From positions 868,001 through 932,000 of the forward strand of contig NZ_BSNN01000002.1 of assembly GCF_030160015.1 (NCBI RefSeq): a DNA stretch of 64,000 nt. Direction: 5' to 3'. Below, piece by piece: positions 1-64,000 of the stretch. This DNA comes from Amylibacter marinus. Its GTDB lineage: Bacteria; Pseudomonadota; Alphaproteobacteria; Rhodobacterales; Rhodobacteraceae. Positions within the stretch are counted from its first letter, which is position 1; the number at the start of each line of letters is the position of its first letter. The notes beneath the pieces were generated by a model. That model ran no database searches and was not told the origin of the DNA. It saw only the letters and a program-made list of their open reading frames with translations. Both the position numbers and the translations under genes were made by a program.

Positions 1-621
1 ATCGCGCGCAACGGCCACAACCACATTGCCACTCATCACGGGCGCAGACCCGATAGAGGCCGATACCCGTTGACGCCAGCGAATATCCCCAGATTTGGCC
101 TCTAACAACAAAACCTCGCCGTCGGCGGTGGTTACAGCCAAATTATCGCCAGCTATGGCCAATCCACCGCCAGATGCGGCTAGCCGTTCGCGCCCTTTGC
201 TGCTGATTTCGATCGATACCGATTGCTTCCACAATATTTGACCACCCAAGGACACCGCCGTGACGGTATCGCTGGAATCCATTGTAAAAATCCGCCCACC
301 CGAGACAATCGGATCAGCGCTGATCCGTTGGCCATTGCGATTGCCCGCGCCGATATCCACGGCCCAGATTTTCTGTAATTGGCGCCCCAAGCTTGGGTGA
401 TGCAAGGCATGCTGGGCATTGCCGTTACGATGTGTCCATTGGTTATTGGTGGTGGCCGCGGGCAAGACCAATGCGGGCGGCTGATCCATGATTTCAATCG
501 CCTGTGGATCCTGACCATCACGCAATCCCAGGCGCTCACCTGCTAAAATTTCTTCTTTTTCGCCACAGGCGGCCAAAAGGCCCAGCCCCAGACCAAGCAG
601 AGTGAGAAATTTTAGATGCAT
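1..621 (-). CDS. bamB: Outer membrane assembly lipoprotein BamB-like, C-terminus outside window
   Basis: Only the first 207 residues lie in the window; the gene runs off the left edge. The N-terminus is a lipoprotein signal (hydrophobic core then LLAAC with Cys19 or so as the lipidation site). The rest shows beta-propeller blade signatures such as GGRIFTMDSSDTVTAVS and ADGEVLLLEAKSGDIRWR, typical of PQQ-like repeat proteins. BamB is the propeller subunit of the outer membrane beta-barrel assembly machine. The ATG is preceded by GGATAT, a weak ribosome site. It lies 37 bp downstream of the YfgM-like gene on the same strand, the usual alphaproteobacterial arrangement. Another PQQ-propeller lipoprotein is possible, but the context favours BamB. 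Confidence 0.85.
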   Translation of the reverse strand, partial: MHLKFLTLLGLGLGLLAACGEKEEILAGERLGLRDGQDPQAIEIMDQPPALVLPAATTNNQWTHRNGNAQHALHHPSLGRQLQKIWAVDIGAGNRNGQRISADPIVSGGRIFTMDSSDTVTAVSLGGQILWKQSVSIEISSKGRERLAASGGGLAIAGDNLAVTTADGEVLLLEAKSGDIRWRQRVSASIGSAPVMSGNVVVAVARD

Positions 622-658
622 GATATATCCTTTTATCAATCTCAACCGGGGCGCGATC

Positions 659-1342
659 TTATTGGTCGTGTTCCGTTGTGGGTACAAGACTGGCACGCGA
701 TGGTAACTCCCCCCCCAGCGCCACGATCATCTGTTGCACACGATTCTGTTGATTCGCGGTAATCAATGGCTCATCAAGCAGATTGACCAATGCCGCAATC
801 CCTTCGTCCTGACGTCCCGCATCCAATAATGCAATCGCCTTTTGCTCGAGTGCTAGATTGCGAAAGGGCGCCTCAGGTGCGGCCAATAAATCCAGCGCAG
901 CTAGGCGCTCTTCGGCCGAGATATCAGATCCACGGATCATTAACGCCTTCAGGCTAGAGATTTGGGCATAAATCGGATCATCGCCTGATGCTAAACGATC
1001 ATAAATTTCTAGGGCCGCCGCCTCGTCATCCTGCTCCAGTAGAACCGCCGCCTGCAACAAAGACGCAAGCGTTGCTTCGCCCCCTTTGTGTGAAACGATC
1101 TCGGCCAACCCAGCACTACGGGCCTCTGGTGTTTCCAGATCCAGTGCCGCAACCAACCCATCGCCGCGCTGTTGCGCCACGGTTTGTTTACGCGATTTAT
1201 CCCATTCTAAATAACCAGCGCCGCCCACAATTAATGCGATCACAGCTCCCGCGATCCAGCCATATTTTTTATACAGTGCAAACAGCTGATCTTTGCGAAC
1301 TTCTTCGCTGACTTCGTCGATAAAACTCTCGGTATTGCTCAC
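659..1342 (-). CDS. YfgM-like tetratricopeptide-repeat membrane protein
   Basis: 227 residues. A cytoplasmic N-terminal stretch (about 1-27) is followed by one membrane helix (WIAGAVIALIVGGAGYLEW, about 29-47) and then an Ala/Leu-rich helical region with TPR-like character up to the end. This is the organisation of YfgM/TPR_21 proteins, which are periplasmic chaperone-like partners of the Sec translocon and of outer membrane protein assembly. Its position directly upstream of bamB on the same strand supports that assignment. Exact function in this organism is inferred from family and context only. Confidence 0.8.
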   Translation of the reverse strand: MSNTESFIDEVSEEVRKDQLFALYKKYGWIAGAVIALIVGGAGYLEWDKSRKQTVAQQRGDGLVAALDLETPEARSAGLAEIVSHKGGEATLASLLQAAVLLEQDDEAAALEIYDRLASGDDPIYAQISSLKALMIRGSDISAEERLAALDLLAAPEAPFRNLALEQKAIALLDAGRQDEGIAALVNLLDEPLITANQQNRVQQMIVALGGELPSRASLVPTTEHDQ

Positions 1343-1406
1343 AGCGGTCTCCGTTGGTGTAATTGCAGTAGTACCTAGCGCGAATAGTTACGTAGTACCA
1401 GCCAGT

Positions 1407-2270
1407 TCAACCTTTTTTTGTGCTGTAGGTATGCTCAACGGCAGGAAACGACCGATCGCGCACCTCTTGCGCATAGCGCTGAATGCCATCGATCATCATA
1501 TCCTCCATGTTGCCATAGCGTTTTACAAATGTCGGCACGCGTGGGAACAGACCGATCATATCTTCGAACACCAATATCTGGCCGTCGCAATTTACAGATG
1601 CTCCAATGCCAATTGTCGGGATCGAAACGTTGCGAGTGATTTTCTCGCCCAGCTCTGCGGCCACGCCCTCTACCACCACAGCAAAGGCCCCCGCCGCCTC
1701 TACGGCCTTGGCATCAGCAATAACATCTTCCCAAAACTCTTCGTCGCGCACGGCCTTGAAGCCACCGGCCACATTCATCTGTTGTGGCATCAAGCCCACA
1801 TGAGCCATCACCGGAATACCGCGCGCAGACAAATGGCGGATGGTTTCGGCCATTTCACGCCCGCCCTCTAGCTTTACCGCCGTACAGCCGGTCTCTTTAA
1901 TAAGACGCGCGGCATTGCGAAACGCCACTTCTGGGCTTTCTTCAAAACTACCAAAGGGCATATCAACCACCACAAGCGCCTTACTCGCGCCACGCATCAC
2001 TGCCTGACCGTGCATGATCATATGTTCCATTGTCACGCCTAATGTGCTGTCCATGCCGTGGATCACCATGCCCAGACTATCGCCGACCAGAATGCAATCG
2101 GCCTCGGCATCTACCAAGTGCGCAACATGGGCCGTGTAGGCCGTAAGGCATACCAAAGGTGCGCCGCCCTTTTGCGCCCGAAACCGCGGCACAGTCATTT
2201 TTATACGGGGCTTTTTACCCACATCTTTGGTTTGGTCTGCTTGATTTAACACCGTGGATTGGCTGGACAT
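1407..2270 (-). CDS. panB: 3-methyl-2-oxobutanoate hydroxymethyltransferase
   Basis: 287 residues, slightly longer than the usual 260-280. PanB transfers a hydroxymethyl group from 5,10-methylene-tetrahydrofolate to alpha-ketoisovalerate to give ketopantoate, the first committed step of pantothenate synthesis. The family pattern is clear: the metal-binding aspartates in LVGDSLGMV (Asp64) and VVDMPFGSF (Asp103), MAHVGLMPQ near 156-163, and the candidate catalytic Glu201 in VVVEGVAAE. The first about 25 residues are a polar extension. No panC is adjacent in this window, unlike many genomes. It is divergent from the RND operon across 227 bp. Confidence 0.95.
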
Positions 2271-2497
2271 AGCGCCCCCCTTAACAAAATGAAGTTAACA
2301 TCGCGCAGCGATGGTTTCACCTAGGCTAATCCGTTGTGTGAGAAATTGCGAGACAGAATTAAGAAAACCTAAATAGTGAATTGAAAGTTTGTTCGGTATT
2401 GTCCGCTCCAACTGGTCACTTGCCTATCTAAAAAGACAGGCGTAAACATTCCGTAACATTTACCAAAGCCACTGAATTTTTCCAATCGGAGCTCATA

Positions 2498-3562
2498 ATG
2501 CGTATTTCATCCATTCTAATCGCGCTAGTTGTTTGCGCTGGCTTAGCCATGTTCATTCTGGGTCGCGGCCAAAGTGCCGAGGCGCAAAACACCACACCAA
2601 TCGCCGAAGCTGATGAAAAAGTGGTATCGGTGGTTGCCATGAAATCCTCTGCACAAGAGGTGACCAGCGGGATCGTATTACGTGGCCAAACAGCCGCATT
2701 CAAAACCGTAAACGTCAAGGCGGAAACATCAGGTGCCGTGATTTCCACCCCGATCCGCAAGGGTACATTGGTGGAAAAGGGTGAATTGCTCTGTGAGTTG
2801 GAGATCGGCACAAAGGCCGCCGCCTTGGCCGAAGCCAAGGCCAAATTACTTGAGGCCGAGGCCAACAATGCCGCCAGCGCTAATCTGGTGAAGAAAGGCT
2901 TTGCCTCGGAAACCACCGCCATCGCCCGCGAAGCCGCCCTAGAGGCCGCCATCGCTGGTGTCGATCGTGCCCAAAGTGATCTGGAAAACACCCAAATTGT
3001 AGCCCCCTTCAATGGATTGCTGGAATCCGATACCGCTGAGCTGGGGGATTTCATGCAACCAGGCACACCCTGTGCCACCGTTTTGGCCCTAAACCCCATA
3101 AAATTGGTGGGCTATGCAACAGAGCAACAAGTGAACCGCATTTCTGTAGGTTCACAGGCTGGTGCACGTTTGATCGATGGTACTGAATTGGTTGGGCAGG
3201 TCACCTTTTTGTCTCGCTCTGCTGATCCGACCACACGCACGTTCTTGGTGGAAATCACCGTACCAAACGAAAAGTTGGAAATTCGCGATGGCGCAACTGC
3301 TGATATCTTGATTTCATTGGCGGGGATCACGGGCCACCTGTTGCCCCAATCCGCCATGACCCTAAATGGCGAGGGCCTGATTGGGGTGCGCGTTGCCGAT
3401 CAAGACCGCGCCAAGTTCATGCCGATCAATGTTATCCGTGACACCCGCGAGGGTATCTGGGTAACCGGCCTTGGCGATACAGTCGATGTGATCGTTTTGG
3501 GCCAAGAATACGTCACCGACGGCTCCAAAATCAAGGTAACCTACAAGGATAAAACACAATGA
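2498..3562 (+). CDS. RND efflux periplasmic adaptor (membrane fusion protein)
   Basis: 354 residues. An N-terminal hydrophobic segment (about 4-22) acts as signal or membrane anchor. It is followed by a lipoyl-like half domain (about 65-100), an Ala/Glu-rich helical hairpin (about 95-150), the second lipoyl half (APFNGLLESDTAELGDFMQPGTP) and beta-barrel regions. This is the HlyD/AcrA-type adaptor that links the inner membrane pump to an outer membrane channel. The stop overlaps the start of the permease by 4 nt (ATGA), so the pair is translationally coupled. No outer membrane factor or regulator gene lies beside it, so a TolC-like channel must be encoded elsewhere. Confidence 0.93.
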   Translation: MRISSILIALVVCAGLAMFILGRGQSAEAQNTTPIAEADEKVVSVVAMKSSAQEVTSGIVLRGQTAAFKTVNVKAETSGAVISTPIRKGTLVEKGELLCELEIGTKAAALAEAKAKLLEAEANNAASANLVKKGFASETTAIAREAALEAAIAGVDRAQSDLENTQIVAPFNGLLESDTAELGDFMQPGTPCATVLALNPIKLVGYATEQQVNRISVGSQAGARLIDGTELVGQVTFLSRSADPTTRTFLVEITVPNEKLEIRDGATADILISLAGITGHLLPQSAMTLNGEGLIGVRVADQDRAKFMPINVIRDTREGIWVTGLGDTVDVIVLGQEYVTDGSKIKVTYKDKTQ

Positions 3563-6500
3563 CTGGTCTAATTGATTGGGCGACGACCCGCGCCCGAATG
3601 ATCATTGTTTTCATCTTGATGTCGCTGACCGCAGGTACAGCGGCCTATTTTGGCCTACCCAAAGAAGGCGAACCGGATATTGATATCCCCGCCCTCTTTG
3701 TCTCGGTACCCTTCCCCGGGATTTCCGCCGAAGACAGCGAGAAGCTGTTGGTAAAACCCCTTGAAAACAAGCTAAAAGAGCTGGATGGGTTGAAAACCAT
3801 GTCCGCCACTGCGGCCGAAGGCTACGGCGGGATTGCATTGGAATTCGAATTTGGCTGGGATAAAACAGCCACCATCGCGGATGTACGCGACAAGGCCAAC
3901 CAAGCTGCCGCTGAATTCCCAGATGGGGCTGATCAATATACTATTAACGAAATCAACTTCTCGGAATTTCCTATTTTAGTGGTCTCGCTCTCTGGTCAAT
4001 TGCCAGAGCGTACAATGAATCGAGTGGCCAAAGATTTGCAGGATAAAATCGAGGCCATGCCCGAGGTGCTAGAAGCAGGTCTGGCTGGTCAGCGCGAAGA
4101 AATGCTAGAGGTGCTGATCGATCCTTTGAAACTAGAGGCCTATAACGTTACCGCGGGTGAGTTGATCAATGTAGTGACCAATAACAACCTGCTAATTGCT
4201 GCAGGTGAAATCGAGAGCGACGCCGGTGCTTTCGCAATCAAAATCCCGTCGTCGTTTTCCGAACCACAGGATGTCTATAACCTGCCTGTTAAGGTTAATG
4301 GCGACCGTGTGATCACCCTATTGGATTTGGCCGAAATTCGCCTTACCTTCGAGGATCGTTTAGGGACTGCACGCTTCAATGGCGAGACAACGGTCGCGAT
4401 TCAAGTGGTCAAGCGCAAGGGCGTGAACCTGATTGGCACCGTGGAGCTGGTCAAAGAGATGGTCGATGCGACCACCGCAGAATGGCCCGATGAGCTAAAA
4501 AATGCCATCACCATCAATTATTCATCCGATCAATCCCGCCAAGTTGGCGATATGGTTAGCCAACTAGAGGGTTCGGTTCTGACAGCCATTGCATTGGTGA
4601 TGATTGTTGTTCTGGCGGCTCTTGGGGTGCGCTCGGCATTGTTGGTGGGCTTTGCGATTCCCACATCTTTCCTGCTGGCCTTTGCTATTATGGGGGCCAC
4701 GGGGATTACCATTTCTAACATGGTGATGTTTGGCCTGATCTTGGCTGTGGGTATGCTGGTGGATGGTGCTATTGTTGTCGTGGAATACGCCGATAAGCGC
4801 ATCTCCGAAGGCGTTGGCCCCATGCAGGCCTACGGTGCCGCTGCTAAGCGCATGTTCTGGCCAATTGTATCTTCTACGGCAACCACGCTTTGTGCCTTCT
4901 TGCCAATGCTGTTTTGGCCCGGGGTCCCGGGCGAATTTATGGGCATGTTACCGGTTACACTGATTTACGTTCTGGGGGCATCGCTGCTGGTGGCACTGAT
5001 ATATCTGCCGGTTGTTGGCGGTGTTGCAGGGCGCTTGACCCGCTTTATGGAAAATACCGCAGAACGCTTGCGTGCGCGCGCCATATGGCAACGAGTGATT
5101 CTGGTTGTGGTGTCTATCGCCCTGATTTATTTCGGTGGGATGATGCTGATGAAGGGCGCGGTTCTTTTGGGAACAGTGCTGTTTATCCTAGGATGCTTGT
5201 TGATGTCGGTTTCGGCCAGCTCTCTGCGCAAAGCCTATATTCAGAACTTTGAATCCGCCCCAAATTTCTACTCGCGATTTATCCAATTCATCGTTGGGAA
5301 ATGGTACATGCCAATTGTTGTGGTTCTGGCCACTGTCGGGTTTGTATTTGGCACTTTCACCACCTTTGGCTCCAATAATCATGGCGTCGAATTTTTCGTA
5401 ACCACAGAGCCTGAGAATGCCATCATCTACGTGCGTGCGCGCGGTAATCTATCCTTGGCAGAAAAAGATGCCTTGGTGCGCGATGTAGAGCGCCGCATCG
5501 AGGGTATCGATGGATTGCAAAGCGCCTTTGCCTTTGCAGGTGATGGTGGGTTGAATAACAACACCGGCGGTGCCAGTGCCCCGCTGGATACCATCGGGCA
5601 AATCCAAATTGAAACCACCCCTTGGGAAGAGCGCCAAGGCACGCCCTCGGGTTTTGATATTTTGGCCGAGGTTGAAGAGCGCATCAAAGATGTTCCAGGT
5701 GTTCAGGTTGAAATCCTAGAGTTGGCCCAAGGCCCCGCCTCGGGCAAGCCCCTGACATTGCGTGTTTTAGGAGATAATTTCGAAGATTTGAAAACCGCTG
5801 CGGGGATTGTGCGCGCCCACTACGAGGCTATCGATGGCCCGGTTAAAATCGAAGACACCCGCCCCCTACCTGGGATTGATTGGAAAATTGATGTCGATGT
5901 GGAAAAGGCGGGCCGCTATAACGCTGATGTGGCGCAAGTCGGGGCAATGGTACAGCTGGTAACCCGCGGGCTTAAGCTCGGTAATATGACAACAGATACC
6001 TCGGATGAGGATATCGATATCCGCGTACGCCTGCCTGAAAAGGATCGCCTGTTATCCACCTTGGAAACCCTACGCATTCGTACCAGTTCAGGTTTGATCC
6101 CTATTTCCAATTTCATCACCCTTACCCCTGTTGAAAAACTGGGCCAGATCGATCGCGTGGATTCCGTGCGCTATTTCGATATAAAGGCTGATGTGGCCGA
6201 GGGGGTAAATGCCATTGCCAAAATCGCCGAGATCACCGAATGGCTAGAGGCTGAGCAACGCCTGCCCGCGGGAATCGAATGGAAATGGCAGGGTGATCAA
6301 GAAGATCAGGCAGAAAGCCAAGCCTTTTTGGGGCAGGCCTTTTCTGGCGCACTCGCGTTGATGTTCGTTATCCTGCTGGCCCAGTTTAACTCGTTTTATA
6401 ACTCGGTTCTGGTGCTCTTGGCGGTGGTTCTATCCACCACCGGCGTGTTGATCGGGATGATGATAATGGCACAGCCGTTTTCTGTGATCATGACAGGTAC

Positions 6501-6885
6501 GGGGATTGTGGCCCTGGCGGGGATTGTGGTGAACAATAACATTGTACTGATCGATACCTATCAGGAATATTCCCGCCGGATGCCCCAGATTGAGGCGATT
6601 TACAAAACCGCACAGGCACGTATTCGTCCGGTTATCCTAACCACTCTTACTACCATGGCAGGTCTTACGCCAATGATGCTGGGTATTTCGATCAACTTTG
6701 CGGATGGTGGCTATACCATCGATCAGCCAACTGCTCTGTGGTGGAAACAGCTGGCCACTGCGGTGGTCTTTGGTTTGGGGGTTGCCACTGTGCTAACCTT
6801 GGTTCTAACCCCCTCTCTCTTGGCCCTACGCATCTGGGTCATGGTGGGGTTGGGCCGCATCTTTGGATTTACACCCAAGGCCTAG
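3559..6885 (+). CDS. RND efflux pump inner membrane permease
   Basis: 1108 residues, longer than the about 1040 of AcrB-type pumps. It has TM1 near the N-terminus, a large periplasmic porter loop, the TM2-6 bundle (about 335-500), a second periplasmic loop and a C-terminal bundle ending near 1100. TM4 carries GMLVDGAIVVVEYADKR, with one acidic residue where AcrB has two adjacent aspartates; TM10 carries GIVVNNNIVLIDT, lacking the AcrB lysine. Two extra hydrophobic stretches (about residues 507-553) sit between the halves. The substrate cannot be read from sequence. Cotranscribed with the adaptor. Confidence 0.93.
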   Translation: MTGLIDWATTRARMIIVFILMSLTAGTAAYFGLPKEGEPDIDIPALFVSVPFPGISAEDSEKLLVKPLENKLKELDGLKTMSATAAEGYGGIALEFEFGWDKTATIADVRDKANQAAAEFPDGADQYTINEINFSEFPILVVSLSGQLPERTMNRVAKDLQDKIEAMPEVLEAGLAGQREEMLEVLIDPLKLEAYNVTAGELINVVTNNNLLIAAGEIESDAGAFAIKIPSSFSEPQDVYNLPVKVNGDRVITLLDLAEIRLTFEDRLGTARFNGETTVAIQVVKRKGVNLIGTVELVKEMVDATTAEWPDELKNAITINYSSDQSRQVGDMVSQLEGSVLTAIALVMIVVLAALGVRSALLVGFAIPTSFLLAFAIMGATGITISNMVMFGLILAVGMLVDGAIVVVEYADKRISEGVGPMQAYGAAAKRMFWPIVSSTATTLCAFLPMLFWPGVPGEFMGMLPVTLIYVLGASLLVALIYLPVVGGVAGRLTRFMENTAERLRARAIWQRVILVVVSIALIYFGGMMLMKGAVLLGTVLFILGCLLMSVSASSLRKAYIQNFESAPNFYSRFIQFIVGKWYMPIVVVLATVGFVFGTFTTFGSNNHGVEFFVTTEPENAIIYVRARGNLSLAEKDALVRDVERRIEGIDGLQSAFAFAGDGGLNNNTGGASAPLDTIGQIQIETTPWEERQGTPSGFDILAEVEERIKDVPGVQVEILELAQGPASGKPLTLRVLGDNFEDLKTAAGIVRAHYEAIDGPVKIEDTRPLPGIDWKIDVDVEKAGRYNADVAQVGAMVQLVTRGLKLGNMTTDTSDEDIDIRVRLPEKDRLLSTLETLRIRTSSGLIPISNFITLTPVEKLGQIDRVDSVRYFDIKADVAEGVNAIAKIAEITEWLEAEQRLPAGIEWKWQGDQEDQAESQAFLGQAFSGALALMFVILLAQFNSFYNSVLVLLAVVLSTTGVLIGMMIMAQPFSVIMTGTGIVALAGIVVNNNIVLIDTYQEYSRRMPQIEAIYKTAQARIRPVILTTLTTMAGLTPMMLGISINFADGGYTIDQPTALWWKQLATAVVFGLGVATVLTLVLTPSLLALRIWVMVGLGRIFGFTPKA

Positions 6886-6887
6886 AC

Positions 6888-6921
6888 ATAAAAAAACCTT
6901 TGGCGGGATCACCGCCAAAGG
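6888..6921 (-). terminator. Rho-independent terminator of the Atm1-type ABC gene
   Basis: A perfect 10-bp stem, CCTTTGGCGG at 6897-6906 and CCGCCAAAGG at 6912-6921, encloses a 5-nt loop. The plus strand has a run of A at 6890-6896, so read on the minus strand the hairpin is followed by a T-tract. It therefore terminates transcription from the minus-strand gene ending at 6950. It may also act as a weak barrier for the RND operon. Confidence 0.8.
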
Positions 6922-6949
6922 ATCTGAACCGCTTAGGTTATTTTTGGGC

Positions 6950-8779
6950 CTAGGCCTCTTCCATCTCTTCCTCGGCGGCCTGTGTATGCCACATATGCGC
7001 ATACCGCCCTCCTAAATCCAGTAACTCTTCATGGCTACCTGCCTCGCTGATCTGCCCCTGCTCCAGCACCACGATCTTATCTGCATCCACTACCGTTGAC
7101 AGACGATGGGCAATGGTGATTACAGAGCGCCCGGCGCCCATATCGCGTAGAGAGTCCTGAATGTCACGCTCGGTTTCGGTATCCAGCGCCGATGTTGCCT
7201 CGTCTAATACCAAGATCGGCGGATCCTTTAACAGGGTCCGGGCAATGCCAACCCGCTGTTTCTCGCCCCCAGATAGCTTCAGCCCACGCTCGCCCACCGT
7301 CGTGTCATAACCATCAGGTAAAGACATAATAAAATCGTGAATTTTAGCGGCCTTGGCAGCGGAAACCACCTGTTCATGCGTGGCACCATCACGCCCATAG
7401 GCGATATTGTAACCAACCGTATCGTTGAACAAAACCGTATCTTGCGGCACAATCCCCAGCGCATTATGCACAGAGCGCTGCGTTACATCGCGCAGGTCTT
7501 GGCCATCGATTTTAACCGCGCCCCCCCCGACATCATAGAACCGGAACAACAAACGCCCAATGGTGGATTTCCCAGACCCAGACGGCCCCACAACGGCAAC
7601 GGTTTCCCCCTTGCCAACACGTAAATTCAATCCGGTTAAAATCGCACGATCTGTGGTGTATCCAAAATCAACCGCCTCAAAGCTGATCTCGCCGCCCTGT
7701 ATCACCAAATCGGGCGCATTGGGTGCATCAATCACTTCGGCCGGTTGGCCCAGCAAATCAAACATCTCACCCATATCCACCAAGGCTTGGCGAATTTCGC
7801 GGTACACCGTGCCTAGAAAATTCAACGGCATGGTGATTTGAATCATATAGGCATTCACCAGTACAAAATCCCCGACTGTCAGGGTACCGGCCTGTACCTC
7901 GATAGCGGCCATAACCATCACACCAACCAAGCCGGCCGTGATCAAAACCGCCTGCCCAAAATTTAGAAACGCCAGCGAATAGCTGGTGGTCAGGGCCGCA
8001 TCTTGGTATTGACGCATGCTGTCGTCATAGCGCAAGGCCTCGCGTTCCTCGGCTGCAAAATATTTCACAGTTTCGAAATTCAACAGGCTATCGATGGCCT
8101 TTTGATTTGCATCGGTATCGCGGTCGTTCATGATTTTGCGCACCTTTACCCGCCATTCGGTCACCGCAAAGGTAAACCAAATGTACAAACCAATGGTCAC
8201 GACAACCACCGCCAAATACCGCACATCCAAAACGAAATACAAAATACCCGCGATGAAGATCAATTCTAGGATCAACGGCCCGATAGAGAACAGCATAAAG
8301 CGTAATAGAAACTCTACCCCCTTTACCCCGCGCTCGATAATCCGGCTAAGACCACCGGTTTTACGCGTGATATGATACCGCAGAGATAGGTTGTGCATAT
8401 GACGAAAGGTCTCCAACGCCAGCTGGCGCAGGGCGCGCTGGCCCACCACTGCAAAAATAACATCCCGCAACTGATTGAACCCCACCGACAACAACCGCAT
8501 CACACCGTAGGCTAATGTCAAGCCAACAGCCCCCGCGGTCAGCATATAAACTGTTTGATCAGTACCGCCCTCTGGCGCCAGCGCATCTACCGCGCCCTTG
8601 TAGAAGAATGGCAACAGCACCCCAACCACCTTGGCCAGCACCAGCGCAATCAAGGCCAGCACAACGCGCATTTTTATATCCAGCCGTTTCTTCGGCCACA
8701 GATATGGAATAACGCTTTTGATTACGCGCTTTGCTTGGCGGCGGTTAACGGGTTCGGTAGATGTAATGATTGATGCCAT
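6950..8779 (-). CDS. Atm1/HMT1-type ABC exporter, fused permease and ATPase
   Basis: 609 residues, the usual length of bacterial Atm1 half-transporters, which act as homodimers. Six membrane helices fill about 35-330, followed by the nucleotide-binding domain: Walker A GPSGSGKST (about 397-405), signature LSGGEKQRVG, Walker B ILVLDEATSALD and switch His in IAHRLSTV. The intracellular segment NFETVKYFAAEE is typical of the mitochondrial ABCB7/Atm1 clade. Members export glutathione-linked metal or persulfide compounds; the physiological substrate here is inferred. It has its own terminator at 6888-6921. Confidence 0.9.
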   Translation of the reverse strand: MASIITSTEPVNRRQAKRVIKSVIPYLWPKKRLDIKMRVVLALIALVLAKVVGVLLPFFYKGAVDALAPEGGTDQTVYMLTAGAVGLTLAYGVMRLLSVGFNQLRDVIFAVVGQRALRQLALETFRHMHNLSLRYHITRKTGGLSRIIERGVKGVEFLLRFMLFSIGPLILELIFIAGILYFVLDVRYLAVVVVTIGLYIWFTFAVTEWRVKVRKIMNDRDTDANQKAIDSLLNFETVKYFAAEEREALRYDDSMRQYQDAALTTSYSLAFLNFGQAVLITAGLVGVMVMAAIEVQAGTLTVGDFVLVNAYMIQITMPLNFLGTVYREIRQALVDMGEMFDLLGQPAEVIDAPNAPDLVIQGGEISFEAVDFGYTTDRAILTGLNLRVGKGETVAVVGPSGSGKSTIGRLLFRFYDVGGGAVKIDGQDLRDVTQRSVHNALGIVPQDTVLFNDTVGYNIAYGRDGATHEQVVSAAKAAKIHDFIMSLPDGYDTTVGERGLKLSGGEKQRVGIARTLLKDPPILVLDEATSALDTETERDIQDSLRDMGAGRSVITIAHRLSTVVDADKIVVLEQGQISEAGSHEELLDLGGRYAHMWHTQAAEEEMEEA

Positions 8780-8832
8780 ATGGGTTTCTCCTCAGAGAGG
8801 AAAACATAGTCCTGCGGTTCATAATTGACCAG

Positions 8833-9999
8833 TTAATTTTCCGGCAAATCAAATACCTGCCCAGGGAAAATCATATCAGGATCTTTGATGATATCCTTGT
8901 TAGCCTCGTATATCTGTACAAAGCGTGCACCGGACCCATATTTTTGCTCTGCTAAATGCCATAGGGTAAATCCGGGCTGAATGGTAACCGCCCCCTCTAA
9001 TGCCGCCACATCAACACGCTGAAACGGACTTTCGACGCGCTCGACCACCGCGCCGGTTTCATCGATCGAATCCACCCGCAGGGTATAAATCCCCTCGTCG
9101 ATATTTGGGATTTCAAAACTCCAGCGCCCGTCATCGATTGCGCCAAGGCTGACGGGGTGATTGTCCACATAGACGCGCACGGATTGATCCGAGGCCCCGC
9201 GTCCCGCCAAAATCACATGACCTGCATCGGAATAATTAATCGTATCAAGCGAGAGGTCTGCGATAATAGCGCGATTGGGCGTTACATTATCTTGTACCAC
9301 CTCTGCTATCTCGGCCTCGGCCACGACAATTTTTGGGGCCTGAGGCTCTGCATTGCTGTTTGGGGCTTGTGGGATCACCAGCACCTGCTCCCCAGAGGTA
9401 ACCCCCCCCTGTTCCAGTTGCATCTGCATTGCACTGTCCCCTTCTGGTAGGTCCAACATAAATACAAATGCCCCGTGCGAATCCGTTTGGGTTTGGCCAA
9501 GAGCTGTGCCGTTGCCCAGCAATGTTACGGATGAATTCGGCGCGGCCTTGCCCGCAAATAACGCGCTATTGTCTTCATCTACGCGCAGCAGATCAAAGCT
9601 GGGCTGGGGCGGATTAATGCTTGCGCTTTCTTCTGATGTTGGTGTTTCGATTGGGCCTGTTGGGGTATCTGTTGTGACAAGGTTCGCATCCCCTGCCGGC
9701 GCCGCATCTTGGGCTGATGACGCCGTGCTTGCGCCGGCTGGCGCGATGTTATCTCGATTGCCAGCGGCGCGTTTATCACCGCGTTGATCTGTGGTCGTAG
9801 CCACGCTCACAGCACTTGTTTGACCCGCATCGGACACTTGGCGCGCATCTGCTGGGATGCGCGATTTGGCAGACACCATCTCGGGCGGGTCATAGGGCCA
9901 CAATAACCCAATCACAGAGGCAACCCCCGCAATACAGGCAAGTGTTATCACCATTTTCTTATGCGGATCCTGTTCTTGGTCTGCCCGTTCGAAACCCAT
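8833..9999 (-). CDS. Membrane-anchored LysM-domain protein
   Basis: 388 residues. A short charged N-terminus is followed by one membrane helix (MVITLACIAGVASVIGLLW, about 16-34). Then comes a long Ala/Thr/Pro-rich low-complexity region (about 40-125), two bacterial Ig-like beta modules (about 130-210 and 250-325) and a C-terminal LysM module (FTLWHLAEQKYG to PGQVFDLPE, about 340-386). LysM binds peptidoglycan, so the protein probably spans from the inner membrane to the wall. The start follows AAGGGG. This arrangement is common in Rhodobacteraceae but I know of no assigned role. Confidence 0.85.
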   Translation of the reverse strand: MGFERADQEQDPHKKMVITLACIAGVASVIGLLWPYDPPEMVSAKSRIPADARQVSDAGQTSAVSVATTTDQRGDKRAAGNRDNIAPAGASTASSAQDAAPAGDANLVTTDTPTGPIETPTSEESASINPPQPSFDLLRVDEDNSALFAGKAAPNSSVTLLGNGTALGQTQTDSHGAFVFMLDLPEGDSAMQMQLEQGGVTSGEQVLVIPQAPNSNAEPQAPKIVVAEAEIAEVVQDNVTPNRAIIADLSLDTINYSDAGHVILAGRGASDQSVRVYVDNHPVSLGAIDDGRWSFEIPNIDEGIYTLRVDSIDETGAVVERVESPFQRVDVAALEGAVTIQPGFTLWHLAEQKYGSGARFVQIYEANKDIIKDPDMIFPGQVFDLPEN

Positions 10000-10048
10000 C
10001 GATAATCTTCCCCTTGGCCCAGCTCTATCTTAGGTGTAAGGATTTATT

Positions 10049-10609
10049 ATGATTTCACAAAGCAAAAAATCCATTTGTGTCTATTGCGCCCATCGCGACG
10101 GCACGCGACCTGAATACCTACAAGCCGCCGTCGCAACCGGTGAGTTAATCGCAAAACGTGGGCATCGATTGGTCTATGGCGCGGGTGACATTGGGTTAAT
10201 GGGTGCCGTTGCACAGGGCGCGCAGGACTGCGGCGGGGATACCTTTGGCGTGATCCCACAACACCTGATGCGTGGCGAGGTCGCGAAACGTGATCTTTCG
10301 ACGCTGGTGGTTACCGAAAACATGCACGAGCGTAAAAAGATCATGGTCATGAATGCAGATGCATTTGTTCTGTTGCCCGGTGGATTGGGATCGCTGGACG
10401 AATTTTTCGAATTGATCACATGGCGCCAATTAGGCCTGCATCAAAAGCCCTGTTTCATAATAAATACCGCGGGTTATTGGGATCATCTGATCGCACTGAT
10501 CAATCACCAAATCGCCGAGGGATTCGTACCAGAGGGGAATACCCAATACTTTCGCGTGCTTGAAACAGTTTCTGACCTTGATTTTGCCCTTGCAGATCAC
10601 TTTTCTTGA
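10049..10609 (+). CDS. LOG-family phosphoribohydrolase-like protein (TIGR00730 type)
   Basis: 186 residues, normal for LOG-type proteins, which in plants and some bacteria release the base from cytokinin or other nucleoside 5'-monophosphates. The Rossmann core shows VYGAGDIGLMGAVAQGA (about 46-62) and the nucleotide-binding motif LPGGLGSLDEFFE, where the consensus PGGxGTxxE has Ser in place of Thr. The bacterial substrate is unknown; AMP nucleosidase-like activity is a known alternative. The last 13 nt overlap the 3' end of rarD on the opposite strand. Confidence 0.9.
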   Translation: MISQSKKSICVYCAHRDGTRPEYLQAAVATGELIAKRGHRLVYGAGDIGLMGAVAQGAQDCGGDTFGVIPQHLMRGEVAKRDLSTLVVTENMHERKKIMVMNADAFVLLPGGLGSLDEFFELITWRQLGLHQKPCFIINTAGYWDHLIALINHQIAEGFVPEGNTQYFRVLETVSDLDFALADHFS

Positions 10610-11472
10610 CGCAGCGCTTCCCAAGAATAGATCCCCAACCCAAGCCAGATCAGCCCAAAGGCCAGCAAATGTTCCCCGCCAAAGGGTTCCATAAAGATCA
10701 GTGTTGCTAGAATAAACTGCAAGGTCGGGTTTACATATTGCACCAAACCAACGGTTGCCAAGCGCAGGCGCTTCATCGCATAGGCCATCAATACCAAGGG
10801 GCCGCCGGTTAGCACCCCCGAGAACATCAGCAACAGGGTATTCCAGCCTGTTCCAAACCAGCCGCCCTGTGCATCTACGACACCGCGCCAGCCCAAAAAA
10901 TGTACCCCAAGTAGCCAAATCAGCGCCAAGGGAAACAACAAGAGCACCTCCCAAAAAACCGATTGTTTCGGGCCCAAGCTCAGGGGCTTCTTAACCAAAC
11001 CATATAGACCAAACGTCAGCGCCAGCATCACCGACACCCATGGCAACTGCCCCTGTCCGATACTTAGAATTACAACGGCTAAACCAGCCAGAATAACCGC
11101 CGCCCATTGCATCCTACTGAGTTCTTCGCGCAGAAACAGTGCCCCCAAGACCACCGCCACCAAAGGGAACATGTAATACCCAAGGCTGGTCTGGGCCACA
11201 GCCCCAATTTGCACCGCATAAATAAACAGAAACCAATTCACGCTGATCAATACTGAGGCCGCCATAACCACCCAAATCTGACGCAGGGGCACCGCTACTA
11301 TGCGGCCCTCGATTCGCAACAATATCCCAATAAAACAAGCCGCCCATAGCGTGCGATGGCTAAGAACCTCTAGGGGTGGGATGTGGTCAATGGCGCGGTA
11401 ATACAGGGCCGAAAGCCCCCAAATACAGCAGGCCAAGCCCATGGCGCATACCGCCTTTACGTCTTCCTTCAT
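10597..11472 (-). CDS. rarD: RarD-type EamA family permease
   Basis: 291 residues from the chosen ATG; ten hydrophobic segments in two EamA repeats. Early residues GLACCIWGLSALYYRAI and HRTLWAACFIGILL match the RarD subgroup, whose substrate is uncertain (named after chloramphenicol sensitivity). The frame is open up to a TTG at 11499, but that would place the start inside the upstream terminator tail; the ATG at 11472, preceded by GGAAA, gives the usual N-terminus MKEDVKA. It converges with the LOG gene and follows sodB on the same strand, separated by a terminator. Confidence 0.88.
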   Translation of the reverse strand: MKEDVKAVCAMGLACCIWGLSALYYRAIDHIPPLEVLSHRTLWAACFIGILLRIEGRIVAVPLRQIWVVMAASVLISVNWFLFIYAVQIGAVAQTSLGYYMFPLVAVVLGALFLREELSRMQWAAVILAGLAVVILSIGQGQLPWVSVMLALTFGLYGLVKKPLSLGPKQSVFWEVLLLFPLALIWLLGVHFLGWRGVVDAQGGWFGTGWNTLLLMFSGVLTGGPLVLMAYAMKRLRLATVGLVQYVNPTLQFILATLIFMEPFGGEHLLAFGLIWLGLGIYSWEALRQEK

Positions 11473-11493
11473 CGGGGTTTCCATTCGCCATTT

Positions 11494-11529
11494 GGGCAAA
11501 AATAAACCCCGCTGACGGATCAGCGGGGT
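11494..11529 (-). terminator. Rho-independent terminator downstream of sodB
   Basis: A perfect 10-bp GC-rich stem, ACCCCGCTGA at 11506-11515 and TCAGCGGGGT at 11520-11529, with a CGGA loop. Read on the minus strand it is followed by TTTATTTTTG. It lies about 135 bp past the sodB stop and just before rarD, isolating the two genes. Confidence 0.75.
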
Positions 11530-11662
11530 CTTTTGCTAATGCAACCTAAATCCGAAAATTTAGTCCTCCCGTTGCTCAGCGGTGTCTCAGGATTACAACA
11601 TCCATTCAATCTACTTGAGAGTCAACCATTTTTTGAACAAAATGGCCAATTCTGGTCAGGAT

Positions 11663-12271
11663 TTAAGCAGAAGTTAAACGCGCAGCTACATTTTCCCAGT
11701 TAACCAAGTTCTCTAGGAAGTTAGATAGGTAAACGGGGCGCTTATTCCGGAAATCGATGTAGTAGGAATGCTCCCAAACATCACAGCCCAACAAGGCAGT
11801 TTGACCGAAGCACAATGGATTCACACCATTTTCAGTCTTGGTGACAGCCAAGCTGCCATCAGCGTTCTTAACCAACCAGCACCAGCCAGAGCCGAACTGA
11901 CCAGCACCCGCAGCGGCGAAGGCATCTTTAAATGCTGCTACAGAACCAAAGCTTTCGACCAATGCCGCCTCTAACTCGCTGGGCATTTGACGACCAGAGG
12001 GGCCCATCATTTCCCAGAATTGGTTGTGGTTCCACAATTGTGAAATGTTGTTAAAGATACCGTTTTGCGCAACGGCGCTGGCATCATATGTGCCGGTGAT
12101 GATCTCTTCTAGTGATTTATCGGCCCATTCGGTGCCTTCGATCAATTTGTTGCCATTGGTTACATAGGCAGCGTGGTGCAGATCATGGTGGAATTCCATG
12201 GTTTCAGCGGACATGCCGCCCGCGGCCAGCGCATCATGTGCATAGGGTAGATCAGGAAGTTCAAAAGCCAT
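11663..12271 (-). CDS. sodB: Superoxide dismutase, Fe/Mn family
   Basis: 202 residues. Converts superoxide to hydrogen peroxide and oxygen in the cytoplasm. The start is the ATG at 12271, placed by a perfect GGAGG five to six bases upstream and by the family N-terminus MAFELPDLPY; an in-frame ATG at 12283 lies before that ribosome site. Metal ligands are visible: His28 in EFHHDLHH, His in LWNHNQFWEMM, and Asp and His in CDVWEHSYYIDFRN. The N-terminal half looks like iron-type enzymes; Fe versus Mn use cannot be fixed by eye. Terminator at 11494-11529. Confidence 0.95.
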   Translation of the reverse strand: MAFELPDLPYAHDALAAGGMSAETMEFHHDLHHAAYVTNGNKLIEGTEWADKSLEEIITGTYDASAVAQNGIFNNISQLWNHNQFWEMMGPSGRQMPSELEAALVESFGSVAAFKDAFAAAGAGQFGSGWCWLVKNADGSLAVTKTENGVNPLCFGQTALLGCDVWEHSYYIDFRNKRPVYLSNFLENLVNWENVAARLTSA

Positions 12272-12333
12272 TGGGGCCTCCATAGTTTGGTGATTTCGCC
12301 GAACTCTAAAACAAAGGGCTGGCGGTGGAAAGC

Positions 12334-12687
12334 TTAAACAGGGATTGCCGCAACTGCAACGCGGCGCCCTTCGGATAACAAAACATTAAATGTACGACAG
12401 GCACTGGGGCTGGACATAATCTCATAGGGCACCTCGGCGTGATCCAGTGCATCGCGCAATGCCCGCGACAGGGGCACCAGATTGGGCCCCATACCAATCA
12501 GCAAAACGTCAACATGCGCCTGTGATTGAATCAAAGGCTCAAAATCCTCTAGCCCTTGCCAAGCGCGCACCCCAGAAGGGGTGACAAACACTGGCCCCGA
12601 CAGAACTTTTTCATCCACACGGAAAAATCCAGGCCCATAGGCATCTATGGGCAACTGATTGGAAAATGTGATTTCGTTCACTTGCAT
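12334..12687 (-). CDS. Mth938-like (DUF498) domain protein
   Basis: 117 residues, a full single-domain Mth938/NDUFAF3-like protein. Features are the N-terminal beta strands around DAYGPGFFRVDE, VDVLLIGMGP (about 62-71) and the C-terminal ACRTFNVLLSEGRRVAVAAIP. The mitochondrial relative NDUFAF3 is a complex I assembly factor, and bacterial homologues commonly sit beside secDF, as here. Molecular function in bacteria is not established. It lies upstream of sodB by 62 bp and downstream of the TauE-like gene by 37 bp. Confidence 0.9.
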   Translation of the reverse strand: MQVNEITFSNQLPIDAYGPGFFRVDEKVLSGPVFVTPSGVRAWQGLEDFEPLIQSQAHVDVLLIGMGPNLVPLSRALRDALDHAEVPYEIMSSPSACRTFNVLLSEGRRVAVAAIPV

Positions 12688-12724
12688 AACGTGGTTTTAC
12701 CCAGCTTTGCCATTGCGCGCAATT

Positions 12725-13477
12725 CTATTCACCAAAACCCCAAATAGGCAGGCCAGCGATCGCGCTGCTGGCGATCAAAATAAAGGCAACGCGGCGGTAT
12801 TGGGCCTCTTTGGCAGGGTTAAATATCCACGTTCCCATCATGCCTGCAATTGCATAGGGCACAGATAAGACAGCCCCAATCAGCAAGGGTAACGCCAGCA
12901 GCAAGCCCTTTAGGGCGAAGATAAGGATGCTCAGAATATCAATCAAAAATAGATAAAGGATCATATTGCCGCGGATCACCTGTGGTGCACGCGGGCTGGA
13001 CATATAGGACAGGATTACCGGTGGCCCTGGCAGGGCTGCAATCCCACCCAAAAATCCGCCAGCCCAACCAACCACCACAGTCAGAACATCACTCAGCGGG
13101 TTACGATAGCGCCAGCCACTACCCAGCAGGGCCAGCATGCCCAGCGCAAGGATTGAGACCAACCAACGAAACACCAACGGGTCCAACAGCAAAAGCAAAT
13201 ATATCCCCACCGGCAGGCCGAGTATCGCGCCAACCCCCAACAGCCCCACGTCCCGTGGCTCGCCATCGCGCCACGCGCGGGGCAACAGCACCAAAGGCCC
13301 AAATATATCAAAAGCCATTAACATCAGAATACAGTGAACTGGTTCCGCAACCCCCGCAGCAATTGGCATAAATACCATCGAGGTGCCAAAGCCAGCAAAC
13401 CCGCGCACCAGCCCAGCTAGAAAAACCGCTAAAACCAAAATCCATAAGCCATCATAACTGATGGCTTGCCAGAGCAT
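12725..13477 (-). CDS. TauE/SafE-family membrane permease
   Basis: 250 residues with seven to eight hydrophobic segments. The first repeat begins VLAVFLAGLVRGFAGFGTSMVFMP, the TauE/SafE signature, and a second copy appears at WAGGFLGGIAALPGPPVILSYM. Members are proposed to export sulfite, sulfonates or related anions; the substrate here is unknown. Its start overlaps the secF stop by one base, so it is probably part of the yajC-secD-secF transcript. Confidence 0.88.
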   Translation of the reverse strand: MLWQAISYDGLWILVLAVFLAGLVRGFAGFGTSMVFMPIAAGVAEPVHCILMLMAFDIFGPLVLLPRAWRDGEPRDVGLLGVGAILGLPVGIYLLLLLDPLVFRWLVSILALGMLALLGSGWRYRNPLSDVLTVVVGWAGGFLGGIAALPGPPVILSYMSSPRAPQVIRGNMILYLFLIDILSILIFALKGLLLALPLLIGAVLSVPYAIAGMMGTWIFNPAKEAQYRRVAFILIASSAIAGLPIWGFGE

Positions 13478-14445
13478 CAGGCGTCAATACCGGCGAATTG
13501 CGTACCCGCCTTGCCGTCATTGGTTTTGTCCCAATCGCGCTTTACATCAAGACGCAATAGAATGGCTGATGCTACGAATACAGATGAATAGGTCCCCACA
13601 ATCACGCCCCAAATCATCGCAAAGACAAAACCGCGAATAACATCGCCACCCAGCACAAACAGGCTGATCAGGGCAATGAGCGTGGTGATTGAGGTCATCA
13701 CGGTTCGGCTTAGGGTTTCGTTGATTGATTGGTTCAGAACGTCTTTCAACAGCTTCTTTTTATACTTGCGCAAGTTTTCCCGCACGCGGTCAAATACCAC
13801 CACCGTATCATTCAAGGAGTAGCCAACAATCGTTAGCAAAGCCGCGATAATAGCTAGATCAAATTTGATCTGTAGCAGGCTGAATATCCCAATGGTCAGC
13901 ACGATATCATGCACCAAGGCCGCCACGGCTCCCACCGAAAACTGCCATTCAAAACGCAACCAAATATAGAATAACACCGCAGATACCGCCGCCAACACCG
14001 CGATTACGGCACTTTTAACCAGCTCGCCAGATACCTCGGGGCCAATGCTCTCGGTTTGTGGGAATGTCATATTTGGATCGATCCCAAGCAATGCATCCTT
14101 TACCGCCTTAACTGTATCCACAGACGCCGCTTCTTCGCCCTCTTGGGTTTCAAAACGGATCTGCGTGGCATTCAAATCATCGCGCAGGGGATCTTTAATT
14201 TCGATTACCGAAATATCGCCCAGCTCTAATGTCTCTAATACCGCGCGATAGGCCGCCACATCGACCACCTGTGTAGAATCCGTACGGATGGTTGTACCAC
14301 CCCGGAAATCAATGCCGTAATTCAACCCCATAGTAAAAAACAGAATAATCGAGGCAATCATTGCCAAAATCGATGCCCCAAAGGTCGCTTTGGTGATTTT
14401 GAAAAAATCAACGCTTGTTTCAGCGGGAACCAGTTTCAATCGCAT
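13477..14445 (-). CDS. secF: Protein translocase accessory subunit SecF
   Basis: 322 residues. TM1 (about 20-42) precedes the conserved NYGIDFRGGT; a periplasmic domain follows to about 140, then five membrane helices including GYSLNDTVVVFDRVREN (about 205-221). SecF works with SecD and YajC to drive late steps of Sec export using the proton gradient. It is 10 bp downstream of secD. The C-terminal tail ends in a short polar stretch. Confidence 0.97.
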   Translation of the reverse strand: MRLKLVPAETSVDFFKITKATFGASILAMIASIILFFTMGLNYGIDFRGGTTIRTDSTQVVDVAAYRAVLETLELGDISVIEIKDPLRDDLNATQIRFETQEGEEAASVDTVKAVKDALLGIDPNMTFPQTESIGPEVSGELVKSAVIAVLAAVSAVLFYIWLRFEWQFSVGAVAALVHDIVLTIGIFSLLQIKFDLAIIAALLTIVGYSLNDTVVVFDRVRENLRKYKKKLLKDVLNQSINETLSRTVMTSITTLIALISLFVLGGDVIRGFVFAMIWGVIVGTYSSVFVASAILLRLDVKRDWDKTNDGKAGTQFAGIDA

Positions 14446-14455
14446 GTCTTTGCTC

Positions 14456-16117
14456 CTAAACTTCTATGGTTTTTGGGTTTTTGCTGCGCATCCAGATGGA
14501 TATCAACAGGCGGGTCACCCAAATTGCGGTAAAGACCGAGGTGATAATCCCCAAGCCCAATGTGATAGAGAAGCCCCTAACAGGACCAGACCCAAAGGCC
14601 AGTAGAATAAAGGCCGCGATCAACGTGGTGATATTGGCATCAATAATCGCACTAAAGGCACGCTCGTAGCCCAACTCGATGGCGCGCACAGGACTCTTGG
14701 CTTTCTTCAGCTCTTCGCGAATACGCTCAAACACCAATACATTGGCATCCACCGCCATACCGATTGTCAAAACAATCCCCGCAATCCCCGGCAGGGTCAG
14801 CGTCGCACCGATGATGCTCAGCAATGCAAAAATCAAAGCCACGTTTACAATCAACGCGATATTCGCAAACAATCCAAACAGACCATAGCTCAGCACCATA
14901 AACACCAGCACCGCAATAAACGCCACGATACAGGCCCGCTTGCCCGCATCAATACTGTCTTGGCCCAAATCTGGCCCAACGGTTTGTTCCTGTAAATAGA
15001 TCAGCTCTGCGGGCAAAGCACCTGCGCGCAGCTGAATAGACAAGAGTGTCGTGCTTTCTACAGTGAAATTACCAGTGATAATGCCAGAACCGCCTGGGAT
15101 ATGGCTTTGAATTGTAGGGGCGGATACAACTTCGTTGTCCAACACAATAGCAAAGGGCCTACCGATATTATTGGCAGTATATTCGCCAAAAATACGCCCC
15201 CCTGTTGGATTCAAACGAAAACTTACCGCTGGGCTGTTGTTTTGATCGAACGAAGGCTGTGCATCAACCAAATGCTCGCCAGATATCACAGGTGTTTTCT
15301 TTAAAGCGTAGTAAACCCCAGGTTCATCAATAGAGGGAGCCAAGAACTGACGAGACGTAACCCGCGTCGCCGCATCCTGCGTGCGCCCCTCGACCGCATG
15401 AAACGTCAGCTTCGCAGTTTTACCAATGATTTCTTTCAATTCCTCGGCAGATCCAACACCGGGCACTTGGATCAAAATACGATCTTCGCCTTGGCGTTGA
15501 ATGGTCGGTTCACGTGTGCCCGCCTCGTCTACACGGCGGCGAATGATTTCCAAGGATTGATCCATAGTACGGGTATTTGTGGCGAGCCGCTCTGCCTCGG
15601 ATAATTGCACAATCACCGTATCGCCTGCGCTGGATACATCAATGTCATTGGCACCCGCACCAGACAGGCTAACAACTGGGGTTGCCAATCCGCGCACAAC
15701 CTCTACGGCGCGTGCGATGTTTTCTGGATTTGAAATCCGAACACGCAATTCTGAATCCGGCCCATCGGCGCGGCGGATCGTACCGATGGTCTCGCGCTCT
15801 TCGCGCAGCGCATCACGCACCACAGGCCAGTAGCTGTCCATGCGGGCGGTATAAACCTGTTCCACCTGAACCTCGGCCAACAAATGCGCACCCCCGCGCA
15901 AATCCAAGCCCAAATTCACCAGACTAGCTGGCAAGAAGCTGGGCCAATCAGCGGCCTTTACGGTTAGTTCTTCTGAACTTTGGCCGGCCTCTATGGCGGC
16001 GCGGGCATCATTCACCTGCTCTACACGGGAATAAAACCCATTTGGCAAGGCAAACAAAAACCCAAGGAGCACAACGCCCCAGATCAACAGCTTCTTCGAC
16101 AGTGAAAATTGCAACAT
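14456..16117 (-). CDS. secD: Protein translocase accessory subunit SecD
   Basis: 553 residues. TM1 at the N-terminus is followed by the first SecD signature LGLDLRGGAHLLAEV (about 69-83), the large periplasmic P1 domain with VQVPGVGSAEELKEIIGKT, and a C-terminal bundle of five helices containing GMAVDANVLVFERIREE. Partner of SecF and YajC at the Sec translocon. It sits between yajC (27 bp upstream) and secF. Confidence 0.97.
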   Translation of the reverse strand: MLQFSLSKKLLIWGVVLLGFLFALPNGFYSRVEQVNDARAAIEAGQSSEELTVKAADWPSFLPASLVNLGLDLRGGAHLLAEVQVEQVYTARMDSYWPVVRDALREERETIGTIRRADGPDSELRVRISNPENIARAVEVVRGLATPVVSLSGAGANDIDVSSAGDTVIVQLSEAERLATNTRTMDQSLEIIRRRVDEAGTREPTIQRQGEDRILIQVPGVGSAEELKEIIGKTAKLTFHAVEGRTQDAATRVTSRQFLAPSIDEPGVYYALKKTPVISGEHLVDAQPSFDQNNSPAVSFRLNPTGGRIFGEYTANNIGRPFAIVLDNEVVSAPTIQSHIPGGSGIITGNFTVESTTLLSIQLRAGALPAELIYLQEQTVGPDLGQDSIDAGKRACIVAFIAVLVFMVLSYGLFGLFANIALIVNVALIFALLSIIGATLTLPGIAGIVLTIGMAVDANVLVFERIREELKKAKSPVRAIELGYERAFSAIIDANITTLIAAFILLAFGSGPVRGFSITLGLGIITSVFTAIWVTRLLISIWMRSKNPKTIEV

Positions 16118-16144
16118 AGAAATGGGCCTATTCAGAAAACGATA

Positions 16145-16474
16145 TTATTTAGCGGGCTCGGTCTTGTTCAGCACATGTGTAATTGTACTTTGGATCAGCT
16201 TAACCTTGGTGCCAGCTGCGATTTCCACCTCGATCTCGTTTTCACCCTCGGCGCCAACCTTGACAACCTTGGCAACGATTCCACCGGCGGTCACAACCTT
16301 GTCGCCCTTACGCAGTGCCTTTACCATCGCCTGATGTTCTTTGATCTTCTTTTGTTGTGGGCGGATCATCAAGAAATACATGATCGCGAAAATCATAACA
16401 AACGGAATAACTCCGCCAATGCCACTTCCGAAACCGCCACCAGCGGCCTGTGCGTATGCAGGTGATGCAAACAT
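16145..16474 (-). CDS. yajC: Preprotein translocase subunit YajC
   Basis: 109 residues. A single membrane helix (VIPFVMIFAIMYFLMI, about 23-38) is followed by the diagnostic RPQQKKIKEHQ and a small beta-rich cytoplasmic domain (GDKVVTAGGIVAKVVKV). The N-terminus MFASPAYAQAAGGG resembles a cleavable signal end but is usual for alphaproteobacterial YajC. First gene of the yajC-secDF set; divergent from serS across 199 bp that should hold both promoters. Confidence 0.96.
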   Translation of the reverse strand: MFASPAYAQAAGGGFGSGIGGVIPFVMIFAIMYFLMIRPQQKKIKEHQAMVKALRKGDKVVTAGGIVAKVVKVGAEGENEIEVEIAAGTKVKLIQSTITHVLNKTEPAK

Positions 16475-16673
16475 AATATATCCCTTATTTTACTATGGGC
16501 CTTGGCCCCAAGAATCTTAACTGAAAGATACCTATAGGCCATAGAGCACAGTTGCAAGACATGACAGATCACGCATTATTCAACCAGCTACACGCTTTGG
16601 CATAAATCCCCCTTAACCTCTGGGGCAATTTGGTGCATAACCGCGCCAAACACATTCATCTCAAGGTAAGATC

Positions 16674-17966
16674 ATGCACGATATCCGCGCCATTCGCGAA
16701 AACCCCGCCGAATTTGATGCCGCATTGGCCCGCCGAGGTGTTGCGCCTATTTCGTCCCAGATTTTGGCCATCGATACCGCACGGCGCGAAAAAATCACCC
16801 GCGCAGAGGCCGCGTTGGCAGAACGCAACGCCGCGTCTAAAAACGTCGGTGCTGCCAAGGCCTCGGGGAACGATGCTGAGTTCGAACGCCTACGCGCGCT
16901 GGTCAGCCAGAAAAAGGCCGAGATCGCCACATTGGACGAAGAGGCCAAGGCCGAGGACGCCAAACTGAATGATCTATTACTTACCATCCCTAACCTGCCC
17001 TACGCCGATGTGCCTGATGGCACCGATGAAAACGACAATGTAGAGGTTCACAAGCATGGCACGCCGCCAACGCTTGATTTTGATGCAGTAGAACATTTTG
17101 ATATCCCGGCAGTGCGCCGTGGCATGGATTTTGAAACAGCGGCTAAATTATCAGGATCTCGCTTTGTCATCCTATCGGGTGCCGTGGCGCGTATTCACCG
17201 CGCGTTGGCGCAATTCATGCTGGATACACATACAGGTGAAAATGGCCTAACAGAGATCAACGCCCCCGTTCTGGTACGCGACGAGGCCATGATGGGCACC
17301 GGGCAGTTGCCGAAATTTTCCGAAGACAGCTACCAAACCACCAATGGCTGGTGGCTGATCCCGACATCCGAGGTCAGCCTGACAAACATCGTGTCGAGCC
17401 ACACCCTAGACGAAGACAGCCTGCCGCGCCGCTACACGGCACATTCGCTGTGCTTTAGATCAGAAGCTGGCAGTGCGGGGCGTGATACATCAGGTATGTT
17501 ACGCCAGCACCAATTCGAAAAGGTCGAAATGGTATCCGTAACCAAACCCGAGGAGTCAGACGCAGAGCTGGCCCGCATGACCAAATGTGCTGAGGGTATT
17601 TTGGAGAAACTGGGGTTGGCCTATCGCACGGTTACCCTATGCACGGGTGACATGGGATTTGGGGCGCGTCGCACCAATGATATCGAGGTTTGGTTGCCCG
17701 GTCAAAACACCTACCGCGAGATCAGCTCTTGTTCCACATGTGGCGATTTTCAGGCACGGCGCATGAATGCGCGTTTTAAACGCGCCGGCGAAAAGAAACC
17801 AGAATTCTTGCATACGCTGAATGGATCAGGATTGGCCGTTGGGCGCTGTTTGATCGCAGTTTTGGAAAATGGCCAACAGGCCGATGGGTCTGTGAAATTG
17901 CCAGAGGTACTGCACAGCTATCTAGGTGGAAAGACAACAATCCAGCCAGATGGTACCCTAGCCTAA
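16674..17966 (+). CDS. serS: Seryl-tRNA synthetase
   Basis: 430 residues, standard length. The N-terminal antiparallel coiled coil (about 28-100, rich in Ala/Glu/Lys) binds the long variable arm of tRNA-Ser. The class II core shows motif 2 [16 protein letters not shown] (about 260-275) and motif 3 [18 protein letters not shown] near 386-403. It is monocistronic, followed by a strong bidirectional terminator. Confidence 0.98.
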
Positions 17967-18005
17967 TTATCAGGCCTAATACCCCAGCCCAAAATCAGCA
18001 TAATA

Positions 18006-18032
18006 AAAAGGCCCCTGAAATCGGGGCCTTTT
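18006..18032. terminator. Bidirectional terminator between serS and the 5'-nucleotidase gene
   Basis: AAAAGGCCCC at 18006-18015 pairs with GGGGCCTTTT at 18023-18032 around a 7-nt loop, with flanking A and T runs on both sides. It lies between two convergent genes and can serve both. Confidence 0.82.
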
Positions 18033-18048
18033 CTTTTAGTGATAAATA

Positions 18049-19623
18049 TTATTTTTGGGTGATACGGCCATCGGTATAGGCGGCGTAATCACCTGATGCG
18101 GCCATATATTCCGCAACCACATCTGCCAAATCAGGGCCAAAATCATAGGCATTGGCGGCTGTTGTAAACATCTTATAGCCATCGCCGCCACCGCGCACAT
18201 AGTTGTTGGACACCACCCCATAGGTCGCCTCAGGATCAATCGCCACAAAGCCACCATCCTGTGCAACCATCACATCTGATACGCGGCCTTCATTTGGTGC
18301 CACAGACATATCCCACGTGAACTTCAAACCAGCAACCTGCGGGAAGCGCCCCTTCACCTCTTCAACTTGCGATACGCCATTTTCCAGCGCATCAATCACC
18401 GTTTGCCCTGATACTTCAAAGGTAGAAAGCGTGTTTTGGAAAGGCAGCACGGTCAAAACTTCGCCCATGGTAACCGGGCCCGTGTCCATAGAGGCCCGCA
18501 CACCGCCCGAATTTTGGATCGCTATGGAAATGCCCTGATCCTTAACCCGCGCCAACATCGCATCAGCAATCAAGTTGCCCATAGCACATTCCTGCACACG
18601 GCACACGGCGCGGTCCCCCTCGATGTCCGCCGCCGAAGATGCCACAACCCGTTCGCGGATTTCTTGCAATGGTTTTGCCAATTCCCCGATGCGGGCCTTG
18701 GTCGCGGCATCCTCAACAACAGCGGCATCAATCACAATCGGTTCACCCACTGCGGTCTTGATCTTGCCTTCATCATCAAAGGTTACGTTTAATTCACCCA
18801 AGAACTTACCATAGGCGTAGGCCTGAACCACAGCTGTATCGCCTACCATTGTTGGATAGGCACCCTTAGCGCGTTCGTTTGTATTGGACAGCAATGTATT
18901 GGAATGCCCCCCCACGATCACATCCACACCGGTAACTTCGGCGGCGACCTTTAGGTCCACATCATATCCAGAGTGCGATAAAACGACGATTTTGTTCACG
19001 CCCATGGCGCTCAAGCGATCGACCTCGCCCTGCACCGCCGCTACCGGATCACTAAAGGTTACGTTCTTACCTGGGCTGGCCAGCTCGTCTGTATCCTCTG
19101 GCGTCAAGCCGATCATCCCGATCTTCTCGCCACCGCGTTCGATCACCGTAGACTTAAGCAATTTTTCCGCCAGCAATGGCTCTTGTGTTACGTCCGCATT
19201 CGACATCAAAACAGGAAAATTCACCGCATCCATGAATCCGCGTAGAACTTCTGGGCCATCATCGAATTCATGATTGCCCACGGTCATGCCATCATAGCCC
19301 ATCTTGTTCATCATCTCGGCGGCGACTTTACCCTTGTAATAGGTGTAAAATAGCGTGCCTTGGAATTGGTCACCCCCATCCACAAGGATGGAATTATTTG
19401 ACCGCGCCCGCGCATCGGCCACCGCATTCACCAATCGCGCAGACCCGCCAAAGCATTTGCCCTCTTGGTTGTCTTCTTCGTTACACCCGCTGTCGTATTT
19501 GCTGATCGGTTCAAAGCGTGCGTGAAAATCATTGGTGTGTAGCACTGTCAGAGTGTAGTCGGCCATCGCCGCATGGGCAGAAACAGCCAAAACAGCCGCA
19601 GAGGATAAAAGTTTAATAGACAT
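18049..19623 (-). CDS. Periplasmic 5'-nucleotidase / metallophosphatase
   Basis: 524 residues. A Sec signal peptide (about 1-21, ending HAAMA) is followed by the dimetal phosphoesterase domain: LHTNDFHARFEP (about 29-40), DGGDQFQGT, TVGNHEFDDG, LSHSGYDVD and VGGHSNT. The C-terminal 5'-nucleotidase domain contains NSGGVRASMDTGPVTMGEV and the substrate-stacking region GLKFTWD. UshA-type enzymes dephosphorylate extracellular nucleotides or UDP-sugars so the nucleoside can be imported. Four cysteines in the segment around 47-60 and the CRVQECAMGN motif suggest disulfides. Monocistronic, sharing the terminator with serS. Confidence 0.93.
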   Translation of the reverse strand: MSIKLLSSAAVLAVSAHAAMADYTLTVLHTNDFHARFEPISKYDSGCNEEDNQEGKCFGGSARLVNAVADARARSNNSILVDGGDQFQGTLFYTYYKGKVAAEMMNKMGYDGMTVGNHEFDDGPEVLRGFMDAVNFPVLMSNADVTQEPLLAEKLLKSTVIERGGEKIGMIGLTPEDTDELASPGKNVTFSDPVAAVQGEVDRLSAMGVNKIVVLSHSGYDVDLKVAAEVTGVDVIVGGHSNTLLSNTNERAKGAYPTMVGDTAVVQAYAYGKFLGELNVTFDDEGKIKTAVGEPIVIDAAVVEDAATKARIGELAKPLQEIRERVVASSAADIEGDRAVCRVQECAMGNLIADAMLARVKDQGISIAIQNSGGVRASMDTGPVTMGEVLTVLPFQNTLSTFEVSGQTVIDALENGVSQVEEVKGRFPQVAGLKFTWDMSVAPNEGRVSDVMVAQDGGFVAIDPEATYGVVSNNYVRGGGDGYKMFTTAANAYDFGPDLADVVAEYMAASGDYAAYTDGRITQK

Positions 19624-19874
19624 CTATGTCTCCCTTATTTTGGGCTTTGGCAGAGTGCAGGCCCATCAAATGAACATGGTAAACAGGTTATATAACAATA
19701 CTATGACATCGCTCTCCGATTCCCCAAAGCGTTAATATTTGGCCCTAGGATAAACCCTGCGTTGCTTTGTGCACCTGCGAGTCCCATGCGCAACGCCCAT
19801 CGGTTTTTTATGCTAGGTGTCTTTTCACGAGCTCTAAACTGGTCTAGCACATATTAAAACAGTCGGGCGAGCGG

Positions 19875-20630
19875 ATGAAAATCTTACTTACAAATGATGA
19901 TGGTCTGGATGCACCGGGCCTTTGCGCACTTTATGATATCGCGCTTGGCCTTACGGATGAAGCTGAGATTTTTACGGTCGCCCCTGCCGCCGAACAATCG
20001 GGCATGGGCCACGCCATCAGCTATAAACAAACCATCCAGATGGAACGGCGCGGCCCCAACCGCTGGGCGGTGCATGGTACCCCTGCTGATACAGTGCTGC
20101 TGGGGATTTACAATGCCATGCCCACGATGCCTGACTTGGTGCTATCAGGTGTAAACAAGGGCAATAACGCCGCGCAAAACACCCTTTACTCTGGTACAGT
20201 TGGCGCCAGCCTCGAGGCCGCCCTGCAAGGGATCCCCGCCATCGCCCTATCACAGTTTTATGGCCCTCAGTTGGCGGATATTGATACCTTTGATGCCGCC
20301 CGCGCACATGGGTTACAGACCATAAAAACCCTGCTGGATGCAGATATATGGCGCCACGAGGATCGCCCCATCCATTACAACGTAAATTTCCCTCCCTGTA
20401 GCGGTGCCGATGTTCTGGGGCATGAATTCACCACCCAAGGGTTTCGCCGCGGCGCCCCTTTTCACAGCGAGGCCGGCGCAGATGGCTATCACATCATCGG
20501 CCGCCCCCAACACGAAAGTACCGGCGCAGGCAGTGATGTTCAGGCCAATATGAATAACCAAATCGCCATCACCCCCTGCGGTGTAGATTTAACCAACCAA
20601 TCCACGCTATCGCGGCTGCGTCAGCTATGA
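19875..20630 (+). CDS. surE: 5'/3'-nucleotidase SurE
   Basis: 251 residues. Survival protein E, a metal-dependent nucleoside monophosphate phosphatase. The N-terminus ILLTNDDGLDAPG carries the Asp-Asp metal site (Asp7, Asp8), and LSGVNKGNNAAQNTLYSGT supplies the remaining active-site Asn and Ser. The stop overlaps the pcm start by 4 nt (ATGA), the classic surE-pcm coupling. Confidence 0.97.
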   Translation: MKILLTNDDGLDAPGLCALYDIALGLTDEAEIFTVAPAAEQSGMGHAISYKQTIQMERRGPNRWAVHGTPADTVLLGIYNAMPTMPDLVLSGVNKGNNAAQNTLYSGTVGASLEAALQGIPAIALSQFYGPQLADIDTFDAARAHGLQTIKTLLDADIWRHEDRPIHYNVNFPPCSGADVLGHEFTTQGFRRGAPFHSEAGADGYHIIGRPQHESTGAGSDVQANMNNQIAITPCGVDLTNQSTLSRLRQL

Positions 20631-21262
20631 ACACACCTGTAGAAACATTGATGCAATACATCCTGATGCTGAAAAACAACGGCGTGTCGGATACCCGCGT
20701 GCTACAGGCAATGGAGCTGATCCCCCGCGAGCCCTTCACCACGCCAGCCTTCCTAAGCCGTGCCTACGAGGACACGGCCCTGCCCATTGCCTCTGGCCAA
20801 ACTCTCAGCCAACCCTCGGTGGTTGCCAAAATGACCCAAGCCTTGGATGTTGGCCCCCGCCACAAGGTGCTGGAAATCGGCACCGGCACTGGATTTCAGG
20901 CCGCGGTTCTTAGCCAATTGGCCAGGCGTGTCTACACTATAGAACGATTTGCCGATTTGGCACGCAACGCAAATCAGACCCTTCTGGATCTGGAATTGGT
21001 CAACGTAACCGTCATTACCGGTGATGGTAGCCACGGCCTACCTACGCAATCGCCCTTCGATCGCATCATTTTGACCGCCGCCGCCGAGGACCCCCCCGCA
21101 AACCTCTTGGCTCAGCTGAAAGAGGGCGGTATTATGGTACTGCCCGTAGGGCAATCCAGCACTGTTCAAACCCTGATAAAAATCACAAAAACCGACACAG
21201 GGCTGGAATACGAAGAATTAGAGGATGTGCGATTTGTGCCGCTTTTGGCTGGCCTCGCATAG
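20627..21262 (+). CDS. pcm: Protein-L-isoaspartate O-methyltransferase
   Basis: 211 residues. Methylates isoaspartyl residues in aged proteins so they can be repaired. Visible are the conserved LPIASGQTLSQPSVVAKMT (about 56-74), the SAM motif VLEIGTGTGFQAAVL (about 83-97) and ILTAAAEDPP. Coupled to surE and followed by nlpD; this trio is conserved in alphaproteobacteria. Confidence 0.97.
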   Translation: MNTPVETLMQYILMLKNNGVSDTRVLQAMELIPREPFTTPAFLSRAYEDTALPIASGQTLSQPSVVAKMTQALDVGPRHKVLEIGTGTGFQAAVLSQLARRVYTIERFADLARNANQTLLDLELVNVTVITGDGSHGLPTQSPFDRIILTAAAEDPPANLLAQLKEGGIMVLPVGQSSTVQTLIKITKTDTGLEYEELEDVRFVPLLAGLA

Positions 21263-21320
21263 CGAACACAGGAATGATCCAGTAAAAAATCTGGACAACA
21301 AGAACAGTAGGAACAGGCTT

Positions 21321-22382
21321 ATGTCATTGAAAGTACAAAATTTTCCAAAAATGGTGTTGCTGTCTGGCTTCGTCGGGTTTGGGCTTAGCGCCTGTGACCC
21401 TGACTTTACGCTAAATGACATTGGTGATCTGGTGGATCGCCCCCCCGCAATCGAAGGTTCAGGCGCAGATCAACGCCCCGCCGCCGATGCGAATGGGGTG
21501 ATCACCTATCCGGATTATCAGGTCGCAGTGGCGCTGCGCGACGAAACAGTGTCTGATGTAGCCACCAGAGTGGGGATTTCCGCCGATACATTGGCCCGCC
21601 ATAATGGCCTAAAAGCAGATGCCCCCCTCCGCAAGGGCGAGATCCTCGCTATTCCCGATGGTGCTAGCCTGAGTTCTGGCTCATTTGAGGATATCGCCTC
21701 TAGCGCGCTGGATTCTGCTGATGATACATCCCCCAACGTCCAGTCAGGCCAAGCCCCCGTGCGCCATACGGTACGCAGTGGCGAAACCGCCTTTACCATC
21801 GCGCGCCTCTACGGGGTTTCGGTAACCTCTTTGGCCTCTTGGAATGGTTTAGATCGCGAGTTATCCGTGCGCACAGGTCAGCGCCTGCTGATACCCACAG
21901 GTGCAACTCCCCCACAATCCCAACCCCCAAAGCCTGGCACCGGTACCGTGGCTCCGACACCGCCAAGCGCGTCAAAACCCCTACCCAAGGCCACACCTAA
22001 ACCCGCCACCCCAGCTCCGGCACCAAAAACCAGCAAGTTGTCCAAACCGGTAAACGGCAAAGTTCTGCGCGGGTTTTCCAATAAGTCAGGCGGCAACGAA
22101 GGTATCGATTATGCCGCCGCGACCGGCACGGCCGTTACGGCGGCGGGCGATGGGACAGTGGCGCTTATTTCAGGCTCTGTTGGGGATACCACCATCGTGC
22201 TGATCCGACATGCGAACAATATCTACACGGTCTATTCCAACGTCACCAATGTGACCTTGACCAAGGGTAAAAAGGTTAAACGCGGCGAGCCGATTGGCAT
22301 TGTGGCCGGCGGCAATCCACCATTTGTGCATTTCGAAGTACGCAAAGGCACCCAAGCGGTCGATCCCGCACCCTATCTATAG
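21321..22382 (+). CDS. nlpD: NlpD-like lipoprotein with two LysM modules and degenerate M23 domain
   Basis: 353 residues from the ATG at 21321, which is preceded by AGGAACAGG; the open frame begins earlier at 21225 inside pcm but lacks a lipoprotein signal. The signal peptide ends in a lipobox (FGLSAC, Cys at about 24). LysM modules lie near 70-112 and 150-195, then a Pro/Thr/Lys linker and a C-terminal LytM fold. The first zinc motif reads GNEGID (no His) and the last reads FVHFEV (single His), so peptidase activity is unlikely. NlpD proteins of this kind activate cell-separation amidases. Confidence 0.92.
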   Translation: MSLKVQNFPKMVLLSGFVGFGLSACDPDFTLNDIGDLVDRPPAIEGSGADQRPAADANGVITYPDYQVAVALRDETVSDVATRVGISADTLARHNGLKADAPLRKGEILAIPDGASLSSGSFEDIASSALDSADDTSPNVQSGQAPVRHTVRSGETAFTIARLYGVSVTSLASWNGLDRELSVRTGQRLLIPTGATPPQSQPPKPGTGTVAPTPPSASKPLPKATPKPATPAPAPKTSKLSKPVNGKVLRGFSNKSGGNEGIDYAAATGTAVTAAGDGTVALISGSVGDTTIVLIRHANNIYTVYSNVTNVTLTKGKKVKRGEPIGIVAGGNPPFVHFEVRKGTQAVDPAPYL

Positions 22383-22400
22383 GCACTATCGATCACCACA

Positions 22401-22437
22401 CCGCTAGGCCCCGATAATCGGCCAGGGCGCCTAGCGG
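22401..22437. terminator. Possible hairpin terminator between nlpD and the Lrp-family gene
   Basis: CCGCTAGGC at 22401-22409 is complementary to GCCTAGCGG at 22429-22437, with an inner GC-rich loop. It covers the stop codon of the minus-strand gene. No T-tract follows on either strand, so termination is uncertain. Confidence 0.35.
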
Positions 22438-22907
22438 GTTAAATCCACCCCAGCCTTCTCTTTCAGTGTTTTCAACACTATTTCTGACTGCACCTGCGAA
22501 ACCTGCGGATGGGGCAACAGCTGTTCATGAATGAACCGTGCAAAGCTTTCCAAATCGCGTACCCGAATATCCAGAACATAATCCGCATCCCCAGATACCG
22601 AGAATGCCGCACGCACCTCAGAGCAACTTTCGATGAAGCGGCTGAAATCGCTATCGCGCTCTTGGCTATGGCTGCGCAAATTCACCCGCGTCATTGCTCG
22701 AAACCCAAAGCCCAGTTTCCCCGCATCGACCCGCGCCCCATAGCCCAGTATCAGGCCCGCCGCCTCTAGGGCTGCACGCCTGCGCGAGGATTGCGATGCA
22801 GATAAGCCAACCTGCCCCCCAAGGGTCGCATTGGTCATCGCACCATCCCCCTGCAATGCGGTTAAAATCGCTACATCATACCCATCCAAAACCATTTCAC
22901 GCACCAA
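22431..22907 (-). CDS. Lrp/AsnC-family transcriptional regulator
   Basis: 158 residues. An N-terminal winged helix-turn-helix (about 8-60, with ALQGDGAMTNATLGGQVGLS) is followed by a RAM/AsnC ligand-binding domain (about 70-150; SVSGDADYVLDIRVRDLESF). It is transcribed away from hppD across 112 bp. By analogy with similar pairs it may respond to an aromatic amino acid or related ligand and control hppD; this is inference from position. Confidence 0.92.
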   Translation of the reverse strand: MVREMVLDGYDVAILTALQGDGAMTNATLGGQVGLSASQSSRRRAALEAAGLILGYGARVDAGKLGFGFRAMTRVNLRSHSQERDSDFSRFIESCSEVRAAFSVSGDADYVLDIRVRDLESFARFIHEQLLPHPQVSQVQSEIVLKTLKEKAGVDLTR

Positions 22908-23019
22908 AAGCTTAAATATTGCACATTTTGTGTGATTTTACGATAATCCATACATAGAATGCAACATCTGTGCAGGGGCGTGACCCTATAGTGGTGAAAA
23001 CAATCAGAAAGGATTCCCC

Positions 23020-24132
23020 ATGGGCCCGTTTCCACATAATGCTCCAAAGGCAACAATAAGCGCAGAAAACCCAGCCGGCACCGACGGCTTTGAGTTTGTA
23101 GAATTTGCCCATACAGAGCCAGAAAAGCTGGACGCAACCTTTCGCCAAATGGGATTTGCGCCCGTAGCCAAGCACAAGAGCAAGGACATCACCCTCTACC
23201 GTCAGGGCGACATCAACTATTTGCTCAACGCCGAGCCCGATAGCCAAGGCGCACAATTCGCGACCGAACACGGCCCCTGCGCCCCCGCCATGGCGTGGCG
23301 CGTGGTTGATGCACAGGTGGCGCTGAAACGCGCGTTAGACCTTGGGGCCACAGAATACACAGGCACCGGCAAATCATTGGATGTACCCGCCGTAATCGGC
23401 ATTGGCGGCTCTTTGTTGTATTTCGTGGATACATACGGCGAGGATGGCTCTTGCTATGATACACAGTATGATTGGATCGGCGAAGCCAACCCAAACCCCA
23501 CCGGATTTGGGTTTTATTATCTGGATCACCTGACGCATAATGTAATCCGTGGCAACATGGACACATGGTATAAATTCTACTCAGAAACCTTTAATTTCAA
23601 AGAGATCAAATTCTTTGACATCCAAGGGAAACATACAGGCCTGTTGTCACGTGCCCTTACATCACCTGATGGTAAAATTCGCATTCCGATCAACGAATCT
23701 ACTGATGATAAGTCCCAGATCGAGGAATACCTAAAGCGCTATAATGGCGAGGGCATTCAGCACATCGCAGTAGCATCCGAGGATATCTATAGCGCTACAG
23801 ATCGGATCGCAAATGCGGGCATGCGCTTTATGCCAAAGCCCCCCGCCACCTACTACGAGATGTCTCACGAACGGGTAACTGGCCACACAGAACCCCTTGA
23901 TCAGATGGAAAAACACGGCATTCTGATTGATGGCGAGGGTGTCTTGGGCGGCGGCGAAACCCGCATTCTGCTACAGATATTCTCTAAAACCGTTATCGGG
24001 CCAATCTTTTTCGAATTCATTCAGCGCAAGGGCGATGATGGGTTTGGCGAGGGCAATTTCCGCGCCCTATTTGAATCTATCGAGGCAGATCAAATCCGCC
24101 GCGGTGTACTAGAAGCAGAGCCCGCGGAATAA
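23020..24132 (+). CDS. hppD: 4-hydroxyphenylpyruvate dioxygenase
   Basis: 370 residues. Converts 4-hydroxyphenylpyruvate to homogentisate in tyrosine catabolism. The C-terminal vicinal-oxygen-chelate domain has the iron triad: His170 (YYLDHLTHN), His248 (GIQHIAVAS) and Glu332 (IFFEFIQRKG), with spacing close to characterised enzymes. The ATG follows AAAGGA. Later pathway genes (homogentisate dioxygenase and so on) are not in the window. Divergent from the Lrp-type regulator. Confidence 0.96.
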   Translation: MGPFPHNAPKATISAENPAGTDGFEFVEFAHTEPEKLDATFRQMGFAPVAKHKSKDITLYRQGDINYLLNAEPDSQGAQFATEHGPCAPAMAWRVVDAQVALKRALDLGATEYTGTGKSLDVPAVIGIGGSLLYFVDTYGEDGSCYDTQYDWIGEANPNPTGFGFYYLDHLTHNVIRGNMDTWYKFYSETFNFKEIKFFDIQGKHTGLLSRALTSPDGKIRIPINESTDDKSQIEEYLKRYNGEGIQHIAVASEDIYSATDRIANAGMRFMPKPPATYYEMSHERVTGHTEPLDQMEKHGILIDGEGVLGGGETRILLQIFSKTVIGPIFFEFIQRKGDDGFGEGNFRALFESIEADQIRRGVLEAEPAE

Positions 24133-24148
24133 ACGGCAGAATAAGCAC

Positions 24149-24170
24149 CGGGGCCGTTCACAGGGCCCCG
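24149..24170. terminator. GC-rich hairpin between convergent hppD and AAA ATPase genes
   Basis: CGGGGCC at 24149-24155 pairs with GGCCCCG at 24164-24170 around an 8-nt loop. It lies in the 42-bp gap between convergent genes, a typical place for a shared terminator, but no T-tract follows. Confidence 0.4.
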
Positions 24171-24174
24171 TAGC

Positions 24175-24999
24175 CTATAGCTTTATCCCCTTGCGCCCCG
24201 CAAGATCGGTAAAATACTGCCATGCAACCCGCCCAGATCGCGATCCGCGGGTTGCCTGCCACTCGATGGCCTCGGCGCGCAAATCCGCATCCGAAATCGA
24301 TACATTGAAATGATCGCAATAGCCGCGGATGATGCCCAAATAGGTATCCTGATCACAGGCATGGAACCCCAACCACAGACCAAAGCGATCGGACAAAGAA
24401 ACCTTCTCTTCTACTGCCTCAGATGGGTTTACCGCCGATCCGCGCTCGTTCTCGATCATATCGCGGGCCATCAAATGACGGCGATTAGAGGTGGCATAAA
24501 ACAGCACATTTTCTGGGCGCCCCTCTACCCCACCATCCAAAACCGCCTTCAGCGATTTATAGGCCGTATCATCATGATCAAAGCTTAGATCATCACAAAA
24601 CAACAAAAAACGCTCTGAAGAGGTGCGTAAAATATTCAAGAGCACCCCAATACTGTTCAGGTCTTCGCGCTGTATCTCGATCAGCTTAACCCCAGAAACA
24701 GCGGCGTGAACGGCCTTTACCAGCGATGATTTCCCCATGCCGCGCGCGCCCCATAGCAGGGCATTATTTGCCGGCAATCCAGCGGCAAATTGTGTGGTGT
24801 TTTTCAAGAGGGTATCGCGCGACCGCGTCACCCCCAACAACAGATCAAGGGGCACATGCGATACCCGTGGCACAGCAATCAGGGCCTCGGGTGCGGTTTG
24901 CCACAGATAGGCATCACAGGCGGTGAAGTCAGGGGCGGCCAAGGGGGCCGGGGCCAAGCGCTCCAGCGCCGATGCGATGCGCTCTAGGTGCTCGCTCAT
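24175..24999 (-). CDS. AAA ATPase of the DUF815 type
   Basis: 274 residues. Walker A is GARGMGKSSLVKA (about 103-115) and Walker B FLLFCDDLSFD (about 151-161). The segment YATSNRRHLMARDM and the arginine-bearing SDRFGLWLGFHACDQ match the DUF815 family of ATP-binding proteins, which lack an assigned function. The start overlaps the tatC stop by 4 nt, so it is cotranscribed with tatABC; this linkage is common in Rhodobacteraceae. Confidence 0.9.
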   Translation of the reverse strand: MSEHLERIASALERLAPAPLAAPDFTACDAYLWQTAPEALIAVPRVSHVPLDLLLGVTRSRDTLLKNTTQFAAGLPANNALLWGARGMGKSSLVKAVHAAVSGVKLIEIQREDLNSIGVLLNILRTSSERFLLFCDDLSFDHDDTAYKSLKAVLDGGVEGRPENVLFYATSNRRHLMARDMIENERGSAVNPSEAVEEKVSLSDRFGLWLGFHACDQDTYLGIIRGYCDHFNVSISDADLRAEAIEWQATRGSRSGRVAWQYFTDLAGRKGIKL

Positions 25000-25880
25000 T
25001 CTTCGCTCTCGAACTCATCATCATAATACCCATCAGCGCGCAATCGCGCCTCGCGTCGCTTGCCAACGAAGCTGACCAACTGAATCGAAACCTCGTACAA
25101 AAGATATACAACGCTAAACAGGATCAGCTGGGTAATCACATCAGGGGGTGTAACGATTGCGGCCAATATCAGAATGCCAACTACAGCGTATTTACGCATA
25201 TCCTTTAGGCCCTGCGCCGATACAATGTCCGCCATCCCCAGCAGGGTCAGCAGTACCGGCAACTGGAAACATAGGCCAAAGGCAAAGATGAATTTCAATG
25301 TGATATCCAGACTTTCCTTCACCGATCCCAAGAAGACCGTCTCTAATTTCTGGCTGGCAGCAGGATCAGCAATCTCGCCCACGTCCCCATTGCTCAACAA
25401 ATCCGTAATCGCGGGTAATACATCGCCAAAACCAATGAAAAACCGCATTGCCAACGGGGTAACCACATAATGCGCAAAGGATGCGCCAATGATAAACAAG
25501 ATAGGCGAGGCAATGATAAAGGGCAGGAAAGCCCCTTTTTCGTTCTGATACAGGCCCGGCGCCACAAAGCGCCACATCTGATGGGCAATCACAGGGAATG
25601 CCACAGCCAAGCCACCCAAAATAGAGATCCGGAAAAGCGTGAAAAACTTCTCTTGCGGGGCGGTAAAGATCAGCCGCGCATCTTGGCCGTTTTCCTCTAG
25701 GATACGGCGGATGGGGTCAAACAGAAACTCCAGCAAGGGTTCTGCCACCACAAACACCAATAACATCGCCACCACAAAGGCCGCGACAGAGCGGATCAAA
25801 CGGGTGCGCAGCTCTGCCAGATGCTCGATCAACGGTGCCGAGCTTTGCTCGATCGCCAGTTCTTCATCAATCTCACTCAT
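24996..25880 (-). CDS. tatC: Twin-arginine translocase subunit TatC
   Basis: 294 residues with six membrane helices. The N-terminal APLIEHLAELRTRLIRS carries the conserved cytoplasmic Glu used in twin-arginine recognition. TatC with TatB forms the receptor for folded Tat substrates. The loop between helices (about 140-185) is longer than in E. coli. Its first base overlaps the end of tatB; its stop overlaps the DUF815 gene. Confidence 0.97.
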   Translation of the reverse strand: MSEIDEELAIEQSSAPLIEHLAELRTRLIRSVAAFVVAMLLVFVVAEPLLEFLFDPIRRILEENGQDARLIFTAPQEKFFTLFRISILGGLAVAFPVIAHQMWRFVAPGLYQNEKGAFLPFIIASPILFIIGASFAHYVVTPLAMRFFIGFGDVLPAITDLLSNGDVGEIADPAASQKLETVFLGSVKESLDITLKFIFAFGLCFQLPVLLTLLGMADIVSAQGLKDMRKYAVVGILILAAIVTPPDVITQLILFSVVYLLYEVSIQLVSFVGKRREARLRADGYYDDEFESEE

Positions 25881-26338
25881 TAGGGTGCTTTCTTGGCCGC
25901 AGGTCTCTTGGCGGTTTTCTGTGCGGCAGGTTTTTTCGCCGGTGCTTTTTTGGCGGCGGGTTTCTTGGGTGCGGCCTTGTCGGCTGGTTTCTTCACCGCA
26001 GATGCCTTAGCCGCAGGCGCGCTAGTCTCTGCCTTTGGCGTGCCTGTTTCGATTTTGGCGCTGAAATCCGTAGCCCCCGGGGCAATATCATCCAGCCCCA
26101 GATCATCCAGCTGCATATCCTTAACATTGCTCACATCTTGGATAGATTTCTTCAGCTCGTTCACACCGGATTCATCCGCCGCATCATGCATCGCATTTTG
26201 AAAATCGCGTGCCATACCGCGGGCTTTGCCAACGAAATTTCCCACCTTGCGAAACATCATCGGCAAATCTTTGGGGCCCACAACGATCAGCGCCACAACG
26301 CCGACCACGACCATTTCAGACCATCCAATATCTAACAT
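25880..26338 (-). CDS. tatB: Twin-arginine translocase subunit TatB
   Basis: 152 residues. The N-terminus MLDIGWSEMVVVGVVALIVVGPKDLP is the canonical TatB helix with hinge, followed by an amphipathic helix (about 28-75). The last about 45 residues are Lys/Ala/Pro-rich (repeats like AAKKAPAKKP), a lineage-specific low-complexity tail. Receptor component with TatC. Confidence 0.96.
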   Translation of the reverse strand: MLDIGWSEMVVVGVVALIVVGPKDLPMMFRKVGNFVGKARGMARDFQNAMHDAADESGVNELKKSIQDVSNVKDMQLDDLGLDDIAPGATDFSAKIETGTPKAETSAPAAKASAVKKPADKAAPKKPAAKKAPAKKPAAQKTAKRPAAKKAP

Positions 26339-26350
26339 AAGTATACGAAC

Positions 26351-26593
26351 CTAGGAATTGGTCTTATCAGAATCAGGTGTCACATCTTTGGCAGCGTCGG
26401 CGGCATCATCAATCGAGGCGGTCAGCTCTTCTTTGCCCTCGTTCACACCTTTTTTGAACGCGGTGATACCTTTGCCTACTTCGCCCATCAGGTTGGTGAT
26501 CTTGCCACGCCCGAACAATACCAAAACGACCACGGCAATCACAAGCATACCCATTGGGCCAACATTCTGAATAAAAAGGGGCGTTACAATCAT
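26351..26593 (-). CDS. tatA: Twin-arginine translocase subunit TatA
   Basis: 80 residues from the ATG at 26593, which follows GGAGAA at good spacing; an open extension to 26650 is not needed. A short N-terminus precedes the single helix (GMLVIAVVVLVLFG) with the Phe-Gly hinge, then an amphipathic helix (GKITNLMGEVGKGITAFKKG) and an acidic tail. TatA oligomers form the translocation element. It lies 116 bp downstream of the nucleotidyltransferase of the accessory cluster. Confidence 0.95.
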   Translation of the reverse strand: MIVTPLFIQNVGPMGMLVIAVVVLVLFGRGKITNLMGEVGKGITAFKKGVNEGKEELTASIDDAADAAKDVTPDSDKTNS

Positions 26594-26709
26594 AAGGGTT
26601 CTCCATAATTCAGCGCAGCAAAAGGCCGCGATTACTTTCACTGCATACAATTAGATACTTTTAGCCAAAGTTCAAATCCTAAAAACGGCTCTGCCCTCAT
26701 TCCCCACGC

Positions 26710-27819
26710 TTATTTGTCAGAAAAAAGCCGCGCCCACAGATATCGGAGCTGAACCAGAACAACAAAACGCATAGGAAACTTGGTGCCCATACGCAAACAG
26801 GCCATCATCGGGTTTGGCCAGCGATGTACCAGTTGTGCGCCTATTGACGATGGGCGTTGGCGAATGATCGCCTTCAGTGGTTTGCGGTCATGGTACTGCG
26901 TAAATGATTTTGACCAATCGCGCAGTACGACCCGCCTTGCCCATTTGGGGGGTGGTACCACGACACCCGCCGGCACGCGGCGCATATCTGCCCCAAGCAA
27001 CTGTTGTGCCAACCCCAGACACACCCCGATCCAGTTGCGCAGTGTCGCATCCCCTTGTAGACACAATTCCCAGTTAAAATCTGCGGGTAGGTTTTCAACA
27101 AAGGCCGCAATATCAACCAACCAAACCGCCCGCCAGAACCCGTGGCGTAGCCCATGCAGGCAAGCCAAGCGCAGCAAATGCTCGGCCCCCATCACCGGCA
27201 CCTGTGCGCCCGCAATTTCCATATGCCCCGCATGAGCAAAAACCGCATTTAAATCCGGCAGATGAAATTTATCCAAATTCTCGTGCAGATCAACCTTGCT
27301 CATATGCGCTGGATACTGCCAATCCAACGTTACCACGATGTTATTGCGATCAAAGGGGAAATCAGGATTGTCCCGTGCAAAGGATTGCGGCACCAAAACA
27401 TCCAAAACAGCCGCCATCTGCGCGGGGCGCACCAGAATATCGATATCGCCATACCCCCGACAAGCCGCGTCACCATAGTAGCGCGACAGGCTCGCCCCTT
27501 TAAACAACAGATGTTCGATGCCAGCCTCACGTAACATCTGGGAAACCTCTGCAATAGCATGGCCCGAAACCGCATTGTTCAGCACCGCAGATTTAAATCC
27601 CTGTTGCATCTGTGCATACTGTGCCAGATCCTTGCGCGCCTGACAGCGCTGATACAACATCCCCCCACCGCCAACAGAGGCAAGGTTTGGATAAATCTTC
27701 GAAAGGGTAGCATCTGGTAGATCACAAACCGCTGGATCAGAGCGCCACGCCCCCATAAGCGCCTGTGCCGCCAAAGCGCCTAACTTTTGCCCATTAGCCA
27801 CTTTGGTCGATTTGGGCAT
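26710..27819 (-). CDS. Nucleotidyltransferase-family protein (NTP_transf_5 type) of the peptide cluster
   Basis: 369 residues from the ATG at 27819, which follows CTGGAA; this start overlaps the end of the kinase gene by 26 nt, suggesting coupled translation. The nucleotidyltransferase core is LLFKGASLSRYYGD (about 105-117) followed by RGYGDIDILV (121-130), with Asp125 and Asp127 as likely metal ligands. The rest is mostly helical with Trp/Arg-rich C-terminus. Related enzymes occur in lasso-peptide clusters together with HprK-like kinases, where one has been linked to sugar addition on a phosphorylated peptide. The substrate here is unknown; the neighbouring Cys-rich protein is the obvious candidate. 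Confidence 0.82.
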   Translation of the reverse strand: MPKSTKVANGQKLGALAAQALMGAWRSDPAVCDLPDATLSKIYPNLASVGGGGMLYQRCQARKDLAQYAQMQQGFKSAVLNNAVSGHAIAEVSQMLREAGIEHLLFKGASLSRYYGDAACRGYGDIDILVRPAQMAAVLDVLVPQSFARDNPDFPFDRNNIVVTLDWQYPAHMSKVDLHENLDKFHLPDLNAVFAHAGHMEIAGAQVPVMGAEHLLRLACLHGLRHGFWRAVWLVDIAAFVENLPADFNWELCLQGDATLRNWIGVCLGLAQQLLGADMRRVPAGVVVPPPKWARRVVLRDWSKSFTQYHDRKPLKAIIRQRPSSIGAQLVHRWPNPMMACLRMGTKFPMRFVVLVQLRYLWARLFSDK

Positions 27820-28705
27820 CAAGCAATTCCAGAATTCGTGCCGCATCTTTGGCGGCATCACTACGTTGGGTGCAAATTACTGGGGCCAGATCCGTATGGG
27901 CCTGAAGGGCATTCATGGTCTCTGCTGGACGCAAACGCCCACCAACACAATTGTCCAGCATTCCCATAATAGCCTCGCCCTGATCCATGACCCGCGGCGC
28001 CCATTCAGCCCCCTGTTCATAGGCGCACAACACCACCAATCCTGGCCGAGCAGATACCGCACGCTCTGCGCCAAACTCTGCGATATCCAAATCTACCTGT
28101 GGCGCTGTGGGGTTTGCGCGCATAGACAAGGGTTTGTACCACGGGGTAACAGTCCCCTCTTGATCAAGAATGGCATATTCATCGGATAGATACCGCGCGC
28201 CAGCGCGCAGCAACTCGCTGACAAGGGTGCTCTTGCCGGCCAAGCTACGCCCTGGCAAAACAATCGCGTGCCCGCGCCATTCCACTGCACCTGCATGAAT
28301 AAAAATCCCCGCGCTGGACATAAACCCAATGCTTAACGATACCCATGCCTGAAAGCGATCCAGCGCCTCTTCCATGCGAAAGCTGCGGCCCTGAAGGGTA
28401 TGATTCTGATACACCAGATTGTAATGACGTGTGCGGGTCTTTGGGTCTTTGCCCCCCTTTACGAAGGACATGATTGTTTCAAATTCTGTGCCATCATAGG
28501 GTTTCGCAGCCGTTGGCATCAGCGCCCGCAACTGATCAAACATCTCTGGATCATTGGCCCGCACCCCCAGACGCACACCATGGGATTGCACCCCAAACCC
28601 GTCGTGCCATTCCAAATCATTTAGGTTGTCAAAACAGGGCGTATGCCAGCGCTCGAGTAAATGATACCGTGTGGTGTCGATCGGTTTTAGGGTCTGATTT
28701 TCCAT
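27794..28705 (-). CDS. HprK-related kinase (HprK-rel-A-like) of the peptide cluster
   Basis: 303 residues. The C-terminal half resembles the HPr kinase/phosphorylase catalytic domain: FIHAGAVEWRGHAIVLPG followed by P-loop GRSLAGKST (152-160), and YLSDEYAIL (172-180), where HprK has Ser-Asp-Asp. The N-terminal 120 residues are unlike HprK. No HPr or PTS genes are nearby, and the gene follows a PqqD-domain protein, the setting of the HprK-related kinase A group. Such kinases phosphorylate Ser or other hydroxyl groups of modified peptides in some lasso clusters. Target and activity here are inferred. Confidence 0.85.
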   Translation of the reverse strand: MENQTLKPIDTTRYHLLERWHTPCFDNLNDLEWHDGFGVQSHGVRLGVRANDPEMFDQLRALMPTAAKPYDGTEFETIMSFVKGGKDPKTRTRHYNLVYQNHTLQGRSFRMEEALDRFQAWVSLSIGFMSSAGIFIHAGAVEWRGHAIVLPGRSLAGKSTLVSELLRAGARYLSDEYAILDQEGTVTPWYKPLSMRANPTAPQVDLDIAEFGAERAVSARPGLVVLCAYEQGAEWAPRVMDQGEAIMGMLDNCVGGRLRPAETMNALQAHTDLAPVICTQRSDAAKDAARILELLDAQIDQSG

Positions 28706-28832
28706 AGCACACTCTAACTAGGTTTACGCGCAGAGGTAAAAGAGCCACATCGCTGTGCCAAAATATCAATGCAGAACATTGGAAATCAAACACACAGATC
28801 TATCGAGCAAACGGTTTGTGTTCCAGCCGCGC

Positions 28833-28852
28833 AAAATTGATCACAGATCAAT
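28833..28852 (-). terminator. Weak attenuator-like hairpin after the Cys-rich precursor gene
   Basis: On the minus strand, directly after the stop codon of the PqqD-fusion gene, ATTGATC and GATCAAT form a 7-bp stem with a 3-nt loop, followed by TTTG. The stem is short and AT-rich, so partial termination is the most that can be proposed. It would make more precursor than kinase mRNA. Confidence 0.35.
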
Positions 28853-29331
28853 CACGCCCCCCCCCCTGGAAACGATGTACATACGCCACCCAAACAAATG
28901 CTGTCAGGATCACAACAATCCGCAACAGATGCACAGCCAAAGACGCCATCCCCAATACAGCTCATGGCCTGTGCCGCTGCGGGTACAGCCATGCTTAGAA
29001 CACTGGGCGCTGCGATGGCCGCCACACGTGCGCCACCGATCAACTGGCCAAAGACTTCGCGCCGAGTTGGCCCCGCAGATATAAATTCCTGTTGCAACAA
29101 ACCAGCCTGACCGATTTGGCCCAAGGCCACCTCTACGCTGGCCATATCTTGGGCAAGGCTCTGTTCCAAGATTGCATCCACATCATGGGCCCCATCGCAT
29201 AAATCCCAAACCGACCCGGCCACAGCATTCAGGCAGGTTGCCGAATGGTTGTCCAGATCATAGATCATGGTTTCATCTTTCAACTTTTTTACGATAACAC
29301 CTTCGGTGCGGTGCGCTGGATAAATGCTCAT
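28852..29331 (-). CDS. PqqD-domain protein with Tat-like segment and six-cysteine knottin-like tail (candidate peptide precursor)
   Basis: 159 residues from the ATG at 29331, which follows AAGGGG; an upstream extension to 29433 has no ribosome site. Residues about 8-85 match the PqqD fold (GVIVKKLKDETMIYDLD, LNAVAGSVWDLCDG), the small winged-helix domain that binds RiPP leader peptides. Residues 89-94 read TRREVF, then a hydrophobic stretch to 122 ending AAAQA, like a twin-arginine signal with an Ala-x-Ala site. The last 37 residues hold Cys125, 133, 139, 140, 146 and 151, spaced C-x7-C-x5-CC-x5-C-x4-C, and end FPGGGA. I read it as a fused chaperone and precursor; function is not established. 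Confidence 0.85.
   Translation of the reverse strand: MSIYPAHRTEGVIVKKLKDETMIYDLDNHSATCLNAVAGSVWDLCDGAHDVDAILEQSLAQDMASVEVALGQIGQAGLLQQEFISAGPTRREVFGQLIGGARVAAIAAPSVLSMAVPAAAQAMSCIGDGVFGCASVADCCDPDSICLGGVCTSFPGGGA
28857..28866 (-). repeat. Ten-base G homopolymer at the 3' end of the Cys-rich precursor gene
   Basis: Ten consecutive C on the plus strand encode Gly-Gly-Gly plus the first base of the final Ala codon. A one-base slip would change the C-terminus: loss of one G gives Arg-Asp then stop, gain of one gives a short Val-Ile-Asp-Leu extension. Such tracts can be hypermutable, and are also prone to sequencing error. Confidence 0.9.
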
Positions 29332-29448
29332 TGGAAATCCCCTTTTACCATGGAGGAATAGATAGCATTTTAGAAAAAATTTCAAGCGATCTAGACGCGA
29401 CAGCGCCAAAAAACACCAATTATCGCAAGCCAAGGTAAAATGAGTTGG

Positions 29449-29730
29449 TTAAATACCCCGGATTTTGCTGCTGTTTGCAGGTTTTTGCACCTGTGTTCCA
29501 GGAAACTTAGTGCTGTGCGCGCTCATAAACAATCCATCCAAATCATAATGTAGGCCAAATAGATTTGCTTTCTCATTCACATCTTTTTTAAGGGTGCGCT
29601 TGGCCTGACGGCGCGCCCAAAAACCGGCCATCCCACCTTGACCTGCATAGGTCTTATTTATTCTTTTGATTTTCTCCAGATTTTCGGCATGAAATTTTTG
29701 AAAATCTTCTTCGGTATTTATCCCAAACAT
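29449..29730 (-). CDS. Hypothetical 93-aa protein upstream of the Cys-rich precursor
   Basis: Not recognised. The ATG at 29730 is preceded by a GGGGG ribosome site at 5-nt spacing. The protein is charged, mostly helical at first (EEDFQKFHAENLEKIKRINK), then has a Gly-rich turn and a basic patch (FWARRQAKRTLKKD); it has no Cys and no membrane segment. It lies in a markedly AT-rich stretch, 117 bp upstream of the PqqD-fusion gene and on the same strand, so it may be the first gene of that cluster. It could instead be an unrelated small gene. Confidence 0.6.
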   Translation of the reverse strand: MFGINTEEDFQKFHAENLEKIKRINKTYAGQGGMAGFWARRQAKRTLKKDVNEKANLFGLHYDLDGLFMSAHSTKFPGTQVQKPANSSKIRGI

Positions 29731-29784
29731 TAAACCCCCGTATAAGCAAATTGTAACAATATATTTTAGGCACGAACCCAGATT

Positions 29785-29813
29785 AATGGCGAATAGATAT
29801 ATGTAATTGTCAA
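29785..29813 (-). promoter_or_regulatory. Candidate sigma-70 promoter for the peptide cluster
   Basis: The AT-rich gap 29731-29873 contains a perfect TTGACA on the minus strand at 29808-29813. The region 17 nt downstream (GCCATT, extending into TAAT) is only a weak match to a -10 box, as is common in this group. It is placed correctly to drive the genes from 29730 leftwards. Confidence 0.3.
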
Positions 29814-29873
29814 AATTCGCAAATAATTAGCTAGAAATTGCACGATTATCTTAATGAACGGTTAATATTCAAC

Positions 29874-30962
29874 CTAAGGGGCAGGACACGCAAAAACAAA
29901 ACATCTATCGCGACGTACAGACAGCCATAATGGCGTCCCCGGCTTGGGTAAAAACACCCCGGGTACCAATACATGCATCAGCACATCCTCGTAATCCATC
30001 GCAAATTCGACCAACGAGTTATGCCCAACGAATCGCGCACGCTCGACCACACCGCGCGCAGGGCTGCCCTCTTGCTGAGTGGGATTCGGGCCACGCCCAG
30101 CGCGATCAAAATCGATTTTTAGGTGCTGCGGGCGGATCACAATTTCTACTTCTGTGCCATTCTCCATGCCCGGGGTCAAAAACGCCCCAAAGGGCGTATT
30201 GGTTAGCGCCCCATCAACACGCCCTGAGATGACATTAACATCCGAGAAAAATTCCGCCGCCTTGCGATCCACTGGTGCGTGATAAATATTATACGGCGCA
30301 CCCACCTGCACAATGCGACCTCGACGCATTAGCGCGATCTGATCTGCCATGCGCATGGCCTCTTCGGGCTCGTGGGTCACCAACAGCACCGCTGTGCCCT
30401 CTTCGCGGAGCATATCCAACGTGCTGTCGCGCACCGCATCACGCAGGCGGTTATCCAAGCCAGAAAACGGCTCGTCCATCAACAAAACCTTGGGGCTGGG
30501 AGCCAATGCACGGGCAAGCGCCACACGCTGTTGCTCGCCACCCGACAGCTGATGCGGATAGGCGGATGCAAATTTCTGCATGCCGACGCGCTCTAACATC
30601 CGGCGCACTCGCGCGGCCTTGACGTTCTTGTCCCCTGTCAGACCAAAGCCCACATTCTGGGCCACATCCAAATGCGGGAACAATGCGAAATCCTGAAACA
30701 TCAGGCCGATACCGCGCTTTTCCGGGGGAAGATGATGCGTGGCGTCGGAAACACAGCCCCCCGCCACATAAACCGCGCCCGCGTCTTGCTGATCGACCCC
30801 GGCCGCTATGCGCAATGTTGTAGACTTTCCGCATCCTGACGGCCCCAGCAGACATGTAACCTCACCCGCGTTCAAAGTCAGGCTTAGTTCATCAACCACG
30901 CGCCGCCGATCAAAGCTGCGCGAAATTTGCCGAAGCTCTAGTTGTGTTTCAGGATCCGCCAC
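29874..30962 (-). CDS. ABC transporter ATP-binding protein, PotA/FbpC-like, without partner permease nearby
   Basis: 362 residues. Walker A GPSGCGKST (about 39-47), Q-loop MFQDFALFPHLD, signature LSGGEQQRVALARAL, Walker B VLLMDEPFSGLD and switch His in LVTHEPEEAMRMAD. The C-terminal about 120 residues form a TOBE-type regulatory domain, as in importers of iron(III), thiamine, polyamine or phosphonate type. No binding protein or permease gene lies on either side, so it is orphaned here. Substrate cannot be named. Confidence 0.88.
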   Translation of the reverse strand: MADPETQLELRQISRSFDRRRVVDELSLTLNAGEVTCLLGPSGCGKSTTLRIAAGVDQQDAGAVYVAGGCVSDATHHLPPEKRGIGLMFQDFALFPHLDVAQNVGFGLTGDKNVKAARVRRMLERVGMQKFASAYPHQLSGGEQQRVALARALAPSPKVLLMDEPFSGLDNRLRDAVRDSTLDMLREEGTAVLLVTHEPEEAMRMADQIALMRRGRIVQVGAPYNIYHAPVDRKAAEFFSDVNVISGRVDGALTNTPFGAFLTPGMENGTEVEIVIRPQHLKIDFDRAGRGPNPTQQEGSPARGVVERARFVGHNSLVEFAMDYEDVLMHVLVPGVFLPKPGTPLWLSVRRDRCFVFACPAP

Positions 30963-31046
30963 GCGTACCTATCCAAGTAAATCAATCAGGTTTGCGTCGC
31001 CATAACAGCCTATGCGCAAAATGCCAAGCATTCTGCGCACTGTTCC

Positions 31047-32444
31047 CTAGGCCCGAGATGATCTACCTTGTTGCATAGCACCTATGATACAAGCGGCAAA
31101 CCCGATCGCCAGCACATAAATGCAAATGCTGAGCAACTGGTCATATTTGTGAGCACCGCTGATTATCTCGGATACAAATTCAACCCCGCGATACATATAG
31201 GCCATAGCCCCGACGATCGCCGCGGCCCACGCCACCAAATAGGACCAAAGAGGCAAACGATAGCCCATAAAAGACACCGCCATCACTGGCGTCAAGAACA
31301 TGCTGGCAGTTCCAGTTACAGCCACCGCATCAAACAGGGTCTTGTTTGGGAACAATGTTAGCAATAGCCCCCCCAGCATAAAGGCCACCATAACCCAGCG
31401 CCCATTTTTAACACTACGCCCTAGCGCCCCAACCTCATCCACCACCAAGCGCGCAGCGGATGCCAAGGCGCTGTCTAATGTAGAAACAGCCGAAACCAAG
31501 AGCGATGCCATCAGCAGGAAATATACGCCACTGCCAAACATCCCCTGCCATGTACCCAAAATCTGGTTTTCATATTCCGCCCCAATCAGCCCAGCCTGAA
31601 TCCCAAACAGACCAAAGCCCATGATGCAAATCACAGATAGTACAAACGCCCAAACGAAGCTCTGCTTGGTGCGCGCAGGTGAGGCGATGAATCCTCGGTC
31701 CATCATCACCGGATCATGGGCGGGATAGGACAAGACCTGCAACAAGGCCACCACCACCAATACCCAGCCGGGGCGCGCCCCCTGATCGTGCACACCCTGT
31801 GCGGAGAAAACGGCGCTAAAGGAAAAATCAGCACTGCTAATCATAACGCCAAGTGCCACGGCGAAGACCCCCAAGAAAACCACCATCTGTAAGACATCGG
31901 TTTTAAGGCTGGCCAACAACCCTCCCCGGGCCGAATACAGCAGGCCAATCAGGGCCAAGGCAATGATTGATACGGTCTTTGCGACCGCGACCTCTGGAAA
32001 AGCCGCTGAAAAAATAAGCCCCACAACAATAAGGTTTGCAAAAACCTCTGACAACAAACGCAATCCGACTACCAGATTATAGGTTATATGCCCGGTCACA
32101 CCGAAACGCGCGCCCAGCCATTCCTGTACCGATCCGGCATTGTCCTGCCGCAGTCGTGCAACAATATAACCGCCAGTCAAAAAGCTTAGATAATAGGCCG
32201 TATAGGCCAAGGTACCGGCAAATCCGTAAAAGTACCCCAAAATGGCGGAATTCATCAGCGAGCGTGCGAAAATCCATGTGGTAACCTGACTAAGAACCAG
32301 CGTTAGAAGCGCTGGTTCGTGGCCCAAAGACGCCCCTGAGAAGAACCCCTCGACGCTAGCCTGCCCACGCGACAGGGCCAAGCTTCCCAAGCTAATAAGC
32401 GCAACAAAACCAACCAAGGCCCATGGGCTTGCTAATATTTCCAT
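31047..32444 (-). CDS. Sodium:solute symporter family protein
   Basis: 465 residues with about 13 hydrophobic segments, fitting the SSS fold. Characteristic stretches are WIFARSLMNSAILGYFYGFAG near TM1-2 and the sodium-site region SLLVSAVSTLDSALASAARLVVDEV (split here about 325-350). Members import proline, pantothenate, sugars, urea or organic acids with sodium; the substrate is not evident. It stands alone between the ABC ATPase and the Hint-domain gene. Confidence 0.88.
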   Translation of the reverse strand: MEILASPWALVGFVALISLGSLALSRGQASVEGFFSGASLGHEPALLTLVLSQVTTWIFARSLMNSAILGYFYGFAGTLAYTAYYLSFLTGGYIVARLRQDNAGSVQEWLGARFGVTGHITYNLVVGLRLLSEVFANLIVVGLIFSAAFPEVAVAKTVSIIALALIGLLYSARGGLLASLKTDVLQMVVFLGVFAVALGVMISSADFSFSAVFSAQGVHDQGARPGWVLVVVALLQVLSYPAHDPVMMDRGFIASPARTKQSFVWAFVLSVICIMGFGLFGIQAGLIGAEYENQILGTWQGMFGSGVYFLLMASLLVSAVSTLDSALASAARLVVDEVGALGRSVKNGRWVMVAFMLGGLLLTLFPNKTLFDAVAVTGTASMFLTPVMAVSFMGYRLPLWSYLVAWAAAIVGAMAYMYRGVEFVSEIISGAHKYDQLLSICIYVLAIGFAACIIGAMQQGRSSRA

Positions 32445-32517
32445 TTGATATCCCCTTACTTTTGCAAGGGTTTAACAAGAAACCAGCAAAATCAAACTAA
32501 CAGTTTTGTGAGGCCCG

Positions 32518-33654
32518 CTAAACTTCAAGAATACAGCTCTCTTTTACAGATAGGGATAGGCGTGCAGATGGGCCAAAACTTTCGCAATTATAGGCGAGAT
32601 CGGGGAAAAGAGTTAATACCTCTGTGCGGGCCGCATCATCTAAACCAGCCACCGACATATCTCCAGGCTGGAAACTCTCTGTGATCAACCCATCAGATGT
32701 GATCAATTGGTGCTGATCAAACAAAATGTGAATGTATTCCACCTGATCTACCTGCCAATCAACCTGTATACTGGTCTCGTTCAACAAACCCTTGGCAGGA
32801 GCCAACACTTGCATCTGCGCAAAGGCCAATTGCGTCATCGTATTCTCGATCATAATTCGATGCTGAGGCGAAACCAACATATCGCGGCGCGGCATTCCCG
32901 GGCCAAAGCTGTGTGCAGAAATGCGAACGGGGCGTAGATTGGGTTGTGCACGCAATCGCGAGCCTTCCAGTTTTTTATGCCCGATCCAGCGAATTTTCTG
33001 AAGGCCATTGTCCACAGTTTGAACAAAGTCTCCCACGTTCAGTGCCTCTACAGGTATCCCACCGCGGGGTGTATCGATCAAGGTTCCGGGTGTAAAACAA
33101 ACCACATCAAAGGACATATCAGTAATGCCGATGATCCCCGCGCTGTCATCCACAGGCCCGTTGCTCATAGTGATGATCAGGCTGGCAACTGGCCCAGCGA
33201 AAGAGACGAATACAGAATCATCTTCGCCGGATCCGTTAAACGCCGTCTCAGCGTTACCTGAGGCATTGACCGTATAAGTGTTCCCCGAAACCGAGGTATT
33301 TTGATAAGTTCCATCGACACTGGTGAATATAACCGCCACTGGGTTTCCGGCCAGATCAAAGGCCTGAATGTTGACCTCATCCGACCAACCGCCAGGGTTG
33401 CCATCCAAATCCATAATTTCGAAGGTTAGATTTTCGACATCCTCACCGAAACTTACATCCATTCCTTCTGGCACACCATCCTGCGCGCCTTGGCTATAAA
33501 CAAAACCGCTGGTGTTGAAGGTGCCGTTTGTGTCCGCGAAAAAAGTCATATCCGTCGTGGATACCGTAACCGTTGCGTCATGACCGCTTGCGGCATCCGT
33601 TACGGTGTTTGTCCCACCAGTTTCAAAAACTGTCCAATCCAATATCGCAACCAT
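32518..33654 (-). CDS. Hint-domain protein with N-terminal beta-rich domain
   Basis: 378 residues, no signal peptide. The N-terminal half (1-180) is Gly/Asp/Thr/Val-rich and beta-like. The Hint domain starts at CFTPGTLIDTPRGGIPVEAL (about 184-203) with an N-terminal Cys as in hedgehog/intein modules, continues QTVDNGLQKIRWIGHKKL, and includes LVSPQHRIMIEN. Proteins of this type are abundant in Rhodobacteraceae, often secreted by type I systems, with unknown function; autoprocessing at the Cys is plausible. The ATG follows GGAGAGCCC. Confidence 0.88.
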   Translation of the reverse strand: MVAILDWTVFETGGTNTVTDAASGHDATVTVSTTDMTFFADTNGTFNTSGFVYSQGAQDGVPEGMDVSFGEDVENLTFEIMDLDGNPGGWSDEVNIQAFDLAGNPVAVIFTSVDGTYQNTSVSGNTYTVNASGNAETAFNGSGEDDSVFVSFAGPVASLIITMSNGPVDDSAGIIGITDMSFDVVCFTPGTLIDTPRGGIPVEALNVGDFVQTVDNGLQKIRWIGHKKLEGSRLRAQPNLRPVRISAHSFGPGMPRRDMLVSPQHRIMIENTMTQLAFAQMQVLAPAKGLLNETSIQVDWQVDQVEYIHILFDQHQLITSDGLITESFQPGDMSVAGLDDAARTEVLTLFPDLAYNCESFGPSARLSLSVKESCILEV

Positions 33655-33843
33655 AGGGCTCTCCTTGTTCTCAATACATTTGGGCCATTTCTAATATAGG
33701 CACACCTGCATATCATTTAAGAATGCTAGCAAAATATCTTGCATTTTAATGTTCATCCATCATTAGCTATTTTCCTAAACAATCAGGCGCAACTAAGGTG
33801 CAAATGAGTCGATTATGGCTCAATTGAAAATTCAGGAGCCAAA

Positions 33844-34152
33844 ATGCCCGTTTTCCTAATACCGCGTGAAATCGCGCAAAACCACGCTCAGGCGCTAGAC
33901 GCCCTGCAGAACAGCGATGCCCTACAGCTACGTGACCCCGCGGATTTCCATATGACCCCGATGTATACCCCCGCCGATATGAAGGAATTTGGAATTAAGG
34001 ATCAACTTTCGTGGTTCGCCGTGGTCAAAGATGCAAAAAAATGGACAGATGCCCTACCTGAAACGGAAAACGCGCGGCGCAATTACCGCGCCCTGAATAA
34101 TCCCAAGGCTTTGGCGCGGATCGATCCATGGTATCAGGCCGCCCAAGACTAG
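33844..34152 (+). CDS. Hypothetical 102-aa protein
   Basis: Not recognised. The ATG is preceded by AGGAG at 6-nt spacing, which supports expression. The protein is soluble, with no signal or membrane helix, rich in Asp, Asn, Ala and Pro; motifs such as YTPADMKEFGIKDQLSWFAVV and Trp residues suggest a small folded domain. It stands alone, convergent with the SDR gene 25 bp away. Confidence 0.7.
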   Translation: MPVFLIPREIAQNHAQALDALQNSDALQLRDPADFHMTPMYTPADMKEFGIKDQLSWFAVVKDAKKWTDALPETENARRNYRALNNPKALARIDPWYQAAQD

Positions 34153-34177
34153 CAACGCCGCTGTGCATTGGCGCTAT

Positions 34178-34954
34178 CTATATCGTCGCCGAGATATACC
34201 CGCCATCCAGCAGAACATTTTGTCCGACAATAAAGCCCGCATGCTGGCTACATAAAAACGCACAAGTGTTGCCAAACTCCTCAACAGTACCATAGCGACC
34301 CGCTGGTATTGTCTCGCAGCGCGCGGCCTTGGCCTCGGCGACTGAAATATCAGCCTTCTCCGCGGCCGCCACATCCAATGATTCTGATCGGTTGGTGCTG
34401 TGCAGCCCGGGCAACAGATTATTTATGGTCACTCCGTGCTTGGCCACATCTCGACTGGTACCCGCAACATATCCTGTAAGCCCCGCGCGGGCAGAATTGC
34501 TTAGCCCAAGGATAGAACTAGGGCCCTTTACGAACTGGCTGGTGATATTCACCACACGGCCCCATTTGTTCTCTATCATACCGGGCAACAGTGCCTTCAT
34601 CAGCATAATCGGGGTTAGCATATTGCTGTCAATCGCGCTTATAAAATCCGTGCGTTCCCAATCCGACCAATGCCCAGGGGGCGGCCCACCGGCATTGGTA
34701 ACCAAAATATCCACCTGCCCCGCAGCATCCAAAACCGCGGTGCGTCCATCATCCGTGGTGACATCCCCTGCCACCGCAGTGACTGAAACGCCATGTTGTT
34801 CCAGAGCCTGACGCGCCTGTTCCAGCGGCCCTGAACTGCGCGCACAGATCACCAAATCAACTCCGGCCTTTGCCAGGGCCTGTGCACAACCAAACCCCAA
34901 CCCCTGAGACGAGGCCGATACCAACGCCCGCTTGCCGGCAATTCCTAAATCCAT
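34178..34954 (-). CDS. SDR-family protein lacking the usual Tyr-x3-Lys
   Basis: 258 residues with the Rossmann fold of short-chain dehydrogenases. The dinucleotide site reads VSASSQGLGFGCAQAL (about 12-27) and NAG occurs at about 88-90. The Ser region is VVNITSQ, but where classical members have Tyr-x3-Lys this protein has LSNSARAGLTGYVAG, so the usual catalytic pair is not in place. A subgroup of SDR proteins shares this SNSARAGLTG pattern. Activity cannot be assumed. Divergent from prfC over 178 bp. Confidence 0.88.
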   Translation of the reverse strand: MDLGIAGKRALVSASSQGLGFGCAQALAKAGVDLVICARSSGPLEQARQALEQHGVSVTAVAGDVTTDDGRTAVLDAAGQVDILVTNAGGPPPGHWSDWERTDFISAIDSNMLTPIMLMKALLPGMIENKWGRVVNITSQFVKGPSSILGLSNSARAGLTGYVAGTSRDVAKHGVTINNLLPGLHSTNRSESLDVAAAEKADISVAEAKAARCETIPAGRYGTVEEFGNTCAFLCSQHAGFIVGQNVLLDGGYISATI

Positions 34955-35132
34955 TGCAATCTTCCCATATTATAGCTGCCAATCACGCCACAATACCCTT
35001 AATCACACCGTGCTGCATAGGTGCAATTGCACCGACGCCCGAATTCCCGGCGCGCCAAGGTTTTTCATGCCTCCATACGCTATTGCCTCCGCCTTGCTTG
35101 CGCTTTATCCCTTCGCGCCCTATAGAACCCAC

Positions 35133-36740
35133 ATGTTAGATACAGAGCAAAATTCCCCCGTCCTGCCACCCGAGATTGATCGGCGCCGCACCTTCGCGAT
35201 TATCAGCCACCCCGATGCCGGTAAAACCACATTGACGGAAAAATTCTTGCTCTATGGTGGTGCCATTCAGATGGCCGGCCAGGTGCGCGCCAAGGGCCAG
35301 GCCCGCAACACGCGTTCAGATTTTATGCAGATGGAAAAAGATCGTGGAATTTCCGTATCGGCCTCCGCCATGTCCTTTGAGTTTCGCAATTTTTGGTTCA
35401 ACCTTGTTGATACTCCGGGTCACTCGGATTTTTCCGAAGATACCTATCGCACACTGACCGCTGTTGATGCTGCGGTTATGGTCATTGACGGTGCCAAAGG
35501 GATCGAAAGCCAGACCCGCAAGCTGTTCGAGGTGTGCCGAATGCGCGACATGCCAATCCTGACCTTTTGTAACAAAATGGATCGCGAAAGCCGCGATACA
35601 TTTGAAATAATTGACGAAATCCAAGAAAACCTTGCCATTGATGTCTGCCCCGCCAGTTGGCCCATTGGTGTTGGTCGCGATTTTCTGGGTTGCTATGATC
35701 TGTTAAATGACCGCCTAGAATTGATGGATCGCGCTGATCGAAATGTGGTGGGTGAAAGTGTTGAAATCAACGGGCTAGATGATCCGAAACTGGCCGAACA
35801 TGTGCCTGCTGAATTGCTGGAGCAATTCCTAGAAGAGGTCGAAATGGCCCGCGAATTGATGCCTAGTTTTGACCACCAAGCCTTTCTTGACGGCACACTT
35901 ACCCCGATCTGGTTTGGATCTGCGATCAATTCTTTCGGGGTTCAGGAACTGATGGATGGTATCGGTAATTTTGGCCCCAAGCCACAGGTTCGACCAGCCG
36001 ATACGCGCCCAATTGCGCCAGACGAACCCAAAGTCACAGGATTTGTATTCAAAGTTCAGGCCAATATGGATCCAAAACACCGCGACCGCATCGCTTTTGT
36101 GCGCCTGTGTTCTGGTCACTTTAGACGCGGCATGAAACTGACCCATGTAAGGACCAAAAAACCCATGGCAATCGCTTCGCCCATGCTGTTTTTGGCCAGT
36201 GATCGGGAACTGGCCGAGGAAGCATGGGCCGGTGATATCATTGGCATTCCAAACCATGGGCAATTGCGTATCGGTGATGCCCTAACCGAGGGCGAACAGC
36301 TGCGCTTTGCGGGCATCCCTTCCTTTGCCCCTGAGTTATTACAGTCGGTGCGTTCGACTGATCCAATGAAGGCCAAACATCTGGACAAGGCCCTAAATCA
36401 ATTCGCCGAAGAGGGGGCCGCCAAATTGTTTAAACCAGTCATCGGCGCTGGCTGGGTGATCGGCGTTGTCGGCGCCCTTCAGTTCGAGGTACTGGCCTCG
36501 CGCATCGAATTGGAATATGGCATCCCCGTGCGCTTTGAACCTTCCCAATTCACTTCGGCACGCTGGCTGACCGGCCCACAGGAAGATGTGGATAAATTCA
36601 TCGATATTAACAAGGGTCATATGGCGCTGGATCATGATGGTGATCCGGTATTCATGACCCGCCTGCAATGGGATATAGACCGCGTAGAGCGCGACTACCC
36701 CGCCCTATCCCTAAGCGCCACCAAGGAAATCCTGAGTTAA
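35133..36740 (+). CDS. prfC: Peptide chain release factor 3
   Basis: 535 residues from the ATG at 35133, the normal size for RF3; the open frame extends upstream to 34932 but gives no family-like sequence. It is a translational GTPase that recycles RF1/RF2 after termination. GTPase motifs: ISHPDAGKTTLTEK (about 27-40), DTPGHSDF and NKMDRE. The later region RSTDPMKAKHLDKALNQFAEEGAAKLF is typical of RF3. Confidence 0.96.
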   Translation: MLDTEQNSPVLPPEIDRRRTFAIISHPDAGKTTLTEKFLLYGGAIQMAGQVRAKGQARNTRSDFMQMEKDRGISVSASAMSFEFRNFWFNLVDTPGHSDFSEDTYRTLTAVDAAVMVIDGAKGIESQTRKLFEVCRMRDMPILTFCNKMDRESRDTFEIIDEIQENLAIDVCPASWPIGVGRDFLGCYDLLNDRLELMDRADRNVVGESVEINGLDDPKLAEHVPAELLEQFLEEVEMARELMPSFDHQAFLDGTLTPIWFGSAINSFGVQELMDGIGNFGPKPQVRPADTRPIAPDEPKVTGFVFKVQANMDPKHRDRIAFVRLCSGHFRRGMKLTHVRTKKPMAIASPMLFLASDRELAEEAWAGDIIGIPNHGQLRIGDALTEGEQLRFAGIPSFAPELLQSVRSTDPMKAKHLDKALNQFAEEGAAKLFKPVIGAGWVIGVVGALQFEVLASRIELEYGIPVRFEPSQFTSARWLTGPQEDVDKFIDINKGHMALDHDGDPVFMTRLQWDIDRVERDYPALSLSATKEILS

Positions 36741-36787
36741 ATCGATTTTTTTCCGACGGGAATGACGACGACATACGTTTCAAACAT

Positions 36788-37621
36788 ATGAAACATTTAT
36801 TGAAAACCGCCCTGTGCGTAATCCTTAATATACTGGCCCTCGGAACCGCGGTGCTGGCAGATGTAACAAAGCATAGTGATATCCCCTATGGTGCAGATCC
36901 ATTGCACCGTATGGATATCTATGTACCCAAGCAGGCGCGCGGGGCTCCGGTCATTGCGATGGTGCACGGAGGTGGCTGGCATATCGGTGATAAATCCAAT
37001 GCCGGTGTGGTCGATAACAAACGAGATTACTGGACAAAGCGCGGTTATATTTTTGTCTCGATCAATTATCGCAAGATGCCCCAATCTGATCCCTATACTC
37101 AGGCCACGGATGTGGCGCGATCTTTTGCATATATTCAGAAAAATATAACGAAATATGGTGGTTCAGCGGGTAAATTGATCGCTATGGGCCATTCCGCGGG
37201 GGCCCACTTGGTGGCCTTGGTTCATACAGACATCGGGATGCGAAATCGCTTTGGTGTTAAAAAATGGTCTGGATCGGTTTTGCTGGATTCCGCAGCCTTT
37301 AATCTGCCCAATCTCATGCGAAATGATCCCCCAAAAATATATTTAAAAGCATTCGGCAACTCCCCAGCATTTTGGAAAAAAGCATCACCGGCCCATGCCC
37401 TAAAATCGGCACCATCGCCGATGTTAATCGTGTGTTCTACCATGCGCAAAATCGCCTGTAGTGACGGCAATTCATTCGCTAAACTGGCCCAAAAGCGCGG
37501 TGGTGCTGCGCAGGTTCTGCCGCTCAATAAATCCCACAGCGCGATAAACAAGACCCTTGGGAAATCACCAAGATACACCCAACAGGTCCATAATTGGATC
37601 AAGCAAACGCTCAAAAATTAG
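36788..37621 (+). CDS. Secreted alpha/beta hydrolase (carboxylesterase type)
   Basis: 277 residues from the ATG at 36788; the frame opens earlier inside prfC but only this start gives a signal peptide (MKHLLKTALCVILNILALGTAVLA in two parts, about 1-24). The oxyanion motif is HGGGWHIG (about 62-69) and the nucleophile elbow GHSAGAH (Ser at about 140). The C-terminal SHSAIN offers the catalytic His. Family members hydrolyse short-chain esters or feruloyl groups in the periplasm; the substrate is unknown. Confidence 0.87.
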   Translation: MKHLLKTALCVILNILALGTAVLADVTKHSDIPYGADPLHRMDIYVPKQARGAPVIAMVHGGGWHIGDKSNAGVVDNKRDYWTKRGYIFVSINYRKMPQSDPYTQATDVARSFAYIQKNITKYGGSAGKLIAMGHSAGAHLVALVHTDIGMRNRFGVKKWSGSVLLDSAAFNLPNLMRNDPPKIYLKAFGNSPAFWKKASPAHALKSAPSPMLIVCSTMRKIACSDGNSFAKLAQKRGGAAQVLPLNKSHSAINKTLGKSPRYTQQVHNWIKQTLKN

Positions 37622-37700
37622 CTAATTTTTCTAGGTTTTCCCACTGCAAGGTTAGAATTCTTCAAACCCTTCTCTCTATTTCGTAGATCAGGAGGTCCCC

Positions 37701-38501
37701 ATGTTCATATCCCTGTTGATCACATTTCTTCTTTGCGCCGCTGGTTCGGCCTATGTTTGGCACAGTGCAGGTGCGCCCAATCCCTCGTGGCGGGCGCATT
37801 ATCCCCCGATAAATCAACGCCCACGCAGCGGCCCCGTACCGCGTATGGCACGCTACCGCGCAAACCTTCACCAATCGACCATCAAACTCATGCCCGCCCT
37901 TCAGGCTAGTCCACATCCTGGACGTGCAAAGAGAAACAATCAGGCCAATCTTCTGGCCCTAAAGATCCAATTCGCGCAACAGCCGGAGATTTTGTTTCTG
38001 AACGCCCTGTGTATTGGCAACCTGCGGCGCAAGGACCCCGATCCGGAAATGCGCGCGTTGTTTTTCGACATCTGGACAAAGCAGCGCCGCTATATGTTGA
38101 AAAATATCGATACTCGCTGGCTCCTTTCCGCACTCATTACGTTCGAGTTTGTCTCGGACAATCCCCGTCAACAACAGGCCGCCACTACCTCATTCGCCTT
38201 TTTCTCGATGATGCGCCTATACGAATCTGAGCGCATGGTGCATGGTGCCTCACCCACCAAACAGTTGCGCAGAAATTTCCGCGTCCAAAAGGTGACCATG
38301 GGCTTTAACAGCAATTCTATGCTGCGCGGTGATGCCGATGAAAATCTGATAAAGCTGATGATCCGGCTCGCCGACAGCGATCCTGTAACAGGCCCCATGA
38401 TTGGCGAACTACTGGCACGCATGCACTGTGATCAAGGTAATATCTTCGCCCGCATCCGCAACGCCCGCGCCAAGAGACCTGATTCTGAGCGCAATATGTG
38501 A
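37701..38501 (+). CDS. Hypothetical 266-aa membrane-anchored protein
   Basis: Not recognised. It has a strong ribosome site (AGGAGG at about 37690-37695). An N-terminal hydrophobic segment (about 3-20) acts as anchor or signal, followed by a Pro/Arg-rich stretch (about 25-75) and a helical Ala/Leu/Arg-rich domain to the end with no known motif. It is basic overall. It follows the esterase by 79 bp on the same strand and may be cotranscribed. Confidence 0.75.
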   Translation: MFISLLITFLLCAAGSAYVWHSAGAPNPSWRAHYPPINQRPRSGPVPRMARYRANLHQSTIKLMPALQASPHPGRAKRNNQANLLALKIQFAQQPEILFLNALCIGNLRRKDPDPEMRALFFDIWTKQRRYMLKNIDTRWLLSALITFEFVSDNPRQQQAATTSFAFFSMMRLYESERMVHGASPTKQLRRNFRVQKVTMGFNSNSMLRGDADENLIKLMIRLADSDPVTGPMIGELLARMHCDQGNIFARIRNARAKRPDSERNM

Positions 38502-38560
38502 TTTATCGGCGCCAAAACTGCACTGATTTCACGAATTCAGGTAATTTATCCCCACTCAGT

Positions 38561-38589
38561 TTGACTCTTGAAGATTTACCCCTCATTAA
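38561..38589 (+). promoter_or_regulatory. Candidate promoter of the DEAD-box helicase gene
   Basis: TTGACT at 38561-38566 and CATTAA at 38584-38589 are separated by 17 nt, a fair sigma-70 match. The predicted transcript would have a leader of about 70 nt before the ATG at 38665. Confidence 0.35.
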
Positions 38590-38603
38590 CACCTCAGTTG
38601 AAG

Positions 38604-38640
38604 TGCCCCAATTCGGGGGCATGGCCGCGCTGTTTGCGGC
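38604..38640 (+). other. Two short hairpins in the predicted 5' leader of the helicase mRNA
   Basis: TGCCCC at 38604-38609 pairs with GGGGCA at 38616-38621, and GCCGC at 38624-38628 pairs with GCGGC at 38636-38640. They lie just upstream of the start codon region. No T-tract follows, so they are more likely leader structure than a terminator. Confidence 0.35.
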
Positions 38641-38664
38641 AAAAGTCGTAAACGTAAGGCAAAA

Positions 38665-40101
38665 ATGACAAAATTCTCTGATCTAAAACTCAGCCCAAAG
38701 GTGATGAAAGCCATCGCCGATGTGGGCTATGATACCCCAACCCCAATTCAAGCAGAGGCCATTCCCTATGCATTGGAAGGTCGGGATGTCTTGGGCATCG
38801 CCCAAACAGGCACCGGAAAAACCGCAGGATTTACGCTGCCGATGATCCACAAATTGGCCCGTGGCCGCGCCCGCGCACGAATGCCGCGCAGTCTTGTTTT
38901 GGCACCGACCCGCGAATTGGCCGCACAGGTGGCCGAAAACTTCGAACTCTATGCGAAATACGTAAAATTGGACATGGCTCTGTTGATTGGGGGTGTTTCG
39001 TTCAAAGATCAAGACAAGCTGATCGACCGCGGTGTTGATGTGCTAATTGCTACACCTGGCCGCCTGTTAGATCATTTCGAACGCGGCAAGCTGTTGCTGA
39101 CCGGTATTGAAATCATGGTGGTGGATGAGGCGGATCGCATGTTGGACATGGGTTTTATCCCCGATATCGAACGGATATTTAAGCTCACGCCCTTTACCCG
39201 CCAGACCTTGTTTTTCAGCGCCACAATGGCCCCCGAAATCACACGGATCACTCAAGAATTCCTATCAAACCCGCAGCGCGTAGAGGTGGCTCGCCAGGCG
39301 ACAACCTCTGAAAACATCGACCAAAAGGTCTGCTGTTTTACTGCATCCCACCGCAAGGCAGAAGCCAAGGAAAAACGCACCCTCTTGCGCAAGATCATCA
39401 CCGATGAGGGTGAACGCCTGACCAACGGGATCATCTTCTGCAATCGCAAAATCGATGTGGACATTGTGCTAAAATCCCTGAAAAAACACGGTTATTCCGC
39501 CGGCGCTATTCACGGGGATCTAGATCAGAAATACCGTATGCAGGTTCTAGATGGGTTCAAGAATAACGAGATTCAGCTACTGGTGGCATCCGATGTGGCG
39601 GCCCGCGGGCTGGACATCCCAAACGTCTCACACGTGTTCAACTACGATGTACCGATCCATTCGGAGGATTATGTCCACCGGATTGGCCGTACAGGCCGCG
39701 CCGGGCGCAGCGGCTGGGCCTTTATGCTCTGCCTGCCACACGAACAAAAGAATCTGGATAAAATCGAAGAGTTGGTGAAACATCCAATTCCACGCCTAGA
39801 GGCTCCAGAGCTCCCTAAACCCGCCCGTAAAGAGCCGCGCAAGGCCAAGGAGCAACCCAAAGAGCAATCCCCAGTTGGACAGGAACCAGCGGCTGAGAAA
39901 CCACACGCATCTGATCGACCGAAGGCGACGCCGAAATCTGCGCCAAAATCCACAACTAAACCCGCGCCAAAGCGTGGCAACGACAACCGTGTCAGAGGTC
40001 TGGGCCAACATGTTCCCGCCTTTTTGATGCGCAACATTCGTGGTGAAAACCCAGACCCAATTCCGCAGAGCGAAGGCTTAGCGCCAGACACCCAAGATTA
40101 A
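38665..40101 (+). CDS. DEAD-box ATP-dependent RNA helicase, RhlE-like
   Basis: 478 residues. Motifs in order: Q motif (PTPIQAEAIP), I AQTGTGKT (about 51-58), Ia PTREL, Ib TPGR, II VVDEADRMLDMGF, III SAT, V DVAARGLDIP and VI HRIGRTGRAGR. The C-terminal about 90 residues are a Lys/Pro/Ala-rich tail, as often seen in RhlE types, that probably binds RNA. Such helicases remodel ribosomal precursors and mRNA, often in the cold. A strong terminator follows. Confidence 0.95.
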   Translation: MTKFSDLKLSPKVMKAIADVGYDTPTPIQAEAIPYALEGRDVLGIAQTGTGKTAGFTLPMIHKLARGRARARMPRSLVLAPTRELAAQVAENFELYAKYVKLDMALLIGGVSFKDQDKLIDRGVDVLIATPGRLLDHFERGKLLLTGIEIMVVDEADRMLDMGFIPDIERIFKLTPFTRQTLFFSATMAPEITRITQEFLSNPQRVEVARQATTSENIDQKVCCFTASHRKAEAKEKRTLLRKIITDEGERLTNGIIFCNRKIDVDIVLKSLKKHGYSAGAIHGDLDQKYRMQVLDGFKNNEIQLLVASDVAARGLDIPNVSHVFNYDVPIHSEDYVHRIGRTGRAGRSGWAFMLCLPHEQKNLDKIEELVKHPIPRLEAPELPKPARKEPRKAKEQPKEQSPVGQEPAAEKPHASDRPKATPKSAPKSTTKPAPKRGNDNRVRGLGQHVPAFLMRNIRGENPDPIPQSEGLAPDTQD

Positions 40102-40135
40102 AAAAACCCTACACCATAATCGGTGTAGGGTTTTT
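40102..40135. terminator. Bidirectional terminator between the helicase and rnj
   Basis: AAAAACCCTACACC at 40102-40115 is fully complementary to GGTGTAGGGTTTTT at 40122-40135 around a 6-nt loop, with T-runs readable on both strands. It lies between two convergent genes and probably ends the long nuo-birA-coaX-rnj transcript as well. Confidence 0.87.
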
Positions 40136-40166
40136 CATTTCATAGGTGTGCTTGTGCGGTTGGCTG

Positions 40167-41837
40167 CTAACTTTCCAATCGGTTGATCAAAATTCGAGAT
40201 ACAGGTTTTTTTCCAACCTCATCGCGGCAAATCCGCGAAACGGTGCGTGCTACCAAATGTTCGACTTCTTCATCATCCAACAGGCGTTTTGCCTTTTGCG
40301 AAACAAGGACCCGTTCGATCTGCTCCTCGATCTGTGTTACCAGAGGCTCTTCTGCTTCGGATAACTCCGGCAGGCCAACCACCTCGGCCCAGACCCCTAA
40401 CACATCGGCATCTTCCATCACCAAGGACACTGCCACAAACCCGCGGGTGGCCATTCGAATGCGCTCTAGAACCACACCGTCATAGGCCCCAATCAGCTGT
40501 TTCCCATCTAGATAAATGCGGCCAGTTTCGATGGTGTCCACCACCTTGGCACCCTTTTCATCAATCTCAACAACACTGCCATTGGGGGCAACAATTGCCT
40601 GCATGCCATTGCTGATCGCCAGTTGCGCATGTTCTTTCAAATGTCGGTACTCGCCGTGCATCGGGATCAGCGTTGTAGGCTGTAGCAACGCATGAACCCG
40701 TTGCAAATCGGGGCGGTTGGCGTGGCCCGACACGTGGTATATCTCGGCGCTATCATCGATCACCTTCACCCCCTGCATGGCCAAAGAATTGATAATGCGC
40801 CCCACAGGCACCTCATTCCCAGGAATGGTCTTGGACGAGAACAGAAACGTATCGTTCTCCTTCATCGTTAGCCCGAGATACTTACCTCGCGCCAACTGAG
40901 CCGAGGCCGCTCGGCCCTCGCCCTGTGATCCGGTCACGATCAGCATTAAATTCTCGCGTGGCACCGATGCTACGTCCTCAAGGTCAATGCGCGGCGGAAA
41001 ATCCGTAAGCACCCCAGATTGCGTGGCATAACCCAGCATACGCTGCATAGAGCGCCCCAGCACACAAACGGAACGCCCCGCCGCAACACCCGCCTCGGCC
41101 AATGTCTTTAGCCGCGCGACGTTAGAGGCAAAAGTAGTGGCCACCACCATGCCCGACGCCTCGGAAATCATCTTGGCGATCGGTGCTTGAAGGGTGGATT
41201 CGGATCGTCCCTCTTTGTTTGAAAACACATTGGTGCTGTCGCAAACCAATACATCAACGCCCTTTTTACCCAAGGCCTTGAACATATCTGGGTCAAAGGC
41301 CTCGCCCACAATCGGATCAGCGTCCAATTTCAAATCACCCGTGTGTACCACGCGCAAGCCGCCGACCTCGATCACCAAACCAGATGCCTCAGGTATGGAA
41401 TGGGGAACTGGCAGGATCCCCACAGAAAATGGGCCAACCTTCTGCATTTCCGGATAGGGCGGCAGAATTTCGATCGCGCTAGCATCTAAACCGCGATCTT
41501 CCATTTTGGCGCGGGCTACGGCCGCGGTGAATTTGCGGCAATAAATCGGCGCATTCAGGCGTGGAAACAACAAACCAATTGCCCCGATATGATCCTCATG
41601 GGCATGGGTGATGAAAATACCATCCAGCTGATCGGCACGTTGTTGAATAAATTGCGTATCCGCCATGATCAAATCAACGCCAGGGGTGCCATCCATAGAC
41701 GGGAAGGTTACCCCCACATCCGCCAGAATATAGCGTTCCTGCCCCGATGGCCCATAGCCATAGAGATACATGTTCATTCCAATTTCGCCTGCACCACCGA
41801 GGGGCAGGTAAATCAATTTGTTTTTCGATGTCATCAT
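40167..41837 (-). CDS. rnj: Ribonuclease J
   Basis: 556 residues. Metallo-beta-lactamase/beta-CASP nuclease with both endonuclease and 5'-3' exonuclease capacity in this family. The zinc motif HAHEDHIGA lies at about 77-85; HTGDLKLD, the beta-CASP region CDSTN and VSGHANRPDL follow, with a C-terminal dimer domain. The start overlaps the coaX stop by one base. It is the usual major 5' exonuclease of alphaproteobacteria. Confidence 0.95.
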   Translation of the reverse strand: MMTSKNKLIYLPLGGAGEIGMNMYLYGYGPSGQERYILADVGVTFPSMDGTPGVDLIMADTQFIQQRADQLDGIFITHAHEDHIGAIGLLFPRLNAPIYCRKFTAAVARAKMEDRGLDASAIEILPPYPEMQKVGPFSVGILPVPHSIPEASGLVIEVGGLRVVHTGDLKLDADPIVGEAFDPDMFKALGKKGVDVLVCDSTNVFSNKEGRSESTLQAPIAKMISEASGMVVATTFASNVARLKTLAEAGVAAGRSVCVLGRSMQRMLGYATQSGVLTDFPPRIDLEDVASVPRENLMLIVTGSQGEGRAASAQLARGKYLGLTMKENDTFLFSSKTIPGNEVPVGRIINSLAMQGVKVIDDSAEIYHVSGHANRPDLQRVHALLQPTTLIPMHGEYRHLKEHAQLAISNGMQAIVAPNGSVVEIDEKGAKVVDTIETGRIYLDGKQLIGAYDGVVLERIRMATRGFVAVSLVMEDADVLGVWAEVVGLPELSEAEEPLVTQIEEQIERVLVSQKAKRLLDDEEVEHLVARTVSRICRDEVGKKPVSRILINRLES

Positions 41838-42604
41838 CAGTTCCGATTTGCTTGGTCGATCAGATACAGCCCATGCAAAGTTAATTCTAGGTCTATCTGA
41901 TCAATAACGCGGGTTCCGCGTTCATAAAGTGTAGAAAGCCCGCCTGTGGCGATTACCTTCATCGGGCGGGGGTGTTCGGCGCGGATTTGGGTGCATATGC
42001 CATCGACCAATCCAACATAACCCCAAAATACCCCAGATTGCATGCAAGCCAGCGTATTGGTGCCAATTACCTTCTCGGGTTGGGCCACATCGATATGGGG
42101 TAATGCGGCCGCACGCTCGTGCAAGGCCTGCATAGATAGGTTAACACCCGGTGCTATTACGCCGCCAATATAAGCGCCATCATGATCAACCACATCAAAT
42201 GTGGTTGCAGTGCCAAAATCCACCACAATTAAATCGCCGCCATAGCGATTATAGGCACCAATGGTATTTACCAACCGATCAGGCCCCACTGTGGTGCCCT
42301 CGTCCACGCGCACATCTATCCCCAAAACACACCCAGCACGTCCCACCACAACTGGGCGACAATCAAAATAGCGATCCGTTAACACCCGCAGGTTAAACAC
42401 CACGCGCGGCACTGTCGAGCTGATGACTGCACGCGTGATCTTGGCGTTTATACCCGCCAATTCTATCAGCTGATTTAGCCAGACAAAATATTCATCAGCC
42501 GTGCGCCCCACGTTGGTTTCACAGCGCCATTGGGCAATGAATTCAGTGCCGTCATGCAATGCAAAAACCGAATTGGTATTCCCTACATCTATTGCCAGTA
42601 ACAT
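41837..42604 (-). CDS. coaX: Type III pantothenate kinase
   Basis: 255 residues from the ATG at 42604, giving the family N-terminus MLLAIDVGNTNS; the frame opens to 42646 inside birA. It phosphorylates pantothenate, the first step of CoA synthesis. Motifs: DVGNTNSVF (6-14), GPDRLVN, VDFGTATTFDVVD and GGVIAPGVNLS. It sits between birA (4 bp) and rnj (1-nt overlap), the typical arrangement after nuoN in Rhodobacteraceae. Confidence 0.96.
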   Translation of the reverse strand: MLLAIDVGNTNSVFALHDGTEFIAQWRCETNVGRTADEYFVWLNQLIELAGINAKITRAVISSTVPRVVFNLRVLTDRYFDCRPVVVGRAGCVLGIDVRVDEGTTVGPDRLVNTIGAYNRYGGDLIVVDFGTATTFDVVDHDGAYIGGVIAPGVNLSMQALHERAAALPHIDVAQPEKVIGTNTLACMQSGVFWGYVGLVDGICTQIRAEHPRPMKVIATGGLSTLYERGTRVIDQIDLELTLHGLYLIDQANRN

Positions 42605-42608
42605 TTGC

Positions 42609-43346
42609 CTAACTTTCGAAAAATATATCCGCCGCCGTGATGGCATGGCGTGTTCCGTTTGCTTCTATTACAACCGCACCTTCGTCGTCTATGGTGTGAA
42701 ATATTCCCGTGATCTCACGGCGGGGCATGCGCGCGGTGATCACCTGTCCAATACGCGCCGCGTGGGCCAGCCACGCGGTGCGGGTGGGCCCAAACCCATG
42801 GGTTGCAAAGTTGGCTTCGCGCTGTGCAAATTTGGCGGCCAATACCTCTAGAAAATCCTCTGGCCCCACCACCGCGCCTAAATCGATTGGTGTAGCGCTG
42901 CCTGCCTCTAGCGCGCTGATATCGGGGCTATGGGCCAAGTTAACCCCAACACCAATGCACAAATGACTTGGCCCGTTGCCACAGGTTTCTAACAAAATAC
43001 CTGCAAGCTTGCGCCCATCACACAGCACATCATTGGGCCATTTCAGGGTGAAACGATCGGGCGTGCCCGTCACCTCAACCAAGGCATCATAAAGCGCCAA
43101 CGCGGTCACAAAACTATGTAACGCCACTTGGGTTAGCGTGCCGTTGATCGGCTTCAGAAGCGTTGCCGAAAAATTTCCCCGCGCAGAATTCCAAACCCGT
43201 CCGCGCCGGCCAACTCCCGCGCTCTGTGCCCATGCCATGATCCACAGCGGCGCACCACACTGATCCGCACGCCTCTTGGCCTCGGCATTGGTACTGTCAA
43301 TTTCATCCAAGACCACACGGTCAAACCCCTGGGGCCACTGGCTCAT
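42609..43346 (-). CDS. birA: Biotin--[acetyl-CoA-carboxylase] ligase
   Basis: 245 residues, the catalytic domain only with no N-terminal DNA-binding domain, so it does not act as the bio repressor. Active-site motifs are [17 protein letters not shown] (about 42-58) and [21 protein letters not shown] (split around 101-120). It attaches biotin to carboxylase carrier proteins. The start overlaps the nuoN stop by 4 nt. Confidence 0.94.
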
Positions 43347-44782
43347 TTTAACAGGCTAGCGGCCGCATCTGCGGCGATTGGCTGAACGCCGAACAGGTTG
43401 ACCACCCCGACGACCATAATCAGTGCCGCCCCATATAGGGCCATCTTGTGCATCACGGGCATTACGCCGTCTAGCGCGTCAACCTCGTCGCCAAAATAGA
43501 TATGGCGAATAATTCGCAGATAATAGAATGCGCCAATTACCGAAGCGATAACACCAGCAATGGCCAGCCAAGCCAACCCAGCATCCACAGCGGCCTGCAA
43601 CACATACAGTTTGCCGAAAAAACCCGCCAGTGGCGGAATACCTGCCAGCGAAAACATCAAGGCGCTAATGGCAGCAGCGCGTGCCGGTTCCACCTTGGAA
43701 TACATGCCCAATGATTTAATATCCGTAATTGGGCGTCCCTCGCGTTCCATGTTCAAAATAAACGCAAAAACCCCGATGTTCATGGTGACATAAATCGCCA
43801 TATAAATTAGTAGCGCCGCCACCCCATCCTCAGTTCCAGAGGCCAACCCCACCAAGGCAAAGCCCATATGTGCAATAGATGAAAACGCCATCAGGCGTTT
43901 GATATTGCTCTGACCAATCGCGGCAATCGACCCCAAGAACATAGAAACAACCGCCAGAAACGCCACGATCTGTTGCCAATCAGCTACCGCACCACCAAAG
44001 GCATCATGCACCACCCGTGCAAACAGCGCGGCCGCCGCCATTTTTGGCGCCGTTGCGAAAAACCCAGTAACCGGCGTGGGTGAGCCTTCGTAAACATCTG
44101 GTGTCCACATATGAAACGGCGCGGCCGATATCTTGAATGCCATGCCAACACTTAGGAATACCAACCCAAACAGCAGGCCAAACCCCAGGTCACCCTCGTG
44201 GATCGTGGAGGCTATACCCGCAAAATTTGTGGTACCCGCAAAGCCATAGACCAAGGAAGCCCCATATAACAGAATCCCGGAAGATAGCGCTCCCAAGACA
44301 AAATATTTCAGCCCTGCCTCGGTAGAGCGCACCGAGTCTCGGCGAAATGAAGCCACCACATACAGCGAGAGCGATTGCAATTCCAACCCCATATAAAGCG
44401 CCATCAGATCCCCCGCAGAGACCATCAACATCATCCCTAGAACCGCCAAGGCGATCAAAATTGGGAATTCAAATTTCAACAGGTTATGTTTTTCCAGATA
44501 CTGGCGCGATAGCAACAGCATAACCGCCGAGGCCCAGAGCATCACCACCTTGGCAAAGCGTCCAAACTCATCATTTACAAAGGCACCGTTAAACGCAACA
44601 TCACTGCCCGCAGGGGCAAGCCCGATCCATGCCCCCAGCAGGAATAAAACCCCCGCGGTGGCCCAAAACATCAATCCAGCCAAGCGATCCTTGCCGCCGT
44701 ATACCGCAAACATCAATGCCGCCATGGCAAAAACAGCCAGAAAAATTTCTGGCAAAATGATGTTAATATCTCCGCTGTTCAT
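43343..44782 (-). CDS. nuoN: NADH-quinone oxidoreductase subunit N
   Basis: 479 residues with about 14 membrane helices. Antiporter-like subunit of complex I, one of the three proton-pumping modules. Conserved membrane residues are in [13 protein letters not shown] and [24 protein letters not shown] (split about 220-243). Last gene of the nuo series; overlaps birA by 4 nt. Confidence 0.97.
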
Positions 44783-44795
44783 GGCTGGATATCCT

Positions 44796-46343
44796 TTAAT
44801 GTGCTGCTGGCGCTTGGGGGGCGGTATCTGATACCAGCCCCTGCGCTGTGTTTACGTTTTCCAACAGTGCGCTGGTGCTGGGGCCGATCAGATCGAGGAT
44901 CAATGCAGGGTAAACACCCAACAGAATGGTCATCACAATCAGGGGCGCCATCAGCATCTTCTCGCGGGTATCCATATCTAATATACCCTTCAGGCTGCCT
45001 TTTATCAGATCACCAAATATCACGCGACGATACAGCCATAGCGCATAACCCGCCGAGAAGATCACCCCTGTAGTGGCCACAAAGGCAACCCAGGTGTTGG
45101 CCTGAAACACCGCTGTTAAGGTTAAAAACTCGCCCACAAACCCAGATGTGCCTGGCAGGCCCACATTCGCCATGGTAAACAACATGAACACCGCCGCATA
45201 GACGGGCATGCGGATAACCAAGCCTCCATAGGCGTCTATCTCGCGGGTATGCATGCGATCATAAATCACCCCAACCGCTAGGAACAACGCCGCTGAAATA
45301 AACCCATGGCTCAACATCTGGTAAATTGCACCATCCAACCCCTGCTGATTCAGCGCAAAAATACCCATGGTTACGAACCCCATGTGCGCCACCGATGAAT
45401 AGGCAATCAGCTTTTTCATATCTTCCTGCACCAAGGCCACAAGCGATGTGTAAACAATGGCGATGGCAGATAGCCATAATAGGAAATTCGCCATGACTTC
45501 TGCCCCGACAGGAAACATTGGCAAACTAAAGCGCAAAAAGCCATAGCCACCCATTTTCAACAGAATCGCGGCCAAGACCACAGACCCCGCAGTTGGCGCC
45601 TGAACATGAGCATCAGGCAACCACGTGTGTACAGGCCACATCGGCATCTTCACCGCAAAGCTGGCAAAAAACGCAAGGAATAACAGGGTTTGAATTCCCC
45701 CCACAACGCTAACGCCCAAGATGACCATATCCTTGGAGGCAAACTGATGTTGCATCAAGGCCGCGATATCCGTGGTGCCCGCATCAAACCACATATAGAT
45801 CATCGCCACCAGCATCAGAACCGATCCTAGCAGCGTATAAAGGAAGAATTTAAACGCCGCATAAACGCGATCCTTGCCCCCCCAAATGCCCACAATCAGG
45901 AACATCGGAATAAGGCCGGCCTCGAAAATCACATAGAACAGGATCAGATCCAGCGCACAGAATACACCCAGCATTAGGGTTTCCAGCACAAGGAACATGA
46001 TCATATATTCCTTTACACGGTGGGTCACCGACCAACAGGCGCCGATGACGATGGGCATCAAGAATGTGGTTAGCATCACAAATAGGATCGATATTCCATC
46101 TACACCTACCTTATATTTCAGTCCCGCAATCCAATCGTATTCCTCTACAAATTGAAAAGAGGTGTCCAGCGGGTCAAAATTGATCAAAACCGGCATGCTA
46201 ATCAAAAAGGTCGCCAATGTGGCAACCAGCGCCAAAACCTTAGCGTTGCGCTGCGCTGCGGCGTCTTCACCTCGTAAAACAACCATCAGAATTAAGGCTG
46301 CCAATGAAGGTAAAAAAATCACCAGTGAGAGAACATTATCCAT
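44796..46343 (-). CDS. nuoM: NADH-quinone oxidoreductase subunit M
   Basis: 515 residues from the ATG at 46343, which overlaps the nuoL stop (TGATG); the longer frame to 46373 lies within nuoL. About 14 membrane helices of the antiporter type. Motifs: [20 protein letters not shown] with the key Glu, [20 protein letters not shown] and SSVAHMGFV. Proton-pumping module between nuoL and nuoN. Confidence 0.97.
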
Positions 46344-48316
46344 CAGTGCGCTCCCCCACCCAATGCAAACCATGTAACAATCACAACAACCCCAATCACC
46401 ATGACAAAGGCATAGTGGAACAAATAGCCCGACTGTATTGCCTGATATTTACGCGTAAGGAAGGGGATCACCCCCATCGCCAAACCGTTGATGCCGCCAT
46501 CAATCACTGCGCCATCGCCCTTTTTCCACAGGATATGCCCTAACCATTTGGTGGGGCGCACGAACAAAATGCCGTAGAGTTCGTCAAAATACCATTTGTT
46601 CAGGAAAAACGCATAGAGGCCGCTATGGCTTTTTGCAAGATTGTCTGGATTTTCAGGCGACCAGATATAAAACCAAAGCGCCATAATCAGACCAAAGGCC
46701 ATCGCAACAAAGGGGGATACCTTTACCCAATTTGCAACACTATGCGCATCATGCACCACATGATTGGTATCGTGATTGGCATACAGAGATGTACCAAAAA
46801 ACTCTTCCCAGTGGTGGCCAAAGAAATCTTCGTACCAGAACATGCCAGCAAAAATCGCCCCCAGCGCCAAAACACCCAAAGGTATTAACATCACCATCGG
46901 GCTCTCATGCGCATGATCGTGAGTATTCGCATCCCCACGCGGGGCACCGTAGAAGGTCATAAATATCAAACGCCACGAATAAAAACTGGTCATCGCCGCC
47001 GCGACCACCAGCATCACAAATCCATATAGCCCCACACCACCTGCGGCATAAGAACTCTCAATAATCGCATCCTTTGATAGAAATCCAGCAAAGCCAACAT
47101 GCGTTAGCGGTATACCAACACCCGTAATGGCCAAGGTGCCAATCATCATCGCCGCAAAGGTCATTGGAATTTTTTTGCGCAGGCCACCGTAATTGCGCAT
47201 GTCCTGCTCGTGATGCATGGCGTGGATCACCGACCCCGCCCCCAGGAACAACATCGCCTTGAAAAACGCGTGCGTAAACAAATGGAACATCGCCGCGCCA
47301 TAGGCGCCAACACCCGCCGCCACAAACATGTAGCCCAGCTGGGAACAAGTAGAATAGGCGATCACCCGTTTGATATCATTTTGTACCAATCCAACGGTGG
47401 CTGCGAAAAATGCTGTGGTTGCGCCAATGATCACAATAAAGCTGGGCGTAAAGACCGCATATTCCAGTAATGGCGACAGACGGCAGACCATAAACACACC
47501 GGCCGTAACCATGGTGGCCGCATGGATCAGCGCCGACACTGGGGTCGGGCCTTCCATCGCATCAGGCAACCATGTGTGCAGCCCCAATTGCGCGGACTTG
47601 CCCATCGCACCGATGAACAACAGCATGGTGATAACCTCTAGCGCATTCAGCTCCCAACTCAGGAAATGCAGGGTGGTCTTGCTGAGTTCCTTCGCATTAT
47701 GCGGGTCAAGTACTTCGGAAAAATTGATGCTATCCGTCAAGTAAAACAGCGCAAAGATCCCCAACGCAAAGCCGAAATCCCCAACGCGGTTGACAATAAA
47801 GGCCTTCATCGCCGCGGCACCTGCGGATGGCTTGCGATAGTAAAATCCGATCAACAAATAGGATGCAACGCCCACACCCTCCCAGCCAAAGAACATCTGC
47901 AACAGATTATCTGCCGTAACCAACATCAGCATCGCAAAGGTAAAGAACGATAGATATGCGAAAAAGCGCGGCTTATAGCTCTCGCCGTCTTTCCATTGTG
48001 GATCATGAGACATGTAGCCCCAAGAATACAAGTGCACCAAGGACGACACAGAGGTCACCACAATCAACATTATTGCGGTTAAACGATCCAACCGAATGGC
48101 CCAATCAGCAGACAGCGTCCCACTTTCTACCCAGCGGAACAAGGTGATAACCTCGGTCTCGCCATGAAAGCTGAAAAACACTACCCAAGACAGCGCGGCC
48201 GATAGGAACAACAGGCCCGTGGCGATGATCATCGAGACCTTCTCGCCAAACAATGGATGCCCGAAGCCACATAAAAACGCACCCAGTAGCGGAGCAAAAA
48301 GCAGGATCGTTTCCAT
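46343..48316 (-). CDS. nuoL: NADH-quinone oxidoreductase subunit L
   Basis: 657 residues. Distal antiporter module with about 16 helices, including the long lateral helix that reaches along the membrane arm (C-terminal 100 residues). Signatures: [39 protein letters not shown] and [20 protein letters not shown]. It is 4 bp from nuoK and overlaps nuoM by one base. Confidence 0.97.
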
Positions 48317-48320
48317 CTGC

Positions 48321-48626
48321 CTAGCCTTTCATCACGTTAATATCTTCTACCGCAATGGTGCCACGCACCCGGAAGAAGCACACCAAAATCGCCAGCCCAA
48401 TCGCCGCCTCGGCTGCCGCAACCGTAAGAATAAACAGAGCAAATACCTGCCCTGTCAAATCATTCAAATGTGTGGAAAATGCCACCATATTGATATTAAC
48501 CGCCAAGAGCATCAGCTCGATCGACATCAAAATCACAATCACGTTTTTGCGGTTTAGAAAAATCCCAAAAATGCCAATAACAAACAGCAATGCCCCGACG
48601 ACTAGATAATGTTCAACTGATATCAT
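48321..48626 (-). CDS. nuoK: NADH-quinone oxidoreductase subunit K
   Basis: 101 residues, three membrane helices (about 4-22, 28-52, 62-85). The conserved membrane glutamates used in proton transfer are visible in [11 protein letters not shown] and AAEAAIGLA. It lies 56 bp downstream of the 84-aa extra gene and 4 bp upstream of nuoL. Confidence 0.97.
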
Positions 48627-48682
48627 TGGTCGCGCCCCTGCTTTTCAATCATAATAATTTCTGTTTGCATGTTTGTCATATT

Positions 48683-48937
48683 TTACCAAGGTTGATGATT
48701 ATCGAGCCAGTCCTGATACAATCGCTCGGGGACCTTGTGATCAAATTTGTAGCGAATCTTTTCAAGGGCCGTGAATTCATCCCAGTTGTATCCGACATAG
48801 ACTTCTAAACGCTGCGTGTTAGGCTTGCAGGCCCAGCTGGGCTTGGACATGCCCAACAATGATCCCGTAGCCGTCATAAAAATCGTCACCACAATCGGAA
48901 GCGAAAACAGCATCTTTCCCTTTAGATCAAATTTCAT
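48683..48937 (-). CDS. Hypothetical 84-aa protein between nuoJ and nuoK
   Basis: Not recognised. The ATG overlaps the nuoJ stop by 4 nt (ATGA) and follows AGGGG, so it is very probably translated with nuoJ. One N-terminal hydrophobic segment (SLPIVVTIFMTATGSLLGM, about 12-30) may anchor it; the rest is soluble, acidic and aromatic (LEVYVGYNWDEF, DWLDNHQPW) with one Cys. No such subunit belongs to the standard bacterial enzyme. An accessory or assembly role is inferred only from position. Confidence 0.75.
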   Translation of the reverse strand: MKFDLKGKMLFSLPIVVTIFMTATGSLLGMSKPSWACKPNTQRLEVYVGYNWDEFTALEKIRYKFDHKVPERLYQDWLDNHQPW

Positions 48938-49548
48938 AGCCCCTGCCCTGATTTCACGTTCACCACGGCCATCGTTTCTGATGGATCACGGTGCATTTGT
49001 TCGACAATATTTTGGCGTTTAACATCACCGCGATGGCGCAATGTCAAAACAATCGCCCCGATCATCGCAACCAACAAAATCATCCCAGAAATCTGAAACA
49101 GGTAGATATAATCGGTATAGATAATTTGCCCCAAGGCCACGGTATTATGCGCATCCGCCAGCGCAGGCGTTGGTGATTGCAGCAGGCTACCCGCCTCGCT
49201 GGCCACCACCCAGTGCCCATACAGCAAAGATAGTTCCGACAACAGAACCGCGCCAATCAGCAAGCCAATCAACATATAATTCTGCATACCAGACTTTAGC
49301 TCTGCAAAATCAACATCCAGCATCATCACCACAAACAAGAATAGCACCGCCACCGCGCCAACATAAACAATGGCCAACAGCATGGCCAAATATTCGGCAC
49401 CCATCAGAACAAACATCGCCGAGGCGCTGAAAAATGTCAGGATCAACCACAAGACTGAATGCACAGGATTGCGCGACAGCACCACCAACAGTGCCGAGGC
49501 AACCGCCGTAAGTGCAAACACATAAAAGGCAATCAATGTTATGCCCAT
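48934..49548 (-). CDS. nuoJ: NADH-quinone oxidoreductase subunit J
   Basis: 204 residues from the ATG at 49548, which follows AAGGGG; the frame opens as far as 49689 without a start signal. Five membrane helices; VYVGAVAVLFLFVVMMLD (about 57-74) is the diagnostic segment with the pi-bulge of TM3. The soluble tail of about 30 residues is basic. Followed by the coupled 84-aa gene. Confidence 0.96.
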   Translation of the reverse strand: MGITLIAFYVFALTAVASALLVVLSRNPVHSVLWLILTFFSASAMFVLMGAEYLAMLLAIVYVGAVAVLFLFVVMMLDVDFAELKSGMQNYMLIGLLIGAVLLSELSLLYGHWVVASEAGSLLQSPTPALADAHNTVALGQIIYTDYIYLFQISGMILLVAMIGAIVLTLRHRGDVKRQNIVEQMHRDPSETMAVVNVKSGQGL

Positions 49549-49637
49549 TTCTATCCCCTTCTTAGCCGCCCGATCGGGCACGTCTGCACAGTACCCGCAA
49601 ACAATCCTCAAATATCCGCCCCATAGGGGGCCACGCA

Positions 49638-50129
49638 TCAGCGATACGGCGCATCTAATTCCAGATTGCGCGCGATCTCCGCCTCCCAACGATCGCCGTT
49701 TTCCAACAGCTTCGCCTTGTCATAAAACAGCTCTTCGCGTGTCTCGGTGGCGAACTCGAAATTCGGCCCCTCAACAATCGCATCCACAGGACAGGCCTCT
49801 TGGCAAAACCCGCAATAAATGCACTTGGTCATATCAATGTCATACCGCGTGGTGCGGCGTGATCCATCCTCGCGCGGCTCTGCATCAATCACAATCGCTT
49901 GGGCCGGGCAAATCGCTTCGCACAGCTTACAGGCAATACAGCGCTCTTCGCCATTTTCATAACGACGCAACGCATGCTCGCCACGAAACCGCGGGCTTAG
50001 CGGCCCCTTCTCATGGGGATAATTCAGCGTGGCCTTGGGGCGGAAAAAATATTTCAAGCCCAATTTCATGCCCAGCACAAAATCAGCCAAAAGAAAATAT
50101 TTTCCCGCACGCGTGTAATCAAATGCCAT
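49638..50129 (-). CDS. nuoI: NADH-quinone oxidoreductase subunit I
   Basis: 163 residues from the ATG at 50129, giving the usual N-terminus; longer frames to 50195 lack support. Carries two [4Fe-4S] clusters N6a and N6b bound by [16 protein letters not shown] and [16 protein letters not shown]. An N-terminal amphipathic helix (about 8-30) attaches it to the membrane arm. It lies 89 bp upstream of nuoJ. Confidence 0.97.
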
Positions 50130-50253
50130 AACCGTCCCTATCCGTTCCATCCTAGATGCGCCTGTTTTACGCCACTGGCTCCACCACGCGCACACATCGG
50201 CCCCACAATCATCCGATCAAAACTTGAACCGATATGTGGTAGCGTGACCATCC

Positions 50254-50841
50254 CTATAACATTTCCTCGTATTGCGCGATGAGCGCCGCTGGCAAAATTG
50301 TGACAAAGGGCTCCTTCATCTCAAATCTTTGGATCACCTGATCCCAATACTCGCGCTTATGCGCCAGATGAACAGAGCGTGTCGCCGCGATGGCGCAATG
50401 CTCGATTTTGATCTCGCGGCAGGCATCGGCGCGAATAACACCATACCCAGCAAAGGCAATATCCATGCGCCGCGCGCCCAAGGGTAGCTCGCCCAAAAAC
50501 TTGCGCAATTCCGAGTGGAAATCCAAGGCCCAAGTGGCGTTTTCAGAGAGAAACTTACGGTAGGGTGCCCGCCCATCCTTGGCCACCTCAAAACTGGCCT
50601 TCTGGAAAATCTTCACATACCACTCAACCAATTCCGGATCATTCTTGAACAGATGTTCGAGGTTGCGAGACGAGGTCAAAACCTGTGTTGATGCGGATAC
50701 CACGCATAGATTGCGCTGTTTCTCCACACAGGTTTCTGTCTTGATCTTTAGCTTCGATAGATCGCCTTGCAAATCGGCAAAAGCAGGCACCGCCATTCCA
50801 ATCGCCAAGACACATAAAGCAATAGTATTTCTTAAAACCAC
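50254..50841 (-). CDS. Hypothetical secreted 195-aa protein between nuoH and nuoI
   Basis: Not recognised. A clear Sec signal peptide (NTIALCVLAIGMAVPAFA, cleavage near residue 22) sends it to the periplasm. The mature part is helical with four Cys (about 38, 46, and a later pair in DACREIKIEHCAIAA) that could form two disulfides. It is 6 bp downstream of nuoH on the same strand, so cotranscribed. A periplasmic role connected to complex I is inference. Confidence 0.78.
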   Translation of the reverse strand: MVLRNTIALCVLAIGMAVPAFADLQGDLSKLKIKTETCVEKQRNLCVVSASTQVLTSSRNLEHLFKNDPELVEWYVKIFQKASFEVAKDGRAPYRKFLSENATWALDFHSELRKFLGELPLGARRMDIAFAGYGVIRADACREIKIEHCAIAATRSVHLAHKREYWDQVIQRFEMKEPFVTILPAALIAQYEEML

Positions 50842-50847
50842 AGTCGA

Positions 50848-51882
50848 TTATCCTCCAGTAACCCAGCGCGCGTATGTCCCGCCAAATGCACCGTACTGTG
50901 CAAAAAACGAAACAACAACAACCCAGAGCAATGACATGGGTAAGAATACCTTCCAACCCAGCCGCATTAGTTGATCATAGCGATAGCGCGGGGTGATCGC
51001 CTTTACCATCGCAAATAAGAAGAAAAAGAAGCCCATCTTAGCAACGAACCAAATGGCCCCATCCGGCAGTCCAGGCACAGGTGACAACCAGCCACCAAAA
51101 AACAATAGCGTGGTCAGGGCACACATCAGCCAAATGGCAATATATTCACCGGCCATAAACAACAAAAACGGGGTGGACGAGTATTCCACCTGATAGCCAG
51201 CCACCAATTCTGACTCTGCCTCAGGCAAATCAAATGGTGGGCGATTGGTCTCAGCAAGGGCCGAAATAAAGAACAAAAACACCATCGGAAAATGCGGTAG
51301 CCAGTACCAACTAAAGAAACCCCAATCGCCATCCTGCGCCAACACAATATCAACAAAGCTAAGCGACCCCGTGGTGATGATAATCCCCACAATGATAAAC
51401 CCGATAGAGACCTCATAGGAAATCATCTGTGCCGCAGAACGCAAGGCCCCCAAAAACGGGTATTTGGAGTTAGACGCCCAGCCCCCCATGATCACACCAT
51501 AAACCTCTAGGCTAGATACCGCAAAAACAAACAAAACCGCCACATTCAAATCAGACAATATCCAAGTTTCGTCAAAGGGAATAACCGCCCATGCCACCAC
51601 AGCCAAAATAAAGGATGCCAAAGGCGCCAAGAAAAACACCGTGCGATCCGCCCCCGCAGGTACCACAACCTCTTTCACCACATACTTCAACGCATCCGCA
51701 ATGGTCTGCAAAATCCCCCAAGGCCCCACAACATTTGGCCCACGACGCATTTGCACCGCCCCCCAAACCTTACGATCCCCATAAACCAGCACCAGCAGGC
51801 TGATCATCACAAACCCCAAAACCATCAAGCATTGCGCCAAAATGATCAGGAACATCCCCAGTGTTGTGTCAAAAAACCCCAT
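50848..51882 (-). CDS. nuoH: NADH-quinone oxidoreductase subunit H
   Basis: 344 residues, eight membrane helices. It forms the quinone-binding junction with NuoB and NuoD. Family signatures are [20 protein letters not shown] (about 29-48), [20 protein letters not shown] and [20 protein letters not shown]. Between nuoG (8 bp) and the 195-aa secreted protein gene. Confidence 0.97.
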
Positions 51883-51890
51883 GCCTACCC

Positions 51891-53912
51891 CTACTCTGCC
51901 GCTATGGCGCCTGTGGCGCGTTCTTTGGCATTGCGCGATAGCTCTGCCATCACTTCGGATGCCCGCGCAATTGGATTTGTCAGATAATGATCTGTTACAG
52001 CCGATTGGAAGTCACCGCTGCTTAATTCACCCGCCTTGGCGGTAAATTCTGCATTCTCGGCCACCTGATCAATCTCTGCCAAATGCGGGAATTCTGCAAA
52101 CATCTGACTGCGCAGGGCCGCCAAACTGTCATAGGGCAATACCGCCCCCAGATCCGCCGATAGCGCACGCAAAATCGCCCAGTTCTCCTTGGCATCTCCA
52201 GGTGCAAATGAGGCGCGCGCACTGATCTGCGGTCGACCTTCTGTATTCACAAATAGGCCACTTTCCTCGGTATAGGCAGCGGCAGGCAGGATTACATCGG
52301 CGCGGTGCGCGCCCCGATCTCCATGGCTACCTTGATAAATCACAAAGGGATTATCAGCGATTTCCACCTCATCCGCGCCCAAATTGAACACCACCTCGGC
52401 GCCTTTTAGCGCCGCGTTTATGCCGCCCTTGGTCGTAAAACCGATATCCATGCCCCCCACACGCGCCGCGGCCGTGTGTAAAACCAATAGCTTTGAGGCG
52501 CTATTGGCGGCCAACCTCTGTGCCTCGGCCAATACCGCCTCGCCGTCTTCGGCCAACAACGCCCCCTGCCCAATAATCACTAGGGTTTTCATTTTCTTGG
52601 TTTCTGCGGTGATCTTCTTTTTAGCCAGTGCGCTTAGTGCTGCGCGATCTGTGCCCACATGGAAGTATTCATATTTCAAATCAACCTTTTCACCAACCAA
52701 TGCAATCTGCGCGCCACGCAAATACGCCTTGCGAATTCGGGCATTTAGCACCGGCGCCTCTAGGCGGGGGTTAATGCCGACCAGCTGGATCATCTCAGCC
52801 TCGTCAATATCCTCGATATTGGCGGTGCCCACATAATCGCCGCGCCCGCCGATGGGTAATTTTGCATCATCCACCCGGCATTCCACCGCACCGCCCAGCC
52901 CAGTGACCAGCTGCTTCAACGCATACATCGCCTCAACCGAGACCAGATCACCGGCCAATCCCGCAACCTTCTTACCCTTTGCCGCCTTGGCAATAGCCCC
53001 AAAGGCCTCGCCCCAGCTGGCTGGCTTTAACTTACCCTTCACGCGCACATAGGGGCGATCCAGCCGCTGGCGACGCAACCCATCCCAAACAAAGCGGGAC
53101 TTGTCCGACAACCATTCTTCATTCACACCATCATGATTTCGCGGCAAAATGCGCATCACCTCACGCCCTTTGGTGTCAACGCGGATGTTTGACCCAAGCG
53201 CATCCATTACATCGATGGTTTCGGTTTTCTTCAATTCCCACGGCCGCGCCGTAAAGGCATAGGGTTTTGACGTCAGCGCGCCAACGGGGCACAGATCGAT
53301 GATATTACCCTGTAACTCGCTGTCTAAGGTTTGATTAAGATAGGAAGTAATTTCGGCGTCTTCGCCGCGCCCTGTCTGGCCCATCTGGGTGATACCCGCC
53401 ACCTCGGTGGTGAAGCGCACGCAGCGCGTACAGGAAATGCACCGCGTCATAGTGGTGGCCACCAGTGGCCCTAAATTCAGATCTTCTGATGCACGTTTTG
53501 GCTCTCGAAAGCGGGAAAAATCCACGCCATATGCCATGGCCTGATCTTGTAAATCACATTCTCCACCCTGATCGCAAATAGGGCAATCCAATGGATGATT
53601 GATCAGCAAAAATTCCATTACACCCTCGCGGGCCTTTTTTACCATGGGGGATGTGGTCTTGACCTCGGGCAATTCCCCATTTGGCCCCCCGCGCAAATCA
53701 CGAACCTGCATGGCACAAGACGCTGCTGGCTTTGGCGGGCCACCAACCACCTCGACCAAGCACATCCGACAGTTCCCCGCAATCGTCAAACGCTCGTGAT
53801 AGCAAAAACGTGGCACCTCGATACCGGCTACTTCACAGGCTTGAAGCAGCGTCATCGCTCCTTCTACTTCGACTTCTTCACCGTCGATGATGATTTTGCG
53901 CAGATCAGACAT
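51891..53912 (-). CDS. nuoG: NADH-quinone oxidoreductase subunit G
   Basis: 673 residues, the short alphaproteobacterial/mitochondrial form. The N-terminal ferredoxin-like part binds [2Fe-2S] N1b ([15 protein letters not shown]), the His/Cys N5 cluster ([18 protein letters not shown]) and N4 (CISCTRC). The long C-terminal part resembles molybdopterin oxidoreductases without cofactor. It is the largest subunit of the peripheral arm. Confidence 0.97.
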
Positions 53913-53916
53913 GAGC

Positions 53917-54318
53917 CTAATTCATCCTTAGTAATACGCCAACTTGGCTTTTCTTTGCTATCTCCGCTTCGCCAAACTGGCACAGCGCATTTGGGGTCTC
54001 AGTATCCAATCCCTTGGACTGTAGGTATTTCACAACGCGGGCCCGCAACACCGCCTTCTCGTCTTTGTCCTCAATAAAGGCGCGGGTCTCGGACATAGAA
54101 TACCCTGCATCACGGGCATGGCCTACCAATTTCCACGCAAAGGAGGCCCCGCGCAGCTTATGCGCCTCGATAGTGTTGCAATTTTTACGCACCCCGTGCG
54201 CTACACCAATTTGAAACAGCCCCCGATCAACCTCGGGCACATCCCACAGGCTGGCTGGGCGAGCAACACTTGCCGTACCAAGCGCCAAAATCAGGGCAGA
54301 AATAGTTACAATGCGCAT
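53917..54318 (-). CDS. DUF5333-like small secreted protein in the nuo operon
   Basis: 133 residues. Signal peptide (about 1-20, [19 protein letters not shown]), then a helical domain with [21 protein letters not shown] near the start and two Cys (about 47 and 114) that may pair. This pattern and its place directly before nuoG match the DUF5333 proteins that I recall from Rhodobacterales nuo operons. Function is unknown; the periplasmic location separates it from the peripheral arm subunits it is cotranscribed with. Confidence 0.78.
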
Positions 54319-54446
54319 TAGATATCTCCTTTAGATCATGCATTGGGGGGGCATAGAATTTCTGCACCCCTTTGCACTAAAATAAAGGCACAGTGGTACT
54401 GTTATGCAATAACAACCACGCTCGCGATTTGTTACAATATCCACCA

Positions 54447-54947
54447 TCACACTACTGCCGCCGGTTTGCACTGGTTTTTGCGGGTCTCGGCAGACATCCC
54501 CAGATAATCCCAGCCAAAGGCCTGATCACTGGCTCCATGTGCGTTCAAATGCGCCAACTTGGCCAACCCCTCGTCTAATGTGGGTTGATGGCCAATGGGT
54601 ACCCACCACATCACAAAATGCATCCCCTGCATGAGCTCCATCCATTCGGCGCGGCGATCATAAATCTGCTTGTGCACGGTGTTAAAAACGAAATTCTCTA
54701 GACTTGTGGCATCTTCCCAGACGGTCATATTCGACACAAATTGCGGATCCCCGCCGATGGCAGTTTCCAAATTCCCCGCATTCGGCTCGCTTGAACCTTC
54801 CATAATCCACACAAATCCTGGCATGCGTTTACCCAGCCCATTAATGCGATCAATGTTATTTACAAAATCTGCCACGCGCGGATCATCAACAGGGGCGATA
54901 AGGCGCGCCACATTCAATTCCGCAAGATGATGACCGGTTGGTTGCAT
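54447..54947 (-). CDS. DUF3291-domain protein
   Basis: 166 residues from the ATG at 54947, which overlaps the MAPEG stop (TAATG). The family pattern is evident: HHLAELNVARL, FVNNIDRINGLGKRMPGFVW, NMTVWEDATSLENFVF and MHFVMWWVPIGHQPTL. It is a small ferredoxin-like alpha/beta barrel fold related to antibiotic monooxygenase domains; activity is unknown. It is coupled to the MAPEG gene and both sit between nuoF and nuoG. Confidence 0.86.
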   Translation of the reverse strand: MQPTGHHLAELNVARLIAPVDDPRVADFVNNIDRINGLGKRMPGFVWIMEGSSEPNAGNLETAIGGDPQFVSNMTVWEDATSLENFVFNTVHKQIYDRRAEWMELMQGMHFVMWWVPIGHQPTLDEGLAKLAHLNAHGASDQAFGWDYLGMSAETRKNQCKPAAVV

Positions 54948-55366
54948 TAGGTTAACGCCCCGATCATAGCAATCAGCGCAAGCCCGCAAATACAAAACAT
55001 GCCAAGGGCAAATATCATTGTGCGCGGGCCCATGTTCTTATGCCCGATACCCTTGATGTGCACATAGGCCATAATCAAGCGGCTTACCAAAAACACAGAG
55101 GCCAATAGGTTTACCCAAAGGGGGCTACCACCAGCCAAAATCGCGGCAACGGTTGCACCCACAAAGGGGCCGCTAACCTCCATCGCATTCATATAGGCGC
55201 GGCTCCAGCGATAAGATTTCGAACTGTAATCCGCAGGTGGCATAGCACCGGATTCGACACCTTCGTTGGTTTTTATATTTGCTGACAGCGGATTCAAAAT
55301 CATCACAATTAGAACAAAGGCCCCAAGGGCAAAAATCGCATGATTATATTGTGCAAAATGTTCCAT
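54947..55366 (-). CDS. MAPEG-family membrane protein
   Basis: 139 residues with four hydrophobic segments (about 9-28, 62-80, 84-100, 115-137), the MAPEG fold of glutathione/eicosanoid-related membrane enzymes. The conserved loop YSSKSYRWSRAYMNAMEVSGPF is typical of bacterial members. It starts 4 bp after nuoF and is coupled to the DUF3291 gene. No link to complex I chemistry is known to me. Confidence 0.87.
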   Translation of the reverse strand: MEHFAQYNHAIFALGAFVLIVMILNPLSANIKTNEGVESGAMPPADYSSKSYRWSRAYMNAMEVSGPFVGATVAAILAGGSPLWVNLLASVFLVSRLIMAYVHIKGIGHKNMGPRTMIFALGMFCICGLALIAMIGALT

Positions 55367-55369
55367 TTT

Positions 55370-56665
55370 CTACTCCGCCGCAACCGAGCTGACCCGCCCG
55401 GTGCGCTTATGTTTAATACGATCCTCTATTTCATTGCGGAAATGACGTACCAAGCCTTGGATCGGCCATGCCGCCGCATCGCCCAGCGCACAAATCGTGT
55501 GGCCCTCGACCTGCTTGGTCACATCCAACAGCATATCAATTTCCTCAACCTCGGCCTCGCCGGTGACCAGACGTTCCATCACACGCATCATCCACCCCGT
55601 ACCCTCGCGGCACGGCGTGCACTGACCGCAACTCTCGTGTTTATAAAATTTGGACAAGCGCCATATCGCCTTGATCACATCGGTGGATTGATCCATCACA
55701 ATCACCGCCGCCGTGCCCAGACCCGATCTCTGCTCGCGCAGCCAGTCAAAATCCATGATCGCATCATTGCAAATATTCTGCGGTAACATCGGTACAGATG
55801 ACCCACCGGGGATCACTGCCTTTAGGTTATCCCAGCCGCCGCGTACCCCGCCGCAGTGGCGATCCAGCAATTCGCGCAAAGGAATAGACATCTCTTCTTC
55901 GACCACACAGGGGCTGTTCACATGACCCGAAATCGCAAACAGCTTGGTGCCGGCATTGTTCTCGCGGCCAAAGGATTTAAACCAATCGCCCCCGCGGCGC
56001 AAAATTGTGGGCACCACAGCAATGGATTCCACATTGTTTACAGTGGTCGGGCATCCATACAGCCCGGCCCCCGCAGGGAATGGCGGCTTCATACGCGGCA
56101 TGCCCTTTTTACCCTCTAGGCTCTCCAATAGCGCGGTTTCCTCGCCGCAAATATAGGCACCAGCCCCATGATGCAGATACAGATCAAAATCCCAGCCAGA
56201 CTTGGCAGCATTTTTACCCAATAGCCCCGCATCATAGCATTCATCGATCGCCGCCTGTAGCGCCTCACGTTCGCGGATAAATTCACCTCGAATATAGATG
56301 TAACAAGCATTGGCATTCATGGCGAAACTGGCGATCAGCGCCCCCTCGATTAGGGTATGGGGATCATGGCGCATGATCTCGCGGTCCTTGCAGGTGCCTG
56401 GCTCAGACTCGTCTGCATTGATCACCAAATAGGCAGGCCGCCCATCAGATTCCTTGGGCATGAATGACCATTTCAATCCCGTGGGAAAACCAGCCCCCCC
56501 GCGCCCGCGCAGGCCAGAGCCCTTCATCTCGTCAACAATCCAGTCGCGGCCCTTTTTGATCAGCTTGGCCGTGCCATCCCAATGGCCGCGCGCCCTAGCG
56601 CCCTTTAGGCTGCGATCATGCATGCCGTATAGATTGGTAAAGATGCGGTCTTGGTCTTTTAACAT
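55370..56665 (-). CDS. nuoF: NADH-quinone oxidoreductase subunit F
   Basis: 431 residues from the ATG at 56665 (ribosome site GGGAAG). It binds NADH, FMN and [4Fe-4S] N3. Motifs: [19 protein letters not shown] (about 47-65), [32 protein letters not shown] and [14 protein letters not shown] for the cluster, with the fourth Cys in HTICALGD. Electron entry point of the enzyme. Confidence 0.97.
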
Positions 56666-56681
56666 CTTGTCACTTCCCTGA

Positions 56682-56891
56682 TCATTGGCGCGCGCGCCAA
56701 ACTTGAAACAATACAATCAGCGCCCATGCAAAGGCCGCCAGCGCGGCGAAATCGAATAGAAAAGCATAGCGTACTGCCCATCCCATTTGGCCACCGAGCC
56801 ATTGCAAGACCATCCAAAGTATCATTGTAACCAGCATAACAATGCTGGCTATACGCGCTTGTTTAGATTGCGCCGGTGTGGATGGCTTCAA
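56682..56891 (-). CDS. DUF5337-like small membrane protein
   Basis: 69 residues. A basic N-terminus is followed by two membrane helices ([20 protein letters not shown], about 14-33, and [20 protein letters not shown], about 43-62) and a basic end. The pattern [25 protein letters not shown]... matches the DUF5337 proteins I recall in nuo operons of Rhodobacterales. It lies 16 bp upstream of nuoF. Role unknown; a small accessory membrane subunit or assembly factor is possible. Confidence 0.82.
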
Positions 56892-56949
56892 AATTGCTCT
56901 CCTTATACCTTCGGGCCAATGGCCCGAAGGGTTGTTAACGGGCTATCGC

Positions 56950-57729
56950 CTATTTTTTCTTACGCTTGGAAAATTCGGTCTCGCCGCCTTTGGCCAAAAC
57001 CTTTGCCTGCTTCACCCACTCGTCGCGGACGATGCGCCCCTTAAACGATAGCTTGTCATCCACGGTGGCGATATCTGCCTTTTTCCAATTGGCGATCTGG
57101 GCGAATTGGTACACACCAATATCGTGACAGGTCGCCTCTAGCTTTGGGCCTACACCGGAGATCAGCTTTAGGTCATCCACCTGATCGGGGCGCTCCGTGT
57201 ACAACACCGGTGGTTTCTCTGCGGCGGGCTTTTTGGCTGCCGGTTTCTTGGCTGCCGGTTTCTTGGCGGCAGGCTTTTTAGCAGCCGGTTTCTTCGCCGC
57301 AGGCTTTGGCGCCTCTTCTGGCACATCGGCAAATTTAGCAGGTGCGGCCTTTGGTGCCGGCGCCGGTTCTGGCTTTGGTGTAGGAATTGGGGCTGGCTCT
57401 GGCGCGGGTTCTGGTGCCGGCTCGGGCTTTGGCCTTGGCGCGGGCTTCGGGGCGGGCGCGGGTTTTGCAGTCTCGGCACTGGCGGCCGAGGCAGCCATTG
57501 CCGCACCAGATGCACCGGCGGCGGCAGCGCCTGCACCAGCCTGCGAAGATCCACACCATGCCCAGATCATAAATACTGTCGCTAGGAAAAATACGGCCAA
57601 TCCCCAAAATAGCGATTGCGCATTGGTTAAATTCGTCAACCACATCAAAAGCAACGCCGTTAAAATACCTAATACAGCGCCCATAAGGCCGCATTTAACA
57701 GAACAACTCATTTCATCTTTATTCGCCAT
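56950..57729 (-). CDS. Membrane protein with Lys/Ala/Pro repeats and C-terminal helix-hairpin-helix domain
   Basis: 259 residues. Two membrane helices (about 15-31 and 40-58) are followed by an Ala/Gly stretch, a Pro/Ala/Glu/Lys-rich linker (about 88-130), five to six KPAAK repeats (about 142-172) and a C-terminal domain (180-245). That domain contains DDLKLISGVGPKLEAT, a helix-hairpin-helix signature as in DNA-binding or protein-binding modules, and is about 70% identical to the end of the next gene upstream. In related bacteria such a domain is found fused to NuoE. Probably an accessory protein of the operon; function unknown. Confidence 0.82.
   Translation of the reverse strand: MANKDEMSCSVKCGLMGAVLGILTALLLMWLTNLTNAQSLFWGLAVFFLATVFMIWAWCGSSQAGAGAAAAGASGAAMAASAASAETAKPAPAPKPAPRPKPEPAPEPAPEPAPIPTPKPEPAPAPKAAPAKFADVPEEAPKPAAKKPAAKKPAAKKPAAKKPAAKKPAAEKPPVLYTERPDQVDDLKLISGVGPKLEATCHDIGVYQFAQIANWKKADIATVDDKLSFKGRIVRDEWVKQAKVLAKGGETEFSKRKKK
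57214..57306 (-). repeat. Tandem 15-nt repeats coding for KPAAK units
   Basis: Five to six imperfect 15-base units encode Lys-Pro-Ala-Ala-Lys. They lie inside the 259-aa protein gene and form a basic linker. Copy number may vary between strains. Confidence 0.85.
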
Positions 57730-57773
57730 ATTTTACTCCCCTAAGTGTTGCACGGGCTCAAATTGCCCATTTT

Positions 57774-58322
57774 CTATATAATCTCTATAAACTGCTTTGC
57801 TTGATTTACCCAATCATCTCTTTCGACCCGACCCTTAAACCTCAACTGGGCGTCCACCACTGCAATGTCAGATCCGCCCCAAGAGGCGATCTGCGCAAAT
57901 TGATAAACGCCAATATCATTTAATGTTTGCTCTAGTTTTGGGCCAATGCCAGATATTTTCTTTAAATCATCCACATGATCGGGGCGGCTGTTAAAAAGCT
58001 GTGGCCCAGCATTTTGCGTATCGTTGTCTTGGTGCACTGTGGCGGATGCATGACCTTCTGTTGGCGCGCCATCGCTTGCTGTTTTAGCGGTTAAGCTTTC
58101 CCTTTTGGCTGATTGATCATTTTGAAAATCCCCGCCCGCATTACAAAACAATCTGCGCAGAACCCAGACCAAAATTAGCGTGGTGATCACCGCAATTAAA
58201 ACACACAAAAGCATATGCACTGAGCGCAGCATGAAACAGGCCCCCAGCAACGCGCCACACAGGATCGCCATCCCCCAACACAGGGCTGTACATAGGGTCT
58301 GGGATTTTTCGCCGTTGGCCAT
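57774..58322 (-). CDS. Paralogous membrane protein with C-terminal helix-hairpin-helix domain
   Basis: 182 residues. Two membrane helices (about 10-31 and 36-56) are followed by a polar Ser/Asp/Gln-rich linker (60-110) and the same C-terminal domain as its downstream neighbour (113-178; DDLKKISGIGPKLEQTLND). By eye 46 of 66 aligned residues are identical in that domain, while linkers and N-termini differ strongly. It lies 6 bp after nuoE. Tandem duplication is the simplest origin. Confidence 0.82.
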   Translation of the reverse strand: MANGEKSQTLCTALCWGMAILCGALLGACFMLRSVHMLLCVLIAVITTLILVWVLRRLFCNAGGDFQNDQSAKRESLTAKTASDGAPTEGHASATVHQDNDTQNAGPQLFNSRPDHVDDLKKISGIGPKLEQTLNDIGVYQFAQIASWGGSDIAVVDAQLRFKGRVERDDWVNQAKQFIEII

Positions 58323-58328
58323 TTCGTG

Positions 58329-59051
58329 CTACGCCTTTGTTTTACGGGTGATGGGCTTTAACACTGGAACCTCGTCGCCCTGAATACGCTTAATAGTATC
58401 GCCATATACAGTGGCACGTTCTGCGGATGCGTTCTGCCCATGCTTATCAGACACCATTTCCGTCAACGTGCTCAACCCTGTCACTGGTTCAGCGGCAAAG
58501 CGGCCATTCTGCGGGCCAGGAGTTGGGATCTCGCCACGTGCAAATGCCGCTAATATTTCGCGAAAGCTCTCCTCGGTTAGATCCTCATAGAAATCTTTGC
58601 CAATCTGAACCATCGGCGCATTTGAACAGGCCCCCAGACATTCAACCTCTTCCCAGCTGAACTGCCCATCAGCCGAAATTTGATGCGCCACTGGGGCGAT
58701 CTCATCTTTGCAAACACTGATCAAATCTTCTGCACCGCAGATCATACAGGATGTGGTGCCACAAACCTGTACATGCGCCACAGCTCCCACAGGCTGTAAC
58801 TGAAACATGAAATAAAACGTTGCAACCTCAAGCACACGAATAAATGCCATATCCAGCATCTCGCCTACGGTTTCGATTGCAGGGCGCGATAACCAGCCCT
58901 CTTGTTCTTGGGCGCGCCACAATAGCGGTATCACCGCACTGGCCTGACGGCCTTCGGGGTATTTGGCGATTTGGCCCTCGGCCCATTCCTTGTTAGCCGT
59001 GGTAAATGCGAAATCAACAGGCTGGTCTTTATGTAAACGACGAATTGACAT
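58329..59051 (-). CDS. nuoE: NADH-quinone oxidoreductase subunit E
   Basis: 240 residues from the ATG at 59051, giving the family start [11 protein letters not shown]. It binds [2Fe-2S] N1a through [10 protein letters not shown] (first Cys pair) and CLGACSNAP. The C-terminal about 75 residues (after EEIPTPGPQ-like [13 protein letters not shown]) are an extension without the helix-hairpin-helix domain that some relatives carry; here that domain is in the two following genes. Confidence 0.96.
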
Positions 59052-59055
59052 TAGG

Positions 59056-59367
59056 TTAACCGCACCTTCCACGACAGAGTATCGACCATATTTCCAAGCT
59101 CCAAGGTGCTTTTGAAACCATCAGTTTCAACGCAGAAGGCATGGTGCCCACTAGATAGAGAATAAACGCGGTGTTTATTCCGGTGACAAGCGCTACCAGC
59201 AAATAGGTTGTCTTCGGGCCTAGGCCTCTGCAAATGAGGATTGCAGTCACATAGGCTATAAGCCCCCAAAGGACAGGCGCGGCGAGATCCACCTTCGCTT
59301 CTATATCGATCGGTTTGATCACAAACTGATCCATCGGCACGATCGTTAACTCTTTTGTCTCCGCCAA
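59056..59367 (-). CDS. Small membrane protein between nuoD and nuoE, N-terminus like ATP synthase subunit a
   Basis: 103 residues. The first 20 residues include [11 protein letters not shown], which closely resembles the N-terminus of F0 subunit a (AtpB) of alphaproteobacteria (usually HPMDQFxVKPL by memory). Two membrane helices follow (about 31-47 and 54-72), then a short tail. It ends 4 bp before nuoE starts and begins 6 bp after nuoD, so it is cotranscribed. The proton-channel Arg helix of AtpB is absent. Origin from an atpB fragment is speculative; function unknown. Confidence 0.68.
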
Positions 59368-59373
59368 CCATTA

Positions 59374-60585
59374 TCACCGATCAATCTCCCCGAAAACCAC
59401 ATCCATCGTGCCAATAACTGCGGCAACATCTGCCAACTGATGGCCCTTACAAATATGATCCATCGCCTGCAAATGCAGATAACCCGGTGCGCGGATTTTA
59501 GTTTTGTAGGGTTTGTTTGATCCGTCCGATACCAAATAAACCCCGAATTCCCCTTTGGGGGCCTCGACGGCCACATAAACCTCGCCCGCGGGCACCCTGA
59601 AACCTTCGGTGTACAGCTTGAAATGGTGGATCAATGCTTCCATTGATGTTTTCATTTCATGGCGCTTTGGCGGCGATGCCTTGCCGCGCGACATCACATC
59701 ACCGGTCGCGCTCTCTAACTTTTGGATCGCTTGTTGGATGATTTTCAAACTCTCGCGCATTTCCTGCATGCGGCACAGATAGCGATCATAACAATCGCCA
59801 TTTTTACCGACCGGAATATCAAACTCAAATTCGTCATAGCACTCATAGGGCTGCGCACGGCGTAAATCCCACGCCATGCCAGAGCCGCGCACCATCACCC
59901 CAGAAAAGCCCCAGTCCAGCGCCTCTTGTTCTGTCACAATGGCAATGTCCACGTTGCGCTGTTTGAAAATACGGTTCTCGGTTAGCAAACCATCGATATC
60001 CGCTAGCACATCTGGGAATTCCATCGACCACGCCATGATATCATCCAGCAAATCCTGCGGCAGATCTTGGTGCACACCACCAGGGCGGAAATAATTGGCG
60101 TGCAGGCGCGCACCACAAGCACGCTCGTAAAACACCATCAGCTTTTCGCGCTCTTCAAATCCCCACAACGGCGGGGTTAGCGCCCCCACATCCATCGCCT
60201 GAGTGGTTACATTCAAGATGTGGTTCAAGATACGCCCGATTTCAGAGTAAAGCACACGGATCAAGGAGCCACGACGCGGCACATCAATGCCGGCCAATTT
60301 CTCAATCGCTAGACACCAAGCATGTTCTTGGTTCATCGGGGCCACGTAATCAAGACGGTCGAAATACGGCAGGTTCTGCAGATAGGTTCTGCTCTCCATC
60401 AACTTTTCAGTACCGCGGTGCAACAGGCCAATATGCGGATCACAGCGCTCGACGATCTCGCCGTCCAGCTCTAGCACAAGACGCAAAACACCGTGCGCCG
60501 CAGGGTGCTGAGGCCCAAAGTTGATGTTGAAATTGCGAATACGTTGCTCGCCTGTTTGGGCGTCGTTGAATGTGCCATCCATCAT
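59374..60585 (-). CDS. nuoD: NADH-quinone oxidoreductase subunit D
   Basis: 403 residues from the first of two adjacent ATG codons (60585 or 60582), placed by AGGAG upstream; the first overlaps the stop of the 74-aa gene by 4 nt. The open frame continues to 60873 without family sequence. 49-kDa-type subunit that lines the quinone site: [19 protein letters not shown] (about 17-35), [12 protein letters not shown] and the C-terminal DVVFGEIDR with its conserved Arg. Confidence 0.96.
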
Positions 60586-60806
60586 TTCGCAGACTCCTCT
60601 TGGCTTGGCCAAGTTACAAAGGTCAGCATCCAAAGAAGCATCGCCCAACCAAGCACAGGAATGATCAGCAACAGCATCCAGAACTTTGAAACCCCACTGC
60701 GCAGCGTTAAAAATACCAACGGCAGTCCGAACAAGACAAACATCATTGCAAAGGGAATGATTTGGGACGCTAATGACCCGTATTGGGCAATACCAGACAC
60801 CATCAC
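60582..60806 (-). CDS. Hypothetical 74-aa membrane protein between nuoC and nuoD
   Basis: Not recognised. Its start overlaps the nuoC stop by 4 nt and its stop overlaps the nuoD start, so it is tightly coupled on both sides. Two membrane helices are clear ([20 protein letters not shown], about 16-35, and [20 protein letters not shown], about 42-61), followed by a short acidic end. A small membrane accessory protein is the likely reading. Confidence 0.75.
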
Positions 60807-61411
60807 TTCGCCTCCGCCTTATCATCACCGGGCAGGATATATTCCGCACCCTCCCACGGCGACATGAAATCAAATTGTCGGTATTCCTGCACCAAATTCA
60901 CGGGTTCATAAACCACACGTTTCTCGACCTCGTCATAGCGCAATTCGGTATAGCCCGTGGTCGGGAAATCCTTGCGCAATGGATAGCCGCGAAACCCGTA
61001 ATCGGTCAGAATACGGCGCAGATCTGGATGATCAGAAAACAACACGCCATACATATCAAAAACCTCGCGCTCGAACCAATTGGCCGATGGATGCACCGCG
61101 GTGATTGAGGGCACCATGCCATCCTCGGCCACATGCACCTTTAGGCGAATACGCAAATTCGTGTACATAGATAGAAAATGATAGACCACCTCAAAGCGGT
61201 CCGCGCGGGCGGGATAATCAACGGCCGTGATATCAACAAGGGTAGAGAAGCGAAACACCACCCCTTTTTTCAACACTTCAACCACATCAGCAATATGCGC
61301 CAACTTGACCTGCACCAACAATTCACCCTGTGGCGTGATCTCATATCCAGAAACAGCCTTGGGGCATTTCAACTCAACCTGCGCGCCTAATTCTTTCAAT
61401 TCTTCTGACAT
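60803..61411 (-). CDS. nuoC: NADH-quinone oxidoreductase subunit C
   Basis: 202 residues from the ATG at 61411, giving [11 protein letters not shown]; the frame is open to 61588 inside nuoB. 30-kDa-type subunit of the peripheral arm. The signature [26 protein letters not shown] (split about 110-135) and [12 protein letters not shown] are present. Its stop overlaps the 74-aa gene. Confidence 0.96.
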
Positions 61412-61415
61412 CAAA

Positions 61416-61949
61416 TTACCTAACAATGGTGCCGGTGCGGCGAATTTTGCGTTGTAGTTGCAACAGACCATAGAGCAAGGCCTCGGCCGATGGGGGGCAT
61501 CCAGGCACATAAACATCCACAGGCACCACACGATCACAGCCGCGCACCACACTATAGGAATAATGGTAATACCCGCCACCATTGGCACAGGATCCCATAG
61601 AAATCACATAGCGTGGCTCTGGCATCTGGTCATAAACCTTGCGCAGGGCCGGTGCCATTTTATTGGTCAATGTGCCCGCCACAATCATCAAATCCGACTG
61701 GCGTGGGGATGCGCGCGGTGCAATGCCGAAACGTTCGATATCATAGCGCGGCATCGCCGCATGCATCATTTCAACCGCGCAACACGCCAACCCAAAGGTC
61801 ATCCAGTGCAATGATCCTGTGCGCGCCCAATTGATAATATCTTCTGTGCTGGTTAACAGGAACCCTTTGTCCTGCAACTGGCTGTTCAGCGCTGATGTCA
61901 CAACCTCTTTATCAACACCTGCGGTATTGGGGGATGTCGCTACTCCCAT
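61416..61949 (-). CDS. nuoB: NADH-quinone oxidoreductase subunit B
   Basis: 177 residues from the ATG at 61949, preceded by GGAG; it overlaps nuoA by 10 nt. Binds the terminal cluster N2 through the adjacent cysteines in [10 protein letters not shown], plus Cys in [11 protein letters not shown] and [11 protein letters not shown]. It donates electrons to quinone. Typical PSST-type subunit. Confidence 0.97.
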
Positions 61950-62305
61950 TCCAAGGCTCCTTTTTTCCACTCATAAGCAAAGCCAATACTCAAAACAGCC
62001 AAGAAGATCATCATAGACCAAAACCCCAGCTCGCCTTGGTGCTGAAATGCCGTGGCCCAGGGGAATAGAAATGCCACCTCTAGATCAAAAATAATGAATA
62101 AAATAGATACCAGATAAAACCGAATATCAAACTTCATCCGCGCATCATCAAATGCATTAAACCCACATTCATAGGCAGATGTTTTTTCCGCATCAGGGTT
62201 GCGTACGGCCAAAACCAATGCCGCCAAAATCAGCACCAGACCCAGTCCAGCTGCAACCCCCAAGAAAACAAGAATAGGCAAGTAATTTAAGAGCAAGTCT
62301 TGCAA
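61940..62305 (-). CDS. nuoA: NADH-quinone oxidoreductase subunit A, TTG start
   Basis: 121 residues from a TTG at 62305. No ATG exists at the right place; the TTG follows AAAGGGGA at about 5-nt spacing and gives (M)[15 protein letters not shown], which aligns with normal NuoA N-termini. A TTG at 62329 is also open but lies before the ribosome site. Three membrane helices, with [24 protein letters not shown] (split about 44-67) as the family signature. First gene of the nuo operon. Confidence 0.93.
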
Positions 62306-62431
62306 AGGTATCCCCTTTAGCGTTGGCAACTAAGAATTCTTCTCCATGCTTAACTGTCACATGCTTCAAGGTCAACAAACTCGAACGTGAAAACGGATGC
62401 ACTCTAACCCTAGATACAAATCCACCACGCC

Positions 62432-63625
62432 CTAGGGGATTACCGCCGCCAACTCTTCGCGTATGATCTGCGCCACCACACGGTAATCCTCAGGCGCAAT
62501 CGTTAACGGCAGGCGAATGTCCATCAGCCCAGCCAGCACGCTGTCTGTGCGCGGCAAATCCTGTGCTTCTGTATAGCGCCAACTGTCATGGCGCGAGGTA
62601 AATCCAACAGGCCGATCCGCCCCAAACCATTTAATCTGCACACCGCGCGCCATACAACTTGCCAAAAACGCCTCGATCGGCGCCGCCGCCAAGTCATCTA
62701 GGCAGAATTGAAAGGATGACGCCACAAACCCCTCTTTGGCTGGGCGATCAATCAATCGTAGCCCCTCTACCTGTGCCAAGGCATCCTCTAATACACGATA
62801 ACGCGCATTCCACGCCGCCGCCTGCGCAGGCAATTGCGCCAGCTGTGGGCGTAGAATCGCCGCGCGCAGATTATCCATCCGCCCTGAACAATTGGGCGTA
62901 TCAAGGCGAACATCGTCAAATGCCTCTGCCGGCGCCCCAGCCCCGTGGCTTTCATACAGCATATAAGAGCCAGACAACATGGTTGCCCGTGCCATCGCAT
63001 CTGCGTCATCCGTGATCAGCAATCCCCCCTCGCCCGAATTCACATGCTTAAAGGTCTGGGTGGAATAACACCCAATAATCCCGTGGCGTCCGCTGGGCAC
63101 CCCATTCCAATCCGCCCCCATAGTATGGGCGCAATCCTCAATCACCTGCACACCAGCCCCATCGCAGATTTGCATTAACGCATCCATATCCACGATATGT
63201 CCCCGCATATGGCTCAACATCAAAACCTTGGCGCCACTGGATAGAATCTTGGCGTTCAAATCGTCTAAATCCATCACCAAATCGCCTGTCACCTCGACAA
63301 ACACAGGGCGCGCACCCACAGATGCAATAGCCCCCGGTACAGGGGCCAAAGTGAAAGCATTGGTCAAAACCGCATCCCCATGTTCAACACCCAACGCACG
63401 CAACGCCGCGCCCAGCGCATAGCCCCCCGATGCCACCGCAAGGCAATATTTAGCCCCCGTAAATGCCGCGAATTCTTGCTCTAACAACACCGTTTCGGCC
63501 ACCTCGCCCGCAACGGTGTTATACCGATGTAGCCGCCCGTGGCGCATCACACGCACGGCCGCTTCAATACCGGCCTCGGGGATTGGCTCTTGCTGGGTGA
63601 AATCACCCTTAAATTTCACGCCCAT
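62432..63625 (-). CDS. DegT/DnrJ/EryC1/StrS-family PLP aminotransferase
   Basis: 397 residues from the ATG at 63625 (AAGG upstream); a GTG at 63631 overlapping the upstream stop is an alternative. Fold type I sugar aminotransferase pattern: LAVASGGYALGAALRALGV near 62-80, VIEDCAHTMGADW (PLP-phosphate/ring Asp) and the Schiff-base Lys in STQTFKHVNSGEGGLL. Family members aminate keto sugars for surface glycans or antibiotics, or act on other keto substrates. It overlaps or abuts the HAD phosphatase gene, so the pair is coupled; the actual substrate is unknown. Confidence 0.88.
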   Translation of the reverse strand: MGVKFKGDFTQQEPIPEAGIEAAVRVMRHGRLHRYNTVAGEVAETVLLEQEFAAFTGAKYCLAVASGGYALGAALRALGVEHGDAVLTNAFTLAPVPGAIASVGARPVFVEVTGDLVMDLDDLNAKILSSGAKVLMLSHMRGHIVDMDALMQICDGAGVQVIEDCAHTMGADWNGVPSGRHGIIGCYSTQTFKHVNSGEGGLLITDDADAMARATMLSGSYMLYESHGAGAPAEAFDDVRLDTPNCSGRMDNLRAAILRPQLAQLPAQAAAWNARYRVLEDALAQVEGLRLIDRPAKEGFVASSFQFCLDDLAAAPIEAFLASCMARGVQIKWFGADRPVGFTSRHDSWRYTEAQDLPRTDSVLAGLMDIRLPLTIAPEDYRVVAQIIREELAAVIP

Positions 63626-63627
63626 CT

Positions 63628-64000
63628 TCACACCTTTTCTAAGTCATCAAAAATCGGGCCAAGCATGGCCTCTAAATCTGTGTAATGATCCAGAACCGCC
63701 GCAGGTTTCATATCGGCCACCCCCGCGCCCAAAGGGCCAAACCCCACCAGAATACAGGGTAGGCCAGCATTTTGCGCCGCCTTGCGATCGGTAATGGTAT
63801 CACCGATCAACACACCACAACCGCGTGTGCCCCCCATGGCATCAATGGTGGCCCATAAATGCTCTGGGTCAGGTTTGCGCACAGGCAAGCTATCCGCCCC
63901 AAGCATTGCAGAAAAATAATCACGGATGCCCAGCCGCACCAGCAGATCCTCGGCCAAGCCCGCCGGCTTGTTGGTGCACACCCCCAAGGCATACCCCTGC
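63628..64000 (-). CDS. HAD-family phosphatase, phosphoglycolate phosphatase-like, N-terminus outside window
   Basis: The C-terminal 124 residues are present; the frame continues past the right edge. It contains motif II in LGVCTNKP, the motif III Lys in VRKPDPEHL and motif IV CGVLIGDTITDRKAAQNAG, in the order usual for Gph-type HAD phosphatases. Such enzymes dephosphorylate 2-phosphoglycolate or similar small phosphates. Its pairing with a DegT-type aminotransferase leaves open a role in sugar or amino-sugar metabolism instead. Confidence 0.87.
   Translation of the reverse strand, partial: QGYALGVCTNKPAGLAEDLLVRLGIRDYFSAMLGADSLPVRKPDPEHLWATIDAMGGTRGCGVLIGDTITDRKAAQNAGLPCILVGFGPLGAGVADMKPAAVLDHYTDLEAMLGPIFDDLEKV

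What the first reader, a model, noticed from the sequence alone, without database searches (positions are those of the whole stretch)
28852..29331. One chain joining PqqD domain, twin-arginine-like segment and a knottin-like six-Cys peptide
Seen: PqqD-like residues 8-85, TRREVF at 89-94, a hydrophobic stretch ending AAAQA at 122, then C-x7-C-x5-CC-x5-C-x4-C. The C-C-CC-C-C order is that of many inhibitor cystine-knot peptides. PqqD proteins normally end after the fold; having a core peptide and an internal export signal in the same chain would be unusual. Inference: the PqqD part acts in cis as the leader and chaperone, and export releases a 37-residue disulfide peptide.
Basis: partly seen in the sequence, partly recalled or inferred. 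Interest (0 to 1): 0.85.

Follow-up and report, generated by a model that had tools for sequence, protein, structure and literature searches.

The report
Bacterial knottin precursor with built-in chaperone
A single bacterial gene joins a peptide-modification chaperone domain, an export-signal-like stretch and a small six-cysteine peptide that looks like a knottin, next to a kinase and a transferase gene; relatives in many phyla keep the first two parts and vary the third, which suggests an undescribed way for bacteria to make and export small tough peptides.

Summary
RR is invariant in 50 of 50 aligned members; segment 109-122 is conserved better than the PqqD domain. 45 of 58 tails have at least 4 Cys, 23 the C-C-CC-C-C order (0.7 expected from shuffling), 9 no Cys. 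Okeania tandem copies share 98% of the leader, 15% of the tail. AlphaFold2 predicts an RRE fold, a low-confidence link and a separate knottin-like tail. Best reading: the PqqD domain is a leader in cis; the neighbouring kinase and nucleotidyltransferase modify the chain in the cytoplasm; Tat exports the tail; signal peptidase frees it. Export, cleavage, disulfides and modification are inferred, untested. Ten searches of an open-licence library listed no description.

The parts
28852..29331 (-). gene of the PqqD - twin-Arg segment - six-Cys tail protein, 159 aa plus stop
29086..29331 (-). residues 1-82, PqqD/RRE-like domain
   Evidence: PF05402 24.6 bits; AF2 pLDDT 93-97 by blocks for residues 1-80; Foldseek best match lasso RRE TbiB1 5v1v, E 6.4e-4
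28966..29067 (-). residues 89-122, twin-arginine signal-like segment: T-R-R-E-V-F, hydrophobic stretch, A-Q-A at 120-122
   Evidence: RR invariant in 50 of 50, P117 49 of 50, A120 43 of 50, A122 44 of 50
28855..28965 (-). residues 123-159, presumed released peptide, C-x7-C-x5-CC-x5-C-x4-C
   Evidence: AF2 models; Foldseek
29338..29343 (-). AGGGGA, ribosome-binding-site-like, before the ATG
   Evidence: by eye
27794..28705 (-). HprK-related kinase-like gene, 303 aa, with Walker A GRSLAGKST and an SDE motif (by eye)
   Evidence: TIGR04352 60.2 bits, below its cut-off of 200; alignment A2
26710..27861 (-). NTP_transf_5 nucleotidyltransferase-like gene, 383 aa, overlaps the kinase gene by 68 nt (start uncertain)
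   Evidence: PF14907 107.9 bits, cut-off 31.2; overlap
26351..26650 (-). tatA, 59 nt after the nucleotidyltransferase gene; a neighbour, not seen beside the cassette elsewhere
   Evidence: TIGR01411 54.7 bits, cut-off 53.9; spacing
25880..26338 (-). tatB
   Evidence: TIGR01410 78.7 bits, cut-off 56.5
24996..25880 (-). tatC
   Evidence: TIGR00945 194.1 bits, cut-off 132.7

Best explanation
It is the precursor of a small exported, probably disulfide-knotted peptide, in which the leader is a folded PqqD/RRE domain carried in cis. Proposed course: (1) the chain is made with its RRE domain folded in the cytoplasm; (2) the neighbouring HprK-like kinase and NTP_transf_5 enzyme dock on that domain and phosphorylate, then perhaps nucleotidylate or glycosylate, a Ser/Thr of the chain (candidates: S/T124, next to the signal's AxA, and tail Ser/Thr); (3) TatBC recognises the internal twin-Arg segment and the tail crosses the membrane, the PqqD domain staying inside; (4) signal peptidase cuts after A-Q-A (122) and the 37-residue tail forms three disulfides, knottin-like. 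Shown: the architecture, its conservation, the gene neighbourhood, and conserved leader with divergent tail in tandem copies. Predicted: the RRE and knottin-like folds. Inferred: steps 2 to 4, and that the peptide acts outside the cell on competitors, proteases or surfaces.
For: RR in 50 of 50 aligned homologues; 109-122 the best conserved segment (2.85 bits against 2.52 for the PqqD domain). S/T at position 124 in 44 of 50, also in several Cys-free tails. 53 of 80 HprK-like loci hold 58 such genes, within 300 bp of the kinase in 45 of the 53 and within 2 kb in 49; the only PqqD ORF found in the other 27 loci (L112) also has TRR but then no clear signal. Tails: 45 of 58 with at least 4 Cys, even Cys number in 46 of the 49 with Cys, C-C-CC-C-C in 23 of 58 against a shuffled mean of 0.66 and maximum of 5. 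Okeania tandem copies: leader 132 of 135 identical, tails 15%. AF2: tail residues 131-150 at pLDDT 91-93 (75-77 on either side) with a beta-hairpin, same hairpin in the tail-only model; the first ten Foldseek matches of the tail are mostly knottin-type peptides, best TM 0.61/0.69, rmsd 1.4 A; most PDB chains hit by the tail profile bear names I know as cystine-knot peptides. PqqD part matches leader-bound lasso RRE TbiB1. MauE-type proteins lie beside the cassette in L068 and L122 and share a C-terminal part that is weakly AhpC/TSA-like in L122; an AhpC/TSA thioredoxin-like domain is in the same ORF as the kinase in L121. Precedent for the two enzymes: PsmK and PsmN on a lasso peptide (PMC9266682, passages). 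Precedent for internal Tat signals: PMC5449189, passages.
Against: 9 of 58 tails have no Cys, and of 8 further Rhodothermia tails 5 have odd Cys numbers, so the tail is not always a knottin. Tat profiles match few members (TIGR01409 4 of 50, PF10518 3 of 50) and not the window protein. A Tat signal starting at residue 89 behind a folded soluble domain is unusual. Pfam finds no family in the window tail; the knot-family matches of sibling tails are all below curated cut-offs; the best Foldseek E-value for the tail is only 1.0. 26 of the 80 kinase loci have no PqqD ORF in the DNA held, so the kinase may have other partners. No single tail Ser/Thr is conserved in all members. AF2 may favour known Cys patterns. 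Many loci are from metagenome-assembled genomes, so their phyla rest on record titles.
Confidence: 0.6

Rival explanations
1. Membrane-anchored protein: the hydrophobic segment stays in the membrane uncut, holding a PqqD domain inside and a Cys-rich knob outside, as a sensor or docking platform.
For: The segment 109-122 is strongly conserved, as an anchor or a specific contact might be; the tail is tiny in some members (7 and 8 residues, L141 and L136).
Against: A-x-A at 120-122 is kept in most members (A120 43, A122 44 of 50); tails diverge right after it while the leader is nearly identical in tandem copies, as for a released product.
Confidence: 0.2
2. The tail is a metal-binding or redox-active peptide (or carries thioethers) rather than a disulfide knot; the kinase and transferase load or modify it before Tat export, like a cofactor protein.
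For: Tat often serves proteins that fold or get cofactors in the cytoplasm (general knowledge); Ser-Asp-Cys repeats in Rhodothermia tails, 5 of 8 with odd Cys numbers, are not knottin-like; MauE and thioredoxin-like neighbours also fit redox handling.
Against: Even Cys numbers in 46 of 49 Cys tails and the C-C-CC-C-C order in 23 of 58; knottin-like prediction. Metal sites were not searched for.
Confidence: 0.15
3. The segment is not a Tat signal: it is read by Sec or by a dedicated protease or exporter that knows the LPxVxSIVAP motif; RR is kept for another reason.
For: Conservation of P109, S/T113 and P117 seems to go beyond Tat needs; a single-sequence search with the window's TatA, TatB and TatC found no Tat gene in the other loci; profile matches to Tat signals are few.
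Against: S or T before RR in 47 of 50, with R/K common at 95-96 and A-x-A, is the Tat layout; one member passes the PF10518 cut-off (L152, 27.0 against 22.7 bits).
Confidence: 0.2

Closest known systems
Lasso peptide B1 proteins (discrete RRE, e.g. TbiB1, PadeB1)
   Same: PqqD/RRE fold; TbiB1 is the best solved match; some lasso clusters also hold a tailoring kinase and a nucleotidyltransferase homologue (PMC9266682, passages)
   Different: B1 is a separate protein that binds a separate precursor; here export segment and tail follow in the same chain, and no B2 protease or cyclase gene was seen by eye next to the cassette
PadeK/ThcoK/PsmK kinases and PsmN of phosphorylated lasso peptides
   Same: kinase plus nucleotidyltransferase-like gene next to a PqqD-type domain; that PadeK is HprK-like is recalled, supported by 'HPr kinase' counts in a listing
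   Different: there the substrate is a separate lasso precursor phosphorylated on its C-terminal Ser; here the presumed substrate is the PqqD chain itself
NCBIfam HPr-rel-A system (TIGR04352 kinase, TIGR04353 PqqD) and SynChlorMet ScmD (TIGR04248)
   Same: same superfamilies; the window kinase matches TIGR04352, the window PqqD weakly TIGR04248; TIGR04353 matches 20 and TIGR04248 38 of 50 homologues at E<=0.01
   Different: window scores far below the curated cut-offs (60.2 against 200; 18.8 against 100); no listed model covers domain, twin-Arg segment and tail together
Knottins / inhibitor cystine knot peptides of animals and plants
   Same: six-Cys order, predicted hairpin and size; profile and fold hits
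   Different: bacterial, made behind a PqqD leader; connectivity unknown; probably convergent
Actinobacterial Rieske proteins with an internal Tat signal (Sco2149)
   Same: twin-Arg segment inside the chain (PMC5449189, passages)
   Different: there transmembrane helices precede the signal; here a soluble folded domain does

Membership tests
PqqD / RRE (PF05402) | profile match over the curated cut-off | tested here: met
   24.6 bits against 23.4; 50 of 50 homologues match at E<=0.05
PqqD / RRE (PF05402) | three-stranded sheet plus three helices | tested here: met
   AF2 E12-16, E21-25, E30-34, H36-44, H51-57, H63-75; Foldseek TbiB1
PqqD / RRE (PF05402) | binds a leader peptide | not testable with these tools
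   needs a binding assay
Tat substrate | S/T-R-R motif, hydrophobic region, A-x-A site | tested here: met
Tat substrate | signal at the N-terminus | tested here: not met
   RR at 90-91 behind a folded domain; internal Tat signals are known
Tat substrate | match to a Tat signal profile | tested here: not met
   none for the window protein; TIGR01409 4 of 50 and PF10518 3 of 50 homologues
Tat substrate | host has TatABC | tested here: met
   tatA, tatB, tatC at 24996-26650
Knottin / ICK | C-C-CC-C-C order with knottin-like loops | tested here: met
Knottin / ICK | I-IV, II-V, III-VI disulfide knot | not testable with these tools
   no coordinates or chemistry at hand; AF2 secondary structure agrees
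Knottin / ICK | curated family profile over cut-off | tested here: not met
   window tail no match; seven of eight sibling tails match only below cut-offs, one not at all
RRE-dependent RiPP | conserved leader with hypervariable core | tested here: met
   tandem copies in 3 loci: L122 leader 98%, tail 15%; L145 leaders 69-80%, tails 18-39%; L150 leader 99%, tail 42% but low complexity
RRE-dependent RiPP | RRE separate from the precursor | tested here: not met
   same chain
RRE-dependent RiPP | post-translational modification of the core | not testable with these tools
   only candidate enzyme genes seen
Lasso peptide cluster | B2 protease and AsnB-like cyclase genes in the cluster | tested here: not met
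   by eye none among the ORFs of 24000-36000; ten of these ORFs were scanned (P0001-P0004; six more)
HPr-rel-A system | TIGR04352 and TIGR04353 over cut-off | tested here: not met
   kinase 60.2 bits against 200; TIGR04353 not matched by the window protein at E<=1

The most novel reading that the evidence does not exclude
A previously undescribed, phylum-spanning class of exported bacterial peptides in which a PqqD/RRE domain, fused in cis, recruits an HprK-like kinase and an NTP_transf_5 enzyme to modify a hypervariable C-terminal cargo before Tat export, with cystine knots as the commonest cargo: a bacterial counterpart of venom precursor design (conserved leader, fast-changing knot).
Probability: 0.45. 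Interest if true: 0.92.

Novelty: new variant of a known kind. Interest (0 to 1): 0.82.

Why it matters
If right, it gives a new biosynthetic logic (recognition domain and substrate in one chain, Tat as exporter), a widespread source of gene-encoded knottins from many bacterial phyla, and a likely physiological substrate for HprK-like kinases and NTP_transf_5 proteins of unknown role. The conserved signal makes further members easy to find and the cargo easy to study.

Tried and rejected
Close relatives of the window protein: none at E<=0.001 in 100 related genomes and none in genome contigs by patterns from this sequence alone. A profile of four members over 384 other genomes of the class gave 8 weak matches, E 5.9e-5 to 1e-3 (at most 9 candidates per genome were scored, so members may be missed). 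The plus-strand reading was rejected. A special link between the cassette and tat genes was considered: in 5 of 5 same-genus genomes read there is no room for, or no sign of, the cassette between the ABC ATPase gene and the tat genes (tatA itself was called as an ORF in 3 of the 5), so it is an insertion in this lineage; but a single-sequence search found no Tat gene in the 84 loci scanned, so the adjacency may be chance. tatA seems to keep its own upstream sequence (by eye). A lasso cluster was rejected for want of B2 and cyclase genes (by eye). A tail Ser/Thr conserved in all members was looked for and not found. Even Cys parity is not universal: adding 8 further Rhodothermia tails (5 odd) and 3 extra copies from two Acidobacteria genomes (all even), gives 52 of 60; four partial rows were left out. 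Papers: of the 10 searches, three returned nothing and no title or abstract start listed by the others describes a PqqD-Tat or PqqD-knottin protein; three papers hold both 'PqqD' and 'twin-arginine', seen as a listing only. Only open-licence PMC papers are held.

Rows dropped: of 65 profile hits two were duplicates (L048, L049), three were set aside (L112 no clear signal after TRR, L145_7535 cut by the contig end, L121_6552 no PqqD part), leaving 60 (58 in the 80 loci, plus window and Gemmatirosa); two of these had no cut found by script (L082, L126), so 58 tails were counted, window and Gemmatirosa included. In L113 the script cut before the signal, which leaves its Cys count unchanged. A3 holds 50 of the 60 (ten paralogues or odd-tailed members left out), A4 39 of A3's members re-trimmed (low-Cys ones and L068 left out), A5 17 of the 21 ICK-order tails. 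The profile included the RR segment, which favours RR; one search repeated the search of the other 27 loci with a PqqD-only profile.

Full report
WHAT IS THERE. The given coordinates hold a gene on the minus strand. The 159-residue protein begins with an ATG behind AGGGGA. Residues 20-61 match Pfam PqqD at 24.6 bits, just over its cut-off. TRREVF lies at 89-94, a hydrophobic stretch ends with AQA at 120-122, and 37 residues with C125, C133, C139, C140, C146 and C151 follow. On the same strand follow an HprK-related kinase-like gene (146 nt gap; TIGR04352 60.2 bits, below its cut-off of 200) and an NTP_transf_5 gene (107.9 bits) that overlaps it by 68 nt, then tatA, tatB and tatC.

WHERE IT COMES FROM. 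The genome has 2.72 Mb in 14 contigs. The protein has no match at E<=0.001 in 100 related genomes. In 5 of 5 same-genus genomes whose tat region I read, the ABC ATPase gene is followed by the tat genes without the cassette, in one of them with a homologue of the window's 93-aa gene in between. The cassette is thus a lineage-specific insertion. The Gemmatirosa kalamazoonensis plasmid carries another.

THE FAMILY. An alignment of four kinases searched in genome contigs gave 132 relatives, of which the best 80 were kept. A profile of the four PqqD proteins found 65 ORFs in 84 loci; after removing two duplicates and setting three aside, 60 remain, 58 of them in 53 of the 80 loci. By record title these are Acidobacteria, Gemmatimonadetes, Chloroflexi, Cyanobacteria (Okeania, Nostoc), Armatimonadetes, a planctomycete (Aquisphaera), Rokubacteria, Calditrichota, Myxococcales, other Proteobacteria and others; many are metagenome-assembled. 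The gene lies within 300 bp of the kinase in 45 of 53 loci, median 73 bp, farthest 4356 bp. Of the other 27 loci only L112 has a PqqD ORF, with TRR but no clear signal after it; the rest, some cut by contig ends, have the kinase without it.

WHAT IS CONSERVED. In 50 aligned members the only invariant columns are L34, R90 and R91; position 89 is S or T in 47, 113 is S or T in 50, P117 is kept in 49, A120 in 43, A122 in 44, and 124 is S or T in 44. Mean information is 2.52 bits in the PqqD domain, 2.64 in the RR segment, 2.39 in the hydrophobic part, 2.85 at 109-122 and 1.91 in the tail, where Cys columns average 3.6 and the others 1.4 (the aligner was itself guided by Cys, which favours this contrast). 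As a control, 21 other PqqD-like ORFs (20 distinct) of the order have no RR, hydrophobic segment and tail after the domain. Two further PqqD genes of the same genome are among them and are of the ordinary short kind.

THE TAILS. Of 58 tails, 45 have at least 4 Cys, 40 at least 6, 9 none; Cys number is even in 46 of the 49 with Cys; 23 have the order C-C-CC-C-C within knottin-like loops, against a shuffled mean of 0.66 and a maximum of 5 in 1000 rounds. Related sequences are not independent, so these are not probabilities. Among the Cys-free tails are Thr-rich ones in Nostoc (L150, L154) and a Thr/Pro repeat in a Chloroflexi member (L149); L152 and L157 have tails of well over 100 residues. One Rhodothermia genome has 16 profile matches, some partial, with Ser-Asp-Cys-rich tails, 5 of 8 further ones with odd Cys numbers. 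In tandem copies the leader is nearly constant and the tail is not: Okeania 132 of 135 leader residues identical with 15% in the tails; Nostoc 135 of 136 with 42% in a low-complexity tail; Rhodothermia 69-80% against 18-39% (DNA view). That is the usual sign of a precursor with a conserved leader and a fast-changing product.

STRUCTURE. AlphaFold2 on the window protein with an alignment of 39 rows gives residues 1-80 at pLDDT 93-97 by blocks, 101-118 mostly below 50, and the tail at 91-93 for 131-150 and 75-77 on either side, with strands 144-147 and 150-153. The tail alone with 16 sibling tails gives the same hairpin at mean pLDDT 80.5. Foldseek finds the lasso RRE TbiB1 for the domain (E 6.4e-4); for the tail the first ten matches are mostly knottin-type peptides (best TM 0.61/0.69, rmsd 1.4 A over 31 columns, but E 1.0 or worse). 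A profile of 17 tails against PDB sequences gives 39 chains at E up to 1 (best 5e-4), most with names I know as cystine-knot peptides; a beta-defensin and Dickkopf are among the exceptions. Pfam matches of the sibling tails are to knot-peptide and toxin families, UPF0506 and Dickkopf, all below cut-offs; two of the nine tails, the window's included, match nothing. These likenesses are of Cys framework and predicted fold; I do not claim common descent or toxicity.

HOW IT MAY WORK. RREs bind leaders and bring substrates to enzymes (PMC7470986, passages; PMC5067487, passages). In lasso clusters kinases phosphorylate the precursor's C-terminal Ser, and a nucleotidyltransferase homologue, PsmN, is needed for hexoses on the phosphorylated residue (PMC9266682, passages). 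The window cassette has a like enzyme pair with the RRE fused to what looks like its substrate. I therefore infer that the domain recruits both enzymes in cis. Tat fits a cargo modified in the cytoplasm, and Tat signals inside a chain are known, though behind transmembrane helices (PMC5449189, passages; PMC13186574, passages). MauE-type proteins beside two cassettes, with a shared C-terminal part that is weakly AhpC/TSA-like in one, and an AhpC/TSA domain in the kinase ORF of a third, hint at disulfide handling outside. Steps beyond sequence and prediction are inference.

KNOWN OR NEW. No NCBIfam or Pfam model listed for these proteins covers the joined architecture, and none of the ten literature searches listed a paper on it. 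The parts are known; joining recognition domain, export signal and product in one chain, over many phyla, is not described in what I could search. I file it as a new variant of RRE-dependent peptide systems, with a fair chance that it deserves a class of its own.

Noticed in passing
window 24996-26650 (-): tatABC lies directly downstream of the cassette; the cassette is missing at this spot in 5 of 5 same-genus genomes read.
   Followed up: yes
window 28857-28866: A run of ten G on the coding strand near the 3' end of the gene, after the last Cys codon; the only run of 9 or more G or C in the window. It might slip, altering only the C-terminus.
   Followed up: partly
L208-L213, L145 (Rhodothermia bacterium, G736): 16 profile matches in one genome, some partial, tails rich in Ser-Asp-Cys, often with odd Cys numbers; could be heavily phosphorylated.
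   Followed up: partly
L053:4101-7280: Another PqqD gene of the genome, followed by a probable lasso-type set (a small ORF and an AsnB-like ORF, named by eye).
   Followed up: no
L054:701-7953: A third PqqD gene on a 44.6-kb contig with ParA/RepB-like ORFs (by eye), perhaps a plasmid, near an AsnB-like ORF.
   Followed up: no
L150:5829-7818 and L154 (Nostoc): Same PqqD-RR leader with Thr-rich low-complexity tails; a 2OG-Fe(II) oxygenase gene follows in L150.
   Followed up: partly
L128:1156-4593: A 1146-aa Peptidase_C25 protein beside a six-Cys member; a single-linkage cluster of large ORFs that includes it occurs in 6 loci (the others not scanned) and might be a processing protease.
   Followed up: no
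window 32518-33654 (-): ORF with a Hint-like motif (by eye).
   Followed up: no
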